Part shown: piece by piece, positions 1 to 64,000 of the stretch
How the letters are laid out: the number at the start of each line of letters is the position of its first letter
How positions within the stretch are numbered: position 1 is the stretch's first letter
Source: Candidatus Zixiibacteriota bacterium
GTDB lineage: Bacteria; Zixibacteria; MSB-5A5; GN15; FEB-12
Direction of reading: 5' to 3'
Assembly: GCA_024278935.1 (NCBI GenBank)
Contig: JAJRSF010000053.1
Location: forward strand, 62,001-126,000
DNA: 64,000 nt
Translations under genes and position numbers: made by a program
The notes under the pieces: generated by a model
The model's database searches: none
Seen by the model: only the letters and a program-made list of their open reading frames with translations
Told to the model about the DNA's origin: nothing

Positions 1-22
1 ATAATAGAAAAATGGTGCTGAT

Positions 23-2509
23 ATGATTATAAAAACAAAAAAGAAACTCTCGATAGAAGTAACCGATAAACAGGCTGTTTACCCTGTTTTACCCCTTCAA
101 ACTGGTATTTTATTTCCCGGTACAATGATTACTATTCAGGTTGGGCGTAAAGAAAATTTAGAGTTACTCAAAAGATGTGAAAATGGCTCAAAGAAATTTG
201 TTGCCGCCTATTCTCCCCATGCAAAACGAATAGAAGATTCAATTTCTCCTGTTCATCAGATTGGTGTATTAGCAGTTGTCCGAGATATAAAAGAAAGTGC
301 CGGAAACTCTGTCGTAGCAACTATTGAAGGGCTCAAAAGAGTATCTTTAAATGAAATCCAAAAAACGACACCATTTATAACTGCTAAAATTGACCTGTTG
401 CAATCATCAAAACGTGTGCCTCGAAATCTCAAGGAAAAAATAGAAGAGGTCTTACAGGTCGTTTCTGAAATTACAACTATAGCCCCAACATATTCAGATG
501 AGCATCTAAGAGTTCTGAAAATGTCCCAAGAAGACCCATCATTAATGGCCGACACAGCGGCATCGCTATTCAGGCTTTCATTAGATACGCAACAGGAGTT
601 GTTAGAATATGTCGACTTAAGTCTGCGGTTTAAATTATTACTGAAACATTTGAATGCCGAATTAAATCGAGTTGCTACGTTACATCGAATCCAAACCAAT
701 GTTGAAAAGACGTTTGAAGCTGATCAGGAAAAAAGTTTTCTACGGCAGCAGCTTCGTGAGATAAAAAAACTTCTTGGTGAAGAATTTCTTGAAGAAGAAA
801 TATCTATTGAATATAAAAATAAGATAAAATTAAATAACATGCTCCCCGGCGAAGTCGCCGCCAGAGCATTGATAGAAGCTGACCGTTTGAGTCAGTTGTC
901 AACCGCCTCGGCAGAGTTTGGTGTTACAAAAAACTATCTCGACTGGTTGATGCAATTACCATGGAAAAAATCTACTCCTGAAATTTATAAAGTTGATGAT
1001 ATCGAAAAAGTTTTATCAACAGGATATTACGGTCCGAAACAAATTAAAGATCAGATTATTCAAAAGTTGTCATTACGAAAACATCTCGGTGGTATTGACG
1101 ATGGTCCGACCCTTTGTTTGATAGGAGCTCCGGGAACAGGGAAAGCTGCCATTGCTCGAGCGATTGCTACGGCATTAGGAAAAGAATTTGTCCGTGTCTC
1201 GGTAGGTGGTATCTCCGATGCTTCTGAACTAAAAGGAACTTTACGTACATTTTTAGGAGCAATGCCCGGTAAAATTATTCAGACCCTTCGTGATGCGGGT
1301 ACATCTGACCCGGTCATGCTTATAGAAGATATCGATTATTTTAATATCGAAAATGATTCATCGGTAAATATGGCATTACTGGAAGCGGTCGATAGCCGTC
1401 TGAATTCAAAATTTTTAGATAATTATATCGGTCTGCCGTTTGATTTAAGTAAAGTTATGTTTATCTGTTCGGTTCGTTCTTACGAAGAAATCCCTGAACA
1501 GTTTATTCCACGTTTTGAACTGCTGGAACTTCCGGGTTATATTGAAAGAGAAAAAATTGTTATCACAAAACGATATATCCTTCCGCAACTATTGAAAAAA
1601 CATGGATTAACAAAATCTGAATTTAAGTTGTCAGATAAAATCCTAGCACAATTAATTGCGACATACACTCAAGAGGCAGGACTCTTAGGCTTGTCTCAAC
1701 AGCTTGATAAAATTTTCAGAAAAATCTTGTTGGAAAAAGTAACACGTAAAAAGAAAAAATGGATTCTTACAGAAAATAATCTTGAAACTTATCTTGGACT
1801 TCCATATTATATTCCTGAAATAGCAGAAAAAGAACCGGAGATTGGTATAGCGGCAGGTCTTGCTTGGACAGGTGCCGGTGGCGACTTGATGTTTATTGAA
1901 GGTATCAAAATGCGTGGGGAAGGGCAGATTACTTCGACAGGTTCGTTAGGTGAAGTGATGAAAGAATCTATTCAAGCAGCCCATTCGTATGTACGTTCAA
2001 AAGCCGACGCACTTGGTATTGATTTTAATGATTTTTCTGAGTTTGATATTCATATCCATTTCCCGTCGGGTGCGATTCCGAAAGATGGACCTTCCGCCGG
2101 AGTAACTGTCAGTTTAGTGTTAGCATCGATTTTGTCGGAACGACCTATTCGAAATGATATAGCGATGACCGGTGAAGTGACATTGCGGGGGAGAGTGTTG
2201 CAGGTTGGGGGAATCAAAGAAAAAGTATCAGCCGCATATCGTGCCGGTATTTATCATGTTGCTGTTCCGAAAGCTAATGAAAATGATATTAAAGAATTAC
2301 CTAAAGAGATTCTGCGTAAAACTAAAATCAGCTATTTAGAAAAGGTTGATGACCTTTTTAAATTATGCTTGCTAGACTTTACACCATCTACATTTACTCT
2401 CGAAAAGATATTTGCTGATGAAGTCAAAAAGGCAAAGCGAAAATCTCGCGCTGCCAAGACAAAGATTACTAAGGCAAAAGCGGCCAAGAAAAAAGCAGTT
2501 AAGAAATAA
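23..2509 (+). CDS. lon: Lon-family protease with degenerate AAA+ domain
   Basis: This 828-residue protein has the Lon architecture: an N-terminal substrate-binding domain (about 20-215), a helical linker, an AAA+ module (about 330-620) and a C-terminal serine protease domain (about 640-800). The protease Ser-Lys dyad is intact: S691 in KDGPSAG and K734 in GGIKEK. The ATPase motifs are not. Walker A is GAPGTGKA (368-375), with Ala after the lysine. The Walker B acidic pair is E435-D436 instead of D-E. Sensor 1 Asn is R485, and the sensor 2 Arg position is L555. The Arg-finger context (FIPRFELL) remains. A tail rich in Lys and Ala (about the last 30 residues) follows the protease domain. Lon normally degrades unfolded and regulatory proteins using ATP. 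Here unfolding may be weak or absent, which is inference. Family assignment is secure and activity is uncertain. Confidence 0.93.
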   Translation: MIIKTKKKLSIEVTDKQAVYPVLPLQTGILFPGTMITIQVGRKENLELLKRCENGSKKFVAAYSPHAKRIEDSISPVHQIGVLAVVRDIKESAGNSVVATIEGLKRVSLNEIQKTTPFITAKIDLLQSSKRVPRNLKEKIEEVLQVVSEITTIAPTYSDEHLRVLKMSQEDPSLMADTAASLFRLSLDTQQELLEYVDLSLRFKLLLKHLNAELNRVATLHRIQTNVEKTFEADQEKSFLRQQLREIKKLLGEEFLEEEISIEYKNKIKLNNMLPGEVAARALIEADRLSQLSTASAEFGVTKNYLDWLMQLPWKKSTPEIYKVDDIEKVLSTGYYGPKQIKDQIIQKLSLRKHLGGIDDGPTLCLIGAPGTGKAAIARAIATALGKEFVRVSVGGISDASELKGTLRTFLGAMPGKIIQTLRDAGTSDPVMLIEDIDYFNIENDSSVNMALLEAVDSRLNSKFLDNYIGLPFDLSKVMFICSVRSYEEIPEQFIPRFELLELPGYIEREKIVITKRYILPQLLKKHGLTKSEFKLSDKILAQLIATYTQEAGLLGLSQQLDKIFRKILLEKVTRKKKKWILTENNLETYLGLPYYIPEIAEKEPEIGIAAGLAWTGAGGDLMFIEGIKMRGEGQITSTGSLGEVMKESIQAAHSYVRSKADALGIDFNDFSEFDIHIHFPSGAIPKDGPSAGVTVSLVLASILSERPIRNDIAMTGEVTLRGRVLQVGGIKEKVSAAYRAGIYHVAVPKANENDIKELPKEILRKTKISYLEKVDDLFKLCLLDFTPSTFTLEKIFADEVKKAKRKSRAAKTKITKAKAAKKKAVKK

Positions 2510-2577
2510 TCATCTTACGTTTAGCATAGAAGCATCATAACTTCATAAGAACAACATCACATTCATAATATAAACTA

Positions 2578-2607
2578 TTGACAAGTAGCTATTGAATAGG
2601 TTACTTT
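2578..2607 (+). promoter_or_regulatory. possible sigma-70 promoter upstream of the dockerin protein gene
   Basis: A perfect TTGACA (2578-2583) is followed after 18 bases by TACTTT (2602-2607). It lies in the 280-base gap between lon and the secreted protein gene, about 180 bases before that start. No other clear signal was seen in this gap. Confidence 0.3.
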
Positions 2608-2790
2608 ATTTAGTGTGTGTGAATTTAAAACAAAATCGAATTCAAGCTAAATGTACATATATTATTTCAACGTTAGTTTATTTACATATCTATTTTTACA
2701 ATAAAAGAAGAACCGTATACAATTGAGCGGAAGTATTGATATTATGGGTGTAATCATAAATAAAAAATAAAATTGCATGGAGGCAATCTG

Positions 2791-5115
2791 TTGAAAAGAA
2801 TAACTGTTTGTTTGCTAGTTGTAATGCTATTGTTGTGTGCCGGGAAGACATTTTCACAATCTATAACTCTCGACGGTGTCAGTGGTGGTGTCAGTAACGA
2901 TACTATATTTGTAAATCAACAAGTTCAATTTAATATTCGAATGAATGCCGGTGGTTTTGATGATTTCTCAGGCATAACAAACGGATTTCGAATTTACTCT
3001 CCTGATGGTGCCGGATGGACTACGACTGTTGGTGATACATTGCCACTTGGGTGGGGAACATGGTTTGATTTAGTATTTAACATTGCACATTTTTCAATAA
3101 CCGGTACAGATGCTGACACAGTTGGTTTTGGTGGTGCAATTATTTTTGGACCAGGATTAGCACCTAATTTTAACGAAGTGTCTTATAAGATAAATATCGG
3201 TCCTATTGATGCATTGTCACACAAAAAACAAATTTGTATAGACTCATCTTTATTTGGTCTCGCTGGAAATTGGAAATGGGCAGGTCCTACAACAATCCCA
3301 TCATGGGATGGACCTCATTGTTATACCGTGATTGACCCATCAGCTCCTGCGGACCCATCAAATATTGTCCTCTCAACGGACTTCTTAGATTTTACCGCTA
3401 TAGAAGGTGGCGTTGCTCCGGCATCACAGTCATTTGATGTATTAACAGACCAAGACCCATTTAATTTTACTTTAGTCGAAACAGCAAGCTGGTTGATTGT
3501 CAGCCCAACGTCTGGTTCATCTGGTCAAACGATTCTCACCTCGGTAAACACAACCAGTCTAACTGCCGGAACATATGTTGATTCAATTGAAGTGATTGCT
3601 CCCACCACAGATAATTCATCACAATGGGTCATCGTAAACTTGGTAGTTGAACCTCCACCTCCGACAATCGGAGTATCGCCGACGTTCCTCTTTTTCAATG
3701 CTGTTGCCGGTGAAGCAAATCCAAGTGATAAAATAATCTCAATCTTTAATGATAATCCCGGGAGTTCAAATCTGGAGTGGTCGCTTTCAAATAATGAAAG
3801 CTGGTTGTCCTTGTCGATAACATCTGGAACGAATTCTCTAAATGTCACCGTTTCAATTGATATTACTGGTTTAGGATTTAATGAATACTCTGATACGATT
3901 GTCATTACTGATCCAAATGCGACCAATAGTCCTATGAAAGTCCCTGTGACTCTTTCTGTGAGTTCCGACTTGCCGCTTATTGCTGTCGATTCATCATTTA
4001 ACTATCTCATAATTCCGGGTGGCGTTGCGACGATACCAAATAGAGAAATCTTGATTTACAATGGTGGAGCCGGAGGTATGACCTATAGTTTAAGTGAATC
4101 ATCAGAACGGATATTTACTTTAACACCATCATCAGGTACTGCCCCAGAGACAGTCTCTGTCGGTTTTAAAATCACGAGTGGTCATTCCGGTGAAGATTTC
4201 ACAGATACTTTATGGGTAAGTTCTCCCGAAGCAATAAACTCACCATATCCGGTTGTCTTTCATTTTCATTTTGTAAATATCCCGGGACAAATTGTCATGC
4301 CTGATACTGTTGAAGTAGATGTCTATGAATGTGACCAAGGTGCTTTTGCTTTGGACCCTCAATGGTTTTTCTCGGTTAGTAATGTCTCAAATGGTGAACT
4401 CTTTTACCCTGACTTTGAGTTTGAATCTGATCTATTTAGATTAGAATTTGAAAATAACTCTTTACCTGAATTCGTTTCTGTTGTTGCTAATGATTTACAG
4501 CTTCCACTGGGAAGTTACTATGATACAATAACAGTTTCTGCTTTAAATGCGGCAAATTCCCCACAAACAATTATTGTAAAATACAATGTTATTCCGGGCG
4601 ATAAAACGCCGGAAATTGCACTTCTATCAAGAAATTATGAAATTGTTGCAAGGGCGAATGTCGGACCATTACGAGATGCCGTCGTACTTGTTTTAAATCT
4701 TTTTGGTGGGTGTATGGAATGGAGTGTCTTTGAAAATATTGCTTGGTTAGAACCTATCAATATAATAGAAAATGTTCCCGGTGGATTTGGTATACTAGTC
4801 GATGTTGACGGATTTGAATCAGGAATTTATTATGATACGTTAGAAATAGTTTCACCTTCTGCTACGAACTCTCCTAAAGAGATTTCTTTTGAACTCAAAG
4901 TTTGGGATCTCGCTGGTGACTTAAATTGGAATGGAGCTATTGATATTACAGATATTGTACTTATGGTAGAGTTTTTCTTTTTAGATGGTGCTGCTCCTAT
5001 TCCTGAACGAAGAGTTGGTGATTTAAACTGCGACTTTAAAGTTGATATTACTGATGTTGTCATTTGGGTTGATTTTGTGTTTAACCATGGACCTGCTCCT
5101 TGTGGAAATCCATAA
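2791..5115 (+). CDS. secreted protein with BACON-like repeats and C-terminal dockerin
   Basis: The start is taken as TTG at 2791 because GGAGG (2779-2783) sits 7 bases before it. This gives a clean signal peptide (LKRITVCLLVVMLLLCAG) and a 774-residue product. After an N-terminal beta-rich region there are several repeats of about 90-100 residues resembling BACON/viral-Ig-like domains, with W-L/S-x-S-G type signatures (for example ASWLIVSPTSG, ESWLSLSITSG) and recurring D-T-I/L-x-V-x-x-P-x-A-x-N-S-P strands. The last ~65 residues form a dockerin-like pair of EF-hand-type loops (GDLNWNGAIDITD and GDLNCDFKVDITD). Dockerins bind cohesins. No cohesin gene is visible here, and such tails in environmental phyla may anchor proteins by unknown means. 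It is monocistronic, with a strong terminator right after it. The substrate is unknown. Confidence 0.8.
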   Translation: MKRITVCLLVVMLLLCAGKTFSQSITLDGVSGGVSNDTIFVNQQVQFNIRMNAGGFDDFSGITNGFRIYSPDGAGWTTTVGDTLPLGWGTWFDLVFNIAHFSITGTDADTVGFGGAIIFGPGLAPNFNEVSYKINIGPIDALSHKKQICIDSSLFGLAGNWKWAGPTTIPSWDGPHCYTVIDPSAPADPSNIVLSTDFLDFTAIEGGVAPASQSFDVLTDQDPFNFTLVETASWLIVSPTSGSSGQTILTSVNTTSLTAGTYVDSIEVIAPTTDNSSQWVIVNLVVEPPPPTIGVSPTFLFFNAVAGEANPSDKIISIFNDNPGSSNLEWSLSNNESWLSLSITSGTNSLNVTVSIDITGLGFNEYSDTIVITDPNATNSPMKVPVTLSVSSDLPLIAVDSSFNYLIIPGGVATIPNREILIYNGGAGGMTYSLSESSERIFTLTPSSGTAPETVSVGFKITSGHSGEDFTDTLWVSSPEAINSPYPVVFHFHFVNIPGQIVMPDTVEVDVYECDQGAFALDPQWFFSVSNVSNGELFYPDFEFESDLFRLEFENNSLPEFVSVVANDLQLPLGSYYDTITVSALNAANSPQTIIVKYNVIPGDKTPEIALLSRNYEIVARANVGPLRDAVVLVLNLFGGCMEWSVFENIAWLEPINIIENVPGGFGILVDVDGFESGIYYDTLEIVSPSATNSPKEISFELKVWDLAGDLNWNGAIDITDIVLMVEFFFLDGAAPIPERRVGDLNCDFKVDITDVVIWVDFVFNHGPAPCGNP

Positions 5116-5143
5116 TTTTCTAATAATAGATAAGTAGAAATAG

Positions 5144-5179
5144 AAAACCGCTCTTACTGACTATAGGAGCGGTTTTTTT
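5144..5179 (+). terminator. Rho-independent terminator
   Basis: A 9-bp stem, AAACCGCTC with GAGCGGTTT, is followed by a run of seven T. It ends the dockerin protein gene. Confidence 0.9.
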
Positions 5180-5310
5180 GTCTGAGGACTTATTATAGAC
5201 GTGAAAAGTCTCATATAAGTTATTATTTTTTAATGTACATTTTTTATATTTTTATGTATCTTAACTCAATGAAAATCGACCGGGTTGAAATGAATTTAAA
5301 AGAAGAAAAA

Positions 5311-6636
5311 ATGAGCATGCAACAAAATAAAAAGATAGAAACTTTCCATATCTCAACCTACGGTTGCCAAATGAATATCGCAGACTCTTCAATATTGGCT
5401 ACTAGCTTAATAACCCGAGGCTACCGTCGGGTCGCAGACGAAAAAGATGCTGATCTGATAGTTCTCAATACCTGCTCGGTACGTGAAAAAGCTGAATCAA
5501 GAATATTTGGTCGGTTAGGGGAAATTTATAAATACAAACGCGAGAAACCGTATATGAAAATTGCGGTGGTTGGTTGTATGGCACAGCGTTTAGGTGATGA
5601 ACTGATTGAAAAAGTACCTCATGTTGATTTTGTTCTCGGTACCGACCGACTTTTTGAACTACCTGATGCTCTCGAGGGTATCGAAGGTACCAGTTCTGTT
5701 ATGACTGCCTTTGGACATGAAAATATTGATATGATTGAGCCGGTGAAAGAGACTCCGTTCTCAGGGTTTGTTACTATTTCTCGTGGCTGTGATAATTATT
5801 GTACCTATTGTATCGTCCCATATGTACGGGGCAAAGAAGTTTCTCATTCTGATGATTACATTGTTGATGCTGTGAAGAAAATGGTTGATGAGGGAGTTGT
5901 CGAGGCGACCCTTTTAGGACAAAATGTCAATAGCTACAAATATGAAGATACTGATTTCCCAAAATTGTTAACGCGTGTTGCAAAAGAATCCGGTATTAAA
6001 CGTCTGCGGTATATGACTTCTCATCCTAAAGATTTATCAAAGCGATTAGTCGATGACATGGCTGACGACCCGATAATCTTGCCACATATTCATCTGCCGT
6101 TCCAAGCAGGTTCAAACAGAGTCTTACAAAAAATGGGACGTATTTATACTATCTAACATTATATGAAAGTTATCGACTATATTAAAAAGTCTTTGCCGTA
6201 TGTGGTGCTGACAACTGATATTATTGTTGGGTATCCATCTGAAACAGAGTCAGAATTTGAAGAGACGTTAAAAACAGTTTCAGAAGTGAGATATGATTCG
6301 GCATTTATGTTCCGCTATTCTGTCCGTCCCGGTACTGTTGCTGCTGATTACGATGACGATGTTCCCGAAGCAGATAAAATCCGAAGATTACAAAAACTTA
6401 TCAAATTGCAACAAGGAATTTCATACGAGCAGAACCAGCGTGAAATCGGTCAGGTTCGCTATGGACTTGTCGAAGGATATTCAAAACGTTCTCCTGAAAA
6501 AATGAGAGCAAGAACAGAGGGGAATAAGACAGTGCTTTTTGATGCTCATGATATCCCTGAAGGTACAATTGTTCCTGTGAAAATCTCGGCTGCCGATGCC
6601 TTCACCTTACACGGAAAGATTGCGGAACCAAACTAA
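5311..6636 (+). pseudogene. miaB: MiaB tRNA-2-methylthiotransferase, interrupted by an in-frame TAA
   Basis: MiaB converts i6A37 to ms2i6A37 in tRNAs that read UNN codons. All parts of the family are present: the UPF0004 domain with its three cluster cysteines (TYGCQMN, NTCSVREK, VGCMAQR), the radical-SAM motif CDNYCTYC, and a C-terminal TRAM domain. A TAA at 6154-6156 breaks the frame where relatives have a charged residue after Y-T-x (YTI*HYMKVIDY); GAA to TAA would be one substitution. The frame is otherwise open to 6636, so there is no frameshift. An ATG at 6163 lies six bases after the stop and could restart the second half. The start at 5311 follows AAAAGAAGAAAAA and fits the family N-terminus better than the earlier ATG at 5233. 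It may be a true nonsense mutation, a sequencing error, or a two-part protein. Confidence 0.88.
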
Positions 6637-9128
6637 TGGACAGTCTGTTATTTTATTGGTCATCTCCATTTCTGTTTTTTATCCTCGTTTTATTCCTATC
6701 TTTAAGATTAAAGTTCTTCTCATCGGGTGAATTAGCCGGGCGTATACCTTTTTTTACCGGTGCATTTTTACTCTTAGTTGCTGTCAGTTGGCACTCATTG
6801 ACAAAGCTGACAAATTATGCCGACTGGTTTATTCCATCAGCATATCAGATAATTGATATTGTTCATCTTACTATTTTTATCTTAGGTTCTATTTTGACAG
6901 TCATTGGGCTGGTTCTTTTTGCTGATTACTGGCAAACACAAAAAGATGAAATTGTTACACAGGAACAAAAACTTTCACTACTTGCCGATTTACAAAAAGA
7001 TGCTCGCGAACCGTATCATCTTATGGAACTTTTTAATCTCGCTTTGAAAGAGATTGTTACCAATGTCGATCAAACAGCAGGTGCTTTGTTTTTAGTGAAT
7101 CGAAATCGTCGCCAGTTAGTTTTGGCATCATCGGTAGGACTTTCAAAAAAAGATACCGCTACATTAGAACAATATCCACTCGGACAAAATATTATTACAC
7201 AGTCTATCGAACTTGGCGAACCGATGATAGCCGGGCAATTTCAATTTATTGATAGAGCCAAAAATAATGTCGAATTAGATTATTCTGCAACATTGGTCTT
7301 GCCACTTATTTCAGGAACAGAAAAGATTGGTGCTATTGTTTTAGTGTCACCTCAGCAACACTGTTTTTCTAATTCGGAAATCAAATTCTTATCTCCAATA
7401 GCGGAATGGCTTGCTGAAAAAATCAAGTCTACCAAACTTTCCAAAGAGCTTGTAGCTTTGACAAAAGAAAAGGAAATAGTCAGTAAGTCCCATACCGAAC
7501 TTAATCAACGTTTGTTCACGTCGTCTGTTTCGCTTAATGCTGCCAATGTCATCGAGTCGTATTGCCGCTCTTTGGTAGGAATTGCTGATAGTAAATCGGT
7601 ACATCTATTTGGGCTACAAAATGGTGTCTTGAAATTTTATGGTGGCTCAGAACCAATTTTAGATTTATCTGAAAATTATAAGACTGCATTAATAGAAGCG
7701 TTAGATAAGAAAAAACCAATTATTATAAATCAGGAAACAACATCCGAAGATGGTCGCTCATACATTGCTAAGTCCTCTTTAATATTTCCAATCATTACTG
7801 CCAACTCATCTGATTCTTTACTTTTTGTAAAAGATTCAAAAGCATTTGTAGTCGATGACAATAGTTTAAAGACTATTGAAATATTTGCAAACCTTGCCAG
7901 ACTGTCACTTCAAAGACGTGAGAATCTGAGCTTGAATATAACACGTCGTAAAGGTCTGGATAAAATAATCGGACTATTACGTTTTGAAAATTCAATGACT
8001 TTTGAGAAGAACCCAAACTATTTTGTCGAGCATCTTGCCAATACTCTCCCAAAGAATTCAATTGCGATTACTTTTGAAAAACAGAAAAATGGATTGTTTA
8101 AAACAAAAGATGGTTATAATGCCGATGAAGATATTTTGCAAAATTTTGAAATTCTTCCAGGCGAAGGGTTCCTTGGTAGTATGAATGCATCACTTAATAC
8201 TATTTTCTTCTATGGAAAAAATAAAATAGATAATGCCTTACGCGATTTTGATGAACATAACCGAGTACTCTTTTACAAATTGTTTGGCGAAAGAGGACTG
8301 CCGTCGTTTTTAGCTGTTTGTCCGATTTATAATTTACATGGATTGGTTGGCGCTACCGTCTTTTGTATGTTCTCAGTAACCGAAGATGAAAAAGATGAGT
8401 GGCAAAAATTACTTACCTTAGCATCGGGACTGTATTCGATTCGACTGACGATAAATAAACTAAAAGAAAAAACGAGCGAAGTGTCATCTGAAAATAAATT
8501 TTCTGATAAAATCGGTGACACGGTCAATGTTTTGAATAATCATCTCTCCGCTATTATTGGTAATGCAGAGCTGATAGCCGGACGGGAAGACCTGACAGGT
8601 GATATAAAAAATTATTTCCAAACTATTTTAAATGAATCAGAACAAGCAGCAAAATATTTACGTGATTCAATTGGTAAATTTTCATCGGTATCATCAAAAC
8701 GAGAATCTACTCCTACGGTAAATGAAATTATTAAAAAGCTGTTTGAGAAATATGTCATCTCCGAAAATATGTACCAAATCGGTGGCTCACCCCGTGAGTT
8801 GAATCTTATGTTAGGTGAATCAAAGCAAATAGAACTTTCACATGATAAATTCAAATCTTTGTTCGAATCTGTAATCAACAGGTTTGCGGTGACGGTTGCC
8901 CATGAAGATGTCATCACTATTTCGACATATGTTTCCGAAGATTATTTATATCTGGACATATCAAGCCATCATCGTAATTTCCCACCAATTCATAAGGTCT
9001 CTGAAATAGGTGAATATCAAATACCTGCTCAAGCGATTGAAAACAGACCGGCAGAGCGGTTTCTTGAATTTATTTCCGGGGAAAATTGTTACTACGCTTA
9101 TGATAAACATTCGCAAGTGCCAACATAG
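6636..9128 (+). CDS. membrane GAF-domain sensor, pseudo-histidine kinase
   Basis: This 830-residue protein starts with about three membrane helices (about 5-25, 38-58, 75-97), then a short coiled coil, a clear GAF domain (about 125-265), two further GAF-like domains (about 295-425 and 450-600), and a DHp-like helical pair with NNHLSAIIGNAEL around H636. The C-terminal ~115 residues have the length and pattern of a HATPase fold, but the N box is FESVINRF (743-750) without the usual Asn residues, and the G1 box is LDISSHHRN (773-781) with no DxGxG. It should therefore not bind ATP as a normal kinase does (inference). The ATG overlaps the miaB stop by one base, and a receiver gene follows immediately. 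It probably acts as a signal-sensing scaffold or phosphotransfer partner. Confidence 0.8.
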   Translation: MDSLLFYWSSPFLFFILVLFLSLRLKFFSSGELAGRIPFFTGAFLLLVAVSWHSLTKLTNYADWFIPSAYQIIDIVHLTIFILGSILTVIGLVLFADYWQTQKDEIVTQEQKLSLLADLQKDAREPYHLMELFNLALKEIVTNVDQTAGALFLVNRNRRQLVLASSVGLSKKDTATLEQYPLGQNIITQSIELGEPMIAGQFQFIDRAKNNVELDYSATLVLPLISGTEKIGAIVLVSPQQHCFSNSEIKFLSPIAEWLAEKIKSTKLSKELVALTKEKEIVSKSHTELNQRLFTSSVSLNAANVIESYCRSLVGIADSKSVHLFGLQNGVLKFYGGSEPILDLSENYKTALIEALDKKKPIIINQETTSEDGRSYIAKSSLIFPIITANSSDSLLFVKDSKAFVVDDNSLKTIEIFANLARLSLQRRENLSLNITRRKGLDKIIGLLRFENSMTFEKNPNYFVEHLANTLPKNSIAITFEKQKNGLFKTKDGYNADEDILQNFEILPGEGFLGSMNASLNTIFFYGKNKIDNALRDFDEHNRVLFYKLFGERGLPSFLAVCPIYNLHGLVGATVFCMFSVTEDEKDEWQKLLTLASGLYSIRLTINKLKEKTSEVSSENKFSDKIGDTVNVLNNHLSAIIGNAELIAGREDLTGDIKNYFQTILNESEQAAKYLRDSIGKFSSVSSKRESTPTVNEIIKKLFEKYVISENMYQIGGSPRELNLMLGESKQIELSHDKFKSLFESVINRFAVTVAHEDVITISTYVSEDYLYLDISSHHRNFPPIHKVSEIGEYQIPAQAIENRPAERFLEFISGENCYYAYDKHSQVPT

Positions 9129-9560
9129 TTGTCATTCAAATTTAAGCTCAAAACTACGAATTTGTTACCGGTAAAACAGCCTCAAAAACCGCTCAAAATA
9201 TTGGCTATTGACGATCAAACCGTGATTTTAGACTTGATAACAGCAATGTGTCATACCTTGAATTATGATGTCGATGTTGCAGAATCTGGCGAAAAAGGGC
9301 TTGAAATGGCTTTAAATAGGTCATACCAACTGGTGCTGACTGACTTATCTATGCCTGGAATCTCAGGGCTGGATGTTGCTCGTGAAATAAAAAAACATAA
9401 ATCTGATCTTCCGGTTGTCATGTTGACCGGCTGGGATGTCAATCTCACCGATGAAGAATTGGCAGCGGCAGGTATATCTAAGGTTGTGTATAAGCCGTTT
9501 CGTATTGAACAACTAGTCGAGATTATGAAATTATACTTAGATTCCAGTACTCTTTCTTAA
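9129..9560 (+). CDS. single-domain response regulator
   Basis: This 143-residue protein has one receiver domain. An acidic pair (IDD) lies in the first strand, the predicted phospho-acceptor is D72 in LTDLSMPG, the switch Thr is in MLTGW and the conserved Lys is in YKPF. There is no output domain. The TTG start at 9129 directly follows the TAG of the upstream sensor gene, so the two are translationally coupled. A stand-alone receiver between a pseudo-kinase and an HDOD protein with a DHp-like tail suggests a protein-interaction switch or phosphate shuttle. Confidence 0.9.
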   Translation: MSFKFKLKTTNLLPVKQPQKPLKILAIDDQTVILDLITAMCHTLNYDVDVAESGEKGLEMALNRSYQLVLTDLSMPGISGLDVAREIKKHKSDLPVVMLTGWDVNLTDEELAAAGISKVVYKPFRIEQLVEIMKLYLDSSTLS

Positions 9561-9624
9561 AAACCTCTTAATTTTCTCCCCTTTAAGCCGATATTATGAA
9601 TAACAACTAAATAAATGGTGTGTC

Positions 9625-10932
9625 ATGGATAAAAATACAATACTGAAAAGAATTCGAACAAATAATAACCTGCTTTCATTACCGCAAGTTCTGTCAGAAG
9701 TTATAATCGAAACATCTAAAGAAGACTATTCGGCAGATAAACTAGGTGATATAATTTTAAAAGATCCCTCTCTGACCGGAAGAATTTTAAGAATGTCGAA
9801 TTCTTCGTTTTATAATCGTCTATCTGAGATAAAAACAGTCCATCAAGCGATTTCAGTCATGGGTATGACAACGGTAAAATGTCTGGCATTATCGACCTCT
9901 ATATTTCATCCTGAACAAATTGAAAAAGATACAGGAGTCGATGCTAAGAAATTTTTCACTTATATTTTATCTATTGCAACAGCCTCCAAAAAAATTGCGA
10001 TAGCAATAAATTTAAAATCTCCTGAAGAAGCATTTATCGCAGGAATTTTACATGATATTGGACATTTGTTTTTGATGCATTATTATCCTGCTCAATTTGT
10101 AGAAATACTAGATAGAAGTAAAAGCGGTAAGTCATTAATTGCCGTTGAAAAAGAAATACTTGGTATAGATCATACCGAAATCTCAGAAGAAATTGCTAAA
10201 ACATGGAAACTTCCTAATGAAATTTTGGAAGCAATGAGTGGTCATCATGATAAAGAAGAGTATTCAAATAACACGATAAAAAATATTGTTAAATTAGCAA
10301 ACTTACTAGTTGTTGACAACTTTTCAGGTTATGAAGTTCCAATAAATGAACGTATTGAAGGTGTATGTTTCTTCTCTGAATTATTGAAAATAAAAAAGAA
10401 GGATGTCGATGAAATCAAAGTTTCTTTATTGCAAGATACATTAGAGTTCGCACAATATCTTGAAGTTGATATTATGAGTCATGAAGAAATGCTGACTACT
10501 GCCAATCAAGAAATCATGAAATCATATCTCTGTGTTGAAAAATTATTTAAAGAGCGACAGGAACTTTCTAAAAATTTACTTACTGAAGAACGTAACAGAG
10601 GTGCCATAGAATCAAAAAATATTGCGATGGCAACTTTGTCTCATTATCTAAATAATGCGGTGATGGCTATTTTTGGGAGAACTCAGATTGTTAAAATGCA
10701 ACTTGAAAAAGGACAGCATGATATCGTTGCTGAGAAAATGCCTGAAATGATTAAAAAAATTGATGAATCGGTACACAAAATCGTAGCCGTCATTGAAGAA
10801 ATGAAAGAAGTATCTCCAATAGATCAGAAAAAATTTGATAGTATGTCAAAAGCTATGAATATAGACGATCGCATTGAAGAACGTTTAGCAAAGATGAAAG
10901 AAGATGCTCAATTACATGAGCCAGTGGCCTAA
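9625..10932 (+). CDS. HDOD-domain protein with C-terminal DHp-like segment
   Basis: The first ~220 residues of this 435-residue protein form an HDOD domain: LPQVLSEVI at the start, DPSLTGRILRMSNSSFYN, the GILHDIGHL core and SGHHDKEE. HDOD proteins are signalling adaptors related to HD hydrolases. After a helical linker, the C-terminal ~100 residues contain SHYLNNAVMAIFGRTQIV with H340, which looks like the phosphoaccepting helix of a histidine kinase but has no ATPase domain after it. The same pattern (NNHLSAIIGNAEL) occurs in the GAF sensor two genes upstream. It is probably in the same operon as the sensor and receiver, 64 bases downstream. A partner role with the receiver is inferred. Confidence 0.85.
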   Translation: MDKNTILKRIRTNNNLLSLPQVLSEVIIETSKEDYSADKLGDIILKDPSLTGRILRMSNSSFYNRLSEIKTVHQAISVMGMTTVKCLALSTSIFHPEQIEKDTGVDAKKFFTYILSIATASKKIAIAINLKSPEEAFIAGILHDIGHLFLMHYYPAQFVEILDRSKSGKSLIAVEKEILGIDHTEISEEIAKTWKLPNEILEAMSGHHDKEEYSNNTIKNIVKLANLLVVDNFSGYEVPINERIEGVCFFSELLKIKKKDVDEIKVSLLQDTLEFAQYLEVDIMSHEEMLTTANQEIMKSYLCVEKLFKERQELSKNLLTEERNRGAIESKNIAMATLSHYLNNAVMAIFGRTQIVKMQLEKGQHDIVAEKMPEMIKKIDESVHKIVAVIEEMKEVSPIDQKKFDSMSKAMNIDDRIEERLAKMKEDAQLHEPVA

Positions 10933-10951
10933 CAAATCCGTTACAAGATGA

Positions 10952-10980
10952 TTGACCTTTAACAGAGAATATTGTATAAT
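10952..10980 (+). promoter_or_regulatory. sigma-70 promoter abutting aroC start (leaderless)
   Basis: TTGACC (10952-10957), a 17-base spacer and a perfect TATAAT (10975-10980) are followed after five bases by the aroC ATG at 10986. The expected transcription start falls on or next to the ATG, and no ribosome binding site is present. Confidence 0.75.
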
Positions 10981-10985
10981 TTTAT

Positions 10986-12185
10986 ATGCTCACATACCTG
11001 ACAGCCGGTGAATCACACGGCCCACAACTCACAGCCATTATAGATGGTTTCCCCAGCGGATTACAAATCTCTCTTGAACAACTTAATTTTCAACTAAGCC
11101 GAAGACAAAAAGGGTACGGTCGAGGTGGTCGGATGAAAATCGAAACTGACCAAGCTGAAATTTTATCAGGTATTCGAAACTCATTTACTATGGGATCACC
11201 GATTACTCTCGCAGTCAAAAATGCAGACTATGCCAACTGGACAAAAATCATGCACCCTATCAATCCTATTGCCGATGATCTGAATCTCAAAGAACAAAGA
11301 CTGGCATACGAAACATCAACACCTCGTCCGGGGCATGCTGATTTAGCGGGGGGCATAAAACTAAACCATAAAGATTTTAGAAATATTTTAGAACGTGCTT
11401 CAGCTAGAGAAACAGCCATTCGTGTTGCTATCGGTTCTTTGGCGAGACAGTTTTTGGAGCATTTTGACATTCAGATTGCATCGCACGTTGTCTCTATAGG
11501 GACGGCAAATCTCCCAGATGATATTAAAATAGATAACATTGATGAACTACGAAAAATCACTGAAGACTCTGAAGTGCGTTGTATTGATAAAGCGACAGAA
11601 GAAAAATATATAGCTGTTATCAAAGATGCAAAAAAGAAACGTGACTCTCTCGGAGGCGTCGCTGAAGTTATAGTGACAGGCTTGCCTGTTGGGCTTGGTG
11701 GTTTCTCTCAACCGGAGCAACGTCTTGATTCACTTCTTGCCGCTGCCATTATGGCGATACCATCGGTAAAAGGATTTGAAATGGGAGCCGGGTTTAAGTC
11801 GGCTGCTATGCTTGGCTCAGATGTGCATGATGAAATATTTTATGCAAAAGATTCTAACCAAAAGAAAAAAGATTTCTACCGTAAGACCAACAATGCCGGC
11901 GGAGTAGAGGGTGGTATGACCAATGGAGAAAATCTTGTTCTCCGAGCTGCCGCAAAACCGATTTCAACTTTAAACAAACCTCTTAAAACTGTTGATGTGA
12001 AAACAAAAGAACCTGCCGAAGCAATGGTCGAGCGCACTGATAACTGCGTTGTGCCTGCTATGGGTGTTGTATGCGAAGCCGCGGTTGCATTAGTCCTGGC
12101 TAACTCTTTTATCGGAAAATTCGGTTCCGATAATCTTGCTGAAATCAAGCAGAATTATCAAAACTATCTCAAGACTTCATACTAA
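10986..12185 (+). CDS. aroC: chorismate synthase
   Basis: This enzyme makes chorismate from EPSP, the last step of the shikimate pathway, using reduced FMN. The 399-residue product begins with the family signature GESHGPQLTAIIDGFPSG and has RRQKGYGRGGRMKIE, TPRPGHADLAGG and RASARETA, all typical FMN/EPSP-binding stretches. Length is normal. It stands alone among signalling genes and pepA. Its promoter lies right against the start codon, so the mRNA is probably leaderless. No shikimate partners are nearby. Confidence 0.97.
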   Translation: MLTYLTAGESHGPQLTAIIDGFPSGLQISLEQLNFQLSRRQKGYGRGGRMKIETDQAEILSGIRNSFTMGSPITLAVKNADYANWTKIMHPINPIADDLNLKEQRLAYETSTPRPGHADLAGGIKLNHKDFRNILERASARETAIRVAIGSLARQFLEHFDIQIASHVVSIGTANLPDDIKIDNIDELRKITEDSEVRCIDKATEEKYIAVIKDAKKKRDSLGGVAEVIVTGLPVGLGGFSQPEQRLDSLLAAAIMAIPSVKGFEMGAGFKSAAMLGSDVHDEIFYAKDSNQKKKDFYRKTNNAGGVEGGMTNGENLVLRAAAKPISTLNKPLKTVDVKTKEPAEAMVERTDNCVVPAMGVVCEAAVALVLANSFIGKFGSDNLAEIKQNYQNYLKTSY

Positions 12186-12282
12186 TATTTTACTTTCTTT
12201 CTTACCTCTTTTTTTCTAAACTATAACTAGAAACTATTAATGAAACGGCACTATGCTGTTTACTTTCATAAAAGGAATTCTT

Positions 12283-13773
12283 ATGGACTTAAAATTTACC
12301 GCAGGTAATATCAACGAACTTCCCGTTGGTGCGATTGTTTATTTTATCTCAGAGTTTGATAAAATAGGGAAAGATCTAAAACCACTTGATGAATGTTCTG
12401 GAAACGCTATAACAAATTTATTAAAAACAACCGAGTTCACTGGTAAAAATGGTGAGATCGCAGTCTTACGAAATGTTGATTGTTTTAAAGCAATGAAAGT
12501 AATTTTGCTTGGTGTCGGTGCTAAAAAATCATTAAACCATGATTCTTTTCGGAAAGCTACTGGAATACTTTCTCGTCACAAATCTCTTACTTCAATCGGA
12601 AAAGCAGTTTTCTATTTTGATGGTTTCGAAGATGCTTCGTTTTTTCAAGCTGCTATTGAGGGTTACTTACTTGGGTCGTTTAAGTTCTTAGAATTCAAAA
12701 CAGGTAATGATAAAAAGTCGAAAAATTTCTTGAAAGAAATAACTTTTGCAATCGATAATAAAAAACTTCTCAACCGTCTTGAAAAAGCAGCCACACAAGG
12801 ACAGATTATTGCCGAAGGACAACTGCTAGCTCGTACTCTTGGCATGACACCCTCGAATTATTTTACTCCGACAGACTTTGCCAATAAAGCTCAGGAACTT
12901 GCCAAGACGTATAAATTCAAATGCCGTATTTTAGATGAACCTGCAATTAAAAAAGAAAAAATGGGCGCCCTCATTGGTGTCTCTCAAGGTTCTGTTGAAC
13001 CACCTCGTTTTATTATTTGTGAGTACAAAGGCGGACCTGCTAATCGTGCTCCGATTGTTTTGATCGGTAAAGGGGTGACTTTTGATACCGGTGGTATCTC
13101 GCTTAAACCGAGCTTGAACATGGGCGACATGAAGGGTGATATGTGTGGCGGTGGTGTGGTGCTTTCAGCTTTCACGACTGCGGTACGTTTAAAAATTCCA
13201 CAAAATATTGTTGCTTTGATTCCTACTGTTGAAAATATGCCATCGGGTCACGCAACAAAACCGGGTGATATTCATGTTTCTCGTAAAGGGTTGACGATTG
13301 AAAATGTTAACACGGATGCCGAAGGTCGTTTGATTTTAGCCGACGCCTTAGACTATGCCAATAAATTTAACCCGCAAGCAGTTATCGACGTTGCTACTCT
13401 TACAGGTGCTACTCTGTTTATCTTAGGTTACGCTGGTATTCCAATTATGGGCAACAATCAAAAGATGAAAGACCAGTTTTCTGCTGCTGCCGATGCTACC
13501 GCTGAAAAAGTTTGGGCTTTACCAATTTGGGATGAGCATCGTGAACAGATGAAATCATCGATCGCTGATTTAACAAATTCAGGTGGACGACCTGCCGGTA
13601 CAATAACAGCCGGTGCATTTTTGGAAAACTTTATCGGTGACTGGCCATGGCTCCATGTTGATATCGCTTATGTAGATCAGGAACCATCTGGCAAAGCGTA
13701 TGTCCCAAAAGGCATCACCGGTATCGGAATGCGTCTGCTAGTCAACACACTCCAAAACTGGAAAAAAGTATAA
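12283..13773 (+). CDS. pepA: leucyl aminopeptidase (M17 family)
   Basis: This is a cytosolic two-metal aminopeptidase. The 496-residue product has the M17 catalytic core: GKGVTFDTGGISLKP, MKGDMCGGG and the signature NTDAEGRLILADAL that carries metal ligands. The start is ATG 12283 (MDLKFTAGN), which follows AAAGGA. The in-frame ATG at 12253 has no ribosome binding site. The gene is monocistronic and ends in hairpin repeats that act as a terminator. Confidence 0.95.
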   Translation: MDLKFTAGNINELPVGAIVYFISEFDKIGKDLKPLDECSGNAITNLLKTTEFTGKNGEIAVLRNVDCFKAMKVILLGVGAKKSLNHDSFRKATGILSRHKSLTSIGKAVFYFDGFEDASFFQAAIEGYLLGSFKFLEFKTGNDKKSKNFLKEITFAIDNKKLLNRLEKAATQGQIIAEGQLLARTLGMTPSNYFTPTDFANKAQELAKTYKFKCRILDEPAIKKEKMGALIGVSQGSVEPPRFIICEYKGGPANRAPIVLIGKGVTFDTGGISLKPSLNMGDMKGDMCGGGVVLSAFTTAVRLKIPQNIVALIPTVENMPSGHATKPGDIHVSRKGLTIENVNTDAEGRLILADALDYANKFNPQAVIDVATLTGATLFILGYAGIPIMGNNQKMKDQFSAAADATAEKVWALPIWDEHREQMKSSIADLTNSGGRPAGTITAGAFLENFIGDWPWLHVDIAYVDQEPSGKAYVPKGITGIGMRLLVNTLQNWKKV

Positions 13774-13817
13774 GCTGTATTATATAGGGTTCTGGCATGC
13801 CTGAACCTTAATGCGTT

Positions 13818-13837
13818 GTCAGGAATCCTTTCCTGAC
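13818..13837. repeat. hairpin repeat, GTCAGGAA type
   Basis: The palindrome GTCAGGAATCCTTTCCTGAC is preceded by AATGCGTT. A related inverted copy, also next to (A)ATGCGTC, occurs at 51612-51668. A further small hairpin, GGTTC-N10-GAACC, lies just upstream at about 13788-13807. Confidence 0.7.
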
Positions 13838-13855
13838 AAATGATTAGTAATTTAT

Positions 13856-13890
13856 GTAGGTCGGGATTCCTGTGATCCCGACTTTTTATT
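13856..13890 (+). terminator. hairpin terminator of the GTAGG repeat family
   Basis: GTCGGGAT and ATCCCGAC pair around a short loop, followed by TTTTTATT. It lies downstream of pepA and belongs to the GTAGG(G/T)-type hairpins seen repeatedly in this window. Confidence 0.75.
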
Positions 13891-14000
13891 ATACTTTAAA
13901 AAACATAGATAAAGTAATCTTTTAAACGAACATTATTACGTTTTCTTCGTCATATATAAGGAAGAAAAACTTTTACTTAATAATAAATTAAGGAACAAAA

Positions 14001-15041
14001 ATGAAAACAAGTCTTGTCGTGTTAATGATTATTACCATGCTGATTAGTATACCAACGTATGCTCAAGAAGTGCTAGAATTAAAAGAAATAGAAAGTTTAA
14101 CTGAGTTCTGGGATTTATATCACGAAATTGAACCTATAAATGAATCCGACACAAGTGCTGCTATTAAAATATTTGAAGATGCTTTTAATAAAACCAATAA
14201 TAGTTTTGCGAAATCATATCTCATTAGTGAATTAGGTACTTTGTACAATACACCCGAACAGTTTGACAAATGTTTAAGTATGTGTGAAGAATTGATTAAC
14301 GACGGAATGGTTGTGTTCTTCGAATCAAGAGGCAGAAAGTATCCGTCATTTACGAGTTCGTTAGCAGAAAATGAAAAATTTCCGGCATTACTAAAAAAGA
14401 ATAATGACTTACAAAAAAAAATAGGTGAAGGCTCTAAAGCTGAATACTATATTCAGAAGCCAACAAATTATGATGAAAACAAAAAGTATCCGTTATTGAT
14501 AATTTTTCATGGCGGAGCTGGTTCTATTCCAAACGTGCAACATTTTTGGAAATCACCAATTCTAAATGAAAAATATATTGTAGCCATTGTGCAGGGTAAA
14601 ATTTTCTTGAATTCAGTTAGACGCAGATTTGGAGCAACTGGTACAGATGACGTAAAAAAAGTATATGAACAGATTACCAAAGATTATTCTATTGATACGA
14701 CAAAAGTAATTCTAGGTGGACAATCTGCCGGTGGAATGCTCGCAATTGATTTAGCAATTAATAATCATCTCTCAATTCAGGGATTGATTCTTGCATTTTC
14801 AGTGAAGCCTCGAGCCTTCGGAGCCGATGAAATTTTATCAGCTGGCATAAATGGACTTAGGGTTTCAATGATATGCGGCGAGAATGATTGGGCGTTGGAA
14901 AGACAAAAAGAGATGTCAGTTATATTCGATAAATTATTGGTCGCGAATAGAATTGTTATCTATCCTGACTTAGGACATAACTTCCCGGATGACTTCTCAA
15001 AAGATATAAAAAAATCAATAGAGTTTATAAATAGTAAATAA
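14001..15041 (+). CDS. secreted alpha/beta hydrolase (esterase/phospholipase-like)
   Basis: This 346-residue protein has a signal peptide (MKTSLVVLMIITMLISIPTYA) and a helical N-terminal region (about 30-130) that may be TPR-like. An alpha/beta hydrolase domain follows: IIFHGGAGS forms the oxyanion region, GGQSAGG holds the nucleophile S242, GENDW the acid, and DLGHNFP the catalytic His. This resembles the PHB-depolymerase/feruloyl-esterase-like branch; the substrate is not known. ATTAAGGAACAAAA gives a good ribosome binding site. It is monocistronic, with a perfect-palindrome terminator downstream. Confidence 0.8.
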   Translation: MKTSLVVLMIITMLISIPTYAQEVLELKEIESLTEFWDLYHEIEPINESDTSAAIKIFEDAFNKTNNSFAKSYLISELGTLYNTPEQFDKCLSMCEELINDGMVVFFESRGRKYPSFTSSLAENEKFPALLKKNNDLQKKIGEGSKAEYYIQKPTNYDENKKYPLLIIFHGGAGSIPNVQHFWKSPILNEKYIVAIVQGKIFLNSVRRRFGATGTDDVKKVYEQITKDYSIDTTKVILGGQSAGGMLAIDLAINNHLSIQGLILAFSVKPRAFGADEILSAGINGLRVSMICGENDWALERQKEMSVIFDKLLVANRIVIYPDLGHNFPDDFSKDIKKSIEFINSK

Positions 15042-15062
15042 TTATTTCTTGAAAATAAATTT

Positions 15063-15089
15063 GTAGGTCGAAACCCCTGCGGTTTCTAC
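15063..15089. repeat. hairpin repeat, GTAGG family
   Basis: GTAGGTCGAAACC and GGTTTCTAC pair around a short loop. It is one of about seven related hairpins in this window, placed just before a terminator of similar sequence. Confidence 0.6.
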
Positions 15090-15103
15090 AAAGTTCTCAT
15101 ATA

Positions 15104-15134
15104 GGGCAGGTCTTTTAAAGACCTGCCTTTTTTG
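15104..15134 (+). terminator. Rho-independent terminator
   Basis: GGCAGGTCTTT and AAAGACCTGCC form a perfect palindrome followed by T6. It ends the alpha/beta hydrolase gene. The GGCAGGT...ACCTGCC stem is shared with the terminator at 18381-18416. Confidence 0.9.
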
Positions 15135-15673
15135 TAGGGAAACCGCTCGCCTGTTCCTTTTTTATTCATTGACAACTAATCAAATCATAATTACTACAAA
15201 CTCAAACTAATTTCCAACTCTTTCATATACTATATGAATACTTCTATAAATATCTGCTTCTATACAAAAACATTTATGCAATATATATTTGCAATCAACA
15301 CAAAACCTGTATCGATAATTGGAATAAAAAAAAACGAACCCATTTCATATTGAGCCGATGAAATAAAAAAACGCTATACCGAAAAACGAACCCATTTTGC
15401 TGTAACAAAAAGAGTAAGATGAGATTACAATGAAAAAGTTGTTTTGAGATGTTGATAACTTTGTTGAATTGAGAATAATGTCGGTTTTCTCACAACTATA
15501 TCTATTTAGAATCGGAACGCCGATCTACAGGAAATGTTTTTATAATTGTTATTTCCAGCCTGCAGGCTGTTCCCCTCTAAAAAGAGGGGATAAAGGGGTG
15601 TGTACAGAAGATGAGATAGCCACATTCCCTCCGGTCACTTGTTATGTCTGCTGATAGCAAAGATAGTAACTAT
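15135..15673. other. intergenic stretch with dispersed repeats
   Basis: No convincing gene is present in these 540 bases. The stretch holds two copies of AAAACGAACCCATTT (15331-15345 and 15383-15398), also found at 36987-37068. It also holds the palindrome CAGCCTGCAGGCTG (15556-15569) directly followed by CCCCTCTAAAAAGAGGGG, both typical of intergenic repeats. A 61-codon open frame at 15469-15654 runs through these repeats and is probably not a gene. Confidence 0.6.
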
Positions 15674-16216
15674 TTAAAAAGCGCCGGTAAGTTGGCGTTT
15701 ACAGATGTCGCAGAATTTTTCTGATTTGTTATCGATGTCGTTCATCATTTGTGAATAGTAGTTTACGCATTTCGGATTACGACAATCGGTTAAATCAAAA
15801 AGATGTCCAAGCTGGTGGATTGATTCTTTGAGAAGACGTGGGAATATTTTTTTGTCATCTTCGGGGAGTCCATAAACCTCCTGTCTTATTTCATAAAGCG
15901 AAACGACCGATGTTCCTGCTATCGTATCACAATAAGAAATCACATTGCGTTCATCAGGGATATATAAATCTTCTTCACAGATACCAATAATGATTTCACG
16001 GCTGTTTGATTTGGAGCGTTCTAACTTTTGAAGCAGAACCGTAGCATAGTATTGGTTGCGGATTATGTTATGTGCTTCCACAGGCATTTTCATACCTTTT
16101 AAAATATCAACCGAGCGATTAAAGACCGGTCCTATTTCAGCAGCGAGTCGATTTACAATCATGAAATCAACTTCACCTAATGGAATGACAACAATTTTTG
16201 ATTTTAATAAACCCAT
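15674..16216 (-). CDS. archaemetzincin-like protein with altered zinc protease motif
   Basis: This 180-residue product has the archaemetzincin layout: a variable N-terminal part, then the zinc protease helix and four structural cysteines. The family motif HExxHxxGxxHC reads H134-Q-L-G-H138-L-F-D141-L-T-D144-C145. The catalytic Glu is Gln, the turn Gly is Asp and the third His ligand is Asp. The structural site C145, C150, C169-x2-C172 is kept. Two of three metal-ligand histidines remain, so metal binding is possible, but ordinary peptide hydrolysis is unlikely (inference from the missing Glu). It follows a small Cys-rich gene by nine bases. Confidence 0.75.
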   Translation of the reverse strand: MGLLKSKIVVIPLGEVDFMIVNRLAAEIGPVFNRSVDILKGMKMPVEAHNIIRNQYYATVLLQKLERSKSNSREIIIGICEEDLYIPDERNVISYCDTIAGTSVVSLYEIRQEVYGLPEDDKKIFPRLLKESIHQLGHLFDLTDCRNPKCVNYYSQMMNDIDNKSEKFCDICKRQLTGAF

Positions 16217-16225
16217 ATATTCTTT

Positions 16226-16417
16226 CTAACCTGACGAGAAAAAAGGAGTACTATTCCCGTCTTTAGAGATTTTAATTTCTACCGGTGCCGCACATTTTGG
16301 ACAATGTCCTTTGAATGCGGTACGTTTAGCATTAACATAAATTCGCGAATAGACATGACAACATTTAAAATGCATTCCAATAAACGCTCTTTTGGGTCTT
16401 TTATCATTTGTTGTCAT
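16226..16417 (-). CDS. small Cys-rich protein, possible zinc ribbon
   Basis: This 63-residue basic protein has two cysteine knuckles, FKCCHVYS (about residues 18-20) and GHCPKCAAPVE, compatible with one bound zinc. No family recognised. It sits between deoC and the archaemetzincin gene, probably co-transcribed with the latter. TTGTAA (16445-16450), a 16-base spacer and TATTTT (16423-16428) lie five bases before its ATG, so it may have its own leaderless promoter. No clear ribosome binding site. Confidence 0.7.
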   Translation of the reverse strand: MTTNDKRPKRAFIGMHFKCCHVYSRIYVNAKRTAFKGHCPKCAAPVEIKISKDGNSTPFFSSG

Positions 16418-16460
16418 ACTATAAAATACAAAATTACTACGATTTTACAACTATATTTCA

Positions 16461-17129
16461 TTATTTATTATTCATCTGTTCCTGCATTATTGCAACAGAA
16501 GCGGAGCATCCTAGCCTTGAAGCACCTGCGTTAATCATTTTTTGGCAGTCTGTCATAGTTTTTATTCCACCCGATGCTTTTATTTTAATCTGTCCATTGG
16601 CTCTTTGATTCATCAGTTGAACCGCATTTGTTGTGGCACCACCAAAAAAACCGGTCGATGTTTTTATGAAATCGGCACAGCTATTTATTACGACCTTGGT
16701 TGCTTCGACGATTTCAATATCAGTATGTTGTGAAGACTCAACAATCACTTTAAGGATTTTATTGTAAGGCATATTTTTTCTGATTGTCGCAATTTCGTTT
16801 TCTACTTTGGTATATGCATGTTCTTTGAGCAGTCCGATATTTACAACCATGTCGAGTTCATCGGCACCATCATTGATTGCCAAAAGTGCCTCTTGCAATT
16901 TTGTTTCTGTTTTGTTCATACCAAGTGGAAAGCCGATGACGGTTGCAAGTTTTATGTTCGTGTCCAAAAGGAATTCAACTGATAATTTTACATAGTGCGG
17001 ATTTACACAGACCGAATAAAATTTATGGTCGATAGCTTCTTGACAGAGTTTGGCGATATCTTTTTCGGTAGCATCCTGCTTTAAATTTGTATGGTCAAAA
17101 AATGACGGGAGGTTTAGAATATTTGTCAT
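16461..17129 (-). CDS. deoC: deoxyribose-phosphate aldolase
   Basis: DeoC splits 2-deoxyribose 5-phosphate into glyceraldehyde 3-phosphate and acetaldehyde. The 222-residue TIM-barrel protein has the Schiff-base lysine in FIKTSTGF, the second active-site lysine in IKASGGIKT, and VCVNPHYV near the N-terminus. Its ATG overlaps the deoB TGA (ATGA, 17126-17129), so the two are translationally coupled for deoxynucleoside catabolism. Confidence 0.96.
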   Translation of the reverse strand: MTNILNLPSFFDHTNLKQDATEKDIAKLCQEAIDHKFYSVCVNPHYVKLSVEFLLDTNIKLATVIGFPLGMNKTETKLQEALLAINDGADELDMVVNIGLLKEHAYTKVENEIATIRKNMPYNKILKVIVESSQHTDIEIVEATKVVINSCADFIKTSTGFFGGATTNAVQLMNQRANGQIKIKASGGIKTMTDCQKMINAGASRLGCSASVAIMQEQMNNK

Positions 17130-18307
17130 TGTATAATCTCTTTTAAAAATGAAGTTCCATCGGTTTTGTTTTCAATATTAAATATCTCGGCAATAGTTTT
17201 TGCAATGTCTGAAAAAGAATTTCTGGTTCCTAAGTTCAATCCAGTTTTCATCTTTTTGTTATACACTAAGAGTGGAACAAATTCCCTGGTGTGGTCAGTA
17301 TGCTTGGTGTAGGTCGGGTCGTTGCCATGGTCAGCTGTGATAATCAGTAAGTCTTCATCGTGAAGAGCTGGAAGTAATTTATATAACTCATTATCAAACT
17401 GTTCTAGTGTTTCAGAAAATAGCTGAGGATCACGACGGTGTCCGCAGAGTTCATCAAAGTCGATTAGGTTTGCAAATATAAACTGATGTGTCTTGTCATT
17501 TGTTACAGCATCTTTAATAGCTGTCATACCATCGAGGTTAGATTTTGTATTTATATGCGTTGTGATACCATCACCACAAAATAAATCTTGAATCTTTCCA
17601 ATAGCTAGAGTCTTGTATTGGTTCTCTTTTAAGAGATTCAAAATTGTTTTTGATGGAGGCTCAAGAGAAAAATCTTTTCTGTTTCTCGTACGTTTAAATT
17701 TGCCGACTTCTCCTATGAACGGACGTGCGATGACTCTCGCAACAGCATGTTCGTTGGTAAGTATAGAGCGGGCTGTTTCGCAAATTTTATATAACTCAGA
17801 AATAGAATAGACATCTTCGTGGGCAGCGATTTGAAAAACGGAATCTGCTGATGTATACAGAATCAGTTTTTTGGTTCGGAGATGTTGTTCGCCTAAACGT
17901 TCGATTATTTCTGTGCCACTTGCGGTGCAGTTTCCGATAAACTTTACCTTTGCTGCTCTTTCAATTTTTGAAATCAGTTCGTGTGGGAATCCGTTTGGAT
18001 ATGTTGGGAAAGGTTGCTCTGTGATTATACCTGCGATTTCCCAGTGACCGATAGTGGAATCTTTGCCGGCAGAAAGCTCAGCCATTTTACCATAGCAAGC
18101 AATTGGATTATCAACCGGCGGCAGACCAGAAATAGGAACAATGTTGCCGAGACCGAGTGTTTGACATGTCGGCATAAGTAAGCCATTAACAGCATCGGCA
18201 CAGTTTGAAAGGGTAGAGGCACCTTTGTCGTTATAGGTAGAGGCATCGGGAAGTGCACCAACACCGCATCCGTCAATAATTATGAGCAGTACACGTTTGA
18301 ATGACAT
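17126..18307 (-). CDS. deoB: phosphopentomutase
   Basis: DeoB interconverts (deoxy)ribose 1- and 5-phosphate and supplies the deoC substrate. The alkaline-phosphatase-fold protein has the metal-binding N-terminus RVLLIIIDGCGVGALPDA, KDSTIGHWE with the phospho-Thr region, and ITADHGNDPTYTKHTDHTRE with the C-terminal ligands. The start chosen is ATG 18307 (393 residues), as relatives begin just before RVLLIIIDG. A -10-like TACATT six bases upstream supports it, while the longer frame to 18352 would cross that promoter. No ribosome binding site, probably leaderless. Confidence 0.95.
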   Translation of the reverse strand: MSFKRVLLIIIDGCGVGALPDASTYNDKGASTLSNCADAVNGLLMPTCQTLGLGNIVPISGLPPVDNPIACYGKMAELSAGKDSTIGHWEIAGIITEQPFPTYPNGFPHELISKIERAAKVKFIGNCTASGTEIIERLGEQHLRTKKLILYTSADSVFQIAAHEDVYSISELYKICETARSILTNEHAVARVIARPFIGEVGKFKRTRNRKDFSLEPPSKTILNLLKENQYKTLAIGKIQDLFCGDGITTHINTKSNLDGMTAIKDAVTNDKTHQFIFANLIDFDELCGHRRDPQLFSETLEQFDNELYKLLPALHDEDLLIITADHGNDPTYTKHTDHTREFVPLLVYNKKMKTGLNLGTRNSFSDIAKTIAEIFNIENKTDGTSFLKEIIQ

Positions 18308-18313
18308 AGTTGT

Positions 18314-18342
18314 AATGTAACGGTTTAAAGTTTGGAAGTAAA
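18314..18342 (-). promoter_or_regulatory. putative promoter abutting deoB start (leaderless)
   Basis: On the minus strand TTTACT (18342-18337), a 17-base spacer and TACATT (18319-18314) are followed by six bases and the deoB ATG at 18307. The same spacing is seen at aroC, ruvC and ispD. Confidence 0.5.
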
Positions 18343-18380
18343 TATGTCGCATGAAGAAAGTGAAATTGGTTTTGATAAAT

Positions 18381-18416
18381 AAAAAGGGCAGGTCTCAAAA
18401 GCGAAACCTGCCCTAC
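18381..18416 (-). terminator. Rho-independent terminator
   Basis: Read on the minus strand, GTAGGGCAGGT pairs with ACCTGCCCT, followed by TTTTTATTT. It ends the sigma/anti-sigma/lipoprotein operon and separates it from deoB. Confidence 0.88.
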
Positions 18417-18441
18417 AAAACTTACCGTTTTAAATTATTAT

Positions 18442-19272
18442 TTATTTCAAGCCTTCTGCTTTGGTGAGGATGAAATTGACATCATAGTTTGAGATAAATT
18501 TATATCGTTCCCATTCACCATTAATGATTTGAATTCGTTCACCATCGGTTTGCCATTTTTCGGTTTGTTTTATGACGATACCATCGATGTAGGCGAAGTA
18601 GATCATACCATTTGTTTGGATTCTATCTAAACCGGATCTTTGGGTTTCATCACCTTTTTTAGGTTCAATAGGGATAAGCAAAGTACCGGTGTATTCAATG
18701 ATAGCACAGTCGTAACCAAGTTCTCGTACAAAAGATTTGATAGTGTAAGTGGTTGAAGCTTTCATTGTTTCAGAAGGGAGTACGACAGAAGTTGTTTGTG
18801 TCCAGCTATATCCGGGGTTTACTTCAACAGAAGGGAAAACAGGTAAACCTTGTTCGTAATAATTTTTCATATAGGCAGTAGTTTTTTCTTCTGTGTTTTT
18901 GAATTCAAAATCAATTATTTTGCCATTTTGTAAAACAAGCAGATCCATCTCGCGAGAATATGTTACAGAGTCATACTGAGTGGAATCATCTTTGTTTTGT
19001 TGCATGTAATACCATGTATCAACTTCGTTGATTTTGAAAGTACTGTCATTGACAACTTCTAAAATATTCTGCTTAATGATTGCTGTGGATTCATTGGAAT
19101 CTTTTTTATAGGTCGAATCAGTTTTGATTACTTTGGTATAACGTTTAGAAACTTGTTTGTATTCTAAAGTCATTCCAGTTTTATATTTGAAAGAAAGTTT
19201 TACTGTCTTTGATTCTTCAGTACAACCAACTATCAAAAAAGTTAATAAAATAAGGGCGGTTAATATTCTCAA
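18442..19272 (-). CDS. lipoprotein of unknown function
   Basis: The 276-residue product begins with a signal peptide ending in the lipobox LIVGC. The mature protein is beta-rich (FKYKTGMTLEYKQVSKR... repeats of strands with Asp/Thr turns) and resembles DUF6263-type lipoproteins, but this is a weak impression. The start is TTG at 19272 with AAGGAG six bases upstream. It is the third gene of an operon behind an ECF sigma factor and an anti-sigma factor, so it may be an envelope-stress target or part of the sensing system. Confidence 0.7.
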   Translation of the reverse strand: MRILTALILLTFLIVGCTEESKTVKLSFKYKTGMTLEYKQVSKRYTKVIKTDSTYKKDSNESTAIIKQNILEVVNDSTFKINEVDTWYYMQQNKDDSTQYDSVTYSREMDLLVLQNGKIIDFEFKNTEEKTTAYMKNYYEQGLPVFPSVEVNPGYSWTQTTSVVLPSETMKASTTYTIKSFVRELGYDCAIIEYTGTLLIPIEPKKGDETQRSGLDRIQTNGMIYFAYIDGIVIKQTEKWQTDGERIQIINGEWERYKFISNYDVNFILTKAEGLK

Positions 19273-19301
19273 TTTTTTCTCCTTGGTAAAAGAAATAATA
19301 A

Positions 19302-19862
19302 TCAGTTTGATAAACGATTATATTCGTGTATCACAGATAGTCTTCCGAGCATTCCCGGTGGACTAATCAATAACATTCCTTGTATATGATTTAGCTGTTC
19401 TGCTTTGGTAAAAATTGGTGAATCGTTAGTTTGAAGCATTTGTTCTACCGGCGACATGACAAAGATAGGGCTTTCTTCGGGATTGTTTAGAGCAAAATTA
19501 TTGTCACTTGTTCCGATGATTATGGAAATTGCAAAAATAATCAATGCTGCTGCAGTAGATAGTAAGGCACGAGAAAATTCTGACCGAACTATTTCGTCTG
19601 AATTTTTTGATTGATTTTTATGCCAGTCGTTGTTCTCAATCGTACGAGCTAGTATAAGATTAGCTGTTTCATCAAAATATAAATCGCTCGGTGGAGATGA
19701 GTTGCTGTTTTGTAATAGTTCTTTAAGCTGTATGGTTTCATCGAGTTCTTTTTTACAAGACTCACATGAAGCAATATGCTTTTGAAAACCGACTAAATAC
19801 TCAGCTGCTAAATTATTATCTGCGTAGTCATCTATGAGCGTTTTATAAGGGAGACATGTCAT
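19302..19862 (-). CDS. membrane anti-sigma factor with zinc-finger (ZAS) domain
   Basis: The 186-residue product has an N-terminal zf-HC2/ZAS domain with the H-x3-C-x2-C motif (FQKHIASCESCKKEL), a linker, and one membrane helix (ALLSTAAALIIFAISIII, about 95-115) followed by a short periplasmic part. Such proteins hold the cognate ECF sigma factor until a signal arrives. It lies two bases after the sigma gene. The C-terminal domain has no recognisable sensor fold. Confidence 0.88.
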   Translation of the reverse strand: MTCLPYKTLIDDYADNNLAAEYLVGFQKHIASCESCKKELDETIQLKELLQNSNSSPPSDLYFDETANLILARTIENNDWHKNQSKNSDEIVRSEFSRALLSTAAALIIFAISIIIGTSDNNFALNNPEESPIFVMSPVEQMLQTNDSPIFTKAEQLNHIQGMLLISPPGMLGRLSVIHEYNRLSN

Positions 19863-19864
19863 TT

Positions 19865-20440
19865 TTACTCCTTTGTAAATAATCGCTGTTTTAATATTTT
19901 TTTCAGTTTGTTGCGAGCGATATGCAGGTTTGATCTGACTGTTGCTTCAGGGCAACCAAATGTTTCCGCTATTTCTGCTTTTGTGAATCCTTCAATATCG
20001 TGCAGAATTGCTGTTAAGCGTTGTTTGGTTGGTAGTAATTCCAAAGCCTTCAAAATTTCTTGCATCAATCGCTTATTTTTCAGATTTTCAGAAGGTGTCG
20101 CTACTTTTGCAGAAAGGGTAAGCTGTATATGACCGGGAAGAGAAGTTGAATCATCAGTCAGGGCAGTGTGTCCTTTTCGTTTACGCAATAAATCTATTGA
20201 GTAATTGGTGGCTATCCTTAAGATAAAACTGGTAAAATATTTTACATTCTGTAAATCCTTTCGTTTGTTATAAACTCTAACAAATGTCTCCTGTACAACT
20301 TCATCGGCATCTAAATGGTTACCCAGTATTTGAAAAGCAACGGAATAAATTTTCCGCTGATAACGGTGAACCAACTCAGTAAAAGCTGCTTCAGACCCAT
20401 TTAAGAACTGCTCGACTATTTGAGGAATTGTTTTATCCAT
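19865..20440 (-). CDS. ECF RNA polymerase sigma factor
   Basis: The 191-residue protein has region 2 (RYQRKIYSVAFQILGNHLDADEVVQETFVRVY, with the core-binding and -10 helix) and region 4 (LLPTKQRLTAILHDIEGFTKAEIAETFGCPEATVRSNLHIARNKLKKIL, helix-turn-helix). A GAGGGATT ribosome binding site precedes the ATG. It heads a three-gene operon with its anti-sigma factor and a lipoprotein, and probably autoregulates it. Confidence 0.95.
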   Translation of the reverse strand: MDKTIPQIVEQFLNGSEAAFTELVHRYQRKIYSVAFQILGNHLDADEVVQETFVRVYNKRKDLQNVKYFTSFILRIATNYSIDLLRKRKGHTALTDDSTSLPGHIQLTLSAKVATPSENLKNKRLMQEILKALELLPTKQRLTAILHDIEGFTKAEIAETFGCPEATVRSNLHIARNKLKKILKQRLFTKE

Positions 20441-20603
20441 AATCCCTCAGAATATCTTTTCATTACCATATAGACGCTACTAGTATTAAACTGTTTAAGT
20501 AATTCATAAAATAACCTTGACTATCAGAACAATTAACATTACAGTTAAGAATGTAACTTGTCAACCTTTATTATGACAACAACTTAGAAAGAATAAGACG
20601 AAA

Positions 20604-22013
20604 ATGTCCTCGAACCCGGTTCCACAAAATAAATATCTGCTTTTTACCGTTGGAGCAATCGGTACCTTTATGGCTACCTTGGACGGGTCAATTCTAAATG
20701 TAGCCCTACCAACAATTTCCAATGATTTTGCGGTCTCTATCAGCATGATCTCATGGGTCGTGGTCTCATATTCGCTTACATTGATTTCTCTCATGCTACT
20801 TTTTGGAGTATGGGTTGATAAAAAAGGGTATTTCTTTGCTTACCGATTTGGATATATACTTTTTATAATTGGTTCGGCAATGTGTGCCTTGAGCAATTCT
20901 TATGAATTTCTCGTATTTAGTCGGGTGATTCAGGCGATCGGGACAGCGATGTTTGCGGCGATTGGACCCGGGATGGTGACTTCTGTCTTTGGTGAAAAGG
21001 AGCGGGGAAAAGGAATTGGGCTGATGGTTATGATGGTTGCAGGCGGATTTATGGTCGGACCTCCATTGGGCGGATTTCTACTCAATTATTTTGATTGGCC
21101 GGCTCTGTTTGTAATAAATATTCCTATCGGTTTTATTGGACTCTTTATGACATACAAGTTTTTTAAATCAATGCCTAAGCCTTCATCGGCAAGGAAACTT
21201 AAAATCGAAGGGGCGTTGTCTATTTCGATTGCCTTGGTCTCGACGACATTTTGTATGTCACAGATCAATTCGTATCCGTTGACTGACTATCATGTTTGGG
21301 GATTGGGATTACTGGCAGTATGTATGTTCGGACTCTTTTTCTATTTTGAATCAAAGCCGAAAACTGCTCTTATCGGATTACAGATATTTTCAAACAGACA
21401 GTTTACATCATCGATTGGTGCGATGCTTTTTATGTTTATGGCACTCTCCGGAATTTCGATTTTGATTCCATTTTATCTGGAGACGATTAAAGGATATGCC
21501 CCGAACCAGGTTGGTCTCTTTTTGACAATTTTCCCGATTATGATGTTTGTTTTTGCTCCGTTATCGGGGCGGTTATCTGATAAAATCGGTTTTCAGCAGT
21601 TGACGATTATCGGGCTTTTGGTGCTGATTGGCGGGATGTATTTTCTCTCGGAACTGACGGTTGATTCTACCCAGAACTATATCATCTTAAGCTTTGTACT
21701 GCTTGGGATGGGAGTCGGTATTTTTAACACTCCGAACTCATCGGCTCTGATGGGGTCTGTCACCGAAGAACATCGTGCGGTGACATCGTCGATATTGGGA
21801 ACAACCCGTAATATCGGAATGTCTGTTGGGGTTGCTTTTGCGACAGCTCTGTTTACCTATTTGCAAACTCAGAATTCTTATCTTGGCGATGAATCGGTTA
21901 TCTTTGTGGAATCGTATGCGACTGTGATTTATTGTTCGATAGGGATCGCAACGATTAGTCTGCTGTTCTCATTTATTCGAGGGCAGAAGAAGGTTTCTGA
22001 AGTGACTAATTAA
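20604..22013 (+). CDS. DHA2-family (14-TM) MFS drug exporter
   Basis: This 469-residue membrane protein has about 14 predicted helices. The DHA2 signature is in helix 1 (LDGSILNVALPTIS), motif A-like GVWVDKKG follows helix 2, and AIGTAMFAAIGPGMV with GPPLGGFLLNYFDWPALFVINIPIG matches motif C and its neighbourhood. Members export drugs or other amphiphiles by proton antiport; the substrate is unknown here. No TetR-type regulator lies next to it, and the divergent sigma factor operon is its only upstream neighbour. Confidence 0.9.
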   Translation: MSSNPVPQNKYLLFTVGAIGTFMATLDGSILNVALPTISNDFAVSISMISWVVVSYSLTLISLMLLFGVWVDKKGYFFAYRFGYILFIIGSAMCALSNSYEFLVFSRVIQAIGTAMFAAIGPGMVTSVFGEKERGKGIGLMVMMVAGGFMVGPPLGGFLLNYFDWPALFVINIPIGFIGLFMTYKFFKSMPKPSSARKLKIEGALSISIALVSTTFCMSQINSYPLTDYHVWGLGLLAVCMFGLFFYFESKPKTALIGLQIFSNRQFTSSIGAMLFMFMALSGISILIPFYLETIKGYAPNQVGLFLTIFPIMMFVFAPLSGRLSDKIGFQQLTIIGLLVLIGGMYFLSELTVDSTQNYIILSFVLLGMGVGIFNTPNSSALMGSVTEEHRAVTSSILGTTRNIGMSVGVAFATALFTYLQTQNSYLGDESVIFVESYATVIYCSIGIATISLLFSFIRGQKKVSEVTN

Positions 22014-22017
22014 AATA

Positions 22018-22045
22018 TTGACATAGCGGAAATATTGACTATTTT
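22018..22045 (+). promoter_or_regulatory. promoter for tRNA-Ala
   Basis: TTGACA (22018-22023), a 16-base spacer and TATTTT (22040-22045), 15 bases before the mature tRNA 5' end. It is placed immediately after the exporter stop. Confidence 0.5.
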
Positions 22046-22060
22046 ACTTATCCTGAATAT

Positions 22061-22133
22061 GGGGCCTTAGCTCAGTTGGGAGAGCGCTTGACTGGCAGTC
22101 AAGAGGTCGACGGTTCGATCCCGTTAGGCTCCA
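22061..22133 (+). tRNA. tRNA-Ala (anticodon GGC)
   Basis: A 73-base cloverleaf. The acceptor stem is GGGGCCT with AGGCTCC and discriminator A. The D arm contains AGCTCAGTTGGGAGAGC, and the anticodon stem CTTGA/TCAAG encloses CTGGCAG with GGC at 22094-22096. The T arm has GGTTCGATCC. CCA is not encoded in full. Confidence 0.97.
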
Positions 22134-22143
22134 TTAAAAATTT

Positions 22144-22175
22144 AAAGCCCGCTTGAGACAAGTGGGCTTTGTTAT
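22144..22175 (+). terminator. terminator after tRNA-Ala
   Basis: AAAGCCCGCTTG and CAAGTGGGCTTT form an almost perfect 12-bp stem with an AGA loop, ten bases after the tRNA, then GTTATTT. Confidence 0.8.
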
Positions 22176-22196
22176 TTGCATCGAATTATTGATTGA

Positions 22197-22877
22197 TTAC
22201 CTCCATAAAAATGATATATTTTGACATGGGAAAACGCAAAAAAACTCAACAAGTTTCCATTCTCTCAGCCACAACAACTCTTCTTTCAAAGTTCGCATCA
22301 TTCGTTCGGTATCAGCATTACCTTTCGGATTATTATAACTCGTAAATGCCTGATGAACTCCAAGATGAGAACATACTTTCATAAAAGTTGTCGAGGTAGG
22401 CTGGCTTCCATTATCAGACATCAAGTGAAGCGTATGATCACGCACGCCATCCGGGAACTGCCTGTTGATGCCCATATCCAACGCATTCAGCCAATCTCTC
22501 GTGACGGCACGATGACCGGTATGATGTCCGACTATCTTCTTCGTGTACCAATCCAAAACGATTACAATATAGACCCAACCGTTATCACTCATTACTTTAG
22601 TCATGTCGATTCCCCACCATTCGTTAGGATAACTCGGACGTGGTTTCTTCTTATCTGATATACGCTTCGCTTTGAGTCTTGTGTTGGCTGTGACAATCAA
22701 ATTATGTCTTTTCATTAAACGAAGTACACGTTTTCTATTGACAATAACATTCTCAACATACCGAAGATACGCCCATACCCGACGATAGCCCCAGAAAGGA
22801 TGCTCACATTTCAACTGACGAATTTGTTCAAGAATATGCTTATTTCGCTCTTCTACTGATTCAGACGGCAATCTCAT
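22197..22877 (-). pseudogene. IS3-family transposase orfB, 3' truncated
   Basis: The integrase-core transposase is 226 residues long: an HTH_21-like region (HPFWGYRRVWAYLRY), then the DDE core with D in WGIDMTKV, D in HLMSDNGSQP and E in NADTERMMRTLKEE. After LLWLREW the sequence leaves the family and stops, losing roughly 40-50 C-terminal residues. ATGA overlap with orfA and GAGGAGGT just upstream show it was translated by coupling rather than only by frameshifting. Confidence 0.85.
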
Positions 22878-23220
22878 ACCTCCTCGTCCTCGAGTTTTTT
22901 TAACTCGAATGTGACTGCTCCAAGTGTCTGCTCTAAATTAAGTATCCGTTTCTTCAAACGATCTTCTTTGGTTACATTACTATTGTTTTCAAAAGCTCGA
23001 TACGATTCTGATAAAAACTTATCTCGCCAAAGATAATATTGATTCTGACTGATTTGATATTTAGTACAAACTTCTGATACCGACATACCTGAAAGTCCTT
23101 CTAAGACAATCTTGGCTTTGGTTTTTGAGTCCCATTTTCTGCGTTTCATGAGCTTCTCCTTTGTGAGTTCTATCAAATGATAATCTCTTAACAATACCTG
23201 TCAACTAATGGGGGGCAGTA
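22199..23220 (-). mobile_element. IS3-family insertion sequence remnant
   Basis: Two overlapping transposase genes (orfA, orfB) on the minus strand. The orfA-side end is marked by TACTGCCCCCCATTAG (minus strand, 23220 inwards), resembling IS3/IS150-type termini. No matching inverted repeat is visible at the orfB end, where the transposase is cut short near 22250, so the element is truncated and probably immobile. It lies about 65 bases downstream of tRNA-Ala. Confidence 0.8.
22874..23149 (-). CDS. IS3-family transposase orfA (HTH_Tnp_1)
   Basis: A helix-turn-helix DNA-binding protein of about 91 residues: KRRKWDSKTKAKIVLEGLSG, then SVSEVCTKYQISQNQYYLWRDKF, and a C-terminal coiled coil (LKKRILNLEQTLGAVTFELKKLE). 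The start is ATG 23149 with AAGGAG six bases upstream; the frame extends further but without a ribosome binding site. Confidence 0.88.
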   Translation of the reverse strand: MKRRKWDSKTKAKIVLEGLSGMSVSEVCTKYQISQNQYYLWRDKFLSESYRAFENNSNVTKEDRLKKRILNLEQTLGAVTFELKKLEDEEV

Positions 23221-23306
23221 TAAGAGTTAGTTATTAACCTACCACTAGAGAATTTACCGGAGCAGCAACTAGAACATGCTTGAAGTTAAATATGGTTTGT
23301 TATTAT

Positions 23307-23720
23307 TTAGCTTACTTTATTTACACATATAAAACTACTAATGAGTTGTAAAAATTTATCATCTTCCCAAGGTTTTGCAACAAAGCAATGACAATGAAGT
23401 ATTTCTTTTTCAATTTCTTTTGGCACATTTACCGCAGTAGATGCTCCTGTTAATAATATTCTAATTGTATGGGGATATTTATCTTCTACGATATGCAGGA
23501 AATCAGAGCCTGACATAATCGGCATTGTGAAATCACTAATAACAACATTGTATTTAATTTCTTCTAGAGATTTGAGAGCATCGTCAACGCTATCAAACAA
23601 ATATACTTTATATGGTTCATCAGCAAATAATCGTTTTAATGCGTTAAGAATATTTTGTTCATCATCAACAATCATTACAGAAATTTCTGATTCATTTTCT
23701 ATATTTTGTTTTGATCTCAC
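23307..23720 (-). CDS. single-domain response regulator
   Basis: 137-residue receiver domain: acidic pair in MIVDDEQ, predicted phospho-acceptor D63 (VISDFTMP), switch Thr in LLTGAS and K116 in VAKPWED. The KPWxDD signature is typical of receivers paired with HD-GYP/HDOD proteins, and the same K-P-W occurs in the three other receivers of this island. It is the last gene of a minus-strand run that begins at 27392. Confidence 0.9.
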   Translation of the reverse strand: MRSKQNIENESEISVMIVDDEQNILNALKRLFADEPYKVYLFDSVDDALKSLEEIKYNVVISDFTMPIMSGSDFLHIVEDKYPHTIRILLTGASTAVNVPKEIEKEILHCHCFVAKPWEDDKFLQLISSFICVNKVS

Positions 23721-23736
23721 AGGTTAGCCCTTTTTT

Positions 23737-24573
23737 TTAATCGAAAAGTGTTTTCGTATGTTCAATCTCTTTGATGGAGTTCATTATAGTATTTTTAATA
23801 ATATTGTCATTTAAATGTAGAGCATCCCATGATAATTTAGAAAAAACAGTTACATATGTTATACCACTATTCCCAATATTAAGACCATGAGTTATAATGT
23901 CTGCTATATGGACCGCATGAGTTATAATAATATCATCATTGTTTTTGCACGCTTCAGGGGAATGGTGAAACTCGATAGTGTTCACAATGTTTTCAGGGAA
24001 ATTCCATTTTTTACCTAGTAAGGCACCTAATTGTTGATGGTTCTGTTGAAACCATTCTGATTCTTTTTCTAAATCTATAACTGACTTTCCTTGGTCATAA
24101 AATGCGATATATTTCTTAGGGTCAATCTGGTAATAGATGAGTCTACCGACATCATGTAGGATACCACTTAAATAAGCAGCATTCCTAATTTCTTTAGTTT
24201 CATTTTTTAAGAGTTTTTTGGCTATGATACCAACACTCAAAGAATGCAGCCAAAATTCATTGATATTAAAAATGTTTTTATCAGCTTTAAATATATTTAG
24301 AAATGACATAGTAAGCAACAGGTGATGTACTGCCTCAAGTCCAATCATAGTAATCGCTTCCTCAACAGAAGAGACTTCTCTTGAGAATCCATAAAAAGGT
24401 GAGTTTACTAACTTAAGTATTTTAGCAGTAAATGCCTGATCTGTTTGAGCTACTTTAGCGAGTTCATGACTACCAATATTTTTCTTATTCAACAGAGAAG
24501 TAAGTTGTGTAATAATAGTTGGGGCTGCCGGAAGATCGATTCCTTTATTGATATATTCTTGTACATCCGTCAT
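23737..24573 (-). CDS. HDOD-domain signalling protein
   Basis: 278 residues, almost all one HDOD domain: LPAAPTIITQLTSLL, VAQTDQAFTAKILKLVNSPFYGFSR, SGILHDVGRLIYY and EFHHSPEACKN. The HD-type residues (LHDVG) are partly kept, but HDOD proteins are usually non-catalytic adaptors. Start ATG 24573 with GAGG upstream; a TTG start 15 bases earlier is possible. It lies between receiver genes, so it is probably an output of phosphorylated receivers (inference). Confidence 0.9.
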   Translation of the reverse strand: MTDVQEYINKGIDLPAAPTIITQLTSLLNKKNIGSHELAKVAQTDQAFTAKILKLVNSPFYGFSREVSSVEEAITMIGLEAVHHLLLTMSFLNIFKADKNIFNINEFWLHSLSVGIIAKKLLKNETKEIRNAAYLSGILHDVGRLIYYQIDPKKYIAFYDQGKSVIDLEKESEWFQQNHQQLGALLGKKWNFPENIVNTIEFHHSPEACKNNDDIIITHAVHIADIITHGLNIGNSGITYVTVFSKLSWDALHLNDNIIKNTIMNSIKEIEHTKTLFD

Positions 24574-24577
24574 GAGA

Positions 24578-24694
24578 CTAGTCCTCAACTTTATTTTCTT
24601 GAGAATTGATCTCAGTCAAAGTTTCTTGAATTAGTTTAGTAAGAAGTTGTATCTCTTCATGATGTATTATCATTGACAATTTTTTTGAAATCAT
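24578..24694 (-). CDS. possible small protein, 38 residues
   Basis: In the 170-base gap between a receiver gene and the HDOD gene there is an open frame of 38 codons, ATG at 24694 to TAG at 24578, just upstream of the HDOD start. A second short frame (MMIDNSNTTNQKMKSK, from about 24741) overlaps its start by AATGATT. One extra or missing base would join the two into a 54-residue acidic helical peptide. It is either a coupled pair of tiny ORFs or the remains of a frameshifted gene. No family recognised. Confidence 0.3.
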   Translation of the reverse strand: MISKKLSMIIHHEEIQLLTKLIQETLTEINSQENKVED

Positions 24695-24741
24695 TTTGAT
24701 TTCATTTTTTGATTCGTCGTATTTGAATTATCTATCATCAT

Positions 24742-25248
24742 TTACTCACTTATAATAATACATCCATCCGAATCTACATTTCGTTCAGCTATTCCAGGAT
24801 ATTGTTTGTTTAATTTTTGTAATGATTTCTCATGTTCTTTTATTATTTCTTTTAACTCTTGATTTTCTTTCTCTAATTCTTTTTGCTGAAGAGATTGTTT
24901 AATCGATTCTAATAGTTCGTTGTCATCCCATGGTTTATTAAAGAATTTGCAGATATAGCCACAGTTAATAGCTGATTTGAAAACATTAATATCAGTTGTT
25001 CCGGTTAACATGATTTTTACTAAATCTTTAAATTGATTATGAATGGTCATTAATAAATCAGTACCGGTAGCTCCCGGCATACCTTCATCAGTTATGAGAA
25101 CATCAAGTTCAATCTTTTGTAACATAGAGAGTGCTTCACTTGCTGAAAGAGCAGTAAAAACTTCATAGCCCTCAGATTGCAGTAAACGTTTTAATGCATT
25201 CAAAATAGATTGAGAATCATCTACTAATAATATTTTATATTGCCGCAC
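24742..25248 (-). CDS. response regulator with C-terminal coiled coil
   Basis: 168 residues: a receiver domain with LLVDDSQ, phospho-acceptor D54 (LITDEGMP), Thr in MLTGTT and K105 (FNKPWDD), then a strongly charged coiled coil (about 115-150) and a short tail. No enzymatic or DNA-binding output. It overlaps the HD-GYP gene by 14 bases, indicating coupled translation. Confidence 0.9.
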   Translation of the reverse strand: MRQYKILLVDDSQSILNALKRLLQSEGYEVFTALSASEALSMLQKIELDVLITDEGMPGATGTDLLMTIHNQFKDLVKIMLTGTTDINVFKSAINCGYICKFFNKPWDDNELLESIKQSLQQKELEKENQELKEIIKEHEKSLQKLNKQYPGIAERNVDSDGCIIISE

Positions 25249-26551
25249 TTGGTTCCTCTTCTTTTACGATTTTCTTATACACTTGGATATCACCATTTAC
25301 ATTGTCAACTATATGTATTTTTCTAATTCTATTAATCATATCTACTGAGAGTTTTGCACCTTTTGGAAGTAAGAACATGCCATTTTGCGTGTTAATGTCA
25401 TTGGAGATTATCATGCCTTCACGAAGATCATTAGGAGTTAAATGCTGTACGTCGGTTCCCTCATCATGGTATAAAGTTTTAGCAACATCGGCTTCGATAA
25501 ATTTTTTCACAATTTCAGGATCAAAAAGAGAACCAGAGAATTGCACAAGTTTAGCTGTTGCTTTTTGAAGGGTTTGCAAGTCGGGGTACCCATTTATAAA
25601 AGCATAGTGATCAAATGCATCGCAAATACGGATAATTTTTGAACCAAATGGAATTTGGTCACTTACTAAATTGTCTGGGTATCCTGTGCCATCATGGTTC
25701 TCATGATGATTTCGAATTATAATTCCTATGTCACCAAATCCGCTTATATTATATACACATGATTGTCCAATGATAGGATGCTTAAAAAGTTGATTTTTTT
25801 CTGTGATAGTAAGATGTTCATATTTTTTCTTAAGGATAATATCAGTAAGCGTAATTTTTCCAATATCATGTAAATATGAGCCAACGATAATATCCTGATA
25901 TTTTTGTTCGTCTAAGTCAAAACAACTAAGTAGTTTTTTTACTAATAATGAAACACGTTGTGAATGACTGCCAACTTCTTTATGACGGAGATCAATGAAT
26001 GATGAAAACGTTTTAATAGTCTCCATAAAGCTTTTATTCAATTCATGATTTTGATGGGTTATCTCTTTAGTCTGTTCATCAACTTTTTCTTTAAGAGAAA
26101 TGTTAAATTCTTTAAGTTTAATATTTTGTTTTGCTATTACTTTTTGAAGTCTATTCTTTTCTTTTAAGGACTCATATAATTCGATTGATTCTTTAACTCT
26201 ACTTATTAAAACATTATCATCCCACGGTTTATTCAAAAAATATCTCACTTCGCCTTTATTGATTGCATCAGCAGTTGCTTGTGCATCAGCATATCCGGTC
26301 AATAGAACTCGAATACTTTTTGGCGAAATATCTATTGACTGTTGCAGAAATTCCACGCCGGTCATTTGAGGCATTCTTTGATCGGAAATTATAATAGTGA
26401 TTTCATCGTTTGTGAGGAGTTTAAGTGCTTCTTTACCAGATGTTGTGCTAATAAGTTCGTATCCCTCAGGCTTGAGCAACCGGGACAATGCTTTTAGAAT
26501 ACTTACTTCGTCATCTACAAGAAGGATTTTATGTTTTACTTGTTCAGCCAT
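25235..26551 (-). CDS. RpfG-like response regulator, receiver + HD-GYP phosphodiesterase
   Basis: 438 residues. The receiver has D57 (IISDQRMP) and K109 (LNKPWDD). A coiled coil (about 130-175) leads to an HD-GYP domain with H197, H229-D230 in HDIGK, and HHENHDGTGYP (283-293). These are the metal and signature residues of cyclic di-GMP phosphodiesterases and all are present. A C-terminal ~80-residue extension (DVQHLTPNDLREGMIISND...) follows. It should lower c-di-GMP when its receiver is activated. It overlaps the upstream receiver-PAS gene by eight bases. Confidence 0.93.
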   Translation of the reverse strand: MAEQVKHKILLVDDEVSILKALSRLLKPEGYELISTTSGKEALKLLTNDEITIIISDQRMPQMTGVEFLQQSIDISPKSIRVLLTGYADAQATADAINKGEVRYFLNKPWDDNVLISRVKESIELYESLKEKNRLQKVIAKQNIKLKEFNISLKEKVDEQTKEITHQNHELNKSFMETIKTFSSFIDLRHKEVGSHSQRVSLLVKKLLSCFDLDEQKYQDIIVGSYLHDIGKITLTDIILKKKYEHLTITEKNQLFKHPIIGQSCVYNISGFGDIGIIIRNHHENHDGTGYPDNLVSDQIPFGSKIIRICDAFDHYAFINGYPDLQTLQKATAKLVQFSGSLFDPEIVKKFIEADVAKTLYHDEGTDVQHLTPNDLREGMIISNDINTQNGMFLLPKGAKLSVDMINRIRKIHIVDNVNGDIQVYKKIVKEEEPSAAI

Positions 26552-27392
26552 TTTCTACCTCTAAATAATGTTCAATGTTTATCATTGATATGTTTTCATT
26601 ATTCTTAAAAAGAACAACAATAAATCCGGCACCATCTATGAGTGGTGTTATGAGTGAATTCGTCTGGTTATCCATTTTGTATGTAATTTGTCTTGTCTCA
26701 TTTCTCTCTAAATATAAATTGAGATGTTTTCCGATTTCTGTTTCATTTCCTTTCAGAGAAGAACTCAGAGCAATGTTAAATTTTGTAAGATACTTGCTTG
26801 CTAATTCGTTTACATATACAACTATTCCATCAGAATCTACACCGAATACACCAACCGGCAGAAGATTTAATATGTATTGTGAGATTTTTAACGCCTTATT
26901 TTTTATTTCTAAATCAGCAGTACGTTTAGCAACAGTTTCTTCTAAGCTTTCAGTTAATTTCAAAAGTTCATTATTGCTATATTGTAGATTTTCAACAAGT
27001 TTGTTATTTAGAGATTGTAGTTCAAAATGCTCGAGTGCTCTTATTACTGTTGTAAGTAAATCTTGATCGTTCCATGGTTTCGCTAAGAATTTGTATACAT
27101 TTCCTTCATTGATAGATTCAACAATAGCAGCAACATCGGCAAATCCGCTTAATATCATCCGAATTGTATTTGGGTATCTTTCTTTAACTTCTTTTAGAAA
27201 TTGGACACCGTTCTTGTGTGGCATTTTATGGTCTGATATAACTAAATTGATAGTCTCTTCTTGTAAAACTAAAAGACCGGCATCAGCAGATTCGGCAATA
27301 TATATTTTATAGTCAGTATCTATAAACAATCTTTTTAATGATTTTAAGATATTTATCTCATCATCAACTAATAATATCGTCTGCTTGTCCAT
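26544..27392 (-). CDS. response regulator with receiver, coiled coil and PAS-like domain
   Basis: A receiver domain (acidic pair LLVDDE, phospho-acceptor near D54 in VISDHKMP, K in LAKPWND), a coiled coil about 120-170, and a PAS-like domain (about 170-275: LNLLPVGVFGVDSDGIVVYVNELASKYL). No kinase or cyclase output. The start is taken as ATG 27392; an in-frame GTG at 27398 is possible. It is the first gene of the minus-strand signalling operon and lies divergent from a PAS histidine kinase, its likely phosphodonor. Confidence 0.88.
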   Translation of the reverse strand: MDKQTILLVDDEINILKSLKRLFIDTDYKIYIAESADAGLLVLQEETINLVISDHKMPHKNGVQFLKEVKERYPNTIRMILSGFADVAAIVESINEGNVYKFLAKPWNDQDLLTTVIRALEHFELQSLNNKLVENLQYSNNELLKLTESLEETVAKRTADLEIKNKALKISQYILNLLPVGVFGVDSDGIVVYVNELASKYLTKFNIALSSSLKGNETEIGKHLNLYLERNETRQITYKMDNQTNSLITPLIDGAGFIVVLFKNNENISMINIEHYLEVENG

Positions 27393-27696
27393 TTTCACTT
27401 TACCTTAGTAGTTTCTAAATAGATTCTAATTTACAGAGCATACAGATTTGCATTCTCCTATATAGAAGAGTAAAACATTTACTATAGTTATTTGTCGACA
27501 ATTATTAAAGAAAATCAATATAAATACTCTAACAACTTGATTGAAAGAAATCTATATAATGGGGGTTTTAAAAATACAATAAGTTGTTTAGTATTAAGGA
27601 TAGTGGTCGATAATATTATAGACTAATATATTTTTCGTGAAAATTAGATTATTTACATAAATATTAATACTATTGAAGCAAGGTAGAACTTTAATA
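27393..27696. promoter_or_regulatory. divergent intergenic control region
   Basis: 300 bases between the receiver operon and the histidine kinase. It holds a perfect TATAAT (27555-27560) pointing towards the kinase and a 10-base palindrome TTGTCGACAA (27492-27501) that could be an operator. No strong -35 at standard spacing is visible. Confidence 0.35.
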
Positions 27697-29541
27697 ATGA
27701 AAAAAGTAAATATTTATACGAATCGACTCTCGATTATATATTTCTTATCGATGATCAGCTTTTTTTCTTTAATAATAGTAGCTTTATATAACTTTACTAT
27801 ACTGAAAAAAAGTGATCATTTAAGTGATATGCTTAGAGGAGAAGTATTACTTATTGAGTCATTGCTTGAAAGTCAAATTAATAATGATACATTCTTTAAA
27901 GAAAAAATAACAACTGCGGAGAACGAAAAATATATTTTACAACAACTATATAAAATACATTCAAAAATGAATGTTTTTGCTAAAACAGGAGAAATTGTAT
28001 TAGGGCGAAAAGTTGAAAATAAAATTGCTTTTTTGTTAAAAAGCAGATTTAATAAGTCAAATTTGAATTTTGAACTAGATAATAATGAAATATTAGCTGT
28101 ACCGTTGAGAAGAGCTTTAAATGGAGAATCTGGTGTAATTGAAGCAAAAGATTATCGTGGCGAAGAAGTTCTTGCTGCTTATGAATCAATTAATGGTTTA
28201 AATATTGGACTTGTGGCAAAGATTGATATGAAAGAATTGAAAGAACCTTTTATAATTATTGGAATTTTTGCTCTAATATTAAGTATAGTTATTGTTATGA
28301 TTGGATCGGCATTATATACAAAGATAAAAAACCCTTCATTAGAATTATTGAAGAGAAAAGAGAATAAATATAGAGGAATATTTGAACATGCTTCTGATAT
28401 GCTTTTTCTGTTAAGTACCAATCACAAAATCATAGAAGTAAATAGATCCGCACGAAATAAATATCGTTTTAGAGAAGCGCAAATGCTAGGGAAGGACTAT
28501 ACGGATCTCGTATTTTCAAAATATCATAAACAATTTAAAAATACTCTTGTCACTACTTTTAAAGGACTCGATGTTAAAATTTTGTCTAGGCATATAACAT
28601 CATTTGGCGATACATTTCCGGTCGAAGTACATATTACTCCAATATCAATTGAAGATGAAAAAGCATTGTTAGTCTCTGTGAGAGATATATCTAAAAGAGT
28701 TGATGATCAGAAAAAAAATGTAAAACTTGAAGCACAATTATCACAATCTGAAAAACTTGCAAGTATTGGTCAATTAGCTGCCGGAGTAGCTCATGAAATA
28801 AATAATCCGATGGGTTTTATTCATTCAAATTTAAATACTATGAATAAATATTTATGGAAGATGAAAAAATATTTTTCAGAGTTAGAATTAAGCAAAAATG
28901 AAAAGTCAGAAGAGATAGATGAAATAATTACTGATTTTGGTGATGCTATTTCAGAGTCATTAGATGGCTCAGATCGAGTAAAAAAAATTGTTGCAGACTT
29001 AAAGGGTTTTGCTCGAACAGATAATAAATTTGAATATGTAGATATTAATAAAGGGATTATCAGCACATTAAATATTGTTAACAATCAATTGAAATATCAT
29101 TGTAAGATACAAGAAGATTTACAGGATATACCAGAGGTCTATTGTATCAGTGGTAACTTAAACCAAGTAATTATGAATCTATTAGTCAATGCGGGTCAAG
29201 CAATTAAAAAAGATGGGCTGATTACAATTAAAACAAGTTCAGACTCTGAAAGTGTATTTATTTCAATAAAAGATAACGGAATAGGTATACCAAAAGAAAA
29301 GCTCAATCAGATTTATGATCCTTTTTATACCTCCAAAGAAGTTGGCGTTGGTACCGGTTTAGGTTTAAGTGTCGTTTATGATATTATAAAAAAACATGAA
29401 GGCTCTATTGAAGTATTTTCTGAAGTTGGAGTTGGTTCTGAATTTATCGTTACTATCCCTCATAAAAATGACCGATATAATGAAAAAGCTCAGGATAAAG
29501 ATGTTCTCGTTAATACTAATATTCACAATAATTATCATTAA
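27697..29541 (+). CDS. membrane sensor histidine kinase with PAS domain
   Basis: 614 residues from ATG 27697. Two membrane helices (about 10-32 and 188-207) flank a periplasmic sensor region. A PAS domain follows (about 225-340: KYRGIFEHASDMLFLLSTNHKIIEVN), then HisKA with H366 in GVAHEINNPMGFIHSN, and a complete HATPase: N box VIMNLLVNAGQAI, G1 IKDNGIGIP, F box DPFYTSKEVG, G2 GTGLGLSVVYDII. This is the only apparently active kinase in the window and lies divergent from four receiver proteins, so it is their likely phosphodonor. Confidence 0.93.
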   Translation: MKKVNIYTNRLSIIYFLSMISFFSLIIVALYNFTILKKSDHLSDMLRGEVLLIESLLESQINNDTFFKEKITTAENEKYILQQLYKIHSKMNVFAKTGEIVLGRKVENKIAFLLKSRFNKSNLNFELDNNEILAVPLRRALNGESGVIEAKDYRGEEVLAAYESINGLNIGLVAKIDMKELKEPFIIIGIFALILSIVIVMIGSALYTKIKNPSLELLKRKENKYRGIFEHASDMLFLLSTNHKIIEVNRSARNKYRFREAQMLGKDYTDLVFSKYHKQFKNTLVTTFKGLDVKILSRHITSFGDTFPVEVHITPISIEDEKALLVSVRDISKRVDDQKKNVKLEAQLSQSEKLASIGQLAAGVAHEINNPMGFIHSNLNTMNKYLWKMKKYFSELELSKNEKSEEIDEIITDFGDAISESLDGSDRVKKIVADLKGFARTDNKFEYVDINKGIISTLNIVNNQLKYHCKIQEDLQDIPEVYCISGNLNQVIMNLLVNAGQAIKKDGLITIKTSSDSESVFISIKDNGIGIPKEKLNQIYDPFYTSKEVGVGTGLGLSVVYDIIKKHEGSIEVFSEVGVGSEFIVTIPHKNDRYNEKAQDKDVLVNTNIHNNYH

Positions 29542-29735
29542 TGTATCTATTAGTCATTTTAAAACAGATCATCAAAATATATTGATAAGAAGATCACTGG
29601 CTAATATACCGGGCTCTAATACAATTTATAATTAAATCGTAACAAAACAACTTGATCTTATATACAAGCGGCAATCCAGTTGTCCCCACAAGTAGCTCAC
29701 TACATGTCGATCCTTTATGCTGAATTATTATTTGT

Positions 29736-29764
29736 TTGCAATTACTTTGTCTGTAATATATTAT
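29736..29764 (+). promoter_or_regulatory. promoter abutting lipoprotein start (leaderless)
   Basis: TTGCAA (29736-29741), a 17-base spacer and TATTAT (29759-29764), then six bases to the ATG at 29771. No ribosome binding site. Confidence 0.6.
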
Positions 29765-29770
29765 TAAAAC

Positions 29771-30406
29771 ATGAAAAAATTAATGTCTTTAATTTTGATT
29801 GCATCAATCATAGTCGGTTGTACAAAATATAATATAACTGAACCACCATTGCCGTACCTTCCTAAGATTATTCCGCTAGAAATAGGATACCACTGGCAAT
29901 ATCTTCAATCTGACATTGACTCAATCGGGAATGTTTCGGAACCTGTAGACAGGTTGACCTTTTCAGTAGCTAATCTTTTAACTGGAACAAATTCGTTTGG
30001 CTATTATGCAATCGAAGTAACAGGTAAAGTTGTTACTTTTTCAAGTACTATCTATATGAAAAATTTAGATAACGGTTTGCATAGTTTAAAAGTCGATAAT
30101 ATTCCATATGTAGAAGAACTATTTCTAAAGTTTCCATCGGCTGTTGGTGAAAGTTATACTTGGAGTGGTTTTACTGTGACTATTCTTTCAGTAGATACGA
30201 CTATTACCGTGCCTGCCGGAGCTTACTCATGTTATCATTATTGTTTGTCAAGTGGTGATACAACATCGTCTGCAAGGTCACAAGTTAACAATCTATTTTA
30301 TGCTTTAGAAATTGGCTATGTTAAAAGTGAAGCATATAGCTATAAAAATAGTAAAAGAATAAGTGGTGTCTTGATAGAATTAGATTCTTTGTCTCTAAGT
30401 AACTAA
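29771..30406 (+). CDS. lipoprotein of unknown function
   Basis: 211 residues, with a signal peptide and lipobox (ASIIVGC). The mature part is beta-rich (LEIGYHWQYLQSDIDSIG..., VTILSVDTTITVPAGAYSCYHY), a pattern common in outer-membrane lipoproteins of FCB bacteria. No named family. Its promoter sits against the start codon. The neighbouring membrane TPR gene has its own similar promoter. Confidence 0.75.
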   Translation: MKKLMSLILIASIIVGCTKYNITEPPLPYLPKIIPLEIGYHWQYLQSDIDSIGNVSEPVDRLTFSVANLLTGTNSFGYYAIEVTGKVVTFSSTIYMKNLDNGLHSLKVDNIPYVEELFLKFPSAVGESYTWSGFTVTILSVDTTITVPAGAYSCYHYCLSSGDTTSSARSQVNNLFYALEIGYVKSEAYSYKNSKRISGVLIELDSLSLSN

Positions 30407-30469
30407 TTTTCGTTTTTTTTAAAAAATCCATGCTTACTTACACAAGCGCATTCTTAAAATCTTTATCTA

Positions 30470-30497
30470 TTGATTACTACTTTTAATCTCATATATT
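30470..30497 (+). promoter_or_regulatory. promoter abutting membrane TPR gene start (leaderless)
   Basis: TTGATT (30470-30475), a 16-base spacer and TATATT (30492-30497), then seven bases to the ATG at 30505. Confidence 0.55.
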
Positions 30498-30504
30498 AGT
30501 CTCT

Positions 30505-32592
30505 ATGAAACCAAAAAAAACTCAACTAGAGAAAAATTCATTTGAAGCAAATGAAAGACTTTTATTAGTTGGTTTTCTTACGATTATTTTGCTGCATATT
30601 TTAGGTGGATTTTGGCATTCATATTATTCGTGGGGTTTTTCATATTGGTCAGTTCTTTCACAAAATGTTCTTTTGATAGTTGGTGCTTTATCAATTTTGA
30701 CTTTATTAGCTACTTATAACTACCGTTCAAAGATTAATTTAGAACTTTTGGAAATGGTGGAGGCTTTTCAAGATTCAAAATTATTTAAAATTATAGCATA
30801 CACAATAGTTTCTATTTTACTCTTTGTACTGCTTTACCAATTCCGATCTCAATCTCATATTTACGGCGATGGATATCTTATCATTGATAAAACTCTAGAG
30901 ATTGAAGAAATCTTTTCAGAAGTTAAAAATTATATGGAATTCTTGACTGTATACTTATACTATTCCGCAACAGTTGTCATTAATACATTTCATAATATCG
31001 GTACTGAAAAGATAATAGCATTAATAAACTCAATGGCTGGAACATTTGGTGTCTGGGCATTATGGAGTATTGCTAACCTATTAAGCTCAAAAAAAAAGAA
31101 AAATAGCAAATTTCATTTTTATTAGTTCAATTACTAGCGCCTCTTTAGTTTTATTCTTTGGCTATATTGAAAATTACAGCTGCGTTACTGTGACAGGGTT
31201 GTGGTCTCTACGATTTATGATAGGATATTTAAAAAATAAAAATAGTATAATACCTGTTATGATATTATCAACACTAAGCATCGCGTTTCATTTGCTTGCT
31301 TTACCATATTTTGTAGTAGGGATATATTCTGTTTTATTAAAATCTGAGAAATATAAGTTTTTAGTGGAAATACAAACAACAACTTTAACTTTATTTGTAG
31401 TTATAGTTTCGGTCTTTATTCTGATTTTGTCTCACTTGTTTGAGCTATCAATTTTTGTACCAATATTATCAAATTCACAAAATACCTATTCGCTCTTATC
31501 AGTCGTACATTTAGTAGATCTGATGAATCAACTTATTTTAGTTTCACCAATTGCAATCATATTCTTTTTGTTCTTCTTGAGTAATAAAATTGACAAAAAA
31601 ATAAATCAGGATTATAACAGCAAATTACTATATCTTCTTGCGTTATTATCTTTTCTCACCTCTTGCTTCATTGATCCAAAATTAGGTGCCGCAAGGGATT
31701 GGGATTTGCTTTCGTTATACGGATTTCCATTGACGATCTATTGTGCTTATCAATTAGTGAAACTTTTTAGTAATGACAAATTTCCAAACTGGATTGTTGT
31801 CGCTTCTTTTCTGATATTCATAATTCATATTATACCGAACGTAATCGAAAAAAATAATAACAATATTTCAGTTGAATATCTTGATAAAATTTTATGGGAC
31901 GATCCTCACTACCAAATTGATTATGGCGGTGCTATCAGAGGATTATCATGGGGACATATTCTACGATCTAATATGAAGCGAACTGATCTCGCACAAAAAT
32001 ATTTTTTAAGACGGTCTCATGAAAGTACAAATGATGCTACACCTCTTGATAATCTGGCTATTGTCCATAGTGACAATAAACAATTTGATTCAGCGAGATA
32101 TTATTTACTTAAAGGTATGGCGTTAAATCCGACAGAACCTAATTTTTATTCTAAGCTATCAGAGATTGAGACAGAATCTGGTGATTTTCGACTTGCTGAA
32201 AAATATGCGAGAGAGTCACTGGCACTTGATTCAAATCATATTGAGGGAATAACGTCATTAGCAATATTATTGAGCTACCTACAAGAGCCAGAAGATGCTC
32301 TTGTATACTTTAGAAAAGCTTACAATTTAAAACCTAATGGTTTTAAAAATGCTCTTAATCTAGGCATTCAATATTCGCAAGGTCAGAATTCTGATTCAGC
32401 AAATTACTATCTAAAAAAGGCATTGAAGTTAGCTCCAAAACAACAAAGATCAAATGTTCTAGGTGCTTTAATCTCTGTCTCACTTTACTTCATAAGAATA
32501 AAGAAGCAGAATTATATTTGAAACAATTAAATGAAGTTGCCCCAAACACAAATTTATATTACCAAAAAGAAAAAGAAATTTTAAGTAAATAA
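30505..32592 (+). pseudogene. multi-pass membrane protein with C-terminal TPRs, two frameshifts
   Basis: An N-terminal membrane part with many helices (motifs YGDGYLI and FGYIENYS) is followed by TPR repeats (about 32040-32590). The reading frame breaks twice. In the A9 run at 31089-31097, dropping one A gives a continuous SSKKRKIANFIFISSITSASL...FFGYIENYS. Near 32465 a shift the other way restores LLHKNKEAELYLKQLNEVAP and a natural stop TAA at 32590. The two open pieces are 30505-31125 and 31190-32521. The layout resembles GT-C-like/TMTC-type proteins, but no catalytic assignment is offered. The lesions may be assembly errors, especially the homopolymer one. Confidence 0.75.
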
Positions 32593-32595
32593 TTC

Positions 32596-33441
32596 CTACC
32601 CTGCTAAAACTTTGTATTCTTTGATCCTGTCGAGGCGGAATGTCCGCTCGGAACCCATCCGTTCACAATACGCAATAATATAATAGACAGAACCAAGTTT
32701 GTGGAATTCCCGAAGCTGAATTGTGCGACGGTTCTCTTCTCGAGTAGGATGGTAGTAATCAATTTCGACCCGTAGTTTATTGGTAAAGGCAAAATTCAAA
32801 TCAGAAAAATCACTCGGCAATTCTTTAATCTCGTCATCGGAATCTGTCATGCGATGGATTGTAAACGTATTAATTAAGTCATCGACATTTTCTATCTGCG
32901 GAAATTTCTCAACAGCGTTTCTAAAGAGGTAGTATACAAAACGAGCATCGGACAAAGCTCGATGATCCTGCGACTGTGACATACCAAATTTCTTAATTAG
33001 ATTGAGTAAGGAATACGATGTTAACCCCGGGAAAAACTTTTTATACACTTCGATTGTATCAAGAATCAGATTATTACCGAACTGCATTTTAGATCGTCTG
33101 AGAGCAGAGCCGACAAATGAAATATCAAATGGTGCATTATGTGCAAGCAAGATAGAATCAGTCCCGCAGAAAGCTTTGAATTTCTTCAGCACAGGTTTTG
33201 CTATAGGCGATTCTTTGACCATAGCATTGGTGATGCCATGGATTTCGATAACATCGGCAGGGATTTCTTTTTGAGGATTTATAAGGAAATCAAAAGTCTC
33301 AATTTCGCCCAAATTAAGTGTAAATTTCACCGCAGAAAGTTCAACAAGCCGATTGATCGGAGCCCACATACCGGTTGTTTCGGAGTCAAAAGCGATAAAA
33401 ATCTGATTGTTCAAGTATTCGGAAATATTCTCAAGTTTCAT
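32596..33441 (-). CDS. DnaQ-type 3'-5' exonuclease fused to a WYL-like domain
   Basis: 281 residues. The N-terminal ~185 residues are a DEDDh exonuclease: FDSETTG (D19, E21), LLAHNAPFD and DHRALSDA. The C-terminal ~60 residues (about 222-281) look like a WYL domain: LRVEIDYYHPTREENRRTIQLREF, VYYIIAYCERMGSERTFRLDRI. WYL domains bind ligands or nucleic acid and are usually attached to transcription regulators, including those of defence and DNA-damage systems. A free-standing exonuclease-WYL fusion is compatible with DNA repair under ligand or ssDNA control (inference). A -10-like TATTTG lies four bases before its ATG. Confidence 0.85.
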   Translation of the reverse strand: MKLENISEYLNNQIFIAFDSETTGMWAPINRLVELSAVKFTLNLGEIETFDFLINPQKEIPADVIEIHGITNAMVKESPIAKPVLKKFKAFCGTDSILLAHNAPFDISFVGSALRRSKMQFGNNLILDTIEVYKKFFPGLTSYSLLNLIKKFGMSQSQDHRALSDARFVYYLFRNAVEKFPQIENVDDLINTFTIHRMTDSDDEIKELPSDFSDLNFAFTNKLRVEIDYYHPTREENRRTIQLREFHKLGSVYYIIAYCERMGSERTFRLDRIKEYKVLAG

Positions 33442-33469
33442 AGCTCAAATATCAGCAGTTTAAAAGCAT

Positions 33470-33497
33470 TTGACAACCACTTTTTATCTGCTATCTT
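33470..33497 (+). promoter_or_regulatory. promoter for a small ORF and possibly hutH
   Basis: Perfect TTGACA (33470-33475), a 16-base spacer and TATCTT (33492-33497). The same site read backwards gives TTGTCA 19 bases from TATTTG before the divergent exonuclease gene, so two promoters may share it. Confidence 0.5.
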
Positions 33498-33509
33498 AAT
33501 ATAAATCTA

Positions 33510-33620
33510 ATGGAGAAGATGTTGAAAAAGTTGTTACTACAATTAAATCTGTTTAAACGGTCAACAAAAGTGATGACCCGTTATACGCCGACATCTGCCT
33601 CCGGTCTGCAAGACACCTAA
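33510..33620 (+). CDS. possible small basic protein, 36 residues
   Basis: MEKMLKKLLLQLNLFKRS... ending in YTPTSASGLQDT. It begins 12 bases after a good promoter, with an alternative start at ATG 33519. Basic and amphipathic at the N-terminus. It lies about 100 bases upstream of hutH with no terminator between, so it may be a leader peptide or an independent small gene. No family recognised. Confidence 0.4.
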   Translation: MEKMLKKLLLQLNLFKRSTKVMTRYTPTSASGLQDT

Positions 33621-33716
33621 GTTATATCTCCCAAATAAAAAATCATAAAAAGTATATAATTATTCGTACAAAATAAAACGAGTGATGTTTTAAAATATTA
33701 TTTAAGGAAAAGTATT

Positions 33717-35240
33717 ATGTCAATTATATTAGATGGTTCCGGGCTTACAATAGAAAAAGTAGTGCAGATAGCACGTAATAATGAAAAAGTTGAGCTTTGT
33801 CCTGAAGCACTCAAGCGGATGGAAAAATGTCGGTTGATGGTTGAGAAAAAAATTGCTGCCAAAGAAATTATGTATGGCGTCAATACCGGGATTGGTGAGT
33901 TTTCGGAAGTTGTCCTAAACGACGACCAAGTAAAAGATTTTCAAAAATATCTTATTTACAATCATTCCGCTGGGATTGGTGATCCTGCACCGATAGAATA
34001 TATTCGTGGTGCCATGGCAGGGCGTATCAACGTGCATGCCCATGGGAACTCCGGAGTGCGACCAATTATCACTCAGACACTTATTGAGATGCTTAACAAA
34101 GGTGTCACGCCATTTGTCTGTCAGAAAGGTTCTGTTGGAGCTTGCGGTGATTTAGCACCGATGTCACAGATTGCGTTATTACTGATGGGTGAAGGGGAAG
34201 CATATTATCAAGGCGAACTTTTAAGTGGTAAAGATGCGATGGCAAAAGCTGGAATTGAAGTTCCGGGTTTGCAGGCTCGTGATGGGTTAGCGACTATCAA
34301 CGGTTCAAATGTTTTGACTGCCATGAGTGCGATATTTTTGTTCGACGCTAAGCGTTGGTTGAAGCAAGCCGAAATTGGTGCTGCCATGTCGCTTGAAGCT
34401 CTCAAAGCAAATATGAAACCATACTCGGCAAAACTTCATCAAGCACGTGGATTTTCCGGAGCAGTGCGTTCGGCAGAATCTATTCGCAAGATGGTTACTG
34501 GTGGTGATCTTGAACTTGAGAAGATTCAATGCAAAGTTCAGGATGCATATTCGATGCGTTCGACTCCGCAAGTTATCGGAGCGGCACACGATGCTTTGGC
34601 GTACGGGCAGTCTCAAGTTGAAATTGAATTGAACGGCGTTGGTGATAACCCGATATTTTTCCCTGATGAAAATATGCAAATTTCAGGAGCGAACTTTCAG
34701 GGGACACCGGTCTCACTTCCGATGGATATGGCAGGTATCGCAATCACAATGGTATCGCTTCTGTCGGAACGTCGCATGAACCGTCTGAACAATCCTGCAT
34801 TGTCGGTTGGACTACCTCCGTTTCTTACCAAAGGTGCCGGGATGTTTTCGGGGCTGATGCTTACCCAATATACTGCCGATACGCTTTTAGTAGAACAGCG
34901 GATTCTCTCAACACCTGCTTCGATTCAGTCTATTCCTGCTGCCGCCGATCAAGAAGATTTTGTTTCGATGGGAATGAATACGGCGATTAAAAATTTCCAG
35001 ATTCTTGATAATGCTAATGGTATCTTAGGAATTGAAATTATGGCAGCCGCTCAAGCTCTAGATTTCAGAGAGTATGCTTTTGGTGCAGGAACTACTAAAG
35101 CACATGAAGTTGTCCGTCGTCATGTTAAGTTCTTGGATATTGATAGACCTCTGCATACTGACAATACTAATATGCAGAAACTTATTAAGTCGGGTGAGAT
35201 TCTCGATGAAGTCGAAAAAGTTGTCGGGTCTTTAGGGTAG
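33717..35240 (+). CDS. hutH: histidine ammonia-lyase family protein with Ala-Cys-Gly MIO triad
   Basis: 507 residues, with the fold and motifs of MIO lyases: YGVNTGIGE, YNHSAGIG, VRPIITQTLIEMLNKGV, VGACGDLAP, GDNPIFF, LLSERRMNRL and AADQEDFVSMG. The triad that cyclises to the MIO electrophile is A142-C143-G144 instead of A-S-G. From memory, a Ser-to-Cys change at this position in a characterised histidine lyase kept activity, so it may still work. No other hut genes are nearby, so a tyrosine/phenylalanine lyase or aminomutase is also possible. AAGGAAAAGT provides the ribosome binding site. Confidence 0.85.
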   Translation: MSIILDGSGLTIEKVVQIARNNEKVELCPEALKRMEKCRLMVEKKIAAKEIMYGVNTGIGEFSEVVLNDDQVKDFQKYLIYNHSAGIGDPAPIEYIRGAMAGRINVHAHGNSGVRPIITQTLIEMLNKGVTPFVCQKGSVGACGDLAPMSQIALLLMGEGEAYYQGELLSGKDAMAKAGIEVPGLQARDGLATINGSNVLTAMSAIFLFDAKRWLKQAEIGAAMSLEALKANMKPYSAKLHQARGFSGAVRSAESIRKMVTGGDLELEKIQCKVQDAYSMRSTPQVIGAAHDALAYGQSQVEIELNGVGDNPIFFPDENMQISGANFQGTPVSLPMDMAGIAITMVSLLSERRMNRLNNPALSVGLPPFLTKGAGMFSGLMLTQYTADTLLVEQRILSTPASIQSIPAAADQEDFVSMGMNTAIKNFQILDNANGILGIEIMAAAQALDFREYAFGAGTTKAHEVVRRHVKFLDIDRPLHTDNTNMQKLIKSGEILDEVEKVVGSLG

Positions 35241-35872
35241 ATTGTTCCGAGTCACCCTGAGCGGAGTCGAAGGGTCAAATTAGATATCGTGCCAATCTCA
35301 TCTTTTGAAAACTTTGTAGGGCGGAACCCTTTAGCGGTTCCGCCTTTATATCGGTGAATTGATGTACCCTTAATAACTATGACACTCCTTTCCTGCGAAA
35401 CCAGGAATCCAGTACAGTAACAGTCAGCAGTCTTTTGGAATCTCAAAAGACCAAATCCAAAAATTCAAAATGGCTTCAGTCGCATATAAAACACAGCCTG
35501 AAGGCTGATTTTGTTACCGTTAATTCCTCCTAAATGATATATGGTAAGACCTTTACGACGAAATGGCTTTGCCTGATAAAATGGCTTAAGCCATTTTTGC
35601 TCATAAAAATTGTAGTCTTTTTGTGCATAGTATTTCCTTATCTAAAATCATTCTCTCATACAATCGTTAGTATTAATATTTAAAGAAGAATTGTAGTGAA
35701 TCTGAGTAATGTCATTCCCGTGAAAACTCGGATCCGGCCATTTTTAATAATACATACCAATGAATAGACTGTCTTTTGTTTTGTAGGGAAGAACCCTTTA
35801 GTGGTTCCGCCAATGTTAAAATATCTTAAGAATGTAGTTGATAATAGATTTTGATTCTGCTTATCTTATTAT
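35241..35872. repeat. repeat-rich intergenic region
   Basis: No gene seen. It contains CACCCTGAGCGGAGTCGAAG (35254-35273); a GTAGGGCGGAACC...GGTTCCGCC hairpin (35315-35344); CAGCCTGAAGGCTG (35494-35507); the left arm of a long inverted repeat (35544-35630); an ATTCCCGTGAAAACTCGGAT segment (about 35713-35732); and a second GTAGGGAAGAACC...GGTTCCGCC copy (35782-35811). These look like small non-coding mobile or REP-type elements accumulated in one place. Confidence 0.7.
35544..35630. repeat. left arm of long imperfect inverted repeat
   Basis: Contains GTAAGAC, AAATGGCTTT, the palindrome AAATGGCTTAAGCCATTT, GCTCAT, TTGTAGT and TTTTGTGCAT in that order. The same series appears in reverse complement at 36842-36937. 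Arms are about 85-95 bases, and the broken gene 35873-36700 lies between them. Confidence 0.75.
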
Positions 35873-36700
35873 ATGTCTAATTTTCCAGTATTTAATATAA
35901 ATGAAATACCTGAAATGATTGAAGAATTCAAAAAACTTTTAGGTATCAAAATTATATTAGATAATAAACAACATTTTTTGTATAGCTACTTTGAAGAATA
36001 TGAAAAGGGAATTGCTAATGTTATTCTCTACAAATTTAACTAAAAAGTTAGAGAGTTAGCAAGTTTTGCTAAGTATATTCTCACATTCAAGTCTGATTGG
36101 AATACACCAGAAATATTTACTCATTTAAGAACTAAATTACTGAATCCTGATCATGTTAAAGGAATAATCTTTGAATTTAGAGCAGCATATCATTTTAAGT
36201 ATCAGCATAAAGAAGCTGTATGGTTACCAAATATTGGTTCTGATGAGGAATCTGATATAAAGGTGATTACACTATCTGGAAAAACAGTTATGGTTGAATG
36301 TTCTCGAAAGTTAGAAAAAAATCATAGATTAGAAAACTTCCAAGTTTTTAAAAGAGATGTTTTAAAGGCCTTCAACTTTAAAGCAAAGCAGTTGAGTAAC
36401 ACAAATGTACCAACAATGGTTTCAATTTATATTCCAGAGAATCTTGATTGGCATAAATTTGTAAAACTACCTGTAATAAGTGATATGATTATGGAAAAGT
36501 TTGAAAATCATGAATATCAAAACATAAGTGGTATCACTATTGTATCATCAAGGCTGCCAAAAGTCAGGATAATAAACGAAAATATTGAGTATTCAAATTA
36601 TGATTCTGATGTTTTTTCAATGGTAAATGGTTTTTCAAAGTATAAACTTCCCGATGATTTTTATTATGGTATAGGTCAATCATCAGATAAAAATAAATAA
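35873..36700 (+). pseudogene. hypothetical protein with one in-frame TAA, possible PD-(D/E)xK-like
   Basis: One reading frame runs from ATG 35873 (MSNFPVFNINEIPEM) to TAA 36700, interrupted only by TAA at 36041-36043 (YKFN*KVRELASF). It would encode 275 residues. The middle part EFRAAYHFKY...GSDEESDIKV...GKTVMVECSRKLE resembles the E...D...ECxR/K spacing of restriction-like nucleases, but the usual Lys is Ser and this is only a suggestion. The downstream piece (36263-36700) is open. It sits between long inverted repeats in a repeat-rich region, consistent with a decayed transferred gene. Confidence 0.55.
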
Positions 36701-37082
36701 ACACCCTTCTGGATTCCCAATCAAGTTGGGAATGACATTTCTCAATTTCCCTATACTTTCATAGCATAATAATAACATACCTCTATATATGACGGTCAAT
36801 GTTGGATTCTGGTTCAAGTCCCGAATGACAGGAGTTTTTAGCATGCACAAAATCACTACAAATAAAATGAGCGAAAATGGCTTAAGCCATTTTTTTAAAC
36901 AAAGCCATTTCCCCGTAACAGGCTATGCCTGTCTTACTTATGTCTTGAAAGTGCAGAAAAACATACAAAGTAGGTTCCCTTTATATGCGAAACGAACCCA
37001 TTTTATAAGTAGTACCGTTGATAATAAATCAGGCAACGCCTGCCTTTATATGCGAAACGAACCCATTTAAATTAGTTCTAAA
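36701..37082. repeat. repeat-rich intergenic region
   Basis: Contains TTCCCAATCAAGTTGGGAA (36713-36731) followed by TGACATT, also present in part at 55630-55648. Then come a GGATTCTGG...CCCGAATGACAG segment (about 36803-36832), the right inverted-repeat arm (36842-36937), and two copies of GCGAAACGAACCCATTT (36987-37003, 37052-37068), each preceded by TTTATAT. The open frame at 36789-37070 is made of these repeats and is not called as a gene. Confidence 0.65.
36842..36937. repeat. right arm of long imperfect inverted repeat
   Basis: Reverse-complement match to 35544-35630, sharing ATGCACAAAA, ACTACAAAT, ATGAGC, AAAATGGCTTAAGCCATTTT, AAAGCCATTT and GTCTTAC in order. It carries an additional CAGGCTATGCCTG insertion. 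Confidence 0.75.
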
Positions 37083-39056
37083 CTATTTTTTAAAAGAGGC
37101 AGGTAATGTCAGTTGGTCGGCGAGTTGGGTGTAATTGCGCAACCGTTCTCGCATCTGCTTCAAGGCATCGGCATATTCAGTTGTGTCGGCTTCTTCAAAC
37201 AGTTGGTCTCTTTGTAAGTTATGATGCAATTTTGTATACAAACCTATTTGTTCGAAGTAAAAATAATCATTATCCAAATAACCAATGCGATCCCAGAGGG
37301 TGACAAAAGCAAAACCGGAATCATCGGCTGGAAGGTTGAGCAAGTCACGTCCCCAGCTTTCATGCTCATAATTTCCGCCAAGAATGCCGAGCAATGTTGG
37401 GACAATATCAACTTGTGAACCGATTGTACTAATCCGAACGGCTGAGTCACCTAGCAAAGTTGGGGCATAAATAAGCAAAGGAATATGAAAGAGATTTGGG
37501 TCGAGAGACATTTTAGGATATTCTAAAATTGCATGGTCTGAAACAAAGAGAAAAATCGTACTGTCAAATATCGGCTTTGTTTTCATCTCTTTGATAAATT
37601 TTCCAATAGCATAGTCGGCATAGATAATTGCGTTGGCTTTTTTGGAATCAAATGAGTCATCTTGGTATCGCATCATTGACGAATCAGGGAGATCAAACGG
37701 TTCGTGGTTTGAGATTGTTAAAGTTGATAATTGAAACGGACGAGGAAGAGAATCAACTAAGTGGTTTATTTTTTCAAACAGTAATTCATCAGGGACACCC
37801 CATTTTGAAAAAGATGCATCGGAATCAAAATCATCGACACCATAAAAATGATCGAAATGTTTTGCTCGGAAGAAACCTTCCATATTGTCAAAAGCAATAT
37901 CGCCACCATAGCAGAAAAGATTGTAATATCCTTCGTTGTGTAAAATTTCAGATATTGATTTAAAAGGATGTTTGGATTCATATTTTTTTAAGATTGCACG
38001 ACCCGGTAGAGCAGGGTAGGAGCAAAGAGTTGCCGCAAGTCCAAAATTTGTTCTGAATCCATTGGCATAAAAATTCTCAAACAGGATACCATGTTCTGTG
38101 AGAGAATCAAATTGCGGAGTCAAGTTCAGGCTGTCAACTAAACATGATGTGCGAGTACCTGCCCAGCTTTCCATGAGAACTATAATTATATTTGGTTGGA
38201 ACTCAAAATTTGGCTTAGTACTCATCGTTTGCTTTAGGGAATTGTTTTTATCAATGAATTCAGAATTCTCCTGAGTAATCATTGTTTGTACATTGGCAAG
38301 TGCAATTTTTTGGTCAACAAACGGAAAGCGGTCGGACTCATCTAGAAACGACAAGCGAGGGTCATGTTCTATTTCTGAATAATTTTTTATCAGAGTATAG
38401 ATTCCATTGAGGGCAGATTGGTTGAGTGTATGATTGTCAGAAAAATATGCAACTCCCCAATCCATCGGAGCAAAGGCAATGCGACCTCTTATGCCAACGG
38501 CAAGAAAGATCAGGAAGCAGAAAAAGAAAATTATACGAGACAAGAGTTTCTGATGAGTTTTTGTCTGATTTAATTTTAAAATCTTAAAATGAGAGTATAC
38601 AAAAAGAGCAGAAGCTATAAACCAGATAGAAATAAATTCCCAGAAAAGTCGGTCGGCATTGACATAATTTTGACCTCCGCTTCCGGTATATTCATACGCC
38701 ATGAAATTGAATCGGATATTAAAATATTCATAGAATCGTATGTCTGCTATCATACCTAAAAATATTAGAGGGAAAACGATATATGAAAAAGTAGAGAGAA
38801 CTGTTCTTACAATTTTGTTCTGCAAGTTAAACCATGGAAGTAAAAATAACATTGGGGTGAGCAAAGAGAGGATTATTATTTGGTCAAATCTGAAACCGAT
38901 CAGATAGGAAGTAAGAATCTGCCCGAAAGTAACATCGTTGTAAAATTGTTCTGAAAAGCTGAGATGAAAAACGAATCGGAAAAATGCAAAGAAAAAGACA
39001 AGACTCAGATATAAGAGGAAAATATATTGAAACTGGTTCGGGATTTTTGAACGCAT
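37083..39056 (-). CDS. LtaS/YejM-like membrane sulfatase-fold protein
   Basis: 657 residues. About five N-terminal membrane helices (to about residue 210) are followed by a periplasmic alkaline-phosphatase-superfamily domain. Visible motifs: PNIIIVLMESWAG (metal-binding Glu), NGFRTNFGLAATLCSYPALPG (catalytic Thr region), FCYGGDIAFDN, NHEPFDLPD and FVSDHAILEYP. Relatives transfer phosphoglycerol or phosphoethanolamine to envelope glycans or lipids, or act as envelope regulators. The substrate here is unknown. It is a single gene downstream of repeats, reading towards them. Confidence 0.88.
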   Translation of the reverse strand: MRSKIPNQFQYIFLLYLSLVFFFAFFRFVFHLSFSEQFYNDVTFGQILTSYLIGFRFDQIIILSLLTPMLFLLPWFNLQNKIVRTVLSTFSYIVFPLIFLGMIADIRFYEYFNIRFNFMAYEYTGSGGQNYVNADRLFWEFISIWFIASALFVYSHFKILKLNQTKTHQKLLSRIIFFFCFLIFLAVGIRGRIAFAPMDWGVAYFSDNHTLNQSALNGIYTLIKNYSEIEHDPRLSFLDESDRFPFVDQKIALANVQTMITQENSEFIDKNNSLKQTMSTKPNFEFQPNIIIVLMESWAGTRTSCLVDSLNLTPQFDSLTEHGILFENFYANGFRTNFGLAATLCSYPALPGRAILKKYESKHPFKSISEILHNEGYYNLFCYGGDIAFDNMEGFFRAKHFDHFYGVDDFDSDASFSKWGVPDELLFEKINHLVDSLPRPFQLSTLTISNHEPFDLPDSSMMRYQDDSFDSKKANAIIYADYAIGKFIKEMKTKPIFDSTIFLFVSDHAILEYPKMSLDPNLFHIPLLIYAPTLLGDSAVRISTIGSQVDIVPTLLGILGGNYEHESWGRDLLNLPADDSGFAFVTLWDRIGYLDNDYFYFEQIGLYTKLHHNLQRDQLFEEADTTEYADALKQMRERLRNYTQLADQLTLPASFKK

Positions 39057-39127
39057 TAAATTTTAAAACCTTTCTTATTCATTATGCGAATATGAAAGGT
39101 TCACTGCCAGATGTCAATCAATTATAC

Positions 39128-39451
39128 TTAATCGATATCTTCGACCACAACAGCAGTGCCATAGGCAAGTAGTTCGGCTGCTCCTGCCATAATGCTGGAT
39201 GTTGAGAATCTGACCATTATAATAGCGTTTGCTCCAAATGATTTTGCTTCCACAGTCATTCTATCGAGTGCTTGTTCACGAGATTCGGCGATAAGTTTTG
39301 TGTATTCGACAACTTCGCCACCGATCATTGTTCTAAAAGCTGCCCCAATGTCACGACCAATATGCCTTGCCCGCACTGTGTTGCCTCTGACAAGGCCTAT
39401 AGTCTTGATTATTTTTTTACCGTGAATATGTTCACCGGATGCTATTAACAT
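39128..39451 (-). CDS. YbjQ/UPF0145 family protein
   Basis: 107 residues matching the YbjQ (UPF0145) family end to end: GLVRGNTVRARHIGRDIGAAFRTMIGGEV, YTKLIAESREQALDRM, AKSFGANAIIMVRFSTS and LAYGTAVVVE. Members form small pentameric-type assemblies with no firmly known function. The ATG overlaps the stop of the upstream anti-sigma-like gene by one base, so it belongs to that sigma factor operon. Confidence 0.9.
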   Translation of the reverse strand: MLIASGEHIHGKKIIKTIGLVRGNTVRARHIGRDIGAAFRTMIGGEVVEYTKLIAESREQALDRMTVEAKSFGANAIIMVRFSTSSIMAGAAELLAYGTAVVVEDID

Positions 39452-39893
39452 TATTTTTTTACCTCTTTGTATCTGTCTCGTTTATACGCAAATAAACGTT
39501 CTCGGCTAAAGGATACAAGTAAAATTATTGCTCCTAAAATCAGAACTGCGGTAGCTATTTTAATGAAAATCGGTATAGTTGGATTTTGATAGATTTCAGA
39601 AAGAAATTGAAACATGCCATAGAAAATTAAAGCAATAGCACCAACAGAGAAGAAAATCCATCCGAAGCCACGTTCGAGTTTTTTATACATAGACTGCCAG
39701 TAGTTTTCCCATACTTCATCAGGCAAGTCAGCGTAGGTCATTATGCCTGTCATCTCTTTTAAATTCATGAACTCCTCCAGTTCGGTGCGTAGCTCTTGAT
39801 TGTTTTTGAGTTCTACTTCAAAGGCAAGTCGATCGTTCTCAGAAAGTTACCATCAACATAGCCGGCTAACATTTCTCGTTTATCCTTGCTCAT
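39451..39893 (-). pseudogene. anti-sigma-factor-like membrane protein, frameshifted
   Basis: A frame starting at ATG 39893 (MSKDKREMLAGYVDGN) overlaps the sigma gene by 14 bases and is lost near 39841-39847. With one base added there it continues as SENDRLAFEVELKNNQELRTELEEFMNLKEM into the open frame 39451-39768. The joined product of about 147 residues has a short N-terminal helical domain and two membrane helices (GWIFFSVGAIALIFYGMFQFL, FIKIATAVLILGAIILLVSF). The downstream ORF also has its own ATG (39768) with GGAGGAG five bases before it, so a 105-residue protein could still be made. No zinc-binding Cys are present, so anti-sigma function rests on position. Confidence 0.7.
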
Positions 39894-40434
39894 AATAAGA
39901 CCTCATAATATCTGCCAGTTTTTTTCTGGCGTAATAAAGACGTGACATGACAGTACCTTTTGAGATTTCAAGCAGATCAGCAATTTCGTCGTATGACATA
40001 TTTCTAAAATGTTGTAAAGTAATAATTTCTCTATCTTCATAGTCTAATTTCAAAAGAGCATTGCGGACATAGGCGGCGGTCTCTTTTTTGACCATGGCAT
40101 CTTCCGGGTTTGATGAGTCGATTAGCAGGTATGAGGCATCGTCGACATCGACCATTTTATTCTCACGTTTGCTTCGTTTGACTAGCCATGTTTTTGAAAG
40201 GTTTGAAATGATTCGATAGAACCAAGGCAAAAATGGTTGGTCTGTGTCATAGGTGTTGGCAGAACGGTAGACCCGAAGGAATGCTTCCTGAGAAATGTCG
40301 TAGGCATCATCTTTATTGCCGACAAGTCCTAAGGCAATTCTGAATGCAGTCTTTTTGTGCTTATTTACAAGCAGTCCAAGTGCTTTTTTATCGCCAGTTT
40401 TAATTTCCATAATTAACGCTCTGTCATTACACAT
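39880..40434 (-). CDS. ECF RNA polymerase sigma factor
   Basis: 184 residues. Region 2 (HKKTAFRIALGLVGNKDDAYDISQEAFLRVYRSANTYDTDQPFLPWFYRIISNL) and region 4 (ALLKLDYEDREIITLQHFRNMSYDEIADLLEISKGTVMSRLYYARKKL) are both complete. It overlaps a frameshifted membrane partner, which is followed by a YbjQ-family gene. The usual start could also be the internal ATG at residue 9. Confidence 0.93.
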   Translation of the reverse strand: MCNDRALIMEIKTGDKKALGLLVNKHKKTAFRIALGLVGNKDDAYDISQEAFLRVYRSANTYDTDQPFLPWFYRIISNLSKTWLVKRSKRENKMVDVDDASYLLIDSSNPEDAMVKKETAAYVRNALLKLDYEDREIITLQHFRNMSYDEIADLLEISKGTVMSRLYYARKKLADIMRSYYEQG

Positions 40435-40544
40435 TGTTTTCGATTATTCCATCTTTTAATATGACTACTTTGGTTTTTTTTAGATATTCAAAAATAATTG
40501 ATATTTATTCTGTTTTTCAAGCATAAAATTGTTTTATTTCAAAT

Positions 40545-41003
40545 ATGATCAAAAAAATAGACTTAAAGAGCGAAAAAGCAGTAATAACCAATGATATTTT
40601 ACGAGCTTTGCCTGATTGGTTTGGTATTGAGAAGTCGATTGTTGACTATGAGGCAGATGTTCAGGAAATGCCGTTTTGGGCAGTTTTTGAAAATAGTATG
40701 CCTGTCGGGTTTCTTGCCGTGAAAGAGCATTTTGAAAATTCAGCAGAAATTATTGTAATGGGTGTCTTGAGTGATAATCATCGTAAAGGTTTTGGGGAAT
40801 TGTTAGTTAGTGAATCGGAAAAATATTTGATTTCTAACAATTTTGATTTCTATCAAGTTAAAACACTGAGTGATTCACATCCTCATAAAGGTTACGCCAA
40901 AACTCGTGAGTTTTATTTGTCGTGTGGATTCAAGCCACTTGAAGAGTTTAAAACTTTGTGGGGTGAATCGAACCCTGCTTTGTTGATGATTAAAAAGTTG
41001 TAA
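40545..41003 (+). CDS. GNAT-family N-acetyltransferase
   Basis: 152 residues with the GNAT fold: PFWAVFENSMPVGFLAVKEHFENSAEIIVMGVLSDNHRKGFGELLVSESEKYL contains the acetyl-CoA loop (R/K-x-G-F-G-x-L), and TREFYLSCGFKPLEEF is the conserved C-terminal strand. Substrate unknown. It converges on recN with five bases between the stops. Confidence 0.85.
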   Translation: MIKKIDLKSEKAVITNDILRALPDWFGIEKSIVDYEADVQEMPFWAVFENSMPVGFLAVKEHFENSAEIIVMGVLSDNHRKGFGELLVSESEKYLISNNFDFYQVKTLSDSHPHKGYAKTREFYLSCGFKPLEEFKTLWGESNPALLMIKKL

Positions 41004-41007
41004 GTGA

Positions 41008-42663
41008 TTACTCGGGAAGGGCAACCATCCGTTTGAGTTCTGCTTCTTTTCCAATTGGATCTAAACTGACGACATTTATGACCGTACGCTTATCGGAACC
41101 TGTTGTCTTTTGCACGACAAAATGGTTGTCGGCTTCGCGGGCTATCTGGTGCAAATGTGTGACGACAAGAAGCTGACTTTCTGCGGAGAGACGTTTGATT
41201 TTTTTGGCAACATCGATTGCCGTTTGTCCACCGATACCTGCATCGACTTCATCGAATACTAACAATGATTGTGGCAGTTTTTTATTTTTCTTCTCAGCAG
41301 ACTTTAACGCAAGTAATAGGCGTGAAATTTCACCGCCCGAGGCTGTTTTGACAAGTGACTTAAGTGGCTCACCAATATTTGCGGTGAATAAAATACGAGC
41401 TGTTTCGAGTCCGTTTTCAGATGGTTTGATTCTTTTGTCTTTTAAAGGGACACCGTTTGGGTTTTCATCATAAATAAATTCAAGTTTGAAACCGGAGTTT
41501 GCAATAGAAAGTTCGGTGAGTTCTTTCTGCACAAGTTTTTCTAAATAGAGTGATGCTTTTATGCGTGTTTCAGAAAGTGAAATCGCTTCTTTGGAATAAT
41601 CCGCAAATAAGGCGTCGGTTTTCTCTTGAAGCTCTTCAATATAACTGTCAATGTCAGTTGGGATATTAGAAAGTGAATTGCTGATAGTTTCAAGTGCTGC
41701 TAGAATAGATTCTTCGGAGCCACCATATTTTTTCTTGAGGATATAAATTTCGTCAAGACGCTTATTGATCTCTTCGATACGAATTGGGTCGTCGATAATT
41801 GCTTCACCGTATTGGTCGATGAATTGTTTACTATCGCTGATTCGGTAGACAATGTCTGTGAGTTCTTCGACCTGTTTTGAAAGTGATAAATCTATCTCGT
41901 GCATTTTTTGAAGTTCTTTAAGTGCAGATTGAAGCATTGAGAGGGCAGAGATTTCGTCGTTTTCTAACAGTTCAGAAATTTGACCTGCAGAATTCATAAG
42001 GGAACGTGATGAGTCGAGTAGCTTTTTCTCCGAAATTAGATTTTCTGATTCACCAACTTGTATATCGGCATTTGTTATTTCTTTTTGCTGTAATAAAAGT
42101 AGTTCTCGTTCGGCTTTGTAAGAATCTCGTTTGTTGATAGTTTTGTTGAGTTGAGAATATGCTTCATGCCATGAGTGATATTTTGTTCTGACTGATTCTG
42201 TGAGGTCAGTTAGGTTCGCAAAATTATCTAAGAAATTGATATGGTTTTCTTCGTGCATCAAAAGTTGGTTAGCGTGTTGTCCTAAAATTTCTGCTATAGG
42301 TGCGGTGAGTTCCCGAAGTTCTGATAAGGTAGAAGGGATGTTAGAAATGAGGATTTTAGATTTACCTGTCACACGGATTTCACGTGTGATAGATATCTCG
42401 CTATCTGTAATATATTCGGCAAAGTTCTTTTTGTATTGGGCAGGCATAGAAGAAATGTTGAAAGACGCATCGACTTTCCCGACTTTCTCACCATACCTAA
42501 TAATATCACGGTCGCTTCGTCCTCCAAGCACTAATGCGATTGCGGTGACGATGACAGATTTTCCCGCTCCAGTTTCACCAGCTAGAACGGTCAAGCCGTT
42601 TTTGAAAGTGAGCGAACTTTTATCGATGAGTGCTATGTTTTGGATGTCGAGTGTTTTAAGCAT
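41008..42663 (-). CDS. recN: DNA repair protein RecN
   Basis: 551-residue SMC-like ATPase of double-strand break repair. Walker A is GETGAGKSVIVTAIALVLGGRSD near the N-terminus, a long coiled coil fills about 150-380, and SGGEISRLLLALK with LLVFDEVDAGIGGQTA gives the ABC signature and Walker B. The start overlaps the dnaG end by eight bases. It is the last gene of the mutS2-dnaG-recN operon. Confidence 0.96.
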   Translation of the reverse strand: MLKTLDIQNIALIDKSSLTFKNGLTVLAGETGAGKSVIVTAIALVLGGRSDRDIIRYGEKVGKVDASFNISSMPAQYKKNFAEYITDSEISITREIRVTGKSKILISNIPSTLSELRELTAPIAEILGQHANQLLMHEENHINFLDNFANLTDLTESVRTKYHSWHEAYSQLNKTINKRDSYKAERELLLLQQKEITNADIQVGESENLISEKKLLDSSRSLMNSAGQISELLENDEISALSMLQSALKELQKMHEIDLSLSKQVEELTDIVYRISDSKQFIDQYGEAIIDDPIRIEEINKRLDEIYILKKKYGGSEESILAALETISNSLSNIPTDIDSYIEELQEKTDALFADYSKEAISLSETRIKASLYLEKLVQKELTELSIANSGFKLEFIYDENPNGVPLKDKRIKPSENGLETARILFTANIGEPLKSLVKTASGGEISRLLLALKSAEKKNKKLPQSLLVFDEVDAGIGGQTAIDVAKKIKRLSAESQLLVVTHLHQIAREADNHFVVQKTTGSDKRTVINVVSLDPIGKEAELKRMVALPE

Positions 42664-44392
42664 TTTGGGATAAACTTTTTATTTCATCTAGGATTTCATC
42701 AATACGGTTTTGGTCACCGCTTGCTTCTGCATGAGGTATTTCTAGTTTGAGTTTTTGAATCTGCTTTTTTCTTTTGTCCACTTTGAACTGTGTCAGGAAG
42801 TTAGAAATCTCACTTTCAATTTGGTCAGGGTCCCATTCCATATTTGATACTTGTGAAATCAGAGTGATGAATTCCTGATCGGTTGCATTGTCAATCATTT
42901 TGGCAGCATTTATTTTTTTGTCAGATTTATATTGCTGGATTATTGCTGAGTAAAGTCGAGATAATTCTTTGGAGTCAAAATCATCGGCAGAGATAATTTC
43001 AAAAATAGATTCAATCGTTTTGGGATTACTAAATAAAAGCGAGAGTAATGAAATCTCAATTTTATTATGACGTTTTTGTCTTGATGAAACAAGTTCTTGA
43101 TTGTCGTCGGCTACGGGAGCTGTTGAAGCTTGCAAAAATATTTGCGGGTTGGTGTTGAGCCGTTCGGCAGCATCGGCAAAAAACAGAGTACGTCTTGTAG
43201 GGTCATTTATCTTTTGACCAATAGCAGCAAATTCTTTTATCAGTTTTTCTTTGCCTATGATACCTGATTTTTCTATGTCTATATCAAAGATACGGAATTG
43301 TATAAACCCGATTGCTTCCTGTTTAATCTCTTCAATTTTTTCTTTACCATATTTTTTGGCAATAGTATCAGGATCTTCACCTGCTATTGGTTGAATAATT
43401 TTTACTTCCATGCCGGCATCGTAGAGTGAATCGACTGAACGAAGTGCAGCTTTGCGACCTGCTGAATCGGAATCAAAAAAGAGGTAGGCAGTTTCAGCAA
43501 AGCGGGCGAGAAGGCGGGCTTGTTGGGAAGTGAAAGCGGTACCTGATGATGCCACGACATTTTTGATGCCGACTTGCCAGAGAGAGATGACATCGAAATA
43601 ACCTTCGACAATGTAGACTGCTTTTTCATCACGGATGTGATCTTTGGCAAGGTTCAATCCATAGAGGACATTACTTTTGTTATACATGATTGTTTCGGGG
43701 GAATTCATATATTTAGCAGGTTCACCTTTTTTTAAGGTACGACCGCCAAATGCAATTGGTTTGCCTGAGAGATTCATGATTGGAATCATGAGCCGTTGAC
43801 GGAACCGATCAAAATGTTTTTTTGTTTTATCAGAAAATATAACCAGTCCTGCTTTGTCGAGAATCTCTGTTGTTAAATCTTTTTTCTTGGCATATTTTAT
43901 AAAGCCATCCCACTCTTCGCCTGCCAAACCGAGTTGGAAATGTTCGATTGCATCGGGTTGAATTTTACGGGATGATTTAAGATAATTTTCCAATACATAT
44001 ATATATATTGGGTTGTGCAGTACTTCAGAGAAATATTCGAGTGCAGTTTGGTTGGCGTAGTTGAGCTTGTCGAGCAGATCTTTTTTGTAGTCAGACTGTT
44101 TGTCTTCTTCGATAGTTATGTTTGCTTTTTTGGCAAGGAATTGAACCGCCTCTACAAACGACATTTTTTCATGTTCCATTAAAAATGTAAATAAGTTGCC
44201 GCCTTTGCCACATCCGAAACAATGGAAAATTTGTTTGTCAGGGGAGACATTAAACGATGGAGTTTTTTCAGTGTGGAACGGGCAGAGAGCAAGGAAGTTA
44301 CGTCCTCGTTTTTTCAGGCGTAAAAATTCCCCGATAACTTGGACTATGTCGGATGCTTCGCGTATTTGCTCTATGGTTTCTTGAGGTATCAT
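42656..44392 (-). CDS. dnaG: DNA primase
   Basis: 578 residues. The CHC2 zinc finger has C37, H40, C58 and C61 (CPFHTEK...HCFGCGKGG). The TOPRIM core contains VYIVEGYFDVISL and FFDSDSAGRKAA. A C-terminal DnaB-interaction domain is present. Makes RNA primers for replication. The gene follows mutS2 by two bases and overlaps recN. Confidence 0.97.
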   Translation of the reverse strand: MIPQETIEQIREASDIVQVIGEFLRLKKRGRNFLALCPFHTEKTPSFNVSPDKQIFHCFGCGKGGNLFTFLMEHEKMSFVEAVQFLAKKANITIEEDKQSDYKKDLLDKLNYANQTALEYFSEVLHNPIYIYVLENYLKSSRKIQPDAIEHFQLGLAGEEWDGFIKYAKKKDLTTEILDKAGLVIFSDKTKKHFDRFRQRLMIPIMNLSGKPIAFGGRTLKKGEPAKYMNSPETIMYNKSNVLYGLNLAKDHIRDEKAVYIVEGYFDVISLWQVGIKNVVASSGTAFTSQQARLLARFAETAYLFFDSDSAGRKAALRSVDSLYDAGMEVKIIQPIAGEDPDTIAKKYGKEKIEEIKQEAIGFIQFRIFDIDIEKSGIIGKEKLIKEFAAIGQKINDPTRRTLFFADAAERLNTNPQIFLQASTAPVADDNQELVSSRQKRHNKIEISLLSLLFSNPKTIESIFEIISADDFDSKELSRLYSAIIQQYKSDKKINAAKMIDNATDQEFITLISQVSNMEWDPDQIESEISNFLTQFKVDKRKKQIQKLKLEIPHAEASGDQNRIDEILDEIKSLSQNA

Positions 44393-44394
44393 AC

Positions 44395-46755
44395 TTATTC
44401 TTTTAATTTCACAACGGTCACACCGGCACCGCCTTCGTTAAAATCACCAAGACGAATAGAGGCTACTTCTGAATGTTTTTTTAAGTATTCGGTTAAGAAC
44501 CGTTTGAGAATTCCGGCACCTTTGCCATGAATAACGTACACTTGTCCAATGCCACTTATGATTGCAGAGTCTAAAAATTGGTCAAGCTTTTCGGTCGCTT
44601 CGTCGACAGCCATACCTCTCAGATGAATCTCTCGTGAGACAATCGGTTCGCTGTCATAGGATACGTTTGATTGTTTTCTAAGAGTCTGTGGAGCCGAAGA
44701 GACGCCGGTCTTTTTGAGGTTTCGAATATCAACGGTCGTGTAAATATTACCGACTTTTATTTTTGCTCTGTCTTTACCAATGAGAGAATCGATCTCACCC
44801 TTTTGACGAAGTGATATGATTTCAACTGAATCACCGATATCGTATCGGTCTTGAACGATAACTTTATTTTGGGCTTTTTCAATTTGATGACGAACTTTAT
44901 GTTCTCGTTCTTTTAAATTGCGATGGAACTCTTTGACTGATTTGTCGGAGGCTTCGGAATTTCTAATGTTTGCGACAAGTTTTTCAATTTCGGTACGTGT
45001 CTCTTTTAAGAAAGCAGATGGGTCGGCGAGTGCTTTTTCTTTTTCAGTTTCGATTTCTTTATTCAAATGTTCAGTTTGAGTTTTGTAATAGTTTTCTAAG
45101 ACCTTTGCTTTCTCAAGTTTTTCTGCCAGTTCGGTTTTGTCAGTATTGAGTGTTTTGAGTTCTTCTTCAAGTGAGGTTATTAATTTATCCAGAGATTTTT
45201 CTCCGGTCGAAAGAAGTGAAAACGCTTTTTCGCAGATAGACTTTGGCATTCCGAGTCGTTCGGCAATTTCGACAGCGTACGAAGAACCCGGGATGCCGAC
45301 CCGAAGTTTGAAGGTTGGGGCAAGGGTCTCGCGGTCAAATTCGAGCGAACCGTTTTCAAGCTCTGGGTATTCCATAGCAAGAGTTTTGAGCTGCGAGTAA
45401 TGGGTTGTGACAATCATTCTCGCTTTTTTCTCTATGGCATATAGGATAGTTGCTTCGGCGAGGGCAGAGCCTTCGTTTGGGTCGGTGCCTGCACCGATTT
45501 CATCAAACAGAATAAGTGTGTTGCTGTTGGCTCCTTGGAGTCCATCGATTATGTTTTTTATATGTGAGGAGAAAGTTGAAAGCGAAAGCTCGATAGATTG
45601 TTCATCGCCTATGTCTGAAAATATTTCATGGAAAATTCCGCATTCAGTTTTTTCATCACACGAAATATGAAGCCCCGATTGTGCCATCAGGATTGAAAGC
45701 CCGACAGTTTTCAGAAGTATCGTTTTACCTCCGGTGTTAGGCCCGGTGATAAGTATTGCTTGGTTATTATCGTTAAGAGAAATTGTGTTCGGGATAACTT
45801 TTGTCTGGTCAGAGAACTGTAACATAAGCAGAGGATGTTTGACGTTTAGAAATTTAAACGACGGTTCGTCAATGATAATCGGTGAGTTCCCTTTTATCTG
45901 ATTTGAAAAGTTGGCACAGGCATGGAATGAGTCAAGCGAGCCGATAAGGTCAGCGTTTGTCATAAGTGATTCGGAGCGAACGCCGATTTCTTTTGTAATA
46001 GCTTTGAGGATTCGCTGGATTTCCATCCGCTCTTCCTGATAGAGCATATTTATTTTATTATTTGTTTCGACCGTTTCTTTTGGTTCAATATAAAAAGTTG
46101 CACCGGTTTGCGAGCGGTCATGGAGGATACCCATATCGGCTTGGTAATTATTTGTTGGGACACCTATGACATACCTGTCGTTACGCATCGTAACAATATC
46201 ATCCTGCCATCCTGCTTGTTTTGTCTGCTTCGCTAAGAGTTGATTGAGAGTGTTGACAATTTTGCGTTTGCTCTCGTTTAGGTCAGAACGGATTGACCGA
46301 AGTTTTTTTGAGGCGGAATCTTTTATCTCACCATCGGAATCTATGGCAGTTTCAATCTCTATTTTGAGTTCAGGGAATGGACGAAACTCTTTGAGCAAAT
46401 CTGCAATCAAAGGAAAGTTGTCACGGTCATCTTTGTTGTAGCGGTGCAGTTCGTTTGAGATTATGACCAGTTGTAAAATTTTAAGAATTTCTTTTGGTTC
46501 GATAAAGTAGTTTTCAACTGTTGACTCTTTTAAGAATTCACGGCAGTCTTCGGTGCGGTAGAGTGGGAAGGGTGTGCCGAAGTTGATAATGTCTTTCATC
46601 TCAGAAACTGCCTGTTGTTTTTGGCGTATCTCTTTTTGGACATAGAGCGGCTTGAGGGCATCTACTTTTTCAGTCCCGTACGGGGTAAGGCACTTGCCCC
46701 GAATGGTGGCAAGGACTTTATTAAATTCTAAAATTTCTATACTATGTTTGTTCAT
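44395..46755 (-). CDS. mutS2: MutS2 endonuclease/ribosome-rescue ATPase
   Basis: 786 residues. MutS core with Walker A LITGPNTGGKTILLKT, FSDIGDEQSIELSLSTFSSH and LFDEIGAGTDPNEGSALAEA, then a coiled-coil arm (about 530-650), a KOW-like segment and a C-terminal Smr nuclease domain (IHLRGMAVDEA, VIHGKGAGILK). The start is ATG 46755 (MNKHSIEILEF). The longer frame to 46797 would begin inside a terminator hairpin. Relatives suppress recombination or split collided ribosomes. Confidence 0.94.
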   Translation of the reverse strand: MNKHSIEILEFNKVLATIRGKCLTPYGTEKVDALKPLYVQKEIRQKQQAVSEMKDIINFGTPFPLYRTEDCREFLKESTVENYFIEPKEILKILQLVIISNELHRYNKDDRDNFPLIADLLKEFRPFPELKIEIETAIDSDGEIKDSASKKLRSIRSDLNESKRKIVNTLNQLLAKQTKQAGWQDDIVTMRNDRYVIGVPTNNYQADMGILHDRSQTGATFYIEPKETVETNNKINMLYQEERMEIQRILKAITKEIGVRSESLMTNADLIGSLDSFHACANFSNQIKGNSPIIIDEPSFKFLNVKHPLLMLQFSDQTKVIPNTISLNDNNQAILITGPNTGGKTILLKTVGLSILMAQSGLHISCDEKTECGIFHEIFSDIGDEQSIELSLSTFSSHIKNIIDGLQGANSNTLILFDEIGAGTDPNEGSALAEATILYAIEKKARMIVTTHYSQLKTLAMEYPELENGSLEFDRETLAPTFKLRVGIPGSSYAVEIAERLGMPKSICEKAFSLLSTGEKSLDKLITSLEEELKTLNTDKTELAEKLEKAKVLENYYKTQTEHLNKEIETEKEKALADPSAFLKETRTEIEKLVANIRNSEASDKSVKEFHRNLKEREHKVRHQIEKAQNKVIVQDRYDIGDSVEIISLRQKGEIDSLIGKDRAKIKVGNIYTTVDIRNLKKTGVSSAPQTLRKQSNVSYDSEPIVSREIHLRGMAVDEATEKLDQFLDSAIISGIGQVYVIHGKGAGILKRFLTEYLKKHSEVASIRLGDFNEGGAGVTVVKLKE

Positions 46756-46767
46756 AATTTTCCACAA

Positions 46768-46794
46768 AATAAAAAACCGACTTTTCAGTCGGTT
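46768..46794 (-). terminator. Rho-independent terminator
   Basis: On the minus strand AACCGACT-GAAA-AGTCGGTT followed by TTTTATTTT. It separates cvpA from mutS2 and so splits rpsU-yqeY-cvpA from mutS2-dnaG-recN. Confidence 0.9.
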
Positions 46795-46828
46795 CAATAT
46801 ACATATATACTTCTTATTTGTAAAACAG

Positions 46829-47458
46829 CTAACTAATATTTGATGTAAAAAATCTTTCTATCTGATACAAGACCCGATGTACTTCTATGCGGTCTTTATC
46901 GAGCATTTTGCCTGCCGATGTTTTCCCCGGGGTGTCTAATAATGTTTTTTCGATTTGACGCATGAAATTCGGGCTTTCCGGGTGAATTTTTGCTGTACCT
47001 TCGTATAAAATCGGAATTGTCTTTGCTATAGCAGGTCCAAAGAGTGATTGTTCAAACGAAGCGTAAAAAGCATCGGGGAGAGGAAGTAAAAAGGCTACAA
47101 ACGTAAGAAATCCAACCGCGACCCATCCACGTAAGAAACCTATCAAAGCACCGCCCATTTGGTCACGACGACCGGATGTTTTTAAGTTGGCAATTTTGTA
47201 AAAGAGCAATCCAAGTAGTTTGAAGGCAGCGTATGAAAGAGCGAGCAGGATAACAAATGATAAGAATGCTGAAATAAGTGGTGAGCCACCTATCTTTTCA
47301 TAGACCCAAACAGCAAATTGATCGATATAGTTGATTGAGAATATAATTGCGGTAAAAAAGATGACAAACGCCATCAGTTCTCTGATAAGACCTTTTTTAG
47401 AACCAACAATTACAGATGAAAGTAATAAAATCAATAAAACTATGTCTATGTAATTCAT
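46829..47458 (-). CDS. cvpA: CvpA family membrane protein
   Basis: 209 residues with four predicted membrane helices (about 5-22, 28-48, 62-85, 103-125) and the family N-terminus YIDIVLLILLLSSVIVGSKKGLIREL. A soluble C-terminal ~80 residues follow. CvpA proteins are inner-membrane proteins linked to colicin V production and envelope homeostasis; the function is not settled. AAGGAG precedes the ATG. Confidence 0.88.
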   Translation of the reverse strand: MNYIDIVLLILLLSSVIVGSKKGLIRELMAFVIFFTAIIFSINYIDQFAVWVYEKIGGSPLISAFLSFVILLALSYAAFKLLGLLFYKIANLKTSGRRDQMGGALIGFLRGWVAVGFLTFVAFLLPLPDAFYASFEQSLFGPAIAKTIPILYEGTAKIHPESPNFMRQIEKTLLDTPGKTSAGKMLDKDRIEVHRVLYQIERFFTSNIS

Positions 47459-47551
47459 AATCTACTCCTTGGCATTATTTACTCATTATTACCACATAAA
47501 TAGTTGAAAGGTTCAATTAAAAACAAGATAAAAATATTGGGGAGAAATGAA

Positions 47552-47998
47552 TTAGGCAGTTAATAGCTTGATAGAAATATTTTTAATTCGTTTACCATCG
47601 GCACGACCTTTAACCTTTGGAATAACGATCTTCATAATCAGACCGATCTTTTGGGGAGAATCGGCACCTGATTCTGCGATAGCATCTTTGATGAGAGTAG
47701 TGAGTTCATCATCGGATAGAGGTTCAGGGAGATACTCTTTGATTATGTCGACACCTAGTTGTTCAGATTGTACTAAATCGTCACGTCCGGCGTTGCCAAA
47801 CTGTTCAATAGAGTCGAGATGTTTTTTGAGGGCAGAGTTGAACACACCAATACAGTCGTCATCGGTTAGTTCTTTCCCGATTTCGATTTGTTTGTATTTG
47901 AGGTCAGATTTAAGGCCCCTAAGTACGGTGAGTTTTTCTTTTTCACCTGCTTTAAGAGCCTTAATAATTTGTTCTTCTATTTTTTTAAATAGGGACAT
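47552..47998 (-). CDS. yqeY: GatB/YqeY domain protein
   Basis: 148 residues, all of the YqeY family: KALKAGEKEKLTVLRGLKSDLKYKQIE, LTDDDCIGVFNSALKKHLDSIEQF, EYLPEPLSDDELTTLIKDAI and GLIMKIVIPKVKGRADGKRI. It resembles the tRNA-binding C-terminal domain of GatB. Located six bases after rpsU, as in many bacteria. Confidence 0.93.
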   Translation of the reverse strand: MSLFKKIEEQIIKALKAGEKEKLTVLRGLKSDLKYKQIEIGKELTDDDCIGVFNSALKKHLDSIEQFGNAGRDDLVQSEQLGVDIIKEYLPEPLSDDELTTLIKDAIAESGADSPQKIGLIMKIVIPKVKGRADGKRIKNISIKLLTA

Positions 47999-48004
47999 AT
48001 CTTT

Positions 48005-48205
48005 TTAGTACTTATTAGCTAAATATTTTGTTCTACGATTTTTACGTTTAGCAGCAGCTAATTTACGTTTTTTCTCGTCGGAAGGTTTTTCAAAGTGCAT
48101 ATGTTTTTTTATGTCTGTAATAATTCCTGTTTTTTCACAGAATTTATTAAAGCGACGTAACGCTTTTTCAAAAGATTCATCATCACGAACTTTAACACCG
48201 GTCAA
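48005..48205 (-). CDS. rpsU: 30S ribosomal protein S21
   Basis: 66 residues, typical S21: TGVKVRDDESFEKALRRFNKFCEKTGI then a basic tail. The start is TTG at 48205, preceded at good spacing by GAAGGAGGTG. It heads the rpsU-yqeY-cvpA operon. Unusually for an S21 gene, the start codon is TTG. Confidence 0.96.
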   Translation of the reverse strand: MTGVKVRDDESFEKALRRFNKFCEKTGIITDIKKHMHFEKPSDEKKRKLAAAKRKNRRTKYLANKY

Positions 48206-48389
48206 GTAACAACACCTCCTTCAAGAGGACAAAAGTAAAAAGTTTTAACTCATAAATAAGATAACTATTAATAGCTATCGGTAAAAGTCTTATTTTATAA
48301 AGCAGGGCAATTTACACATTTTTATAGGAAAACAAAGCTGTTTTTTAGATAAATCTGGTTTTTTTGAAGAAAACTGCGTATAAAAAGGC

Positions 48390-49157
48390 ATGCCGTTTAC
48401 TACTTCACATCCTGCAGTTGTTCTGCTTTTAAAAAATGCCTTCCCGAGATATGTTTCATTGACCGGATTGATCGCTGGGGCAATGTCGCCGGATTTACTC
48501 TATTTCCTTGAGATGAATACAGTTAACAGGGGAGTTAGTCATAGCTGGAGCGGACTGTTCTTGGTCTGTCTGCCTCTTGGATTGCTATTTTCGTTTGCTT
48601 TTCATTATTTTTTTAAGAAAGAATTGATTTATAATTTACCGAATAAAATGAACAATCACTTTTCAGGATTAGCACAATTAAAGTGGAAAGTTTGGTCTTT
48701 GCGTGACTGGATTGTACTGATAATCTCTGTTTTGATTGGTGGGCTGTCGCATTTTGGATGGGACTCATGTACACATTTTGATGGTGAAGTTGTCCAATCT
48801 TTTCCGGTACTGCAAGATTCATTGCATGTGAGCGGTTACTCATTTCGGTTTTATCGGTTCTTACAATTTTCGAGTTCGGTTGTAGGAGGATTAGCGATTG
48901 TGGCTTATTTTGTCAGGAAGTCAAATTTACCGAAACGTGTGGAGTTACAAGACGGTTATCATGTTTTGCATAAGATTTATTTCTGGCTGATTGTGCCATC
49001 GTTGTCTGGGCTGTTTGCTTATACCGTTTTACATTTGTATATGTTTTATGCCCCGTATAGAATTGTTAGTGCGAGGACGATTTTCGGGTTAGCGGGCTGG
49101 GCAGGGTTTTTCTATTTGACAATCTTGCTTGGTTTGTATAAACGATTTAAGAAATAA
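48390..49157 (+). CDS. DUF4184-family membrane protein
   Basis: 255 residues with about six membrane helices, starting MPFTTSHPAVVLLL and including MSPDLLYFL and GGLSHFGWDSCTHFDG; these match DUF4184. The His/Asp-rich motifs suggest a metal-dependent membrane enzyme, but nothing is established. TATAAA (48379-48384) lies five bases before the ATG, so the mRNA may be leaderless. Confidence 0.8.
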   Translation: MPFTTSHPAVVLLLKNAFPRYVSLTGLIAGAMSPDLLYFLEMNTVNRGVSHSWSGLFLVCLPLGLLFSFAFHYFFKKELIYNLPNKMNNHFSGLAQLKWKVWSLRDWIVLIISVLIGGLSHFGWDSCTHFDGEVVQSFPVLQDSLHVSGYSFRFYRFLQFSSSVVGGLAIVAYFVRKSNLPKRVELQDGYHVLHKIYFWLIVPSLSGLFAYTVLHLYMFYAPYRIVSARTIFGLAGWAGFFYLTILLGLYKRFKK

Positions 49158-49211
49158 ATATCTCTGAATATATTTCATTTCATCAGGTATATTAATAAAG
49201 AAAGGAATAGT

Positions 49212-49433
49212 ATGGATAAAAATAAAAAAAAGAAATGTAGTAAAACAAATTATCAGGCAATTGGTATCGCCGTAGGCATTAGCCTTGGCTCTGGCTTTGG
49301 TACAATAATGTTTGCTGTAACAGGTGAAGCATTTTGGATAGCAATCGGATCAGGTATAGGTGTTGCCTTTGGTCCTGTTATATCAAAGCTTTATACTAAA
49401 AGATGTAAAGAAAAATCAGAAAATAATCAATAA
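49212..49433 (+). CDS. small glycine-zipper membrane protein
   Basis: 73 residues: basic N-terminus, two Gly-rich helices (IGIAVGISLGSGFGTIMFAV and AFWIAIGSGIGVAFGPVISKL) and a basic tail. GAAAGGAATAGT is a good ribosome binding site. No named family or function. Confidence 0.8.
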   Translation: MDKNKKKKCSKTNYQAIGIAVGISLGSGFGTIMFAVTGEAFWIAIGSGIGVAFGPVISKLYTKRCKEKSENNQ

Positions 49434-49451
49434 CATTTCTTAGTTACCGTA

Positions 49452-49784
49452 TTAGTCTTCAATGAATTTTAATTTATTTAAACCTTTGTCTGACATAAAA
49501 TGAAAATGCAGGTAGGGGATTTCCTGACCTAATCCATTATTTATAAGAATTTTAAAATGATCGGCTATACCAAGTTTGTCGGCGACTAGTTTGGCGGTAT
49601 CGCTTAGCATTTGTAAAGTCTCAATTTTAGTCTCATAGAAATTTTTGGACTCTTCTTTTGGGATTATCAAAAGATGTAGCGGTGCTTTTGGGTTGATGTC
49701 TGCGATGACTATGACACTGTCGGTGTCATGAAATATTTTCGATGGTATCTCACGGTTTATGATTTGTGTGAATATAGATGACAT
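49452..49784 (-). CDS. HIT-family protein
   Basis: 110 residues of HIT fold: REIPSKIFHDTDSVIVIADINPKAPLHLLIIPKEE, then NNGLGQEIPYLHFHFM. The family triad HxHxH reads Y91-x-H93-x-H95, so the first His is Tyr; the middle, nucleophilic His is kept. Likely a nucleotide hydrolase or transferase of the PKCI/HINT branch. AAAGGATTAAACC precedes its ATG. Confidence 0.9.
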   Translation of the reverse strand: MSSIFTQIINREIPSKIFHDTDSVIVIADINPKAPLHLLIIPKEESKNFYETKIETLQMLSDTAKLVADKLGIADHFKILINNGLGQEIPYLHFHFMSDKGLNKLKFIED

Positions 49785-49917
49785 GGTTTAATCCTTTCTT
49801 TTTCTACTTAAATAATATATACATCACACACTTGCCAAAAACAAGATTTCATATTATATTCTAATTTGTTAATTGTCTGAAATAATAGCGTGTATAAATT
49901 TATAGGAGAATGTGCCA

Positions 49918-50667
49918 ATGTCAGGTCATTCAAAGTGGTCGACCATTAAACGGAAAAAAGGGAAAGCTGATGCCGAACGTGGCAAAATTTTTACCCGTTT
50001 AATTAAAGAAATTACTGTTGCTGCCCGCGAAGGTGGTGGCGATGTTGAAGGCAACCCTCGTCTGCGTACTGCGGTAGCGGGAGCCAAAGCTGCCAATATG
50101 CCGGCTGATAATATTAAAAGAGGTATCTTAAAAGGTACCGGTGATTTGCCCGGTGTTGTCTATGAAAGTCATAATTATGAAGGGTACGGACCCGGTGGCG
50201 TAGCAGTATATATGGAAGCACTCACCGATAACAAGATTAGAACTGTTGCTGATGTCAGGCATATTTTAACTAAGCATGGTGGCAATTTAGGCTCTAATGG
50301 CTGTGTCGCTTGGATGTTTGATAAAGCCGGTGTGATAATTATTGATGGTGATGCAACTGACGAAGATACGATTATGGAAATTGCAACTGACGCTGGTGCT
50401 GATGATGTTATTGCCGAAGGTGGTGTATTTGAAGTTCGTACTGATCCAGCTGATATTGATACCGTTCGTTCTGCAATAGAAGCGAAAGGTATCGAGATGA
50501 TCTCTGCTGAGGTGACTATGATTCCGCAAAACACGGTCAAGTTGACCAAAGAATCCGAAGCAAGTTCGATGCTTAAGATGTTTGAGCTATTGGAAGAGAA
50601 CGAAGATGTCCAAAAGGTTTATGCAAACTTCGACATCGACGAAGATTTGCTTGAGAAATTGCTATAA
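49918..50667 (+). CDS. yebC: YebC/PmpR family protein
   Basis: 249 residues with the family N-terminus [27 protein letters not shown] and [16 protein letters not shown]. Members act as transcription regulators or as translation factors at proline stretches. The start is ATG 49918 with GGAG nine bases upstream; GTG 49912 in frame is less likely. Ends in a strong terminator. Confidence 0.96.
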
Positions 50668-50690
50668 AAAATGATACTGATATAAATTGA

Positions 50691-50718
50691 AAGCCCACTT
50701 TATGGTGGGTTTTTTTTT
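50691..50718 (+). terminator. Rho-independent terminator
   Basis: CCCAC-TTTATG-GTGGG followed by nine or more T. It lies right after yebC. Confidence 0.85.
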
Positions 50719-50753
50719 CAAACAAAATTAGTTTTTAAAACGTAAGTCCTGAT

Positions 50754-51590
50754 ATGAATAGCGAATATAAAAATAAAATAAACGAACATTATGCTAAACA
50801 AAATCTGTTTGATTCAATTTTACAATCAATTGATGATGCAGGGCTTGATAGAGATAAAATATCAAGAGATGATATTTCATCTTTTGAAGAATTTCATATT
50901 GGTGGACGAGACGCAACCAGACATCTTGCGGATTTTGTGCAACTTGAAAAAGGGGTAAAGCTTCTTGATATCGGTTGTGGAATCGGTGGACCTGCTCGGA
51001 CTCTTGCAGTGGAATACGAATGTGATGTTACCGGAATAGATCTGACCGAAGAGTATATCGACACTGCCAAAAGATTAACAAAGCTTGTCGGTTTAGGTGA
51101 TTCGATAAAATTTCAGGTTGAAAATGCAACTGAGCTTTCTTTTGAATCAAATTCTTTTGACATTGTCTGGATGCAGCATGTTAATATGAATATTGAAAAT
51201 AAAGATAAACTTTTTGCCGAAGCTCAAAGAGTCCTCAAACCTTTGGGGCAATTAGTTTTTTATGAAATACTCCAACTTAACGATGAACCTCTGAATTTCC
51301 CTGTTCTTTGGGCAAGTTCTCAAGAGCTTAGTCATCTAATTGATGAAGATTCTTATCGGGAAAAATTAGAAAATGCTGGGCTTGTAGAAGTACAATGGGA
51401 TGATAGAACTTTGTTTGCGATAATGTGGTTTGAAAGACTTGCTAAATTAAAACAAAAAAAAGAATCTCATAAATTAAACCTGAGTCAAGTTACCCATAAT
51501 AATATCCCTGAAAAAGTTGCGAATGTGTTACAGAGTCTACAAGATCAAAAAATCTGCGTAGTACAAGCTGCATATTCCAAAAGACCATAA
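50754..51590 (+). CDS. SAM-dependent methyltransferase
   Basis: 278 residues with a class I Rossmann methyltransferase core: motif I KLLDIGCGIGGPARTLA, acidic loop end VTGIDLTEE, NSFDIVWMQHVNMNIENK and LKPLGQLVFYEIL. The pattern is that of small-molecule methylases (glycine/sarcosine, phosphoethanolamine or ubiquinone type). Substrate unknown; single gene. Confidence 0.88.
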   Translation: MNSEYKNKINEHYAKQNLFDSILQSIDDAGLDRDKISRDDISSFEEFHIGGRDATRHLADFVQLEKGVKLLDIGCGIGGPARTLAVEYECDVTGIDLTEEYIDTAKRLTKLVGLGDSIKFQVENATELSFESNSFDIVWMQHVNMNIENKDKLFAEAQRVLKPLGQLVFYEILQLNDEPLNFPVLWASSQELSHLIDEDSYREKLENAGLVEVQWDDRTLFAIMWFERLAKLKQKKESHKLNLSQVTHNNIPEKVANVLQSLQDQKICVVQAAYSKRP

Positions 51591-51611
51591 TCACATGCTG
51601 CACTTTGAGCA

Positions 51612-51668
51612 GTCAGGAACCCCTTCCTGACTATCTAATCGTCAGGAAAGGGTTCCCGACGACGCATT
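51612..51668. repeat. paired GTCAGGAA hairpin repeats
   Basis: GTCAGGAACCCCTTCCTGAC (51612-51631), a self-palindrome, and GTCAGGAAAGGGTTCCCGAC (51641-51660) followed by GACGCATT. The second unit with its flank is an inverted copy of 13811-13837. Confidence 0.75.
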
Positions 51669-51748
51669 GATGAAGTTTTTTAGTTTTAGTGGGCTTTTTC
51701 TATATGAAAAATATATAATCACATACTTCTTCTAATAATTATTTTTAA

Positions 51749-51777
51749 TTGATATTTATTGGCAATATCTCTATGCT
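51749..51777 (+). promoter_or_regulatory. promoter abutting ruvC start (leaderless)
   Basis: TTGATA (51749-51754), a 17-base spacer and TATGCT (51772-51777), then five bases to the ATG at 51783. Confidence 0.6.
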
Positions 51778-51782
51778 TTAGT

Positions 51783-52277
51783 ATGCGTATTTTAGGAATA
51801 GACCCAGGGCTAAACATAACCGGCTACGGACTTCTTGAGGTTGTTGATAATTCTATCAAGATTGTCGAGGCAGGAGTTATCCGTCCGAATAATAAACTTC
51901 CATTTGAGCAACGTCTGCTTGAACTTGGCGATGAGCTCGACAATGTTATTGCTCAGTTTAAACCGGATGTCATGGCAGTTGAAGAACTTTATTCGCATAC
52001 AAAACATCCGAAGACATCAATTATTATGGGGCATGCTAGAGGGGTTATTTTTTACAAAGCTGCCGAAGCAAAACTGACAGTCACGCCGTACGCATCAACC
52101 AAAGTGAAAAATGCACTGACAGGCAACGGGAGAGCATCAAAACGACAGATGCAGATGATGGTTTGCTCGACGCTTAATTTACCTGAAATTCCCGAACCTC
52201 CCGATGTTGCCGATGCCTTAGCGGTGGCGTTGTGTCACCTGCGAACCTTACAACATCAGAAAGTAATCCAAGTATGA
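51783..52277 (+). CDS. ruvC: Holliday junction resolvase RuvC
   Basis: 164 residues, start ATG 51783 (MRILGIDPGLNITGYG). The acidic catalytic residues are in GIDPG, AVEELYSH and DVADALAVALCH. It cuts four-way junctions brought by RuvAB. The longer frame to 51759 would begin upstream of the promoter's -10 box. Stop overlaps ruvA (ATGA). Confidence 0.96.
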   Translation: MRILGIDPGLNITGYGLLEVVDNSIKIVEAGVIRPNNKLPFEQRLLELGDELDNVIAQFKPDVMAVEELYSHTKHPKTSIIMGHARGVIFYKAAEAKLTVTPYASTKVKNALTGNGRASKRQMQMMVCSTLNLPEIPEPPDVADALAVALCHLRTLQHQKVIQV

Positions 52278-52915
52278 TTCATGCTATAAAAGGGAAATTG
52301 ACCCAGATTATTGAACAGTCAGCATATATCGAAAACAACGGAATGGTCTATGAAATTTTGCTTCCATCGGGGTTGGCAGAGCGGTTAAAAAACGATGGCG
52401 AAGTTGGCAAAGAGATTCAGTTTAAAACGATATATTTTATTGAAGCAGGAGATCGCAAATCGAATCATTACCCGAAGCTTGTTGGCTTTGTTGATGAAGT
52501 CGACCGTGAGTTCTTTTCGCTGTTTACGCAAGTGCCAGGGTTAGGTGTCAAAAAAGCGTTGAAGTCTTTGGTACTTCCAATTAAAGAAATTGCCACTGCG
52601 ATTGAAATGAAAGATGGTTCGGCGTTGAATAAACTTCCCGGAGTTGGCAGTCGCTTAGCTGAAAAAATTATTGCCGAACTTCATGGGAAAGCATCGAAGT
52701 TTGCTTTATCCAAAGCTGATGAACCGCTTGCCGTCATACCGACGCAAAAAGCGATGGAGCCACTTGAGGCAGAAGCGGTCGAAGTTTTAGTACAGCTACA
52801 ATATAAGCAGGATGAAGCAGAACAAATGATAGCCCGAGCAGTTGAGAATAATCCGAAAATTAAAAAAGTTGAAGATTTGATTTCGATAGTTTTCCGAAAT
52901 GAAATGACTGGATAG
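52274..52915 (+). CDS. ruvA: Holliday junction DNA helicase subunit RuvA
   Basis: 213 residues, beginning MIHAIKGKLTQI: OB-fold domain I, helix-hairpin-helix domain II (FSLFTQVPGLGVKKALK, LNKLPGVGSRLAEKIIAEL) and C-terminal domain III (VEVLVQLQYKQDEAEQMIARAV) that contacts RuvB. ATG overlaps the ruvC TGA. Confidence 0.96.
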   Translation: MIHAIKGKLTQIIEQSAYIENNGMVYEILLPSGLAERLKNDGEVGKEIQFKTIYFIEAGDRKSNHYPKLVGFVDEVDREFFSLFTQVPGLGVKKALKSLVLPIKEIATAIEMKDGSALNKLPGVGSRLAEKIIAELHGKASKFALSKADEPLAVIPTQKAMEPLEAEAVEVLVQLQYKQDEAEQMIARAVENNPKIKKVEDLISIVFRNEMTG

Positions 52916-52979
52916 TGAAATAGATATTTCTTATATTGTCTTAACAAAATTAGCTTAAACTTAATTTAAAGGTCTAAAA

Positions 52980-54011
52980 TTGTCACGTGAAAGAATCGTA
53001 TCGGGCGAACAAGTAACTCCCGAAGAAGATAGAGTACATCTCTCATTACGTCCAAAGAAGCTCTCAGAGTATATAGGGCAGAACGAGATACGCGAAAAGA
53101 TTAAAGTTGCACTTCAAGCAGCGAAAAAGCGTAAAGAATCATGTGAACATATATTGCTATATGGTCCTCCCGGGTTAGGGAAGACGACTTTGGCTCATAT
53201 AATAGCAAACGAAATGGGTTCAAAACTATATTCCACCGCCGGTCCGGCACTACAACGGACAGGTGATTTGATGGGGATTTTGACCAACCTCAACGATGGT
53301 GACATTTTGTTTATTGATGAAATCCATCGGTTGTCGGCGACGATTGAAGAATTTATGTACCCTGCCATGGAAGATTACAAGGTTGATTTTGTTGTTGATA
53401 AAGGTGCCTTTGCCAAAGTTATCAATGTCCCACTCAAGAAGTTTACGCTTATCGGTGCTACGACCAGGGCAGGGATGTTATCGGCTCCGCTTCGTGATCG
53501 CTTTGGGTTGTACTATCATCTTGATTTTTATCCTCCTCATGAGTTAAAAGAGATTGTCACTCGGTCAGCCGATTTATTAGAATCAAAAATCGATTCAGCC
53601 GCAGCAGAAATTATTTCATTGCGTTCACGCGGGACACCTCGTATTGCTAATCGGTTGCTTCGTCGGGTGCGTGATTTCGCCGATGTAAAATCTGATGGAA
53701 ATATCACTGAAGATATAGCGATAAAAGCTCTCGATACCGAGGGTGTTGATTCGCTTGGTTTGGATAATTTGGATCGGAAACTTCTTGAAGTAATCGTAAA
53801 GTTTTACAAAGGTGGTCCGGTTGGAATTGAAGCTTTGGCGGCGACACTTAATGAAGAGACCGATACTTTGGTGGATATGGTCGAGCCGTATCTGCTGAAG
53901 ACCGGTTTTATTCAGCGTACCAAACGTGGGCGGATGGTCTCTGAAAAAGCGGTCAAACATCTGGGGTTGACTCTTCCGAATGACAATTCAAGCCAACAGA
54001 GTATGCTGTAA
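52980..54011 (+). CDS. ruvB: Holliday junction branch migration ATPase RuvB
   Basis: 343 residues, start TTG 52980. Walker A LLYGPPGLGKTTLAHIIA, Walker B DILFIDEIHRLS, sensor 1 IGATTRAGML, Arg finger region APLRDRFG, and a winged-helix C-terminus (LLKTGFIQRTKRGRMVSEKA). It drives branch migration with RuvA. Confidence 0.97.
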   Translation: MSRERIVSGEQVTPEEDRVHLSLRPKKLSEYIGQNEIREKIKVALQAAKKRKESCEHILLYGPPGLGKTTLAHIIANEMGSKLYSTAGPALQRTGDLMGILTNLNDGDILFIDEIHRLSATIEEFMYPAMEDYKVDFVVDKGAFAKVINVPLKKFTLIGATTRAGMLSAPLRDRFGLYYHLDFYPPHELKEIVTRSADLLESKIDSAAAEIISLRSRGTPRIANRLLRRVRDFADVKSDGNITEDIAIKALDTEGVDSLGLDNLDRKLLEVIVKFYKGGPVGIEALAATLNEETDTLVDMVEPYLLKTGFIQRTKRGRMVSEKAVKHLGLTLPNDNSSQQSML

Positions 54012-54029
54012 TAAACGGAGGTTTAATTT

Positions 54030-54338
54030 ATGTCTGATGAAGAATATAAGCTACTACTCGATTCAATGAGCGACCAGGTTTTTGGCAATCAGGATACTGT
54101 CGAAGATGAAAAACAACCTGAAATATTGCGAAAACTGATGCGGGAGACGGTCAAGTTTCGCGATAAACTCAAAGAAGAAACCGGCTATATCATAACTGTT
54201 GAAGATACCCGAGTAGCACTTGAAGAATTAGAACTTCATTTACAAAATAAAAAAGCTTCCAAAAATTTAACTCCCGAACAAAAAGCACTGGCACAGATTC
54301 TGATTGATACGGTTGTGCTGTATAATTACGGGCTGTAA
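54030..54338 (+). CDS. conserved hypothetical protein between ruvB and queA
   Basis: 102-residue acidic, mostly helical protein: SDEEYKLLLDSMSDQVFG, RKLMRETVKFRDKLKEETGYIITVEDTRVALEELELHL, EQKALAQILIDTVVLYNYGL. No family recognised. It starts 18 bases after ruvB with a strong CGGAGG ribosome binding site, so it is probably part of the ruv operon. Confidence 0.8.
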   Translation: MSDEEYKLLLDSMSDQVFGNQDTVEDEKQPEILRKLMRETVKFRDKLKEETGYIITVEDTRVALEELELHLQNKKASKNLTPEQKALAQILIDTVVLYNYGL

Positions 54339-54357
54339 TTTTCTTTTGTAATAACTC

Positions 54358-54388
54358 GTGACAGAATCTAGAAAATATAGTATATACT
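54358..54388 (+). promoter_or_regulatory. putative promoter abutting queA start (leaderless)
   Basis: GTGACA (54358-54363), a long 19-base spacer and TATACT (54383-54388), then four bases to the ATG at 54393. No ribosome binding site. Confidence 0.4.
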
Positions 54389-54392
54389 CGTC

Positions 54393-55427
54393 ATGGATAT
54401 TTCACTATTTGATTTTAATCTCCCCAGTGAGCTGATAGCTCAGGCACCACCTGAAAACCGTGATGAGTCCCGTCTTCTCGTTTTAAACCGAGACAACAAA
54501 TCTGTCGACACAAAATCATTTAAAGATATAACAAGTTATTTCCAAAATGGTGACTGCCTTGTTGTAAATAATACAAAAGTTTTCAAAGCACGTCTTCTTG
54601 GTAAAAGAAAAAGCGGTGGCGAGGTTGAAGTCTTTTTGGTGCGACGGTTAGAACAGCAGAACCTTTGGACAGCACTGGTGAAACCATCCCGACGGCTTAG
54701 TGAAGGTGAAGAAATTGTTTTTGGAGGTTTTACTTTACAACTGCTCTCAAATAGAGGCGAGGGAAGGTGGGATGTTCAGTTTCCAAGTCAAGAGACAGAA
54801 GAGACCGTTATCGAACAGTTCGGGCATGTGCCGCTTCCGTTATATATCAAACGTTCCGACACGCCGTCCGATGTCAGTCGTTATCAAACAATATTTGCCG
54901 ACCCGACCCAAACAGGTGCGGTCGCTGCTCCAACGGCGGGCTTTCATTTCACTGATGAGATTCTTGCCGAGTTAAAAGAGATTGGGGTTGAAATTGCCGA
55001 GCTGACGCTTCATGTTGGACCGGGGACTTTTAAACCTGTCTCGGTTGATAATATTGAAGATCATTCGGTTGACCCTGAATATGCAATTTTATCAAAAGAG
55101 ACTGCTGAGAAAATTAACAAAGCTCGACGTAATGGCAACCAAGTTATTGCTGTCGGGACAACCTCGACTCGAACTTTGGAGTCTGCTGAAATTGATAATG
55201 ATGGCAATCTGGTTCCATTTGAAAAGTTTGTTAATTTGTATATCCAACCAGGCTATAAATTCAAAGTTGTCGATCACCTGATTACAAATTTTCACTTACC
55301 TAAATCGTCACTTCTGATACTGATCTCTGCTTTTGCAGGGCGTGAGGAAGTGCTAGATGCCTATCAACGAGCTATCACAGAGAAATACCGTTTTTACAGC
55401 TACGGCGACGCCATGTTGATTTGGTAG
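54393..55427 (+). CDS. queA: S-adenosylmethionine:tRNA ribosyltransferase-isomerase
   Basis: 344 residues typical of QueA: DFNLPSELIAQAPPENRDESRLLVL, VVNNTKVFKARLLGKRKSGGEVEVFLVR, VAAPTAGFHFT and TLHVGPGTFKPV. It adds the epoxycyclopentyl group to preQ1 in tRNA, giving epoxyqueuosine. No other queuosine gene is in the window. Confidence 0.96.
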   Translation: MDISLFDFNLPSELIAQAPPENRDESRLLVLNRDNKSVDTKSFKDITSYFQNGDCLVVNNTKVFKARLLGKRKSGGEVEVFLVRRLEQQNLWTALVKPSRRLSEGEEIVFGGFTLQLLSNRGEGRWDVQFPSQETEETVIEQFGHVPLPLYIKRSDTPSDVSRYQTIFADPTQTGAVAAPTAGFHFTDEILAELKEIGVEIAELTLHVGPGTFKPVSVDNIEDHSVDPEYAILSKETAEKINKARRNGNQVIAVGTTSTRTLESAEIDNDGNLVPFEKFVNLYIQPGYKFKVVDHLITNFHLPKSSLLILISAFAGREEVLDAYQRAITEKYRFYSYGDAMLIW

Positions 55428-55474
55428 GATTATCTAAGACTTAATTTTCTTAATGGAAAATAGATATAGTCAAA

Positions 55475-55503
55475 GTAGGTCAGAACCCTTTAGTGGTTCT
55501 GAC
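55475..55503. repeat. hairpin repeat, GTAGG family
   Basis: GTAGGTCAGAACC and GGTTCTGAC pair around CTTTAGT. The same layout occurs at 35315-35344 and 35782-35811. Confidence 0.65.
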
Positions 55504-55531
55504 ATCTGTTAGCGGAAATTTCCTGTTTCGG

Positions 55532-55648
55532 TAGTTCCTGATTTTTGATTTATCAAAATTGTGAACTGCCGATTAAGTGTCAGTTCACAATTCACTTTTA
55601 GTGAATCAGGAACTGACCCAACTTGAAAATCAAGTTGGGAATGACATT
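55532..55648. repeat. REP/BIME-like repeat pair
   Basis: A unit of about 36 bases, CAGTTCACAATT-N-AATCAGGAACT(A/G), occurs here once inverted (55532-55568) and once direct (55581-55615). Two more direct copies lie at 62675-62710 and 62728-62761. It is followed by TCAAGTTGGGAATGACATT (55630-55648), shared with 36720-36738. Fills the gap between queA and ispD. Confidence 0.8.
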
Positions 55649-55688
55649 ATTTAGACAGGGCAATGTCCTGTAGCTACAAGTAATGCTA

Positions 55689-55717
55689 TTGCGTATTGGC
55701 GTTCAACATCTTATATT
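55689..55717 (+). promoter_or_regulatory. promoter abutting ispD start (leaderless)
   Basis: TTGCGT (55689-55694), a 17-base spacer and TATATT (55712-55717), then six bases to ATG 55724. Confidence 0.5.
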
Positions 55718-55723
55718 CCCAAA

Positions 55724-56416
55724 ATGAAAAAGGTTGCGATAATAGTAGCGGGCGGAAGCTCGGTTCGGTTCGGCGGAGAACTGCCCAAACAGTTTATGCC
55801 TCTTTGTGGAAAACCACTTATGACACATACTATTGCAAAATTTGAAAAAGCCGATTCGATTGATTCTATTCTGCTAGTTGTAGCTGAAGATTATCTGGCG
55901 TATGCATCGGAAAATATTGTCGATCCGTATAGTTTTAATAAAGTTCTGAAAATTGTCGCTGGTGGTAAAAGCCGTCGAGAGTCGGTCTTAAACGGGCTGA
56001 AAGCTCTGCCGTCAACTACGACGCATGTGGCAATTCATGATGCTGCCAGACCGTTAGTTGCAGTCACTGATATTAACTCTGTTGTGCAAGTTGCTCAGAA
56101 AGAAAAGGCAGCGATTCTTGCATCGCAGGCAGTTGACACAATCAAACAAGTATCGGGTACGCAGATAGAAAAGACGCTTGAGCGAACGAAACTTTTTCAC
56201 GCACAAACCCCGCAGGTTTTTGAGTACAATCTGATTTTGAAAGCTCATGAAACTTTTTCAGGTGATGAGTCTTTGATAACTGATGATGCCTCACTTTTAG
56301 AATTAGAAGGTTTCAAAGTTTCGATAGTAGAATCAACATCGGCGAATTTTAAAGTAACAACTCAAACAGATTTTCAATTGGCAGAAATGATTTTAGAAAA
56401 GGATTCTCATGTCTAA
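55724..56416 (+). CDS. ispD: 2-C-methyl-D-erythritol 4-phosphate cytidylyltransferase
   Basis: 230 residues, with the nucleotide-binding start VAIIVAGGSSVRFGGELPKQFMPLCGKPL and HDAARPLV. Third step of the MEP isoprenoid pathway. It heads a tight operon with ispF (eight-base overlap), dedA, ddl and a HAD gene. Confidence 0.96.
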   Translation: MKKVAIIVAGGSSVRFGGELPKQFMPLCGKPLMTHTIAKFEKADSIDSILLVVAEDYLAYASENIVDPYSFNKVLKIVAGGKSRRESVLNGLKALPSTTTHVAIHDAARPLVAVTDINSVVQVAQKEKAAILASQAVDTIKQVSGTQIEKTLERTKLFHAQTPQVFEYNLILKAHETFSGDESLITDDASLLELEGFKVSIVESTSANFKVTTQTDFQLAEMILEKDSHV

Positions 56417-56888
56417 TATACGAGTTGGTCAAGGATTTGATGTTCACAAATTCGCAGAAAATCGTGCCCTCATTATCGGCGGTGTAACTATCGCTCATGA
56501 TTTTGGTTTAGACGGTCATTCCGATGCCGATGTGTTGACCCACGCAATTATGGATGCACTTCTCGGAGCTGCCGGGCTTGCTGATATAGGCACATACTTT
56601 CCACCATCAGATGAAAAGTACAAAGATGCCAATTCACTTGAACTTTTAAAAGTGGTTCAAGGGTTACTTTATGACAAAGGTTTTAGAAAAATTATTAACA
56701 TAGATTCAATTATCATGGCAGAAGCACCTAAGATGCTTAGGCATATTCCGGAGATGAAAAAAATATTGGCTCATATACTCTCAATTAATATTTCTCAAAT
56801 TGGAATCAAAGCAACCACAACCGAACGATTAGGATTTGTCGGGCGTAAACAAGGAATCGCAGCCTCGGCTGTCTGTTTGATCGAGTAA
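56409..56888 (+). CDS. ispF: 2-C-methyl-D-erythritol 2,4-cyclodiphosphate synthase
   Basis: 159 residues: RVGQGFDVHKF and DGHSDADVLTHAIMDALLGA carry the zinc ligands, and TTTERLGFVGRKQGIAASAV ends the protein. Forms MEcPP in the MEP pathway. Overlaps ispD by eight bases. Confidence 0.97.
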   Translation: MSNIRVGQGFDVHKFAENRALIIGGVTIAHDFGLDGHSDADVLTHAIMDALLGAAGLADIGTYFPPSDEKYKDANSLELLKVVQGLLYDKGFRKIINIDSIIMAEAPKMLRHIPEMKKILAHILSINISQIGIKATTTERLGFVGRKQGIAASAVCLIE

Positions 56889-56889
56889 G

Positions 56890-57519
56890 ATGTTTGAGAA
56901 TTTAGATACAATAAACCAATGGTTAGATATTCTTTTTTCGTATGGAACGATATGGGTCTATGTCGTGATTTTCGCTGCTTGTTTTATCGAAAACATATTT
57001 CCGCCATTTCCCGGGGACACATTTATAATCGCATCGGGTGCTTTGGTGGCTCTTGAAAGACTGGATTTGTACTTTGCTTTTATTTCAGTTTTGCTTGGTG
57101 GGATTTTCTCTGTGATGGTGATATATTATTTTGGAAAAAACAAAGGATACGAATTTTTTAAAAAGAAAAATTATAAAATATACACTGAAGAAGATATAGG
57201 TAAAAGTCAGGTCTATTTTCAAAAATACGGCGCTTTGATATTAATCTTTTCGCGTTTCTTTGTTGGTTTCAGGTCGGCTTTGGCACTTGCTGCAGGAGTC
57301 GGGCAGTATCAGGCAGGGAAGATGTTTCTCTATACTCTGATTTCATACATTTTATTTACATCATTGCTCATGTATGCGGCGATAGCGTTTGTTGAAAATT
57401 ATGACAATCTCGCTGTTTTAATCAAAACCTATAATTGGATTGTTTTACCACTCTTGATTATCGGTCTTGTTTTGTATATAATAAGCAAGTTGAAAACTCA
57501 AAAGGATATACAAGAATGA
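56890..57519 (+). CDS. DedA/SNARE-associated family membrane protein
   Basis: 209 residues with about five helices and the DedA signatures FIENIFPPFPGDTFIIASGAL and FSRFFVGFRSALALAAGV. DedA proteins are involved in lipid-carrier flipping and membrane homeostasis. It lies between ispF and ddl, which fits undecaprenyl or peptidoglycan precursor handling. Stop overlaps ddl (ATGA). Confidence 0.92.
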   Translation: MFENLDTINQWLDILFSYGTIWVYVVIFAACFIENIFPPFPGDTFIIASGALVALERLDLYFAFISVLLGGIFSVMVIYYFGKNKGYEFFKKKNYKIYTEEDIGKSQVYFQKYGALILIFSRFFVGFRSALALAAGVGQYQAGKMFLYTLISYILFTSLLMYAAIAFVENYDNLAVLIKTYNWIVLPLLIIGLVLYIISKLKTQKDIQE

Positions 57520-58544
57520 AAATACTTTTACTAGCCGGCGGTGAATCAAACGAGCGAGCAGTTTCGCTAGATTCAGGGCAGGCAATATATGATGCACTCC
57601 AAAGACTTGAACATATTGTCTATGCGATAGATCCAATCTCAGGCAAGTCATTGCTGAATAGTGATGGAACTTATATCGAATACCCTACCGATGAAAGCGG
57701 TCGGGCTATTGTGCCACCGAGAGCATCGGGTTGGTCGCTTGCCAAGACACTCGGGTCGCCGGCGTTTCAGGATATTGATATTGTCTTTATCGCCATGCAT
57801 GGTGGCTTTGGCGAAGATGGTATGCTTCAGTGTCTGCTTGAAATAGCCGGGAGAAAACATACCGGGTCTGAGATGGAAGCCTCGGCGATTGCGATGGATA
57901 AGGCAATCGCAAAACGTCTTTGTTTTTCTGCGGATATTAAAACAGCGAAGTTCAAAAATTATCGTATTCAAGATGGCGAAGTATCAGATGAAATAGTTAA
58001 CGAGATTATAAACAATTTCAAGTTACCAGTTATTGTGAAACCGAATGATGGTGGTTCGACGATTGCTCTTTCTAAAGTGAATAAAAAAGAAGAACTGCTT
58101 GATGCTCTCAGGTTGTGTGCCAATGAATCTCAAAATGTTTTGATTGAACAATTTATCAGCGGTCGTGAAATCACTGCCGCGGTGCTCGATGGAAAAGCAC
58201 TTCCGATAGTTGAAATTAAAACGCAAAATGAATTGTATGATTACGAAGCAAAGTATAAAAAAGGACTTACCGAGTATATTGTTCCTGCCAAAATTTCAGA
58301 TGAGCTGACTGTAAAGATTCAAGAAGCAGCAGTAGAGATTTATGAGATCATAGGATGTGCCGGTCTTGCCAGAGCTGACTTTATTTTAGATGAAAAGAAC
58401 GATTTTTATTTTCTGGAATTAAATACTCTTCCCGGAATGACAGAACTTTCTCTCGCACCAATGGCTGCCAAAGCAAGCGGTCTTGATTTTGACAATTTAA
58501 TAAAACGGATGATTGAATCCGCACAAGAAATGAAATTGAAATAA
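57516..58544 (+). CDS. ddl: D-alanine--D-alanine ligase
   Basis: 342 residues from ATG 57516 (KILLLAGGESNERAVSLDSG). ATP-grasp enzyme: IAMHGGFGEDGMLQ, TGSEMEASAIAMDK, PVIVKPNDGGSTI, CAGLARADFIL and ELNTLPGMTELS. Makes D-Ala-D-Ala for peptidoglycan. The longer frame to 57435 lies inside dedA. Confidence 0.95.
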   Translation: MKILLLAGGESNERAVSLDSGQAIYDALQRLEHIVYAIDPISGKSLLNSDGTYIEYPTDESGRAIVPPRASGWSLAKTLGSPAFQDIDIVFIAMHGGFGEDGMLQCLLEIAGRKHTGSEMEASAIAMDKAIAKRLCFSADIKTAKFKNYRIQDGEVSDEIVNEIINNFKLPVIVKPNDGGSTIALSKVNKKEELLDALRLCANESQNVLIEQFISGREITAAVLDGKALPIVEIKTQNELYDYEAKYKKGLTEYIVPAKISDELTVKIQEAAVEIYEIIGCAGLARADFILDEKNDFYFLELNTLPGMTELSLAPMAAKASGLDFDNLIKRMIESAQEMKLK

Positions 58545-58546
58545 TT

Positions 58547-59317
58547 ATGACTGATAAATTACAACCTAAAGCAATAATATTTGATCTTGGTTCGACTCTT
58601 ATAGAGTATGAGAAAATTCCATGGGCGGAAATGTCTATACAGAGCATGAAAGATGTTGCCAAGTTTTTACGGAAGAAAAAAATCGAGATTCCTCAGGACG
58701 AAGAATTTTTAAAGTTATTTGAAGATGTTAAAGCTGATTATCGGAAGCTTGCCTCTGATAAATATATTGAATGGACAGTTCCGAAAGCTACTGAATCTCT
58801 TCTGAAAAAATTGTCTATTGAGTATGATGATAAACTTATAGATGGAATGTTTGAAGCGTATTATAGACAGGTTGAAAAAAATCTTTCTATCTATGAAGAC
58901 ACCGCTGAAACTCTTGAGCTTATTAAAACAAAGGGACTGACTATTGGTTTAGTTTCCAATACGATTTTTCCTGAATCGGCTCATCTGAAAGAATTGAAAA
59001 AATTTAAAATAGATAAATATTTTGATTTTACTCTCTTTAGTTCGACCTTTGGTTTGCGAAAACCTCATCCTGATATTTTTTATAAAGCAGCAAATTTGGC
59101 AGGCTATGCACTCTCGGAATGTGTCTATATCGGTGATCGGTATTTAGAAGATTTCACTGGGCCGGAGTCTATTGGGATGCATGCGATACTCAAGAAAATT
59201 GACAAGCGTGAGTATCCTGACAATATGCCAAAGTCTATGCGGACTATTTCAACATTGTCCGAACTTGTTGAACATATTGATTTAATTGAAGAAGAGTTAG
59301 AAGTAAACGAAGAATAA
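58547..59317 (+). CDS. HAD-superfamily hydrolase
   Basis: 256 residues. HAD motif I is AIIFDLGSTLIEYE, in which the second Asp of DxD is replaced by Ser (D-L-G-S). Motif II is in VSNTIF, motif III is the Lys in LRKPHPDIF, and motif IV is YIGDRYLEDFTG. The DxGxT(L) form of motif I occurs in some active subfamilies, so activity is not ruled out. Last gene of the ispD operon, two bases after ddl. Confidence 0.85.
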   Translation: MTDKLQPKAIIFDLGSTLIEYEKIPWAEMSIQSMKDVAKFLRKKKIEIPQDEEFLKLFEDVKADYRKLASDKYIEWTVPKATESLLKKLSIEYDDKLIDGMFEAYYRQVEKNLSIYEDTAETLELIKTKGLTIGLVSNTIFPESAHLKELKKFKIDKYFDFTLFSSTFGLRKPHPDIFYKAANLAGYALSECVYIGDRYLEDFTGPESIGMHAILKKIDKREYPDNMPKSMRTISTLSELVEHIDLIEEELEVNEE

Positions 59318-59374
59318 GAACTATTATAAATAGCATGAACTATTATAAATAGTGTGAACTATCTTAAATCATAA
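59318..59374. repeat. three tandem 19-base repeats upstream of M42 peptidase
   Basis: Units at 59318-59336, 59337-59355 and 59356-59374. The first two read GAACTATTATAAATAG plus three bases; the third is diverged (GAACTATCTTAAATCATAA). CTATT-ATA-AATAG is itself an inverted repeat. They lie between the HAD stop and the peptidase ribosome binding site. Confidence 0.85.
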
Positions 59375-59384
59375 GGATTGCACA

Positions 59385-60461
59385 ATGGATAAATCAGAAC
59401 TTCTCTTACAAGAACTAACCGATGCCAACGGTGTCTCGGGATATGAGACTGAAGTACGCAAGATTATGAAACGTGAACTTGAAAAATCTGCGGACAATAT
59501 TGAATATGATAAAATGGGTTCAATCCTTGGAATCAAAAACGGTACTGCCGATGCACCTCGTATTATGGCTGTTGGTCATATGGATGAAGTTGGCTTTATG
59601 GTCAAAGAGATCACGGCCGAAGGCTTTATCAAATTTCTACCACTCGGTGGATGGTGGGGGCATGTTGCTTTAGGGCAGAGGATGCGGATAATAACATCCA
59701 AGGGAATCATTCTTGGCGTTGTTGGTTCAACACCTCCACATCTTTTACCACCTGAAGAACGAAAAAAAGTTATTGAAATCAAAGATATGTTTATTGATGT
59801 TGGGGCAACTGACAAATTTTCTGTGAAGAAAAAACTTGGTATAAACCCAGGTGATCCGATTGTTCCTGATTCTGAATTCACGATTATGGCGAACAAAAAA
59901 GCATACATGGCAAAAGCATTTGATAACCGTGCCGCTTGTGCTATCGTTTTAGAAGTGATGGAGAAATTAAATAAAGTCAAACATCCGAATACAGTTTTAG
60001 GTGGGGCGACAGTGCAGGAAGAAGTCGGCTTACGTGGTGCGGCAACGATTGCTCATTTGGGTGACCCTGATGTTTGTATCATCGTTGATACCGGAATTGC
60101 TCAAGATATGCCGCCGAACAGTTTTGCTAAAGAAGAAAAACTTGGAGCTGGTCCGGTGATTTTAATTTATGATGCTGGGATGATTCCAAACCTGAAATTA
60201 CGTGATTTAATTATCAAAACTGCCAAGGCTGCTAAGATACCTTTCCATCTTTCTTACATGGCAGGTGGGGCAACCGATGGCGGACGGATCCATATGAGTC
60301 GTATAGGGGTTCCATCTATTATGGTAGGACCACCGGTTCGATATATTCATAGTCATAATTCTATTTTGGATCGTGCCGACTATGATAATACAATTAAACT
60401 TGTGGTAGAGCTGATTAAAAAGCTTGATGCCAAAACAGTCAAATCATTGACAGAGGATTAA
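59385..60461 (+). CDS. M42-family metallo-aminopeptidase
   Basis: 358 residues: VGHMDEVGFMV with the first metal-binding His/Asp, KAFDNRAAC with the bridging Asp, QEEVGLRGA with the catalytic Glu, VDTGIAQD, and the C-terminal His in RYIHSHNSILDRAD. TET-type cytosolic aminopeptidase or cellulase-M-like protein. ATAAGGATTG is the ribosome binding site; cysS follows by seven bases. Confidence 0.94.
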   Translation: MDKSELLLQELTDANGVSGYETEVRKIMKRELEKSADNIEYDKMGSILGIKNGTADAPRIMAVGHMDEVGFMVKEITAEGFIKFLPLGGWWGHVALGQRMRIITSKGIILGVVGSTPPHLLPPEERKKVIEIKDMFIDVGATDKFSVKKKLGINPGDPIVPDSEFTIMANKKAYMAKAFDNRAACAIVLEVMEKLNKVKHPNTVLGGATVQEEVGLRGAATIAHLGDPDVCIIVDTGIAQDMPPNSFAKEEKLGAGPVILIYDAGMIPNLKLRDLIIKTAKAAKIPFHLSYMAGGATDGGRIHMSRIGVPSIMVGPPVRYIHSHNSILDRADYDNTIKLVVELIKKLDAKTVKSLTED

Positions 60462-60468
60462 TATAACA

Positions 60469-61872
60469 ATGGCACTTCGATTTAAAAATTCATTCAGTCG
60501 TGTGAAAGAAGATTTTGTTCCTATAGAAGATGGGAAAGTTAAAATCTATACTTGCGGACCGACTGTATATAATTTTCAGCATATTGGTAATTTTAGAACT
60601 TTTATGTGGGGCGATATATTACGTCGTTATCTGAAATATAAAAAATACGATGTAACTTATGTCATGAATATAACTGACATTGATGATAAGATTATTCGTG
60701 ATTCACAAGCGCAGAAAAAATCTCGTAAAGAGTTTATCCAAACATATGTTGATGCCTTTTTGGAAGACCTAGATTCACTTGGTTTTTTGAAACCTGATGT
60801 TCAGCCGTATGCGACCGATCATATCGACGGTATGGTTGAGATGATTCAAAAATTAGTTGAGCGTGGTTTTGCCTATGAAATTGGTGGAAATTATTACTAT
60901 AAGATTTCAGCATTCAAAGATTACGGCAAGCTCGCAAATCTTGATATGGATGGTCTCAAAGTTGGGGCGAGAGTTTCTGCTGATGAATATGAAAAAGACT
61001 CAGCATCGGATTTTGCTCTCTGGAAAGCGTACCAAGAAACTGATGGTGATATTTTTTGGGATACTCCTATCGGTAAAGGTCGTCCGGGATGGCATATCGA
61101 ATGTTCGGTGATGTCGCAAAAATATCTTGGGAACCACTTTGATATTCATACCGGTGGAGTTGATTTAATGTTTCCGCATCATGAAAATGAAATCGCCCAA
61201 TCAGAAGGTTGCACCGGTTCTAAGTCGGTAAATTATTGGTTACACGGGGAACATCTGATTGTAGAAGGTAAGAAAATGTCGAAATCGGTTGGCAACTTTT
61301 TCACTCTTCGTGATATTATCGAAAAAGGATATGCCGGTGTTGTCGTCAGGTATCTCTTATCGTCGACATATTACCGTCAGCAACTCAACTTTACATTCCA
61401 AGGACTTGATGCTGCCAGAAGTTCACTTGAGCGGTATAACGATTTCATAACAAATTTAGAAAGTTATGCTGGTGGTGAGTCTGACAATTCGGCTGCTGAA
61501 TTTATTGCTAAAACAAAAAAAGGTTTTGAAGATGCTCTCGATGATGACTTAAATGTTTCGGGTGCGTTGGGTGTTGTCTTTGACTTTATCAGAGACATCA
61601 ACCGTTTAAAAGCTGAGAATAAACTTTCTGCCGATGAACGTGACAACGCTCTTACGGCAATGCTTTCTTTTGATTCGGTCTTAAACTTTAGATACCATAT
61701 AAGTAGTGATGATTCTGATAGCTCTGAAATTGAATCATTGATTCAGCAGAGAGCCGATGCCAAGAAAAATAAAGATTTTGCCTTGGCAGATAAAATCCGT
61801 GCTGACTTACTTGAGCAAGGAATTATCCTTGAAGACAGTCGTGATGGTACTAAATGGAAGAAAAAAGTCTGA
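60469..61872 (+). CDS. cysS: cysteinyl-tRNA synthetase
   Basis: 467 residues. Class I synthetase with Cys zinc ligand in YTCGPTVYNFQHIGNFRTF (HIGN form of HIGH), GWHIECSVMS, GGVDLMFPHHENEIAQ, and KMSKSVGNF (KMSKS). Charges tRNA-Cys. Follows the M42 gene closely. Confidence 0.97.
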   Translation: MALRFKNSFSRVKEDFVPIEDGKVKIYTCGPTVYNFQHIGNFRTFMWGDILRRYLKYKKYDVTYVMNITDIDDKIIRDSQAQKKSRKEFIQTYVDAFLEDLDSLGFLKPDVQPYATDHIDGMVEMIQKLVERGFAYEIGGNYYYKISAFKDYGKLANLDMDGLKVGARVSADEYEKDSASDFALWKAYQETDGDIFWDTPIGKGRPGWHIECSVMSQKYLGNHFDIHTGGVDLMFPHHENEIAQSEGCTGSKSVNYWLHGEHLIVEGKKMSKSVGNFFTLRDIIEKGYAGVVVRYLLSSTYYRQQLNFTFQGLDAARSSLERYNDFITNLESYAGGESDNSAAEFIAKTKKGFEDALDDDLNVSGALGVVFDFIRDINRLKAENKLSADERDNALTAMLSFDSVLNFRYHISSDDSDSSEIESLIQQRADAKKNKDFALADKIRADLLEQGIILEDSRDGTKWKKKV

Positions 61873-61984
61873 TATTGAAAGAATTGATAAATATTTATTA
61901 AATAAAATTAAATTTATGACGAAAATAGTAAAAAACTATTTGACATTACGTAATAATTTTGTTCATTAGTCATTCATAATTTAA

Positions 61985-62057
61985 GCCGTTGTAGCTCAGC
62001 AGGCAGAGCAATTGATTTGTAATCAATAGGTCGGGGGTTCGATTCCCTCCAACGGCT
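61985..62057 (+). tRNA. tRNA-Thr (anticodon TGT)
   Basis: A 73-base cloverleaf. Acceptor GCCGTTG with CAACGGC, D arm GTAGCTCAGCAGGCAGAGC, anticodon stem ATTGA/TCAAT around TTTGTAA with TGT at 62018-62020, and T arm GGGGGTTCGATTCCCTC. A run of T follows at once and may terminate. TTGACA at 61940-61945 may be its -35 box. Confidence 0.97.
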
Positions 62058-62079
62058 TTTTTTTATTGTTCGAGGGTAA

Positions 62080-62568
62080 ATGCCACAATCTATTACATGT
62101 CCAAAATGCCAATATGGAATATTATTAGAAAGTTCAGACAATATTTCTAATTTTAACTGCCCACAATGCTCATTTCTAATTGAGCAGTCTAAATCAGAGA
62201 ATCTTATTACAGAATTTCAGACAACAGGGAAAACTTGTTTTTCAATAACAAATAGTTTATCCGCATTGATTAATGTAGTGTTTATCGTATTTATGTTTTA
62301 TATGTTATATTCAATGGCTGTTGAAGATTTTGTGATATACTTTATTTTGCTAATAGTGCTAATTTCTATTTGGAATATTTATAACCTAATATCGATCAAA
62401 TCAATATTGCTTCAAGCTAACATCGCGATCAATGCTATGTTTTTACTACTGTTTCTAGTAGTAGGGATTAGTTTACCAGATGATAACAATATACTCGGAT
62501 ATGGAGTTATGTCTATTTCATTTCTGCCATCATTGGTAGTTTTATTCTTAAAGTCTAAAAAAAAGTGA
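62080..62568 (+). CDS. zinc-ribbon membrane protein of unknown function
   Basis: 162 residues. The N-terminal ribbon has C-P-K-C (ITCPKCQYG) and C-P-Q-C (FNCPQCSF), followed by about four membrane helices from residue 60 to 158 and a short Lys tail. Such proteins with a MJ0042-type ribbon are common and uncharacterised. GAGGGT precedes the ATG; single gene. Confidence 0.8.
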   Translation: MPQSITCPKCQYGILLESSDNISNFNCPQCSFLIEQSKSENLITEFQTTGKTCFSITNSLSALINVVFIVFMFYMLYSMAVEDFVIYFILLIVLISIWNIYNLISIKSILLQANIAINAMFLLLFLVVGISLPDDNNILGYGVMSISFLPSLVVLFLKSKKK

Positions 62569-62674
62569 TATAGTTTTAATTAAATCTCTCTCAACCAAAA
62601 TCCGATAATAAGTATATCAGCAACATTTTTATCTTGAGTCCGTATAGGTCAGATATAATATTGCATCAAATCGT

Positions 62675-62775
62675 CAGTTCACATTTTTGATAAATCAAAA
62701 TCAGGAGCTAACGAAACTGGGAATCGTCAGTTCACAATTCGTTTGAGCGAATCAGGAACTAACGAAACTGGGAAA
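62675..62775. repeat. two direct copies of the CAGTTCACA/AATCAGGAACT repeat
   Basis: Copies at 62675-62710 and 62728-62761, each preceded by TCGT and followed by (A)ACGAAACTGGGAA; period 53 bases. Same family as 55532-55615. Ends just before the ABC transporter ribosome binding site. Confidence 0.8.
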
Positions 62776-62794
62776 GAGATAAAGGGACAAATTT

Positions 62795-63727
62795 ATGAAT
62801 GTCGTCACAGTAAGTGATATAACGAAAGTTTATAATACAGGTATGCAAAAGGGTGGAATCACCGCGGTCGATTGTGTCTCGCTGCATATCGAATCAGGGG
62901 AAATATTCGGACTGCTTGGTCCAAACGGAGCAGGCAAAACGACACTGTTTAAAATGTTGCTTGGCATCACCGGAGTAACATCGGGCGAGGCAATGTTGCT
63001 CGGCTATCCGCCATCTAATCCGAAGTCCCGTGAACGAATCGGGTACCTTCCTGAAAACCACCGCTTTCCTGAACATCTGACCGGACTTGGACTTTTACAG
63101 TTAACCGGTAACATGTATAAGCTCGATAAGGAAATTATTGAGAAACGATCGGCTGAATTACTAGAACTGGTTGATATGACTAAGTGGGCATCGACGAAAA
63201 TGAAAAAATATTCGAAAGGGATGCTTCAGCGGGTTGGGCTTGCTCAAGCGATGATTAACGATCCCGAAGTTTTGTTTTTAGATGAGCCGACCGATGGTGT
63301 TGATCCAATCGGTAGAGCGGAAATTAAAAATGTGATGCAGAAAATTCGTGATGATGGCAAGACTATAATTCTGAATTCACATCTCTTGTCCGAAGTAGAA
63401 ATGGTTGCAGATAGAGTTGCGATTTTACAAAATGGCAAGCTTGCCAAAATCGGTACGGTTGATGAGATGACCAATAAGAAATTGCAATATGAAATTCAAG
63501 CCGAGTTCCGCGAGACACTTTTTGATATACCAGAAGAAATTGGAAAACTGCAGTCGTTGTCAAGAGGACGTATGGTAGTTGAGCTTGTTGATGAGTCGAA
63601 AATCAATTGGGTGATTGATTCACTTCGTCGTAAAAAAATTGATATACGAGTAGTCAAACCGATTAAAATTACACTCGAACAATCATTTATTGAAACAGTT
63701 TCAAGCGGGAAAGAAGGTGTCTCATGA
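62795..63727 (+). CDS. ABC transporter ATP-binding protein
   Basis: 310 residues. Walker A GLLGPNGAGKTTLFKML, signature YSKGMLQRVGLAQAMI, Walker B VLFLDEPTDGVDPIGRAEI and the H loop ILNSHLLSEVE. The NatA/CcmA-like form with a C-terminal ~90-residue extension is typical of ABC-2 type exporters. AAAGGGACAAATTT is the ribosome binding site; the stop overlaps the permease start (ATGA). Confidence 0.95.
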   Translation: MNVVTVSDITKVYNTGMQKGGITAVDCVSLHIESGEIFGLLGPNGAGKTTLFKMLLGITGVTSGEAMLLGYPPSNPKSRERIGYLPENHRFPEHLTGLGLLQLTGNMYKLDKEIIEKRSAELLELVDMTKWASTKMKKYSKGMLQRVGLAQAMINDPEVLFLDEPTDGVDPIGRAEIKNVMQKIRDDGKTIILNSHLLSEVEMVADRVAILQNGKLAKIGTVDEMTNKKLQYEIQAEFRETLFDIPEEIGKLQSLSRGRMVVELVDESKINWVIDSLRRKKIDIRVVKPIKITLEQSFIETVSSGKEGVS

Positions 63728-64000
63728 ACGGACTTTTTAAAGATACCTTAGCCGAACTGTTTGATAAAAAAACAGTCTATCTGTTTTTTGTGATTACATT
63801 TTTATCAATTCTTATGACATTGTTTTCTGGTTCATTTGAGATGACTATCAATGGTGTCGATCAAGGGCTAGGCATTGATGAGCTCGGTATTGATGTCGAT
63901 ACACCGCTTCTTAAAGGGATCGCTTCGCTGATGTCGCTGTTAACATTTTTAGCAGTCATGTTATCGGCTGGAATTATTCCGAATATGTTTATTAAAGGGA
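63724..64000 (+). CDS. ABC-2 type permease, partial (runs off the window)
   Basis: The first 92 codons are in the window: NGLFKDTLAELFDKKTVYLFFVITFLSIL (first membrane helix), a periplasmic loop, then LLKGIASLMSLLTFLAVMLSAGIIPNMF (start of the next helix). It begins inside the ATP-binding gene's stop codon. The position and pattern fit the membrane partner of that exporter. Confidence 0.85.
   Translation, partial: MNGLFKDTLAELFDKKTVYLFFVITFLSILMTLFSGSFEMTINGVDQGLGIDELGIDVDTPLLKGIASLMSLLTFLAVMLSAGIIPNMFIKG

Follow-up and report, generated by a model that had tools for sequence, protein, structure and literature searches.

A LonA-type protease paralogue of Zixibacteria with an intact Ser-Lys dyad and remodelled ATPase motifs

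Lon is the textbook single-chain machine that couples ATP-driven unfolding with proteolysis. In AAA+ proteins, the Walker A threonine and the Walker B aspartate hold Mg2+, the Walker B glutamate activates water, and sensors 1 and 2, together with the arginine finger, act on the gamma phosphate. The stretch of DNA analysed here (64,000 nucleotides, hereafter the window) belongs to a Zixibacteria MAG (3.4 Mb, 68 contigs, 95% complete) and contains a lon gene in which several of these residues are replaced and the proteolytic residues are intact.

The window gene codes for a full LonA-type protein, which passes the NCBIfam model for endopeptidase La (TIGR00763) with 695 bits against a cut-off of 608. 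The interval considered in the initial annotation (1121-2290) corresponds to residues 367-756 of the 828-amino acid protein, that is, to the AAA+ and protease part. The features of the gene are the following:

23-2509, plus strand: lon paralogue, 828 amino acids, with degenerate ATPase and intact protease (open reading frame; TIGR00763; orthologues in relatives)
80-655, plus strand: LonA N-terminal substrate-binding domain, residues 20-211 (PF02190, 111 bits)
656-1012, plus strand: helical/coiled-coil part, about residues 212-330 (AlphaFold2 helices 199-311)
1013-1759, plus strand: AAA+ module with lid, about residues 331-579 (PF00004, PF22667)
1124-1147, plus strand: Walker A GAPGTGKA, residues 368-375, with Lys374 kept and Thr replaced by Ala375 (alignment, motif counts)
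1250-1252, plus strand: aromatic position of pore loop 1, Phe410 (Tyr398 in E. coli) (motif counts)
1325-1330, plus strand: Walker B pair Glu435-Asp436, replacing Asp-Glu (alignment, motif counts)
1475-1477, plus strand: sensor 1 position, Arg485 replacing Asn (alignment, motif counts)
1511-1513, plus strand: arginine finger Arg497, kept (alignment, motif counts)
1685-1687, plus strand: sensor 2 position, Leu555 replacing Arg (alignment, motif counts)
1769-2371, plus strand: Lon protease domain, residues 583-783 (PF05362, 267 bits)
2093-2095, plus strand: catalytic Ser691 (kept in 226/226 Lons)
2222-2224, plus strand: catalytic Lys734 (kept in 226/226 Lons)
2375-2506, plus strand: clade-specific C-terminal extension, residues 785-828, a TPSxxTLEKIF helix and a Lys/Arg-rich tail (sequence comparison; predicted helix 793-827)

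We aligned the window protein with E. coli K-12 Lon and some 70 relatives, numbering the motifs as in the E. coli enzyme (PMC9569914). By alignment to E. coli K-12 Lon, the Walker A lysine is retained (Lys374, LysEc362) and the Walker A threonine is lost (Ala375, ThrEc363), the Walker B pair is swapped (Glu435-Asp436, AspEc423-GluEc424), and the asparagine of sensor 1 (Arg485, AsnEc473) and the arginine of sensor 2 (Leu555, ArgEc542) are both missing. The Ser-Lys dyad is present (Ser691, SerEc679, inside the PKDGPSAG motif, and Lys734, LysEc722). All of the residues named in the initial annotation (Lys374, Ala375, Glu435-Asp436, Arg485, Leu555, Ser691 and Lys734) were correctly assigned, and nowhere did the alignment place canonical motifs at other positions. 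Two retained elements had gone unmentioned there, the arginine finger (Arg497, ArgEc484) and the P-loop glycines.

We compared ten key residues (Gly356, Lys362, Thr363, Asp423, Glu424, Asn473, Arg484, Arg542, Ser679 and Lys722, E. coli numbering), five of which serve hydrolysis (Asp423, Glu424, Asn473, Arg484 and Arg542), across 226 non-redundant Lons in which every site could be read. All ten are intact in 124 sequences, which include the Lons of E. coli, Myxococcota, Bdellovibrionota and Gemmatimonadota and other Lons of Zixibacteria. The remaining 102 have lost three to five of the five hydrolysis residues, and all fall either in a degenerate Zixibacteria clade or in one branch of the Gemmatimonadota clade that is its sister. 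None of these 102 keeps the Asp-Glu pair of Walker B, and none keeps both arginines; the Ser-Lys dyad is present in every one and the Walker A lysine in 101. This pattern is far from chance, since 124 of the 226 Lons are fully intact and the deviants are confined to two related branches.

Within the order to which the window's genome belongs, the combination comprises GKA in Walker A, Glu-Asp in Walker B, arginine or lysine at sensor 1 (serine in family f2), a retained arginine finger and leucine or isoleucine at sensor 2. Among the 66 GKA-type sequences, alanine occupies position 363 in all, and Glu423, Asp424 and the arginine finger are each found in 65. Elsewhere in the clade, the Walker B pair is Asp-Asp in families f9 and f10, the arginine finger is lost in f7, f8, f11, f12 and part of f17, and sensor 2 is kept in f8, f11 and f12. 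The pore loop 1 tyrosine (Tyr398), present in 124/124 canonical Lons, is variable in the degenerate clade, with phenylalanine in the window protein and glutamate, aspartate, methionine, leucine or serine in others. In the window's order, the altered motif thus appears to be fixed rather than drifting: the motif changes described in the initial annotation as erosion are real, but "remodelled and conserved" suits this order better.

The degenerate AAA+ part is under purifying selection. Among genomes of the same genus, its dN is 0.07-0.14 and its dN/dS, where dS (near saturation) could be estimated, about 0.03-0.06, close to the 0.035-0.07 obtained for the same part of canonical Lons. Column conservation in the GKA-type clade is higher in the protease domain (0.83) than in the AAA+ part (0.71), and this order is reversed in the canonical set (0.64 and 0.68, respectively), the two sets differing in breadth.

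Contigs C62 and C19 of the genome each carry a further full Lon, canonical by motif and sharing 35-37% identity with the window protein; the check for a second canonical lon proposed in the initial annotation thus comes out in its favour. Three Lons per genome were found in most of the 60 relatives searched. Orthologues with GKA and Glu-Asp are present in all four families of the window's order (44-85% identity), and more diverged degenerate copies in nine further Zixibacteria families (f5, f7-f12, f17 and f18). Families f6 and f13-f15 showed a single Lon, canonical where motifs were readable, and f16 showed two canonical Lons, so that the degenerate paralogue is phylum-wide, yet not universal. 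The genomes compared are mostly MAGs; contigs were scanned with protease-domain patterns of the degenerate clade, which is not a census of degenerate Lons in other phyla, and a phylum-level search meant to reach past the class led to the same 97 genomes again. In four f11 copies (L183, L184, L185 and L329), the open frame begins near the position of residues 256-274 of the window protein, leaving them without the LonA N domain and with a layout close to LonC-like; some degenerate copies of f11 have stop codons within the extended match.

Two trees were calculated, one with 73 Lons and the other on 508 columns that exclude the AAA+ domain, both quick, without bootstraps and with LonC sequences left out. 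In the first, every degenerate Zixibacteria copy falls in one clade (SH-aLRT 100), the sister of which is a Gemmatimonadota Lon clade, and the C62 and C19 copies belong to separate canonical clades. The second recovered the same degenerate Zixibacteria clade (99) and Gemmatimonadota sister clade (100), so we rejected the possibility that the grouping is an artefact of a shared motor loss. Canonical (L135, L139, L265, L278 and L289) and degenerate (L151, L157, L294 and L302) members of the Gemmatimonadota clade lie on separate branches, the canonical Zixibacteria Lons L188 and L192 branch just outside, and the degenerate clade is nested among canonical LonA sequences in both trees. The simplest reading would be a canonical ancestor followed by two losses of the motor, that in the Gemmatimonadota branch being apparently independent of that in Zixibacteria.

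The window protein shares with LonA (TIGR00763; E. coli, Thermus, human LONP1) the N domain, the AAA+ module, the lid and the type-A site PKDGPSAG in one chain, but it differs in the replacement of the Walker A threonine, the Walker B pair and sensors 1 and 2, and in the addition of a C-terminal helix and a basic tail. From the LonA hydrolysis-motif set, only the P-loop lysine and the arginine finger are kept. We thus regard it as a LonA by architecture and descent, although, as judged from its motifs, not an ATP-dependent one. In LonC (MEROPS S16.007; MtaLonC from Meiothermus taiwanensis), a Lon protease domain also follows an AAA-like domain without hydrolysis residues, and ATP-independent action on unfolded proteins was demonstrated for MtaLonC (PMC3391209). 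LonC, however, has no LonA N domain, which the window protein has (PF02190), and carries two insertions in the protease domain (α3-β9 loop and helix α5) that the window protein lacks: its protease domain aligns without gaps to that of E. coli Lon across the insertion region, its 201 residues matching the 201 Lon_C positions. Membership of LonC was therefore rejected, and a resemblance to it is expected in function. The degenerate Gemmatimonadota branch has likewise lost the Walker B aspartate and sensors 1 and 2 and kept the dyad; it differs in having a Glu-Glu pair, leucine at the arginine finger, glycine at sensor 2 and no LEKIF-type tail. The arginine finger is thus lost there, as in some Zixibacteria families, whereas the window protein retains Arg497. 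A limited literature search found neither a description of a motor-dead LonA clade nor a paper naming both Zixibacteria and Lon protease.

The AlphaFold2 model (48-row alignment, mean pLDDT 86) shows the normal Lon domain set, with a pTM of 0.59 indicating uncertain domain placement, and its best Foldseek matches are LonA structures. The C-terminal extension marks the degenerate clade, with a TPSxxTLEKIFAxE helix followed by the Lys/Arg-rich tail; canonical Zixibacteria Lons have no such helix, and several have short basic tails. As a guess, the basic tail might bind nucleic acid or polyphosphate.

In the window's order and in f9, lon lies downstream of a gene for a Hel308/Ski2-like helicase and is followed by genes for a BACON-domain protein, a peptidase-like protein, MiaB and a GAF-domain protein; an ExbB/ExbD/TonB-like cluster lies upstream (the labels "peptidase-like" and "ExbB/ExbD/TonB-like" are our reading of the sequences and not search results). 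The gap between the helicase gene and lon is 50-330 bases in most genomes and 3.2 kb in the window's genome, where opposite-strand ORFs, including ApbE, DUF3570 and redoxin, intervene. Since both genes are part of a larger conserved block, and given this spacing and the intervening opposite-strand genes, a functional link between lon and the helicase was set aside. In a relative (L226:5973-8687), the latter is a Hel308/Ski2-type protein that matches PDB 2zj2 (E 5.5e-46) and whose C-terminal part is long, and in the window's genome its second half has no Pfam match. The helicase gene of the latter genome, although conserved, has an in-frame TAG (L225:9477-9482, contig C54, some 4.5 kb before the window begins) at a position occupied by tryptophan in L226, the second nonsense codon in a short stretch of this MAG. 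The other is a TAA at 6154-6156 that splits miaB (5233-6636, plus strand; GRIYTI*HYMKV) where most relatives have glutamate (YTIEHY), either a sequencing error or a real nonsense codon. The BACON-domain protein directly 3' of lon (2773-5115, plus strand; 780 amino acids) has a dockerin-like C-terminus, and its position is conserved in many Zixibacteria. Farther along the window (22197-23194, minus strand), two adjoining ORFs resemble, by sequence reading only, an IS3-type transposase pair.

We consider it probable that Zixibacteria possess in the degenerate paralogue a third, specialised Lon: a LonA-type ring with a working protease and a hydrolysis-dead, nucleotide-binding AAA+ module, which would cleave unfolded substrates without ATP-driven unfolding; the paralogue without normal ATP-driven unfolding suggested in the initial annotation is the best reading. 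With the Mg2+-holding threonine, the Asp-Glu arrangement and both sensors gone, ATP would not be hydrolysed and no power stroke would follow: hydrolysis should be abolished, as four elements are altered together. The intact P-loop suggests that the AAA+ ring probably still binds nucleotide, and nucleotide could plausibly serve as a static signal, since the P-loop lysine and glycines are almost invariant. Such a ring may act as a static gate, perhaps stabilised by nucleotide, that admits unfolded polypeptides to the proteolytic chamber, and the two canonical Lons of the same cell would handle ATP-driven unfolding. Two precedents lead us to infer such a non-hydrolysing, nucleotide-binding ring degrading unfolded substrates: the ATPase-deficient Lon variant E424Q retains peptidase activity in assays started with ATP, so that nucleotide may be required for activity (PMC11986505), and MtaLonC, which has no ATPase activity, both binds nucleotide and breaks down unfolded proteins (PMC3391209).

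Mixed rings or altered hydrolysis nevertheless stay conceivable, as the P-loop and the arginine finger are retained. A broader proposal, which we hold as doubtful, is that of a phylum-wide pseudo-ATPase LonA that arose two or more times in sister lineages. It would either contribute protease sites and arginine fingers to mixed rings with canonical Lon or serve as a static gate by binding nucleotide independently of Mg2+ (alanine at the Mg-coordinating position, arginine or lysine at sensor 1). Such mixed rings, in which the degenerate subunit would give protease sites, a trans arginine finger and a regulatory or targeting tail and the canonical subunits would hydrolyse ATP, seem unlikely. The same genomes do carry canonical Lons, and the finger, whose target is the nucleotide of the adjacent subunit, persists in 65/66 GKA-type sequences with the cis elements gone; but the identity to canonical Lons is just 35-37%, the families f7, f8, f11, f12 and part of f17 lack the finger, and we know of no hetero-oligomeric Lon.

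Slow or altered hydrolysis would be possible from the P-loop lysine, the arginine finger and the acidic residues at both Walker B positions that remain in the window's order, and from the pore loop 1 phenylalanine of the window protein. A slower or differently regulated ATPase whose active site is unusual (Glu-Asp pair, arginine or lysine at sensor 1) might account for replacements fixed in the order as if selected (Ala363, Glu423, Asp424 and mostly Arg/Lys473), but we judge it quite improbable given the simultaneous change of four hydrolysis elements, the clearly dead Walker B combinations of sister families (Glu-Gly, Glu-Gln and Glu-Pro) and the variability of the pore loop. Pseudogene decay or an artefact of assembly, which the in-frame stops in two conserved nearby genes of the MAG and the shortened f11 copies could suggest, is extremely improbable and was rejected on motif and reading-frame conservation and dN/dS, the intact frame and the same motifs recurring, at 44-85% identity, across dozens of genomes, under strong purifying selection, with the dyad always kept and gene order conserved.

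If the degenerate paralogue is, as we favour, a hydrolysis-dead LonA with a working protease, the annotation "endopeptidase La" (TIGR00763) can mask an inactive ATPase. A conserved, full-length LonA clade without the motor but with the protease, whose cells also hold canonical paralogues and whose loss was apparently repeated independently in a second phylum, would be a natural experiment on the dependence of Lon proteolysis on its motor, and it supplies defined natural sequences with which peptidase activity, gating and mixed rings may be tested.
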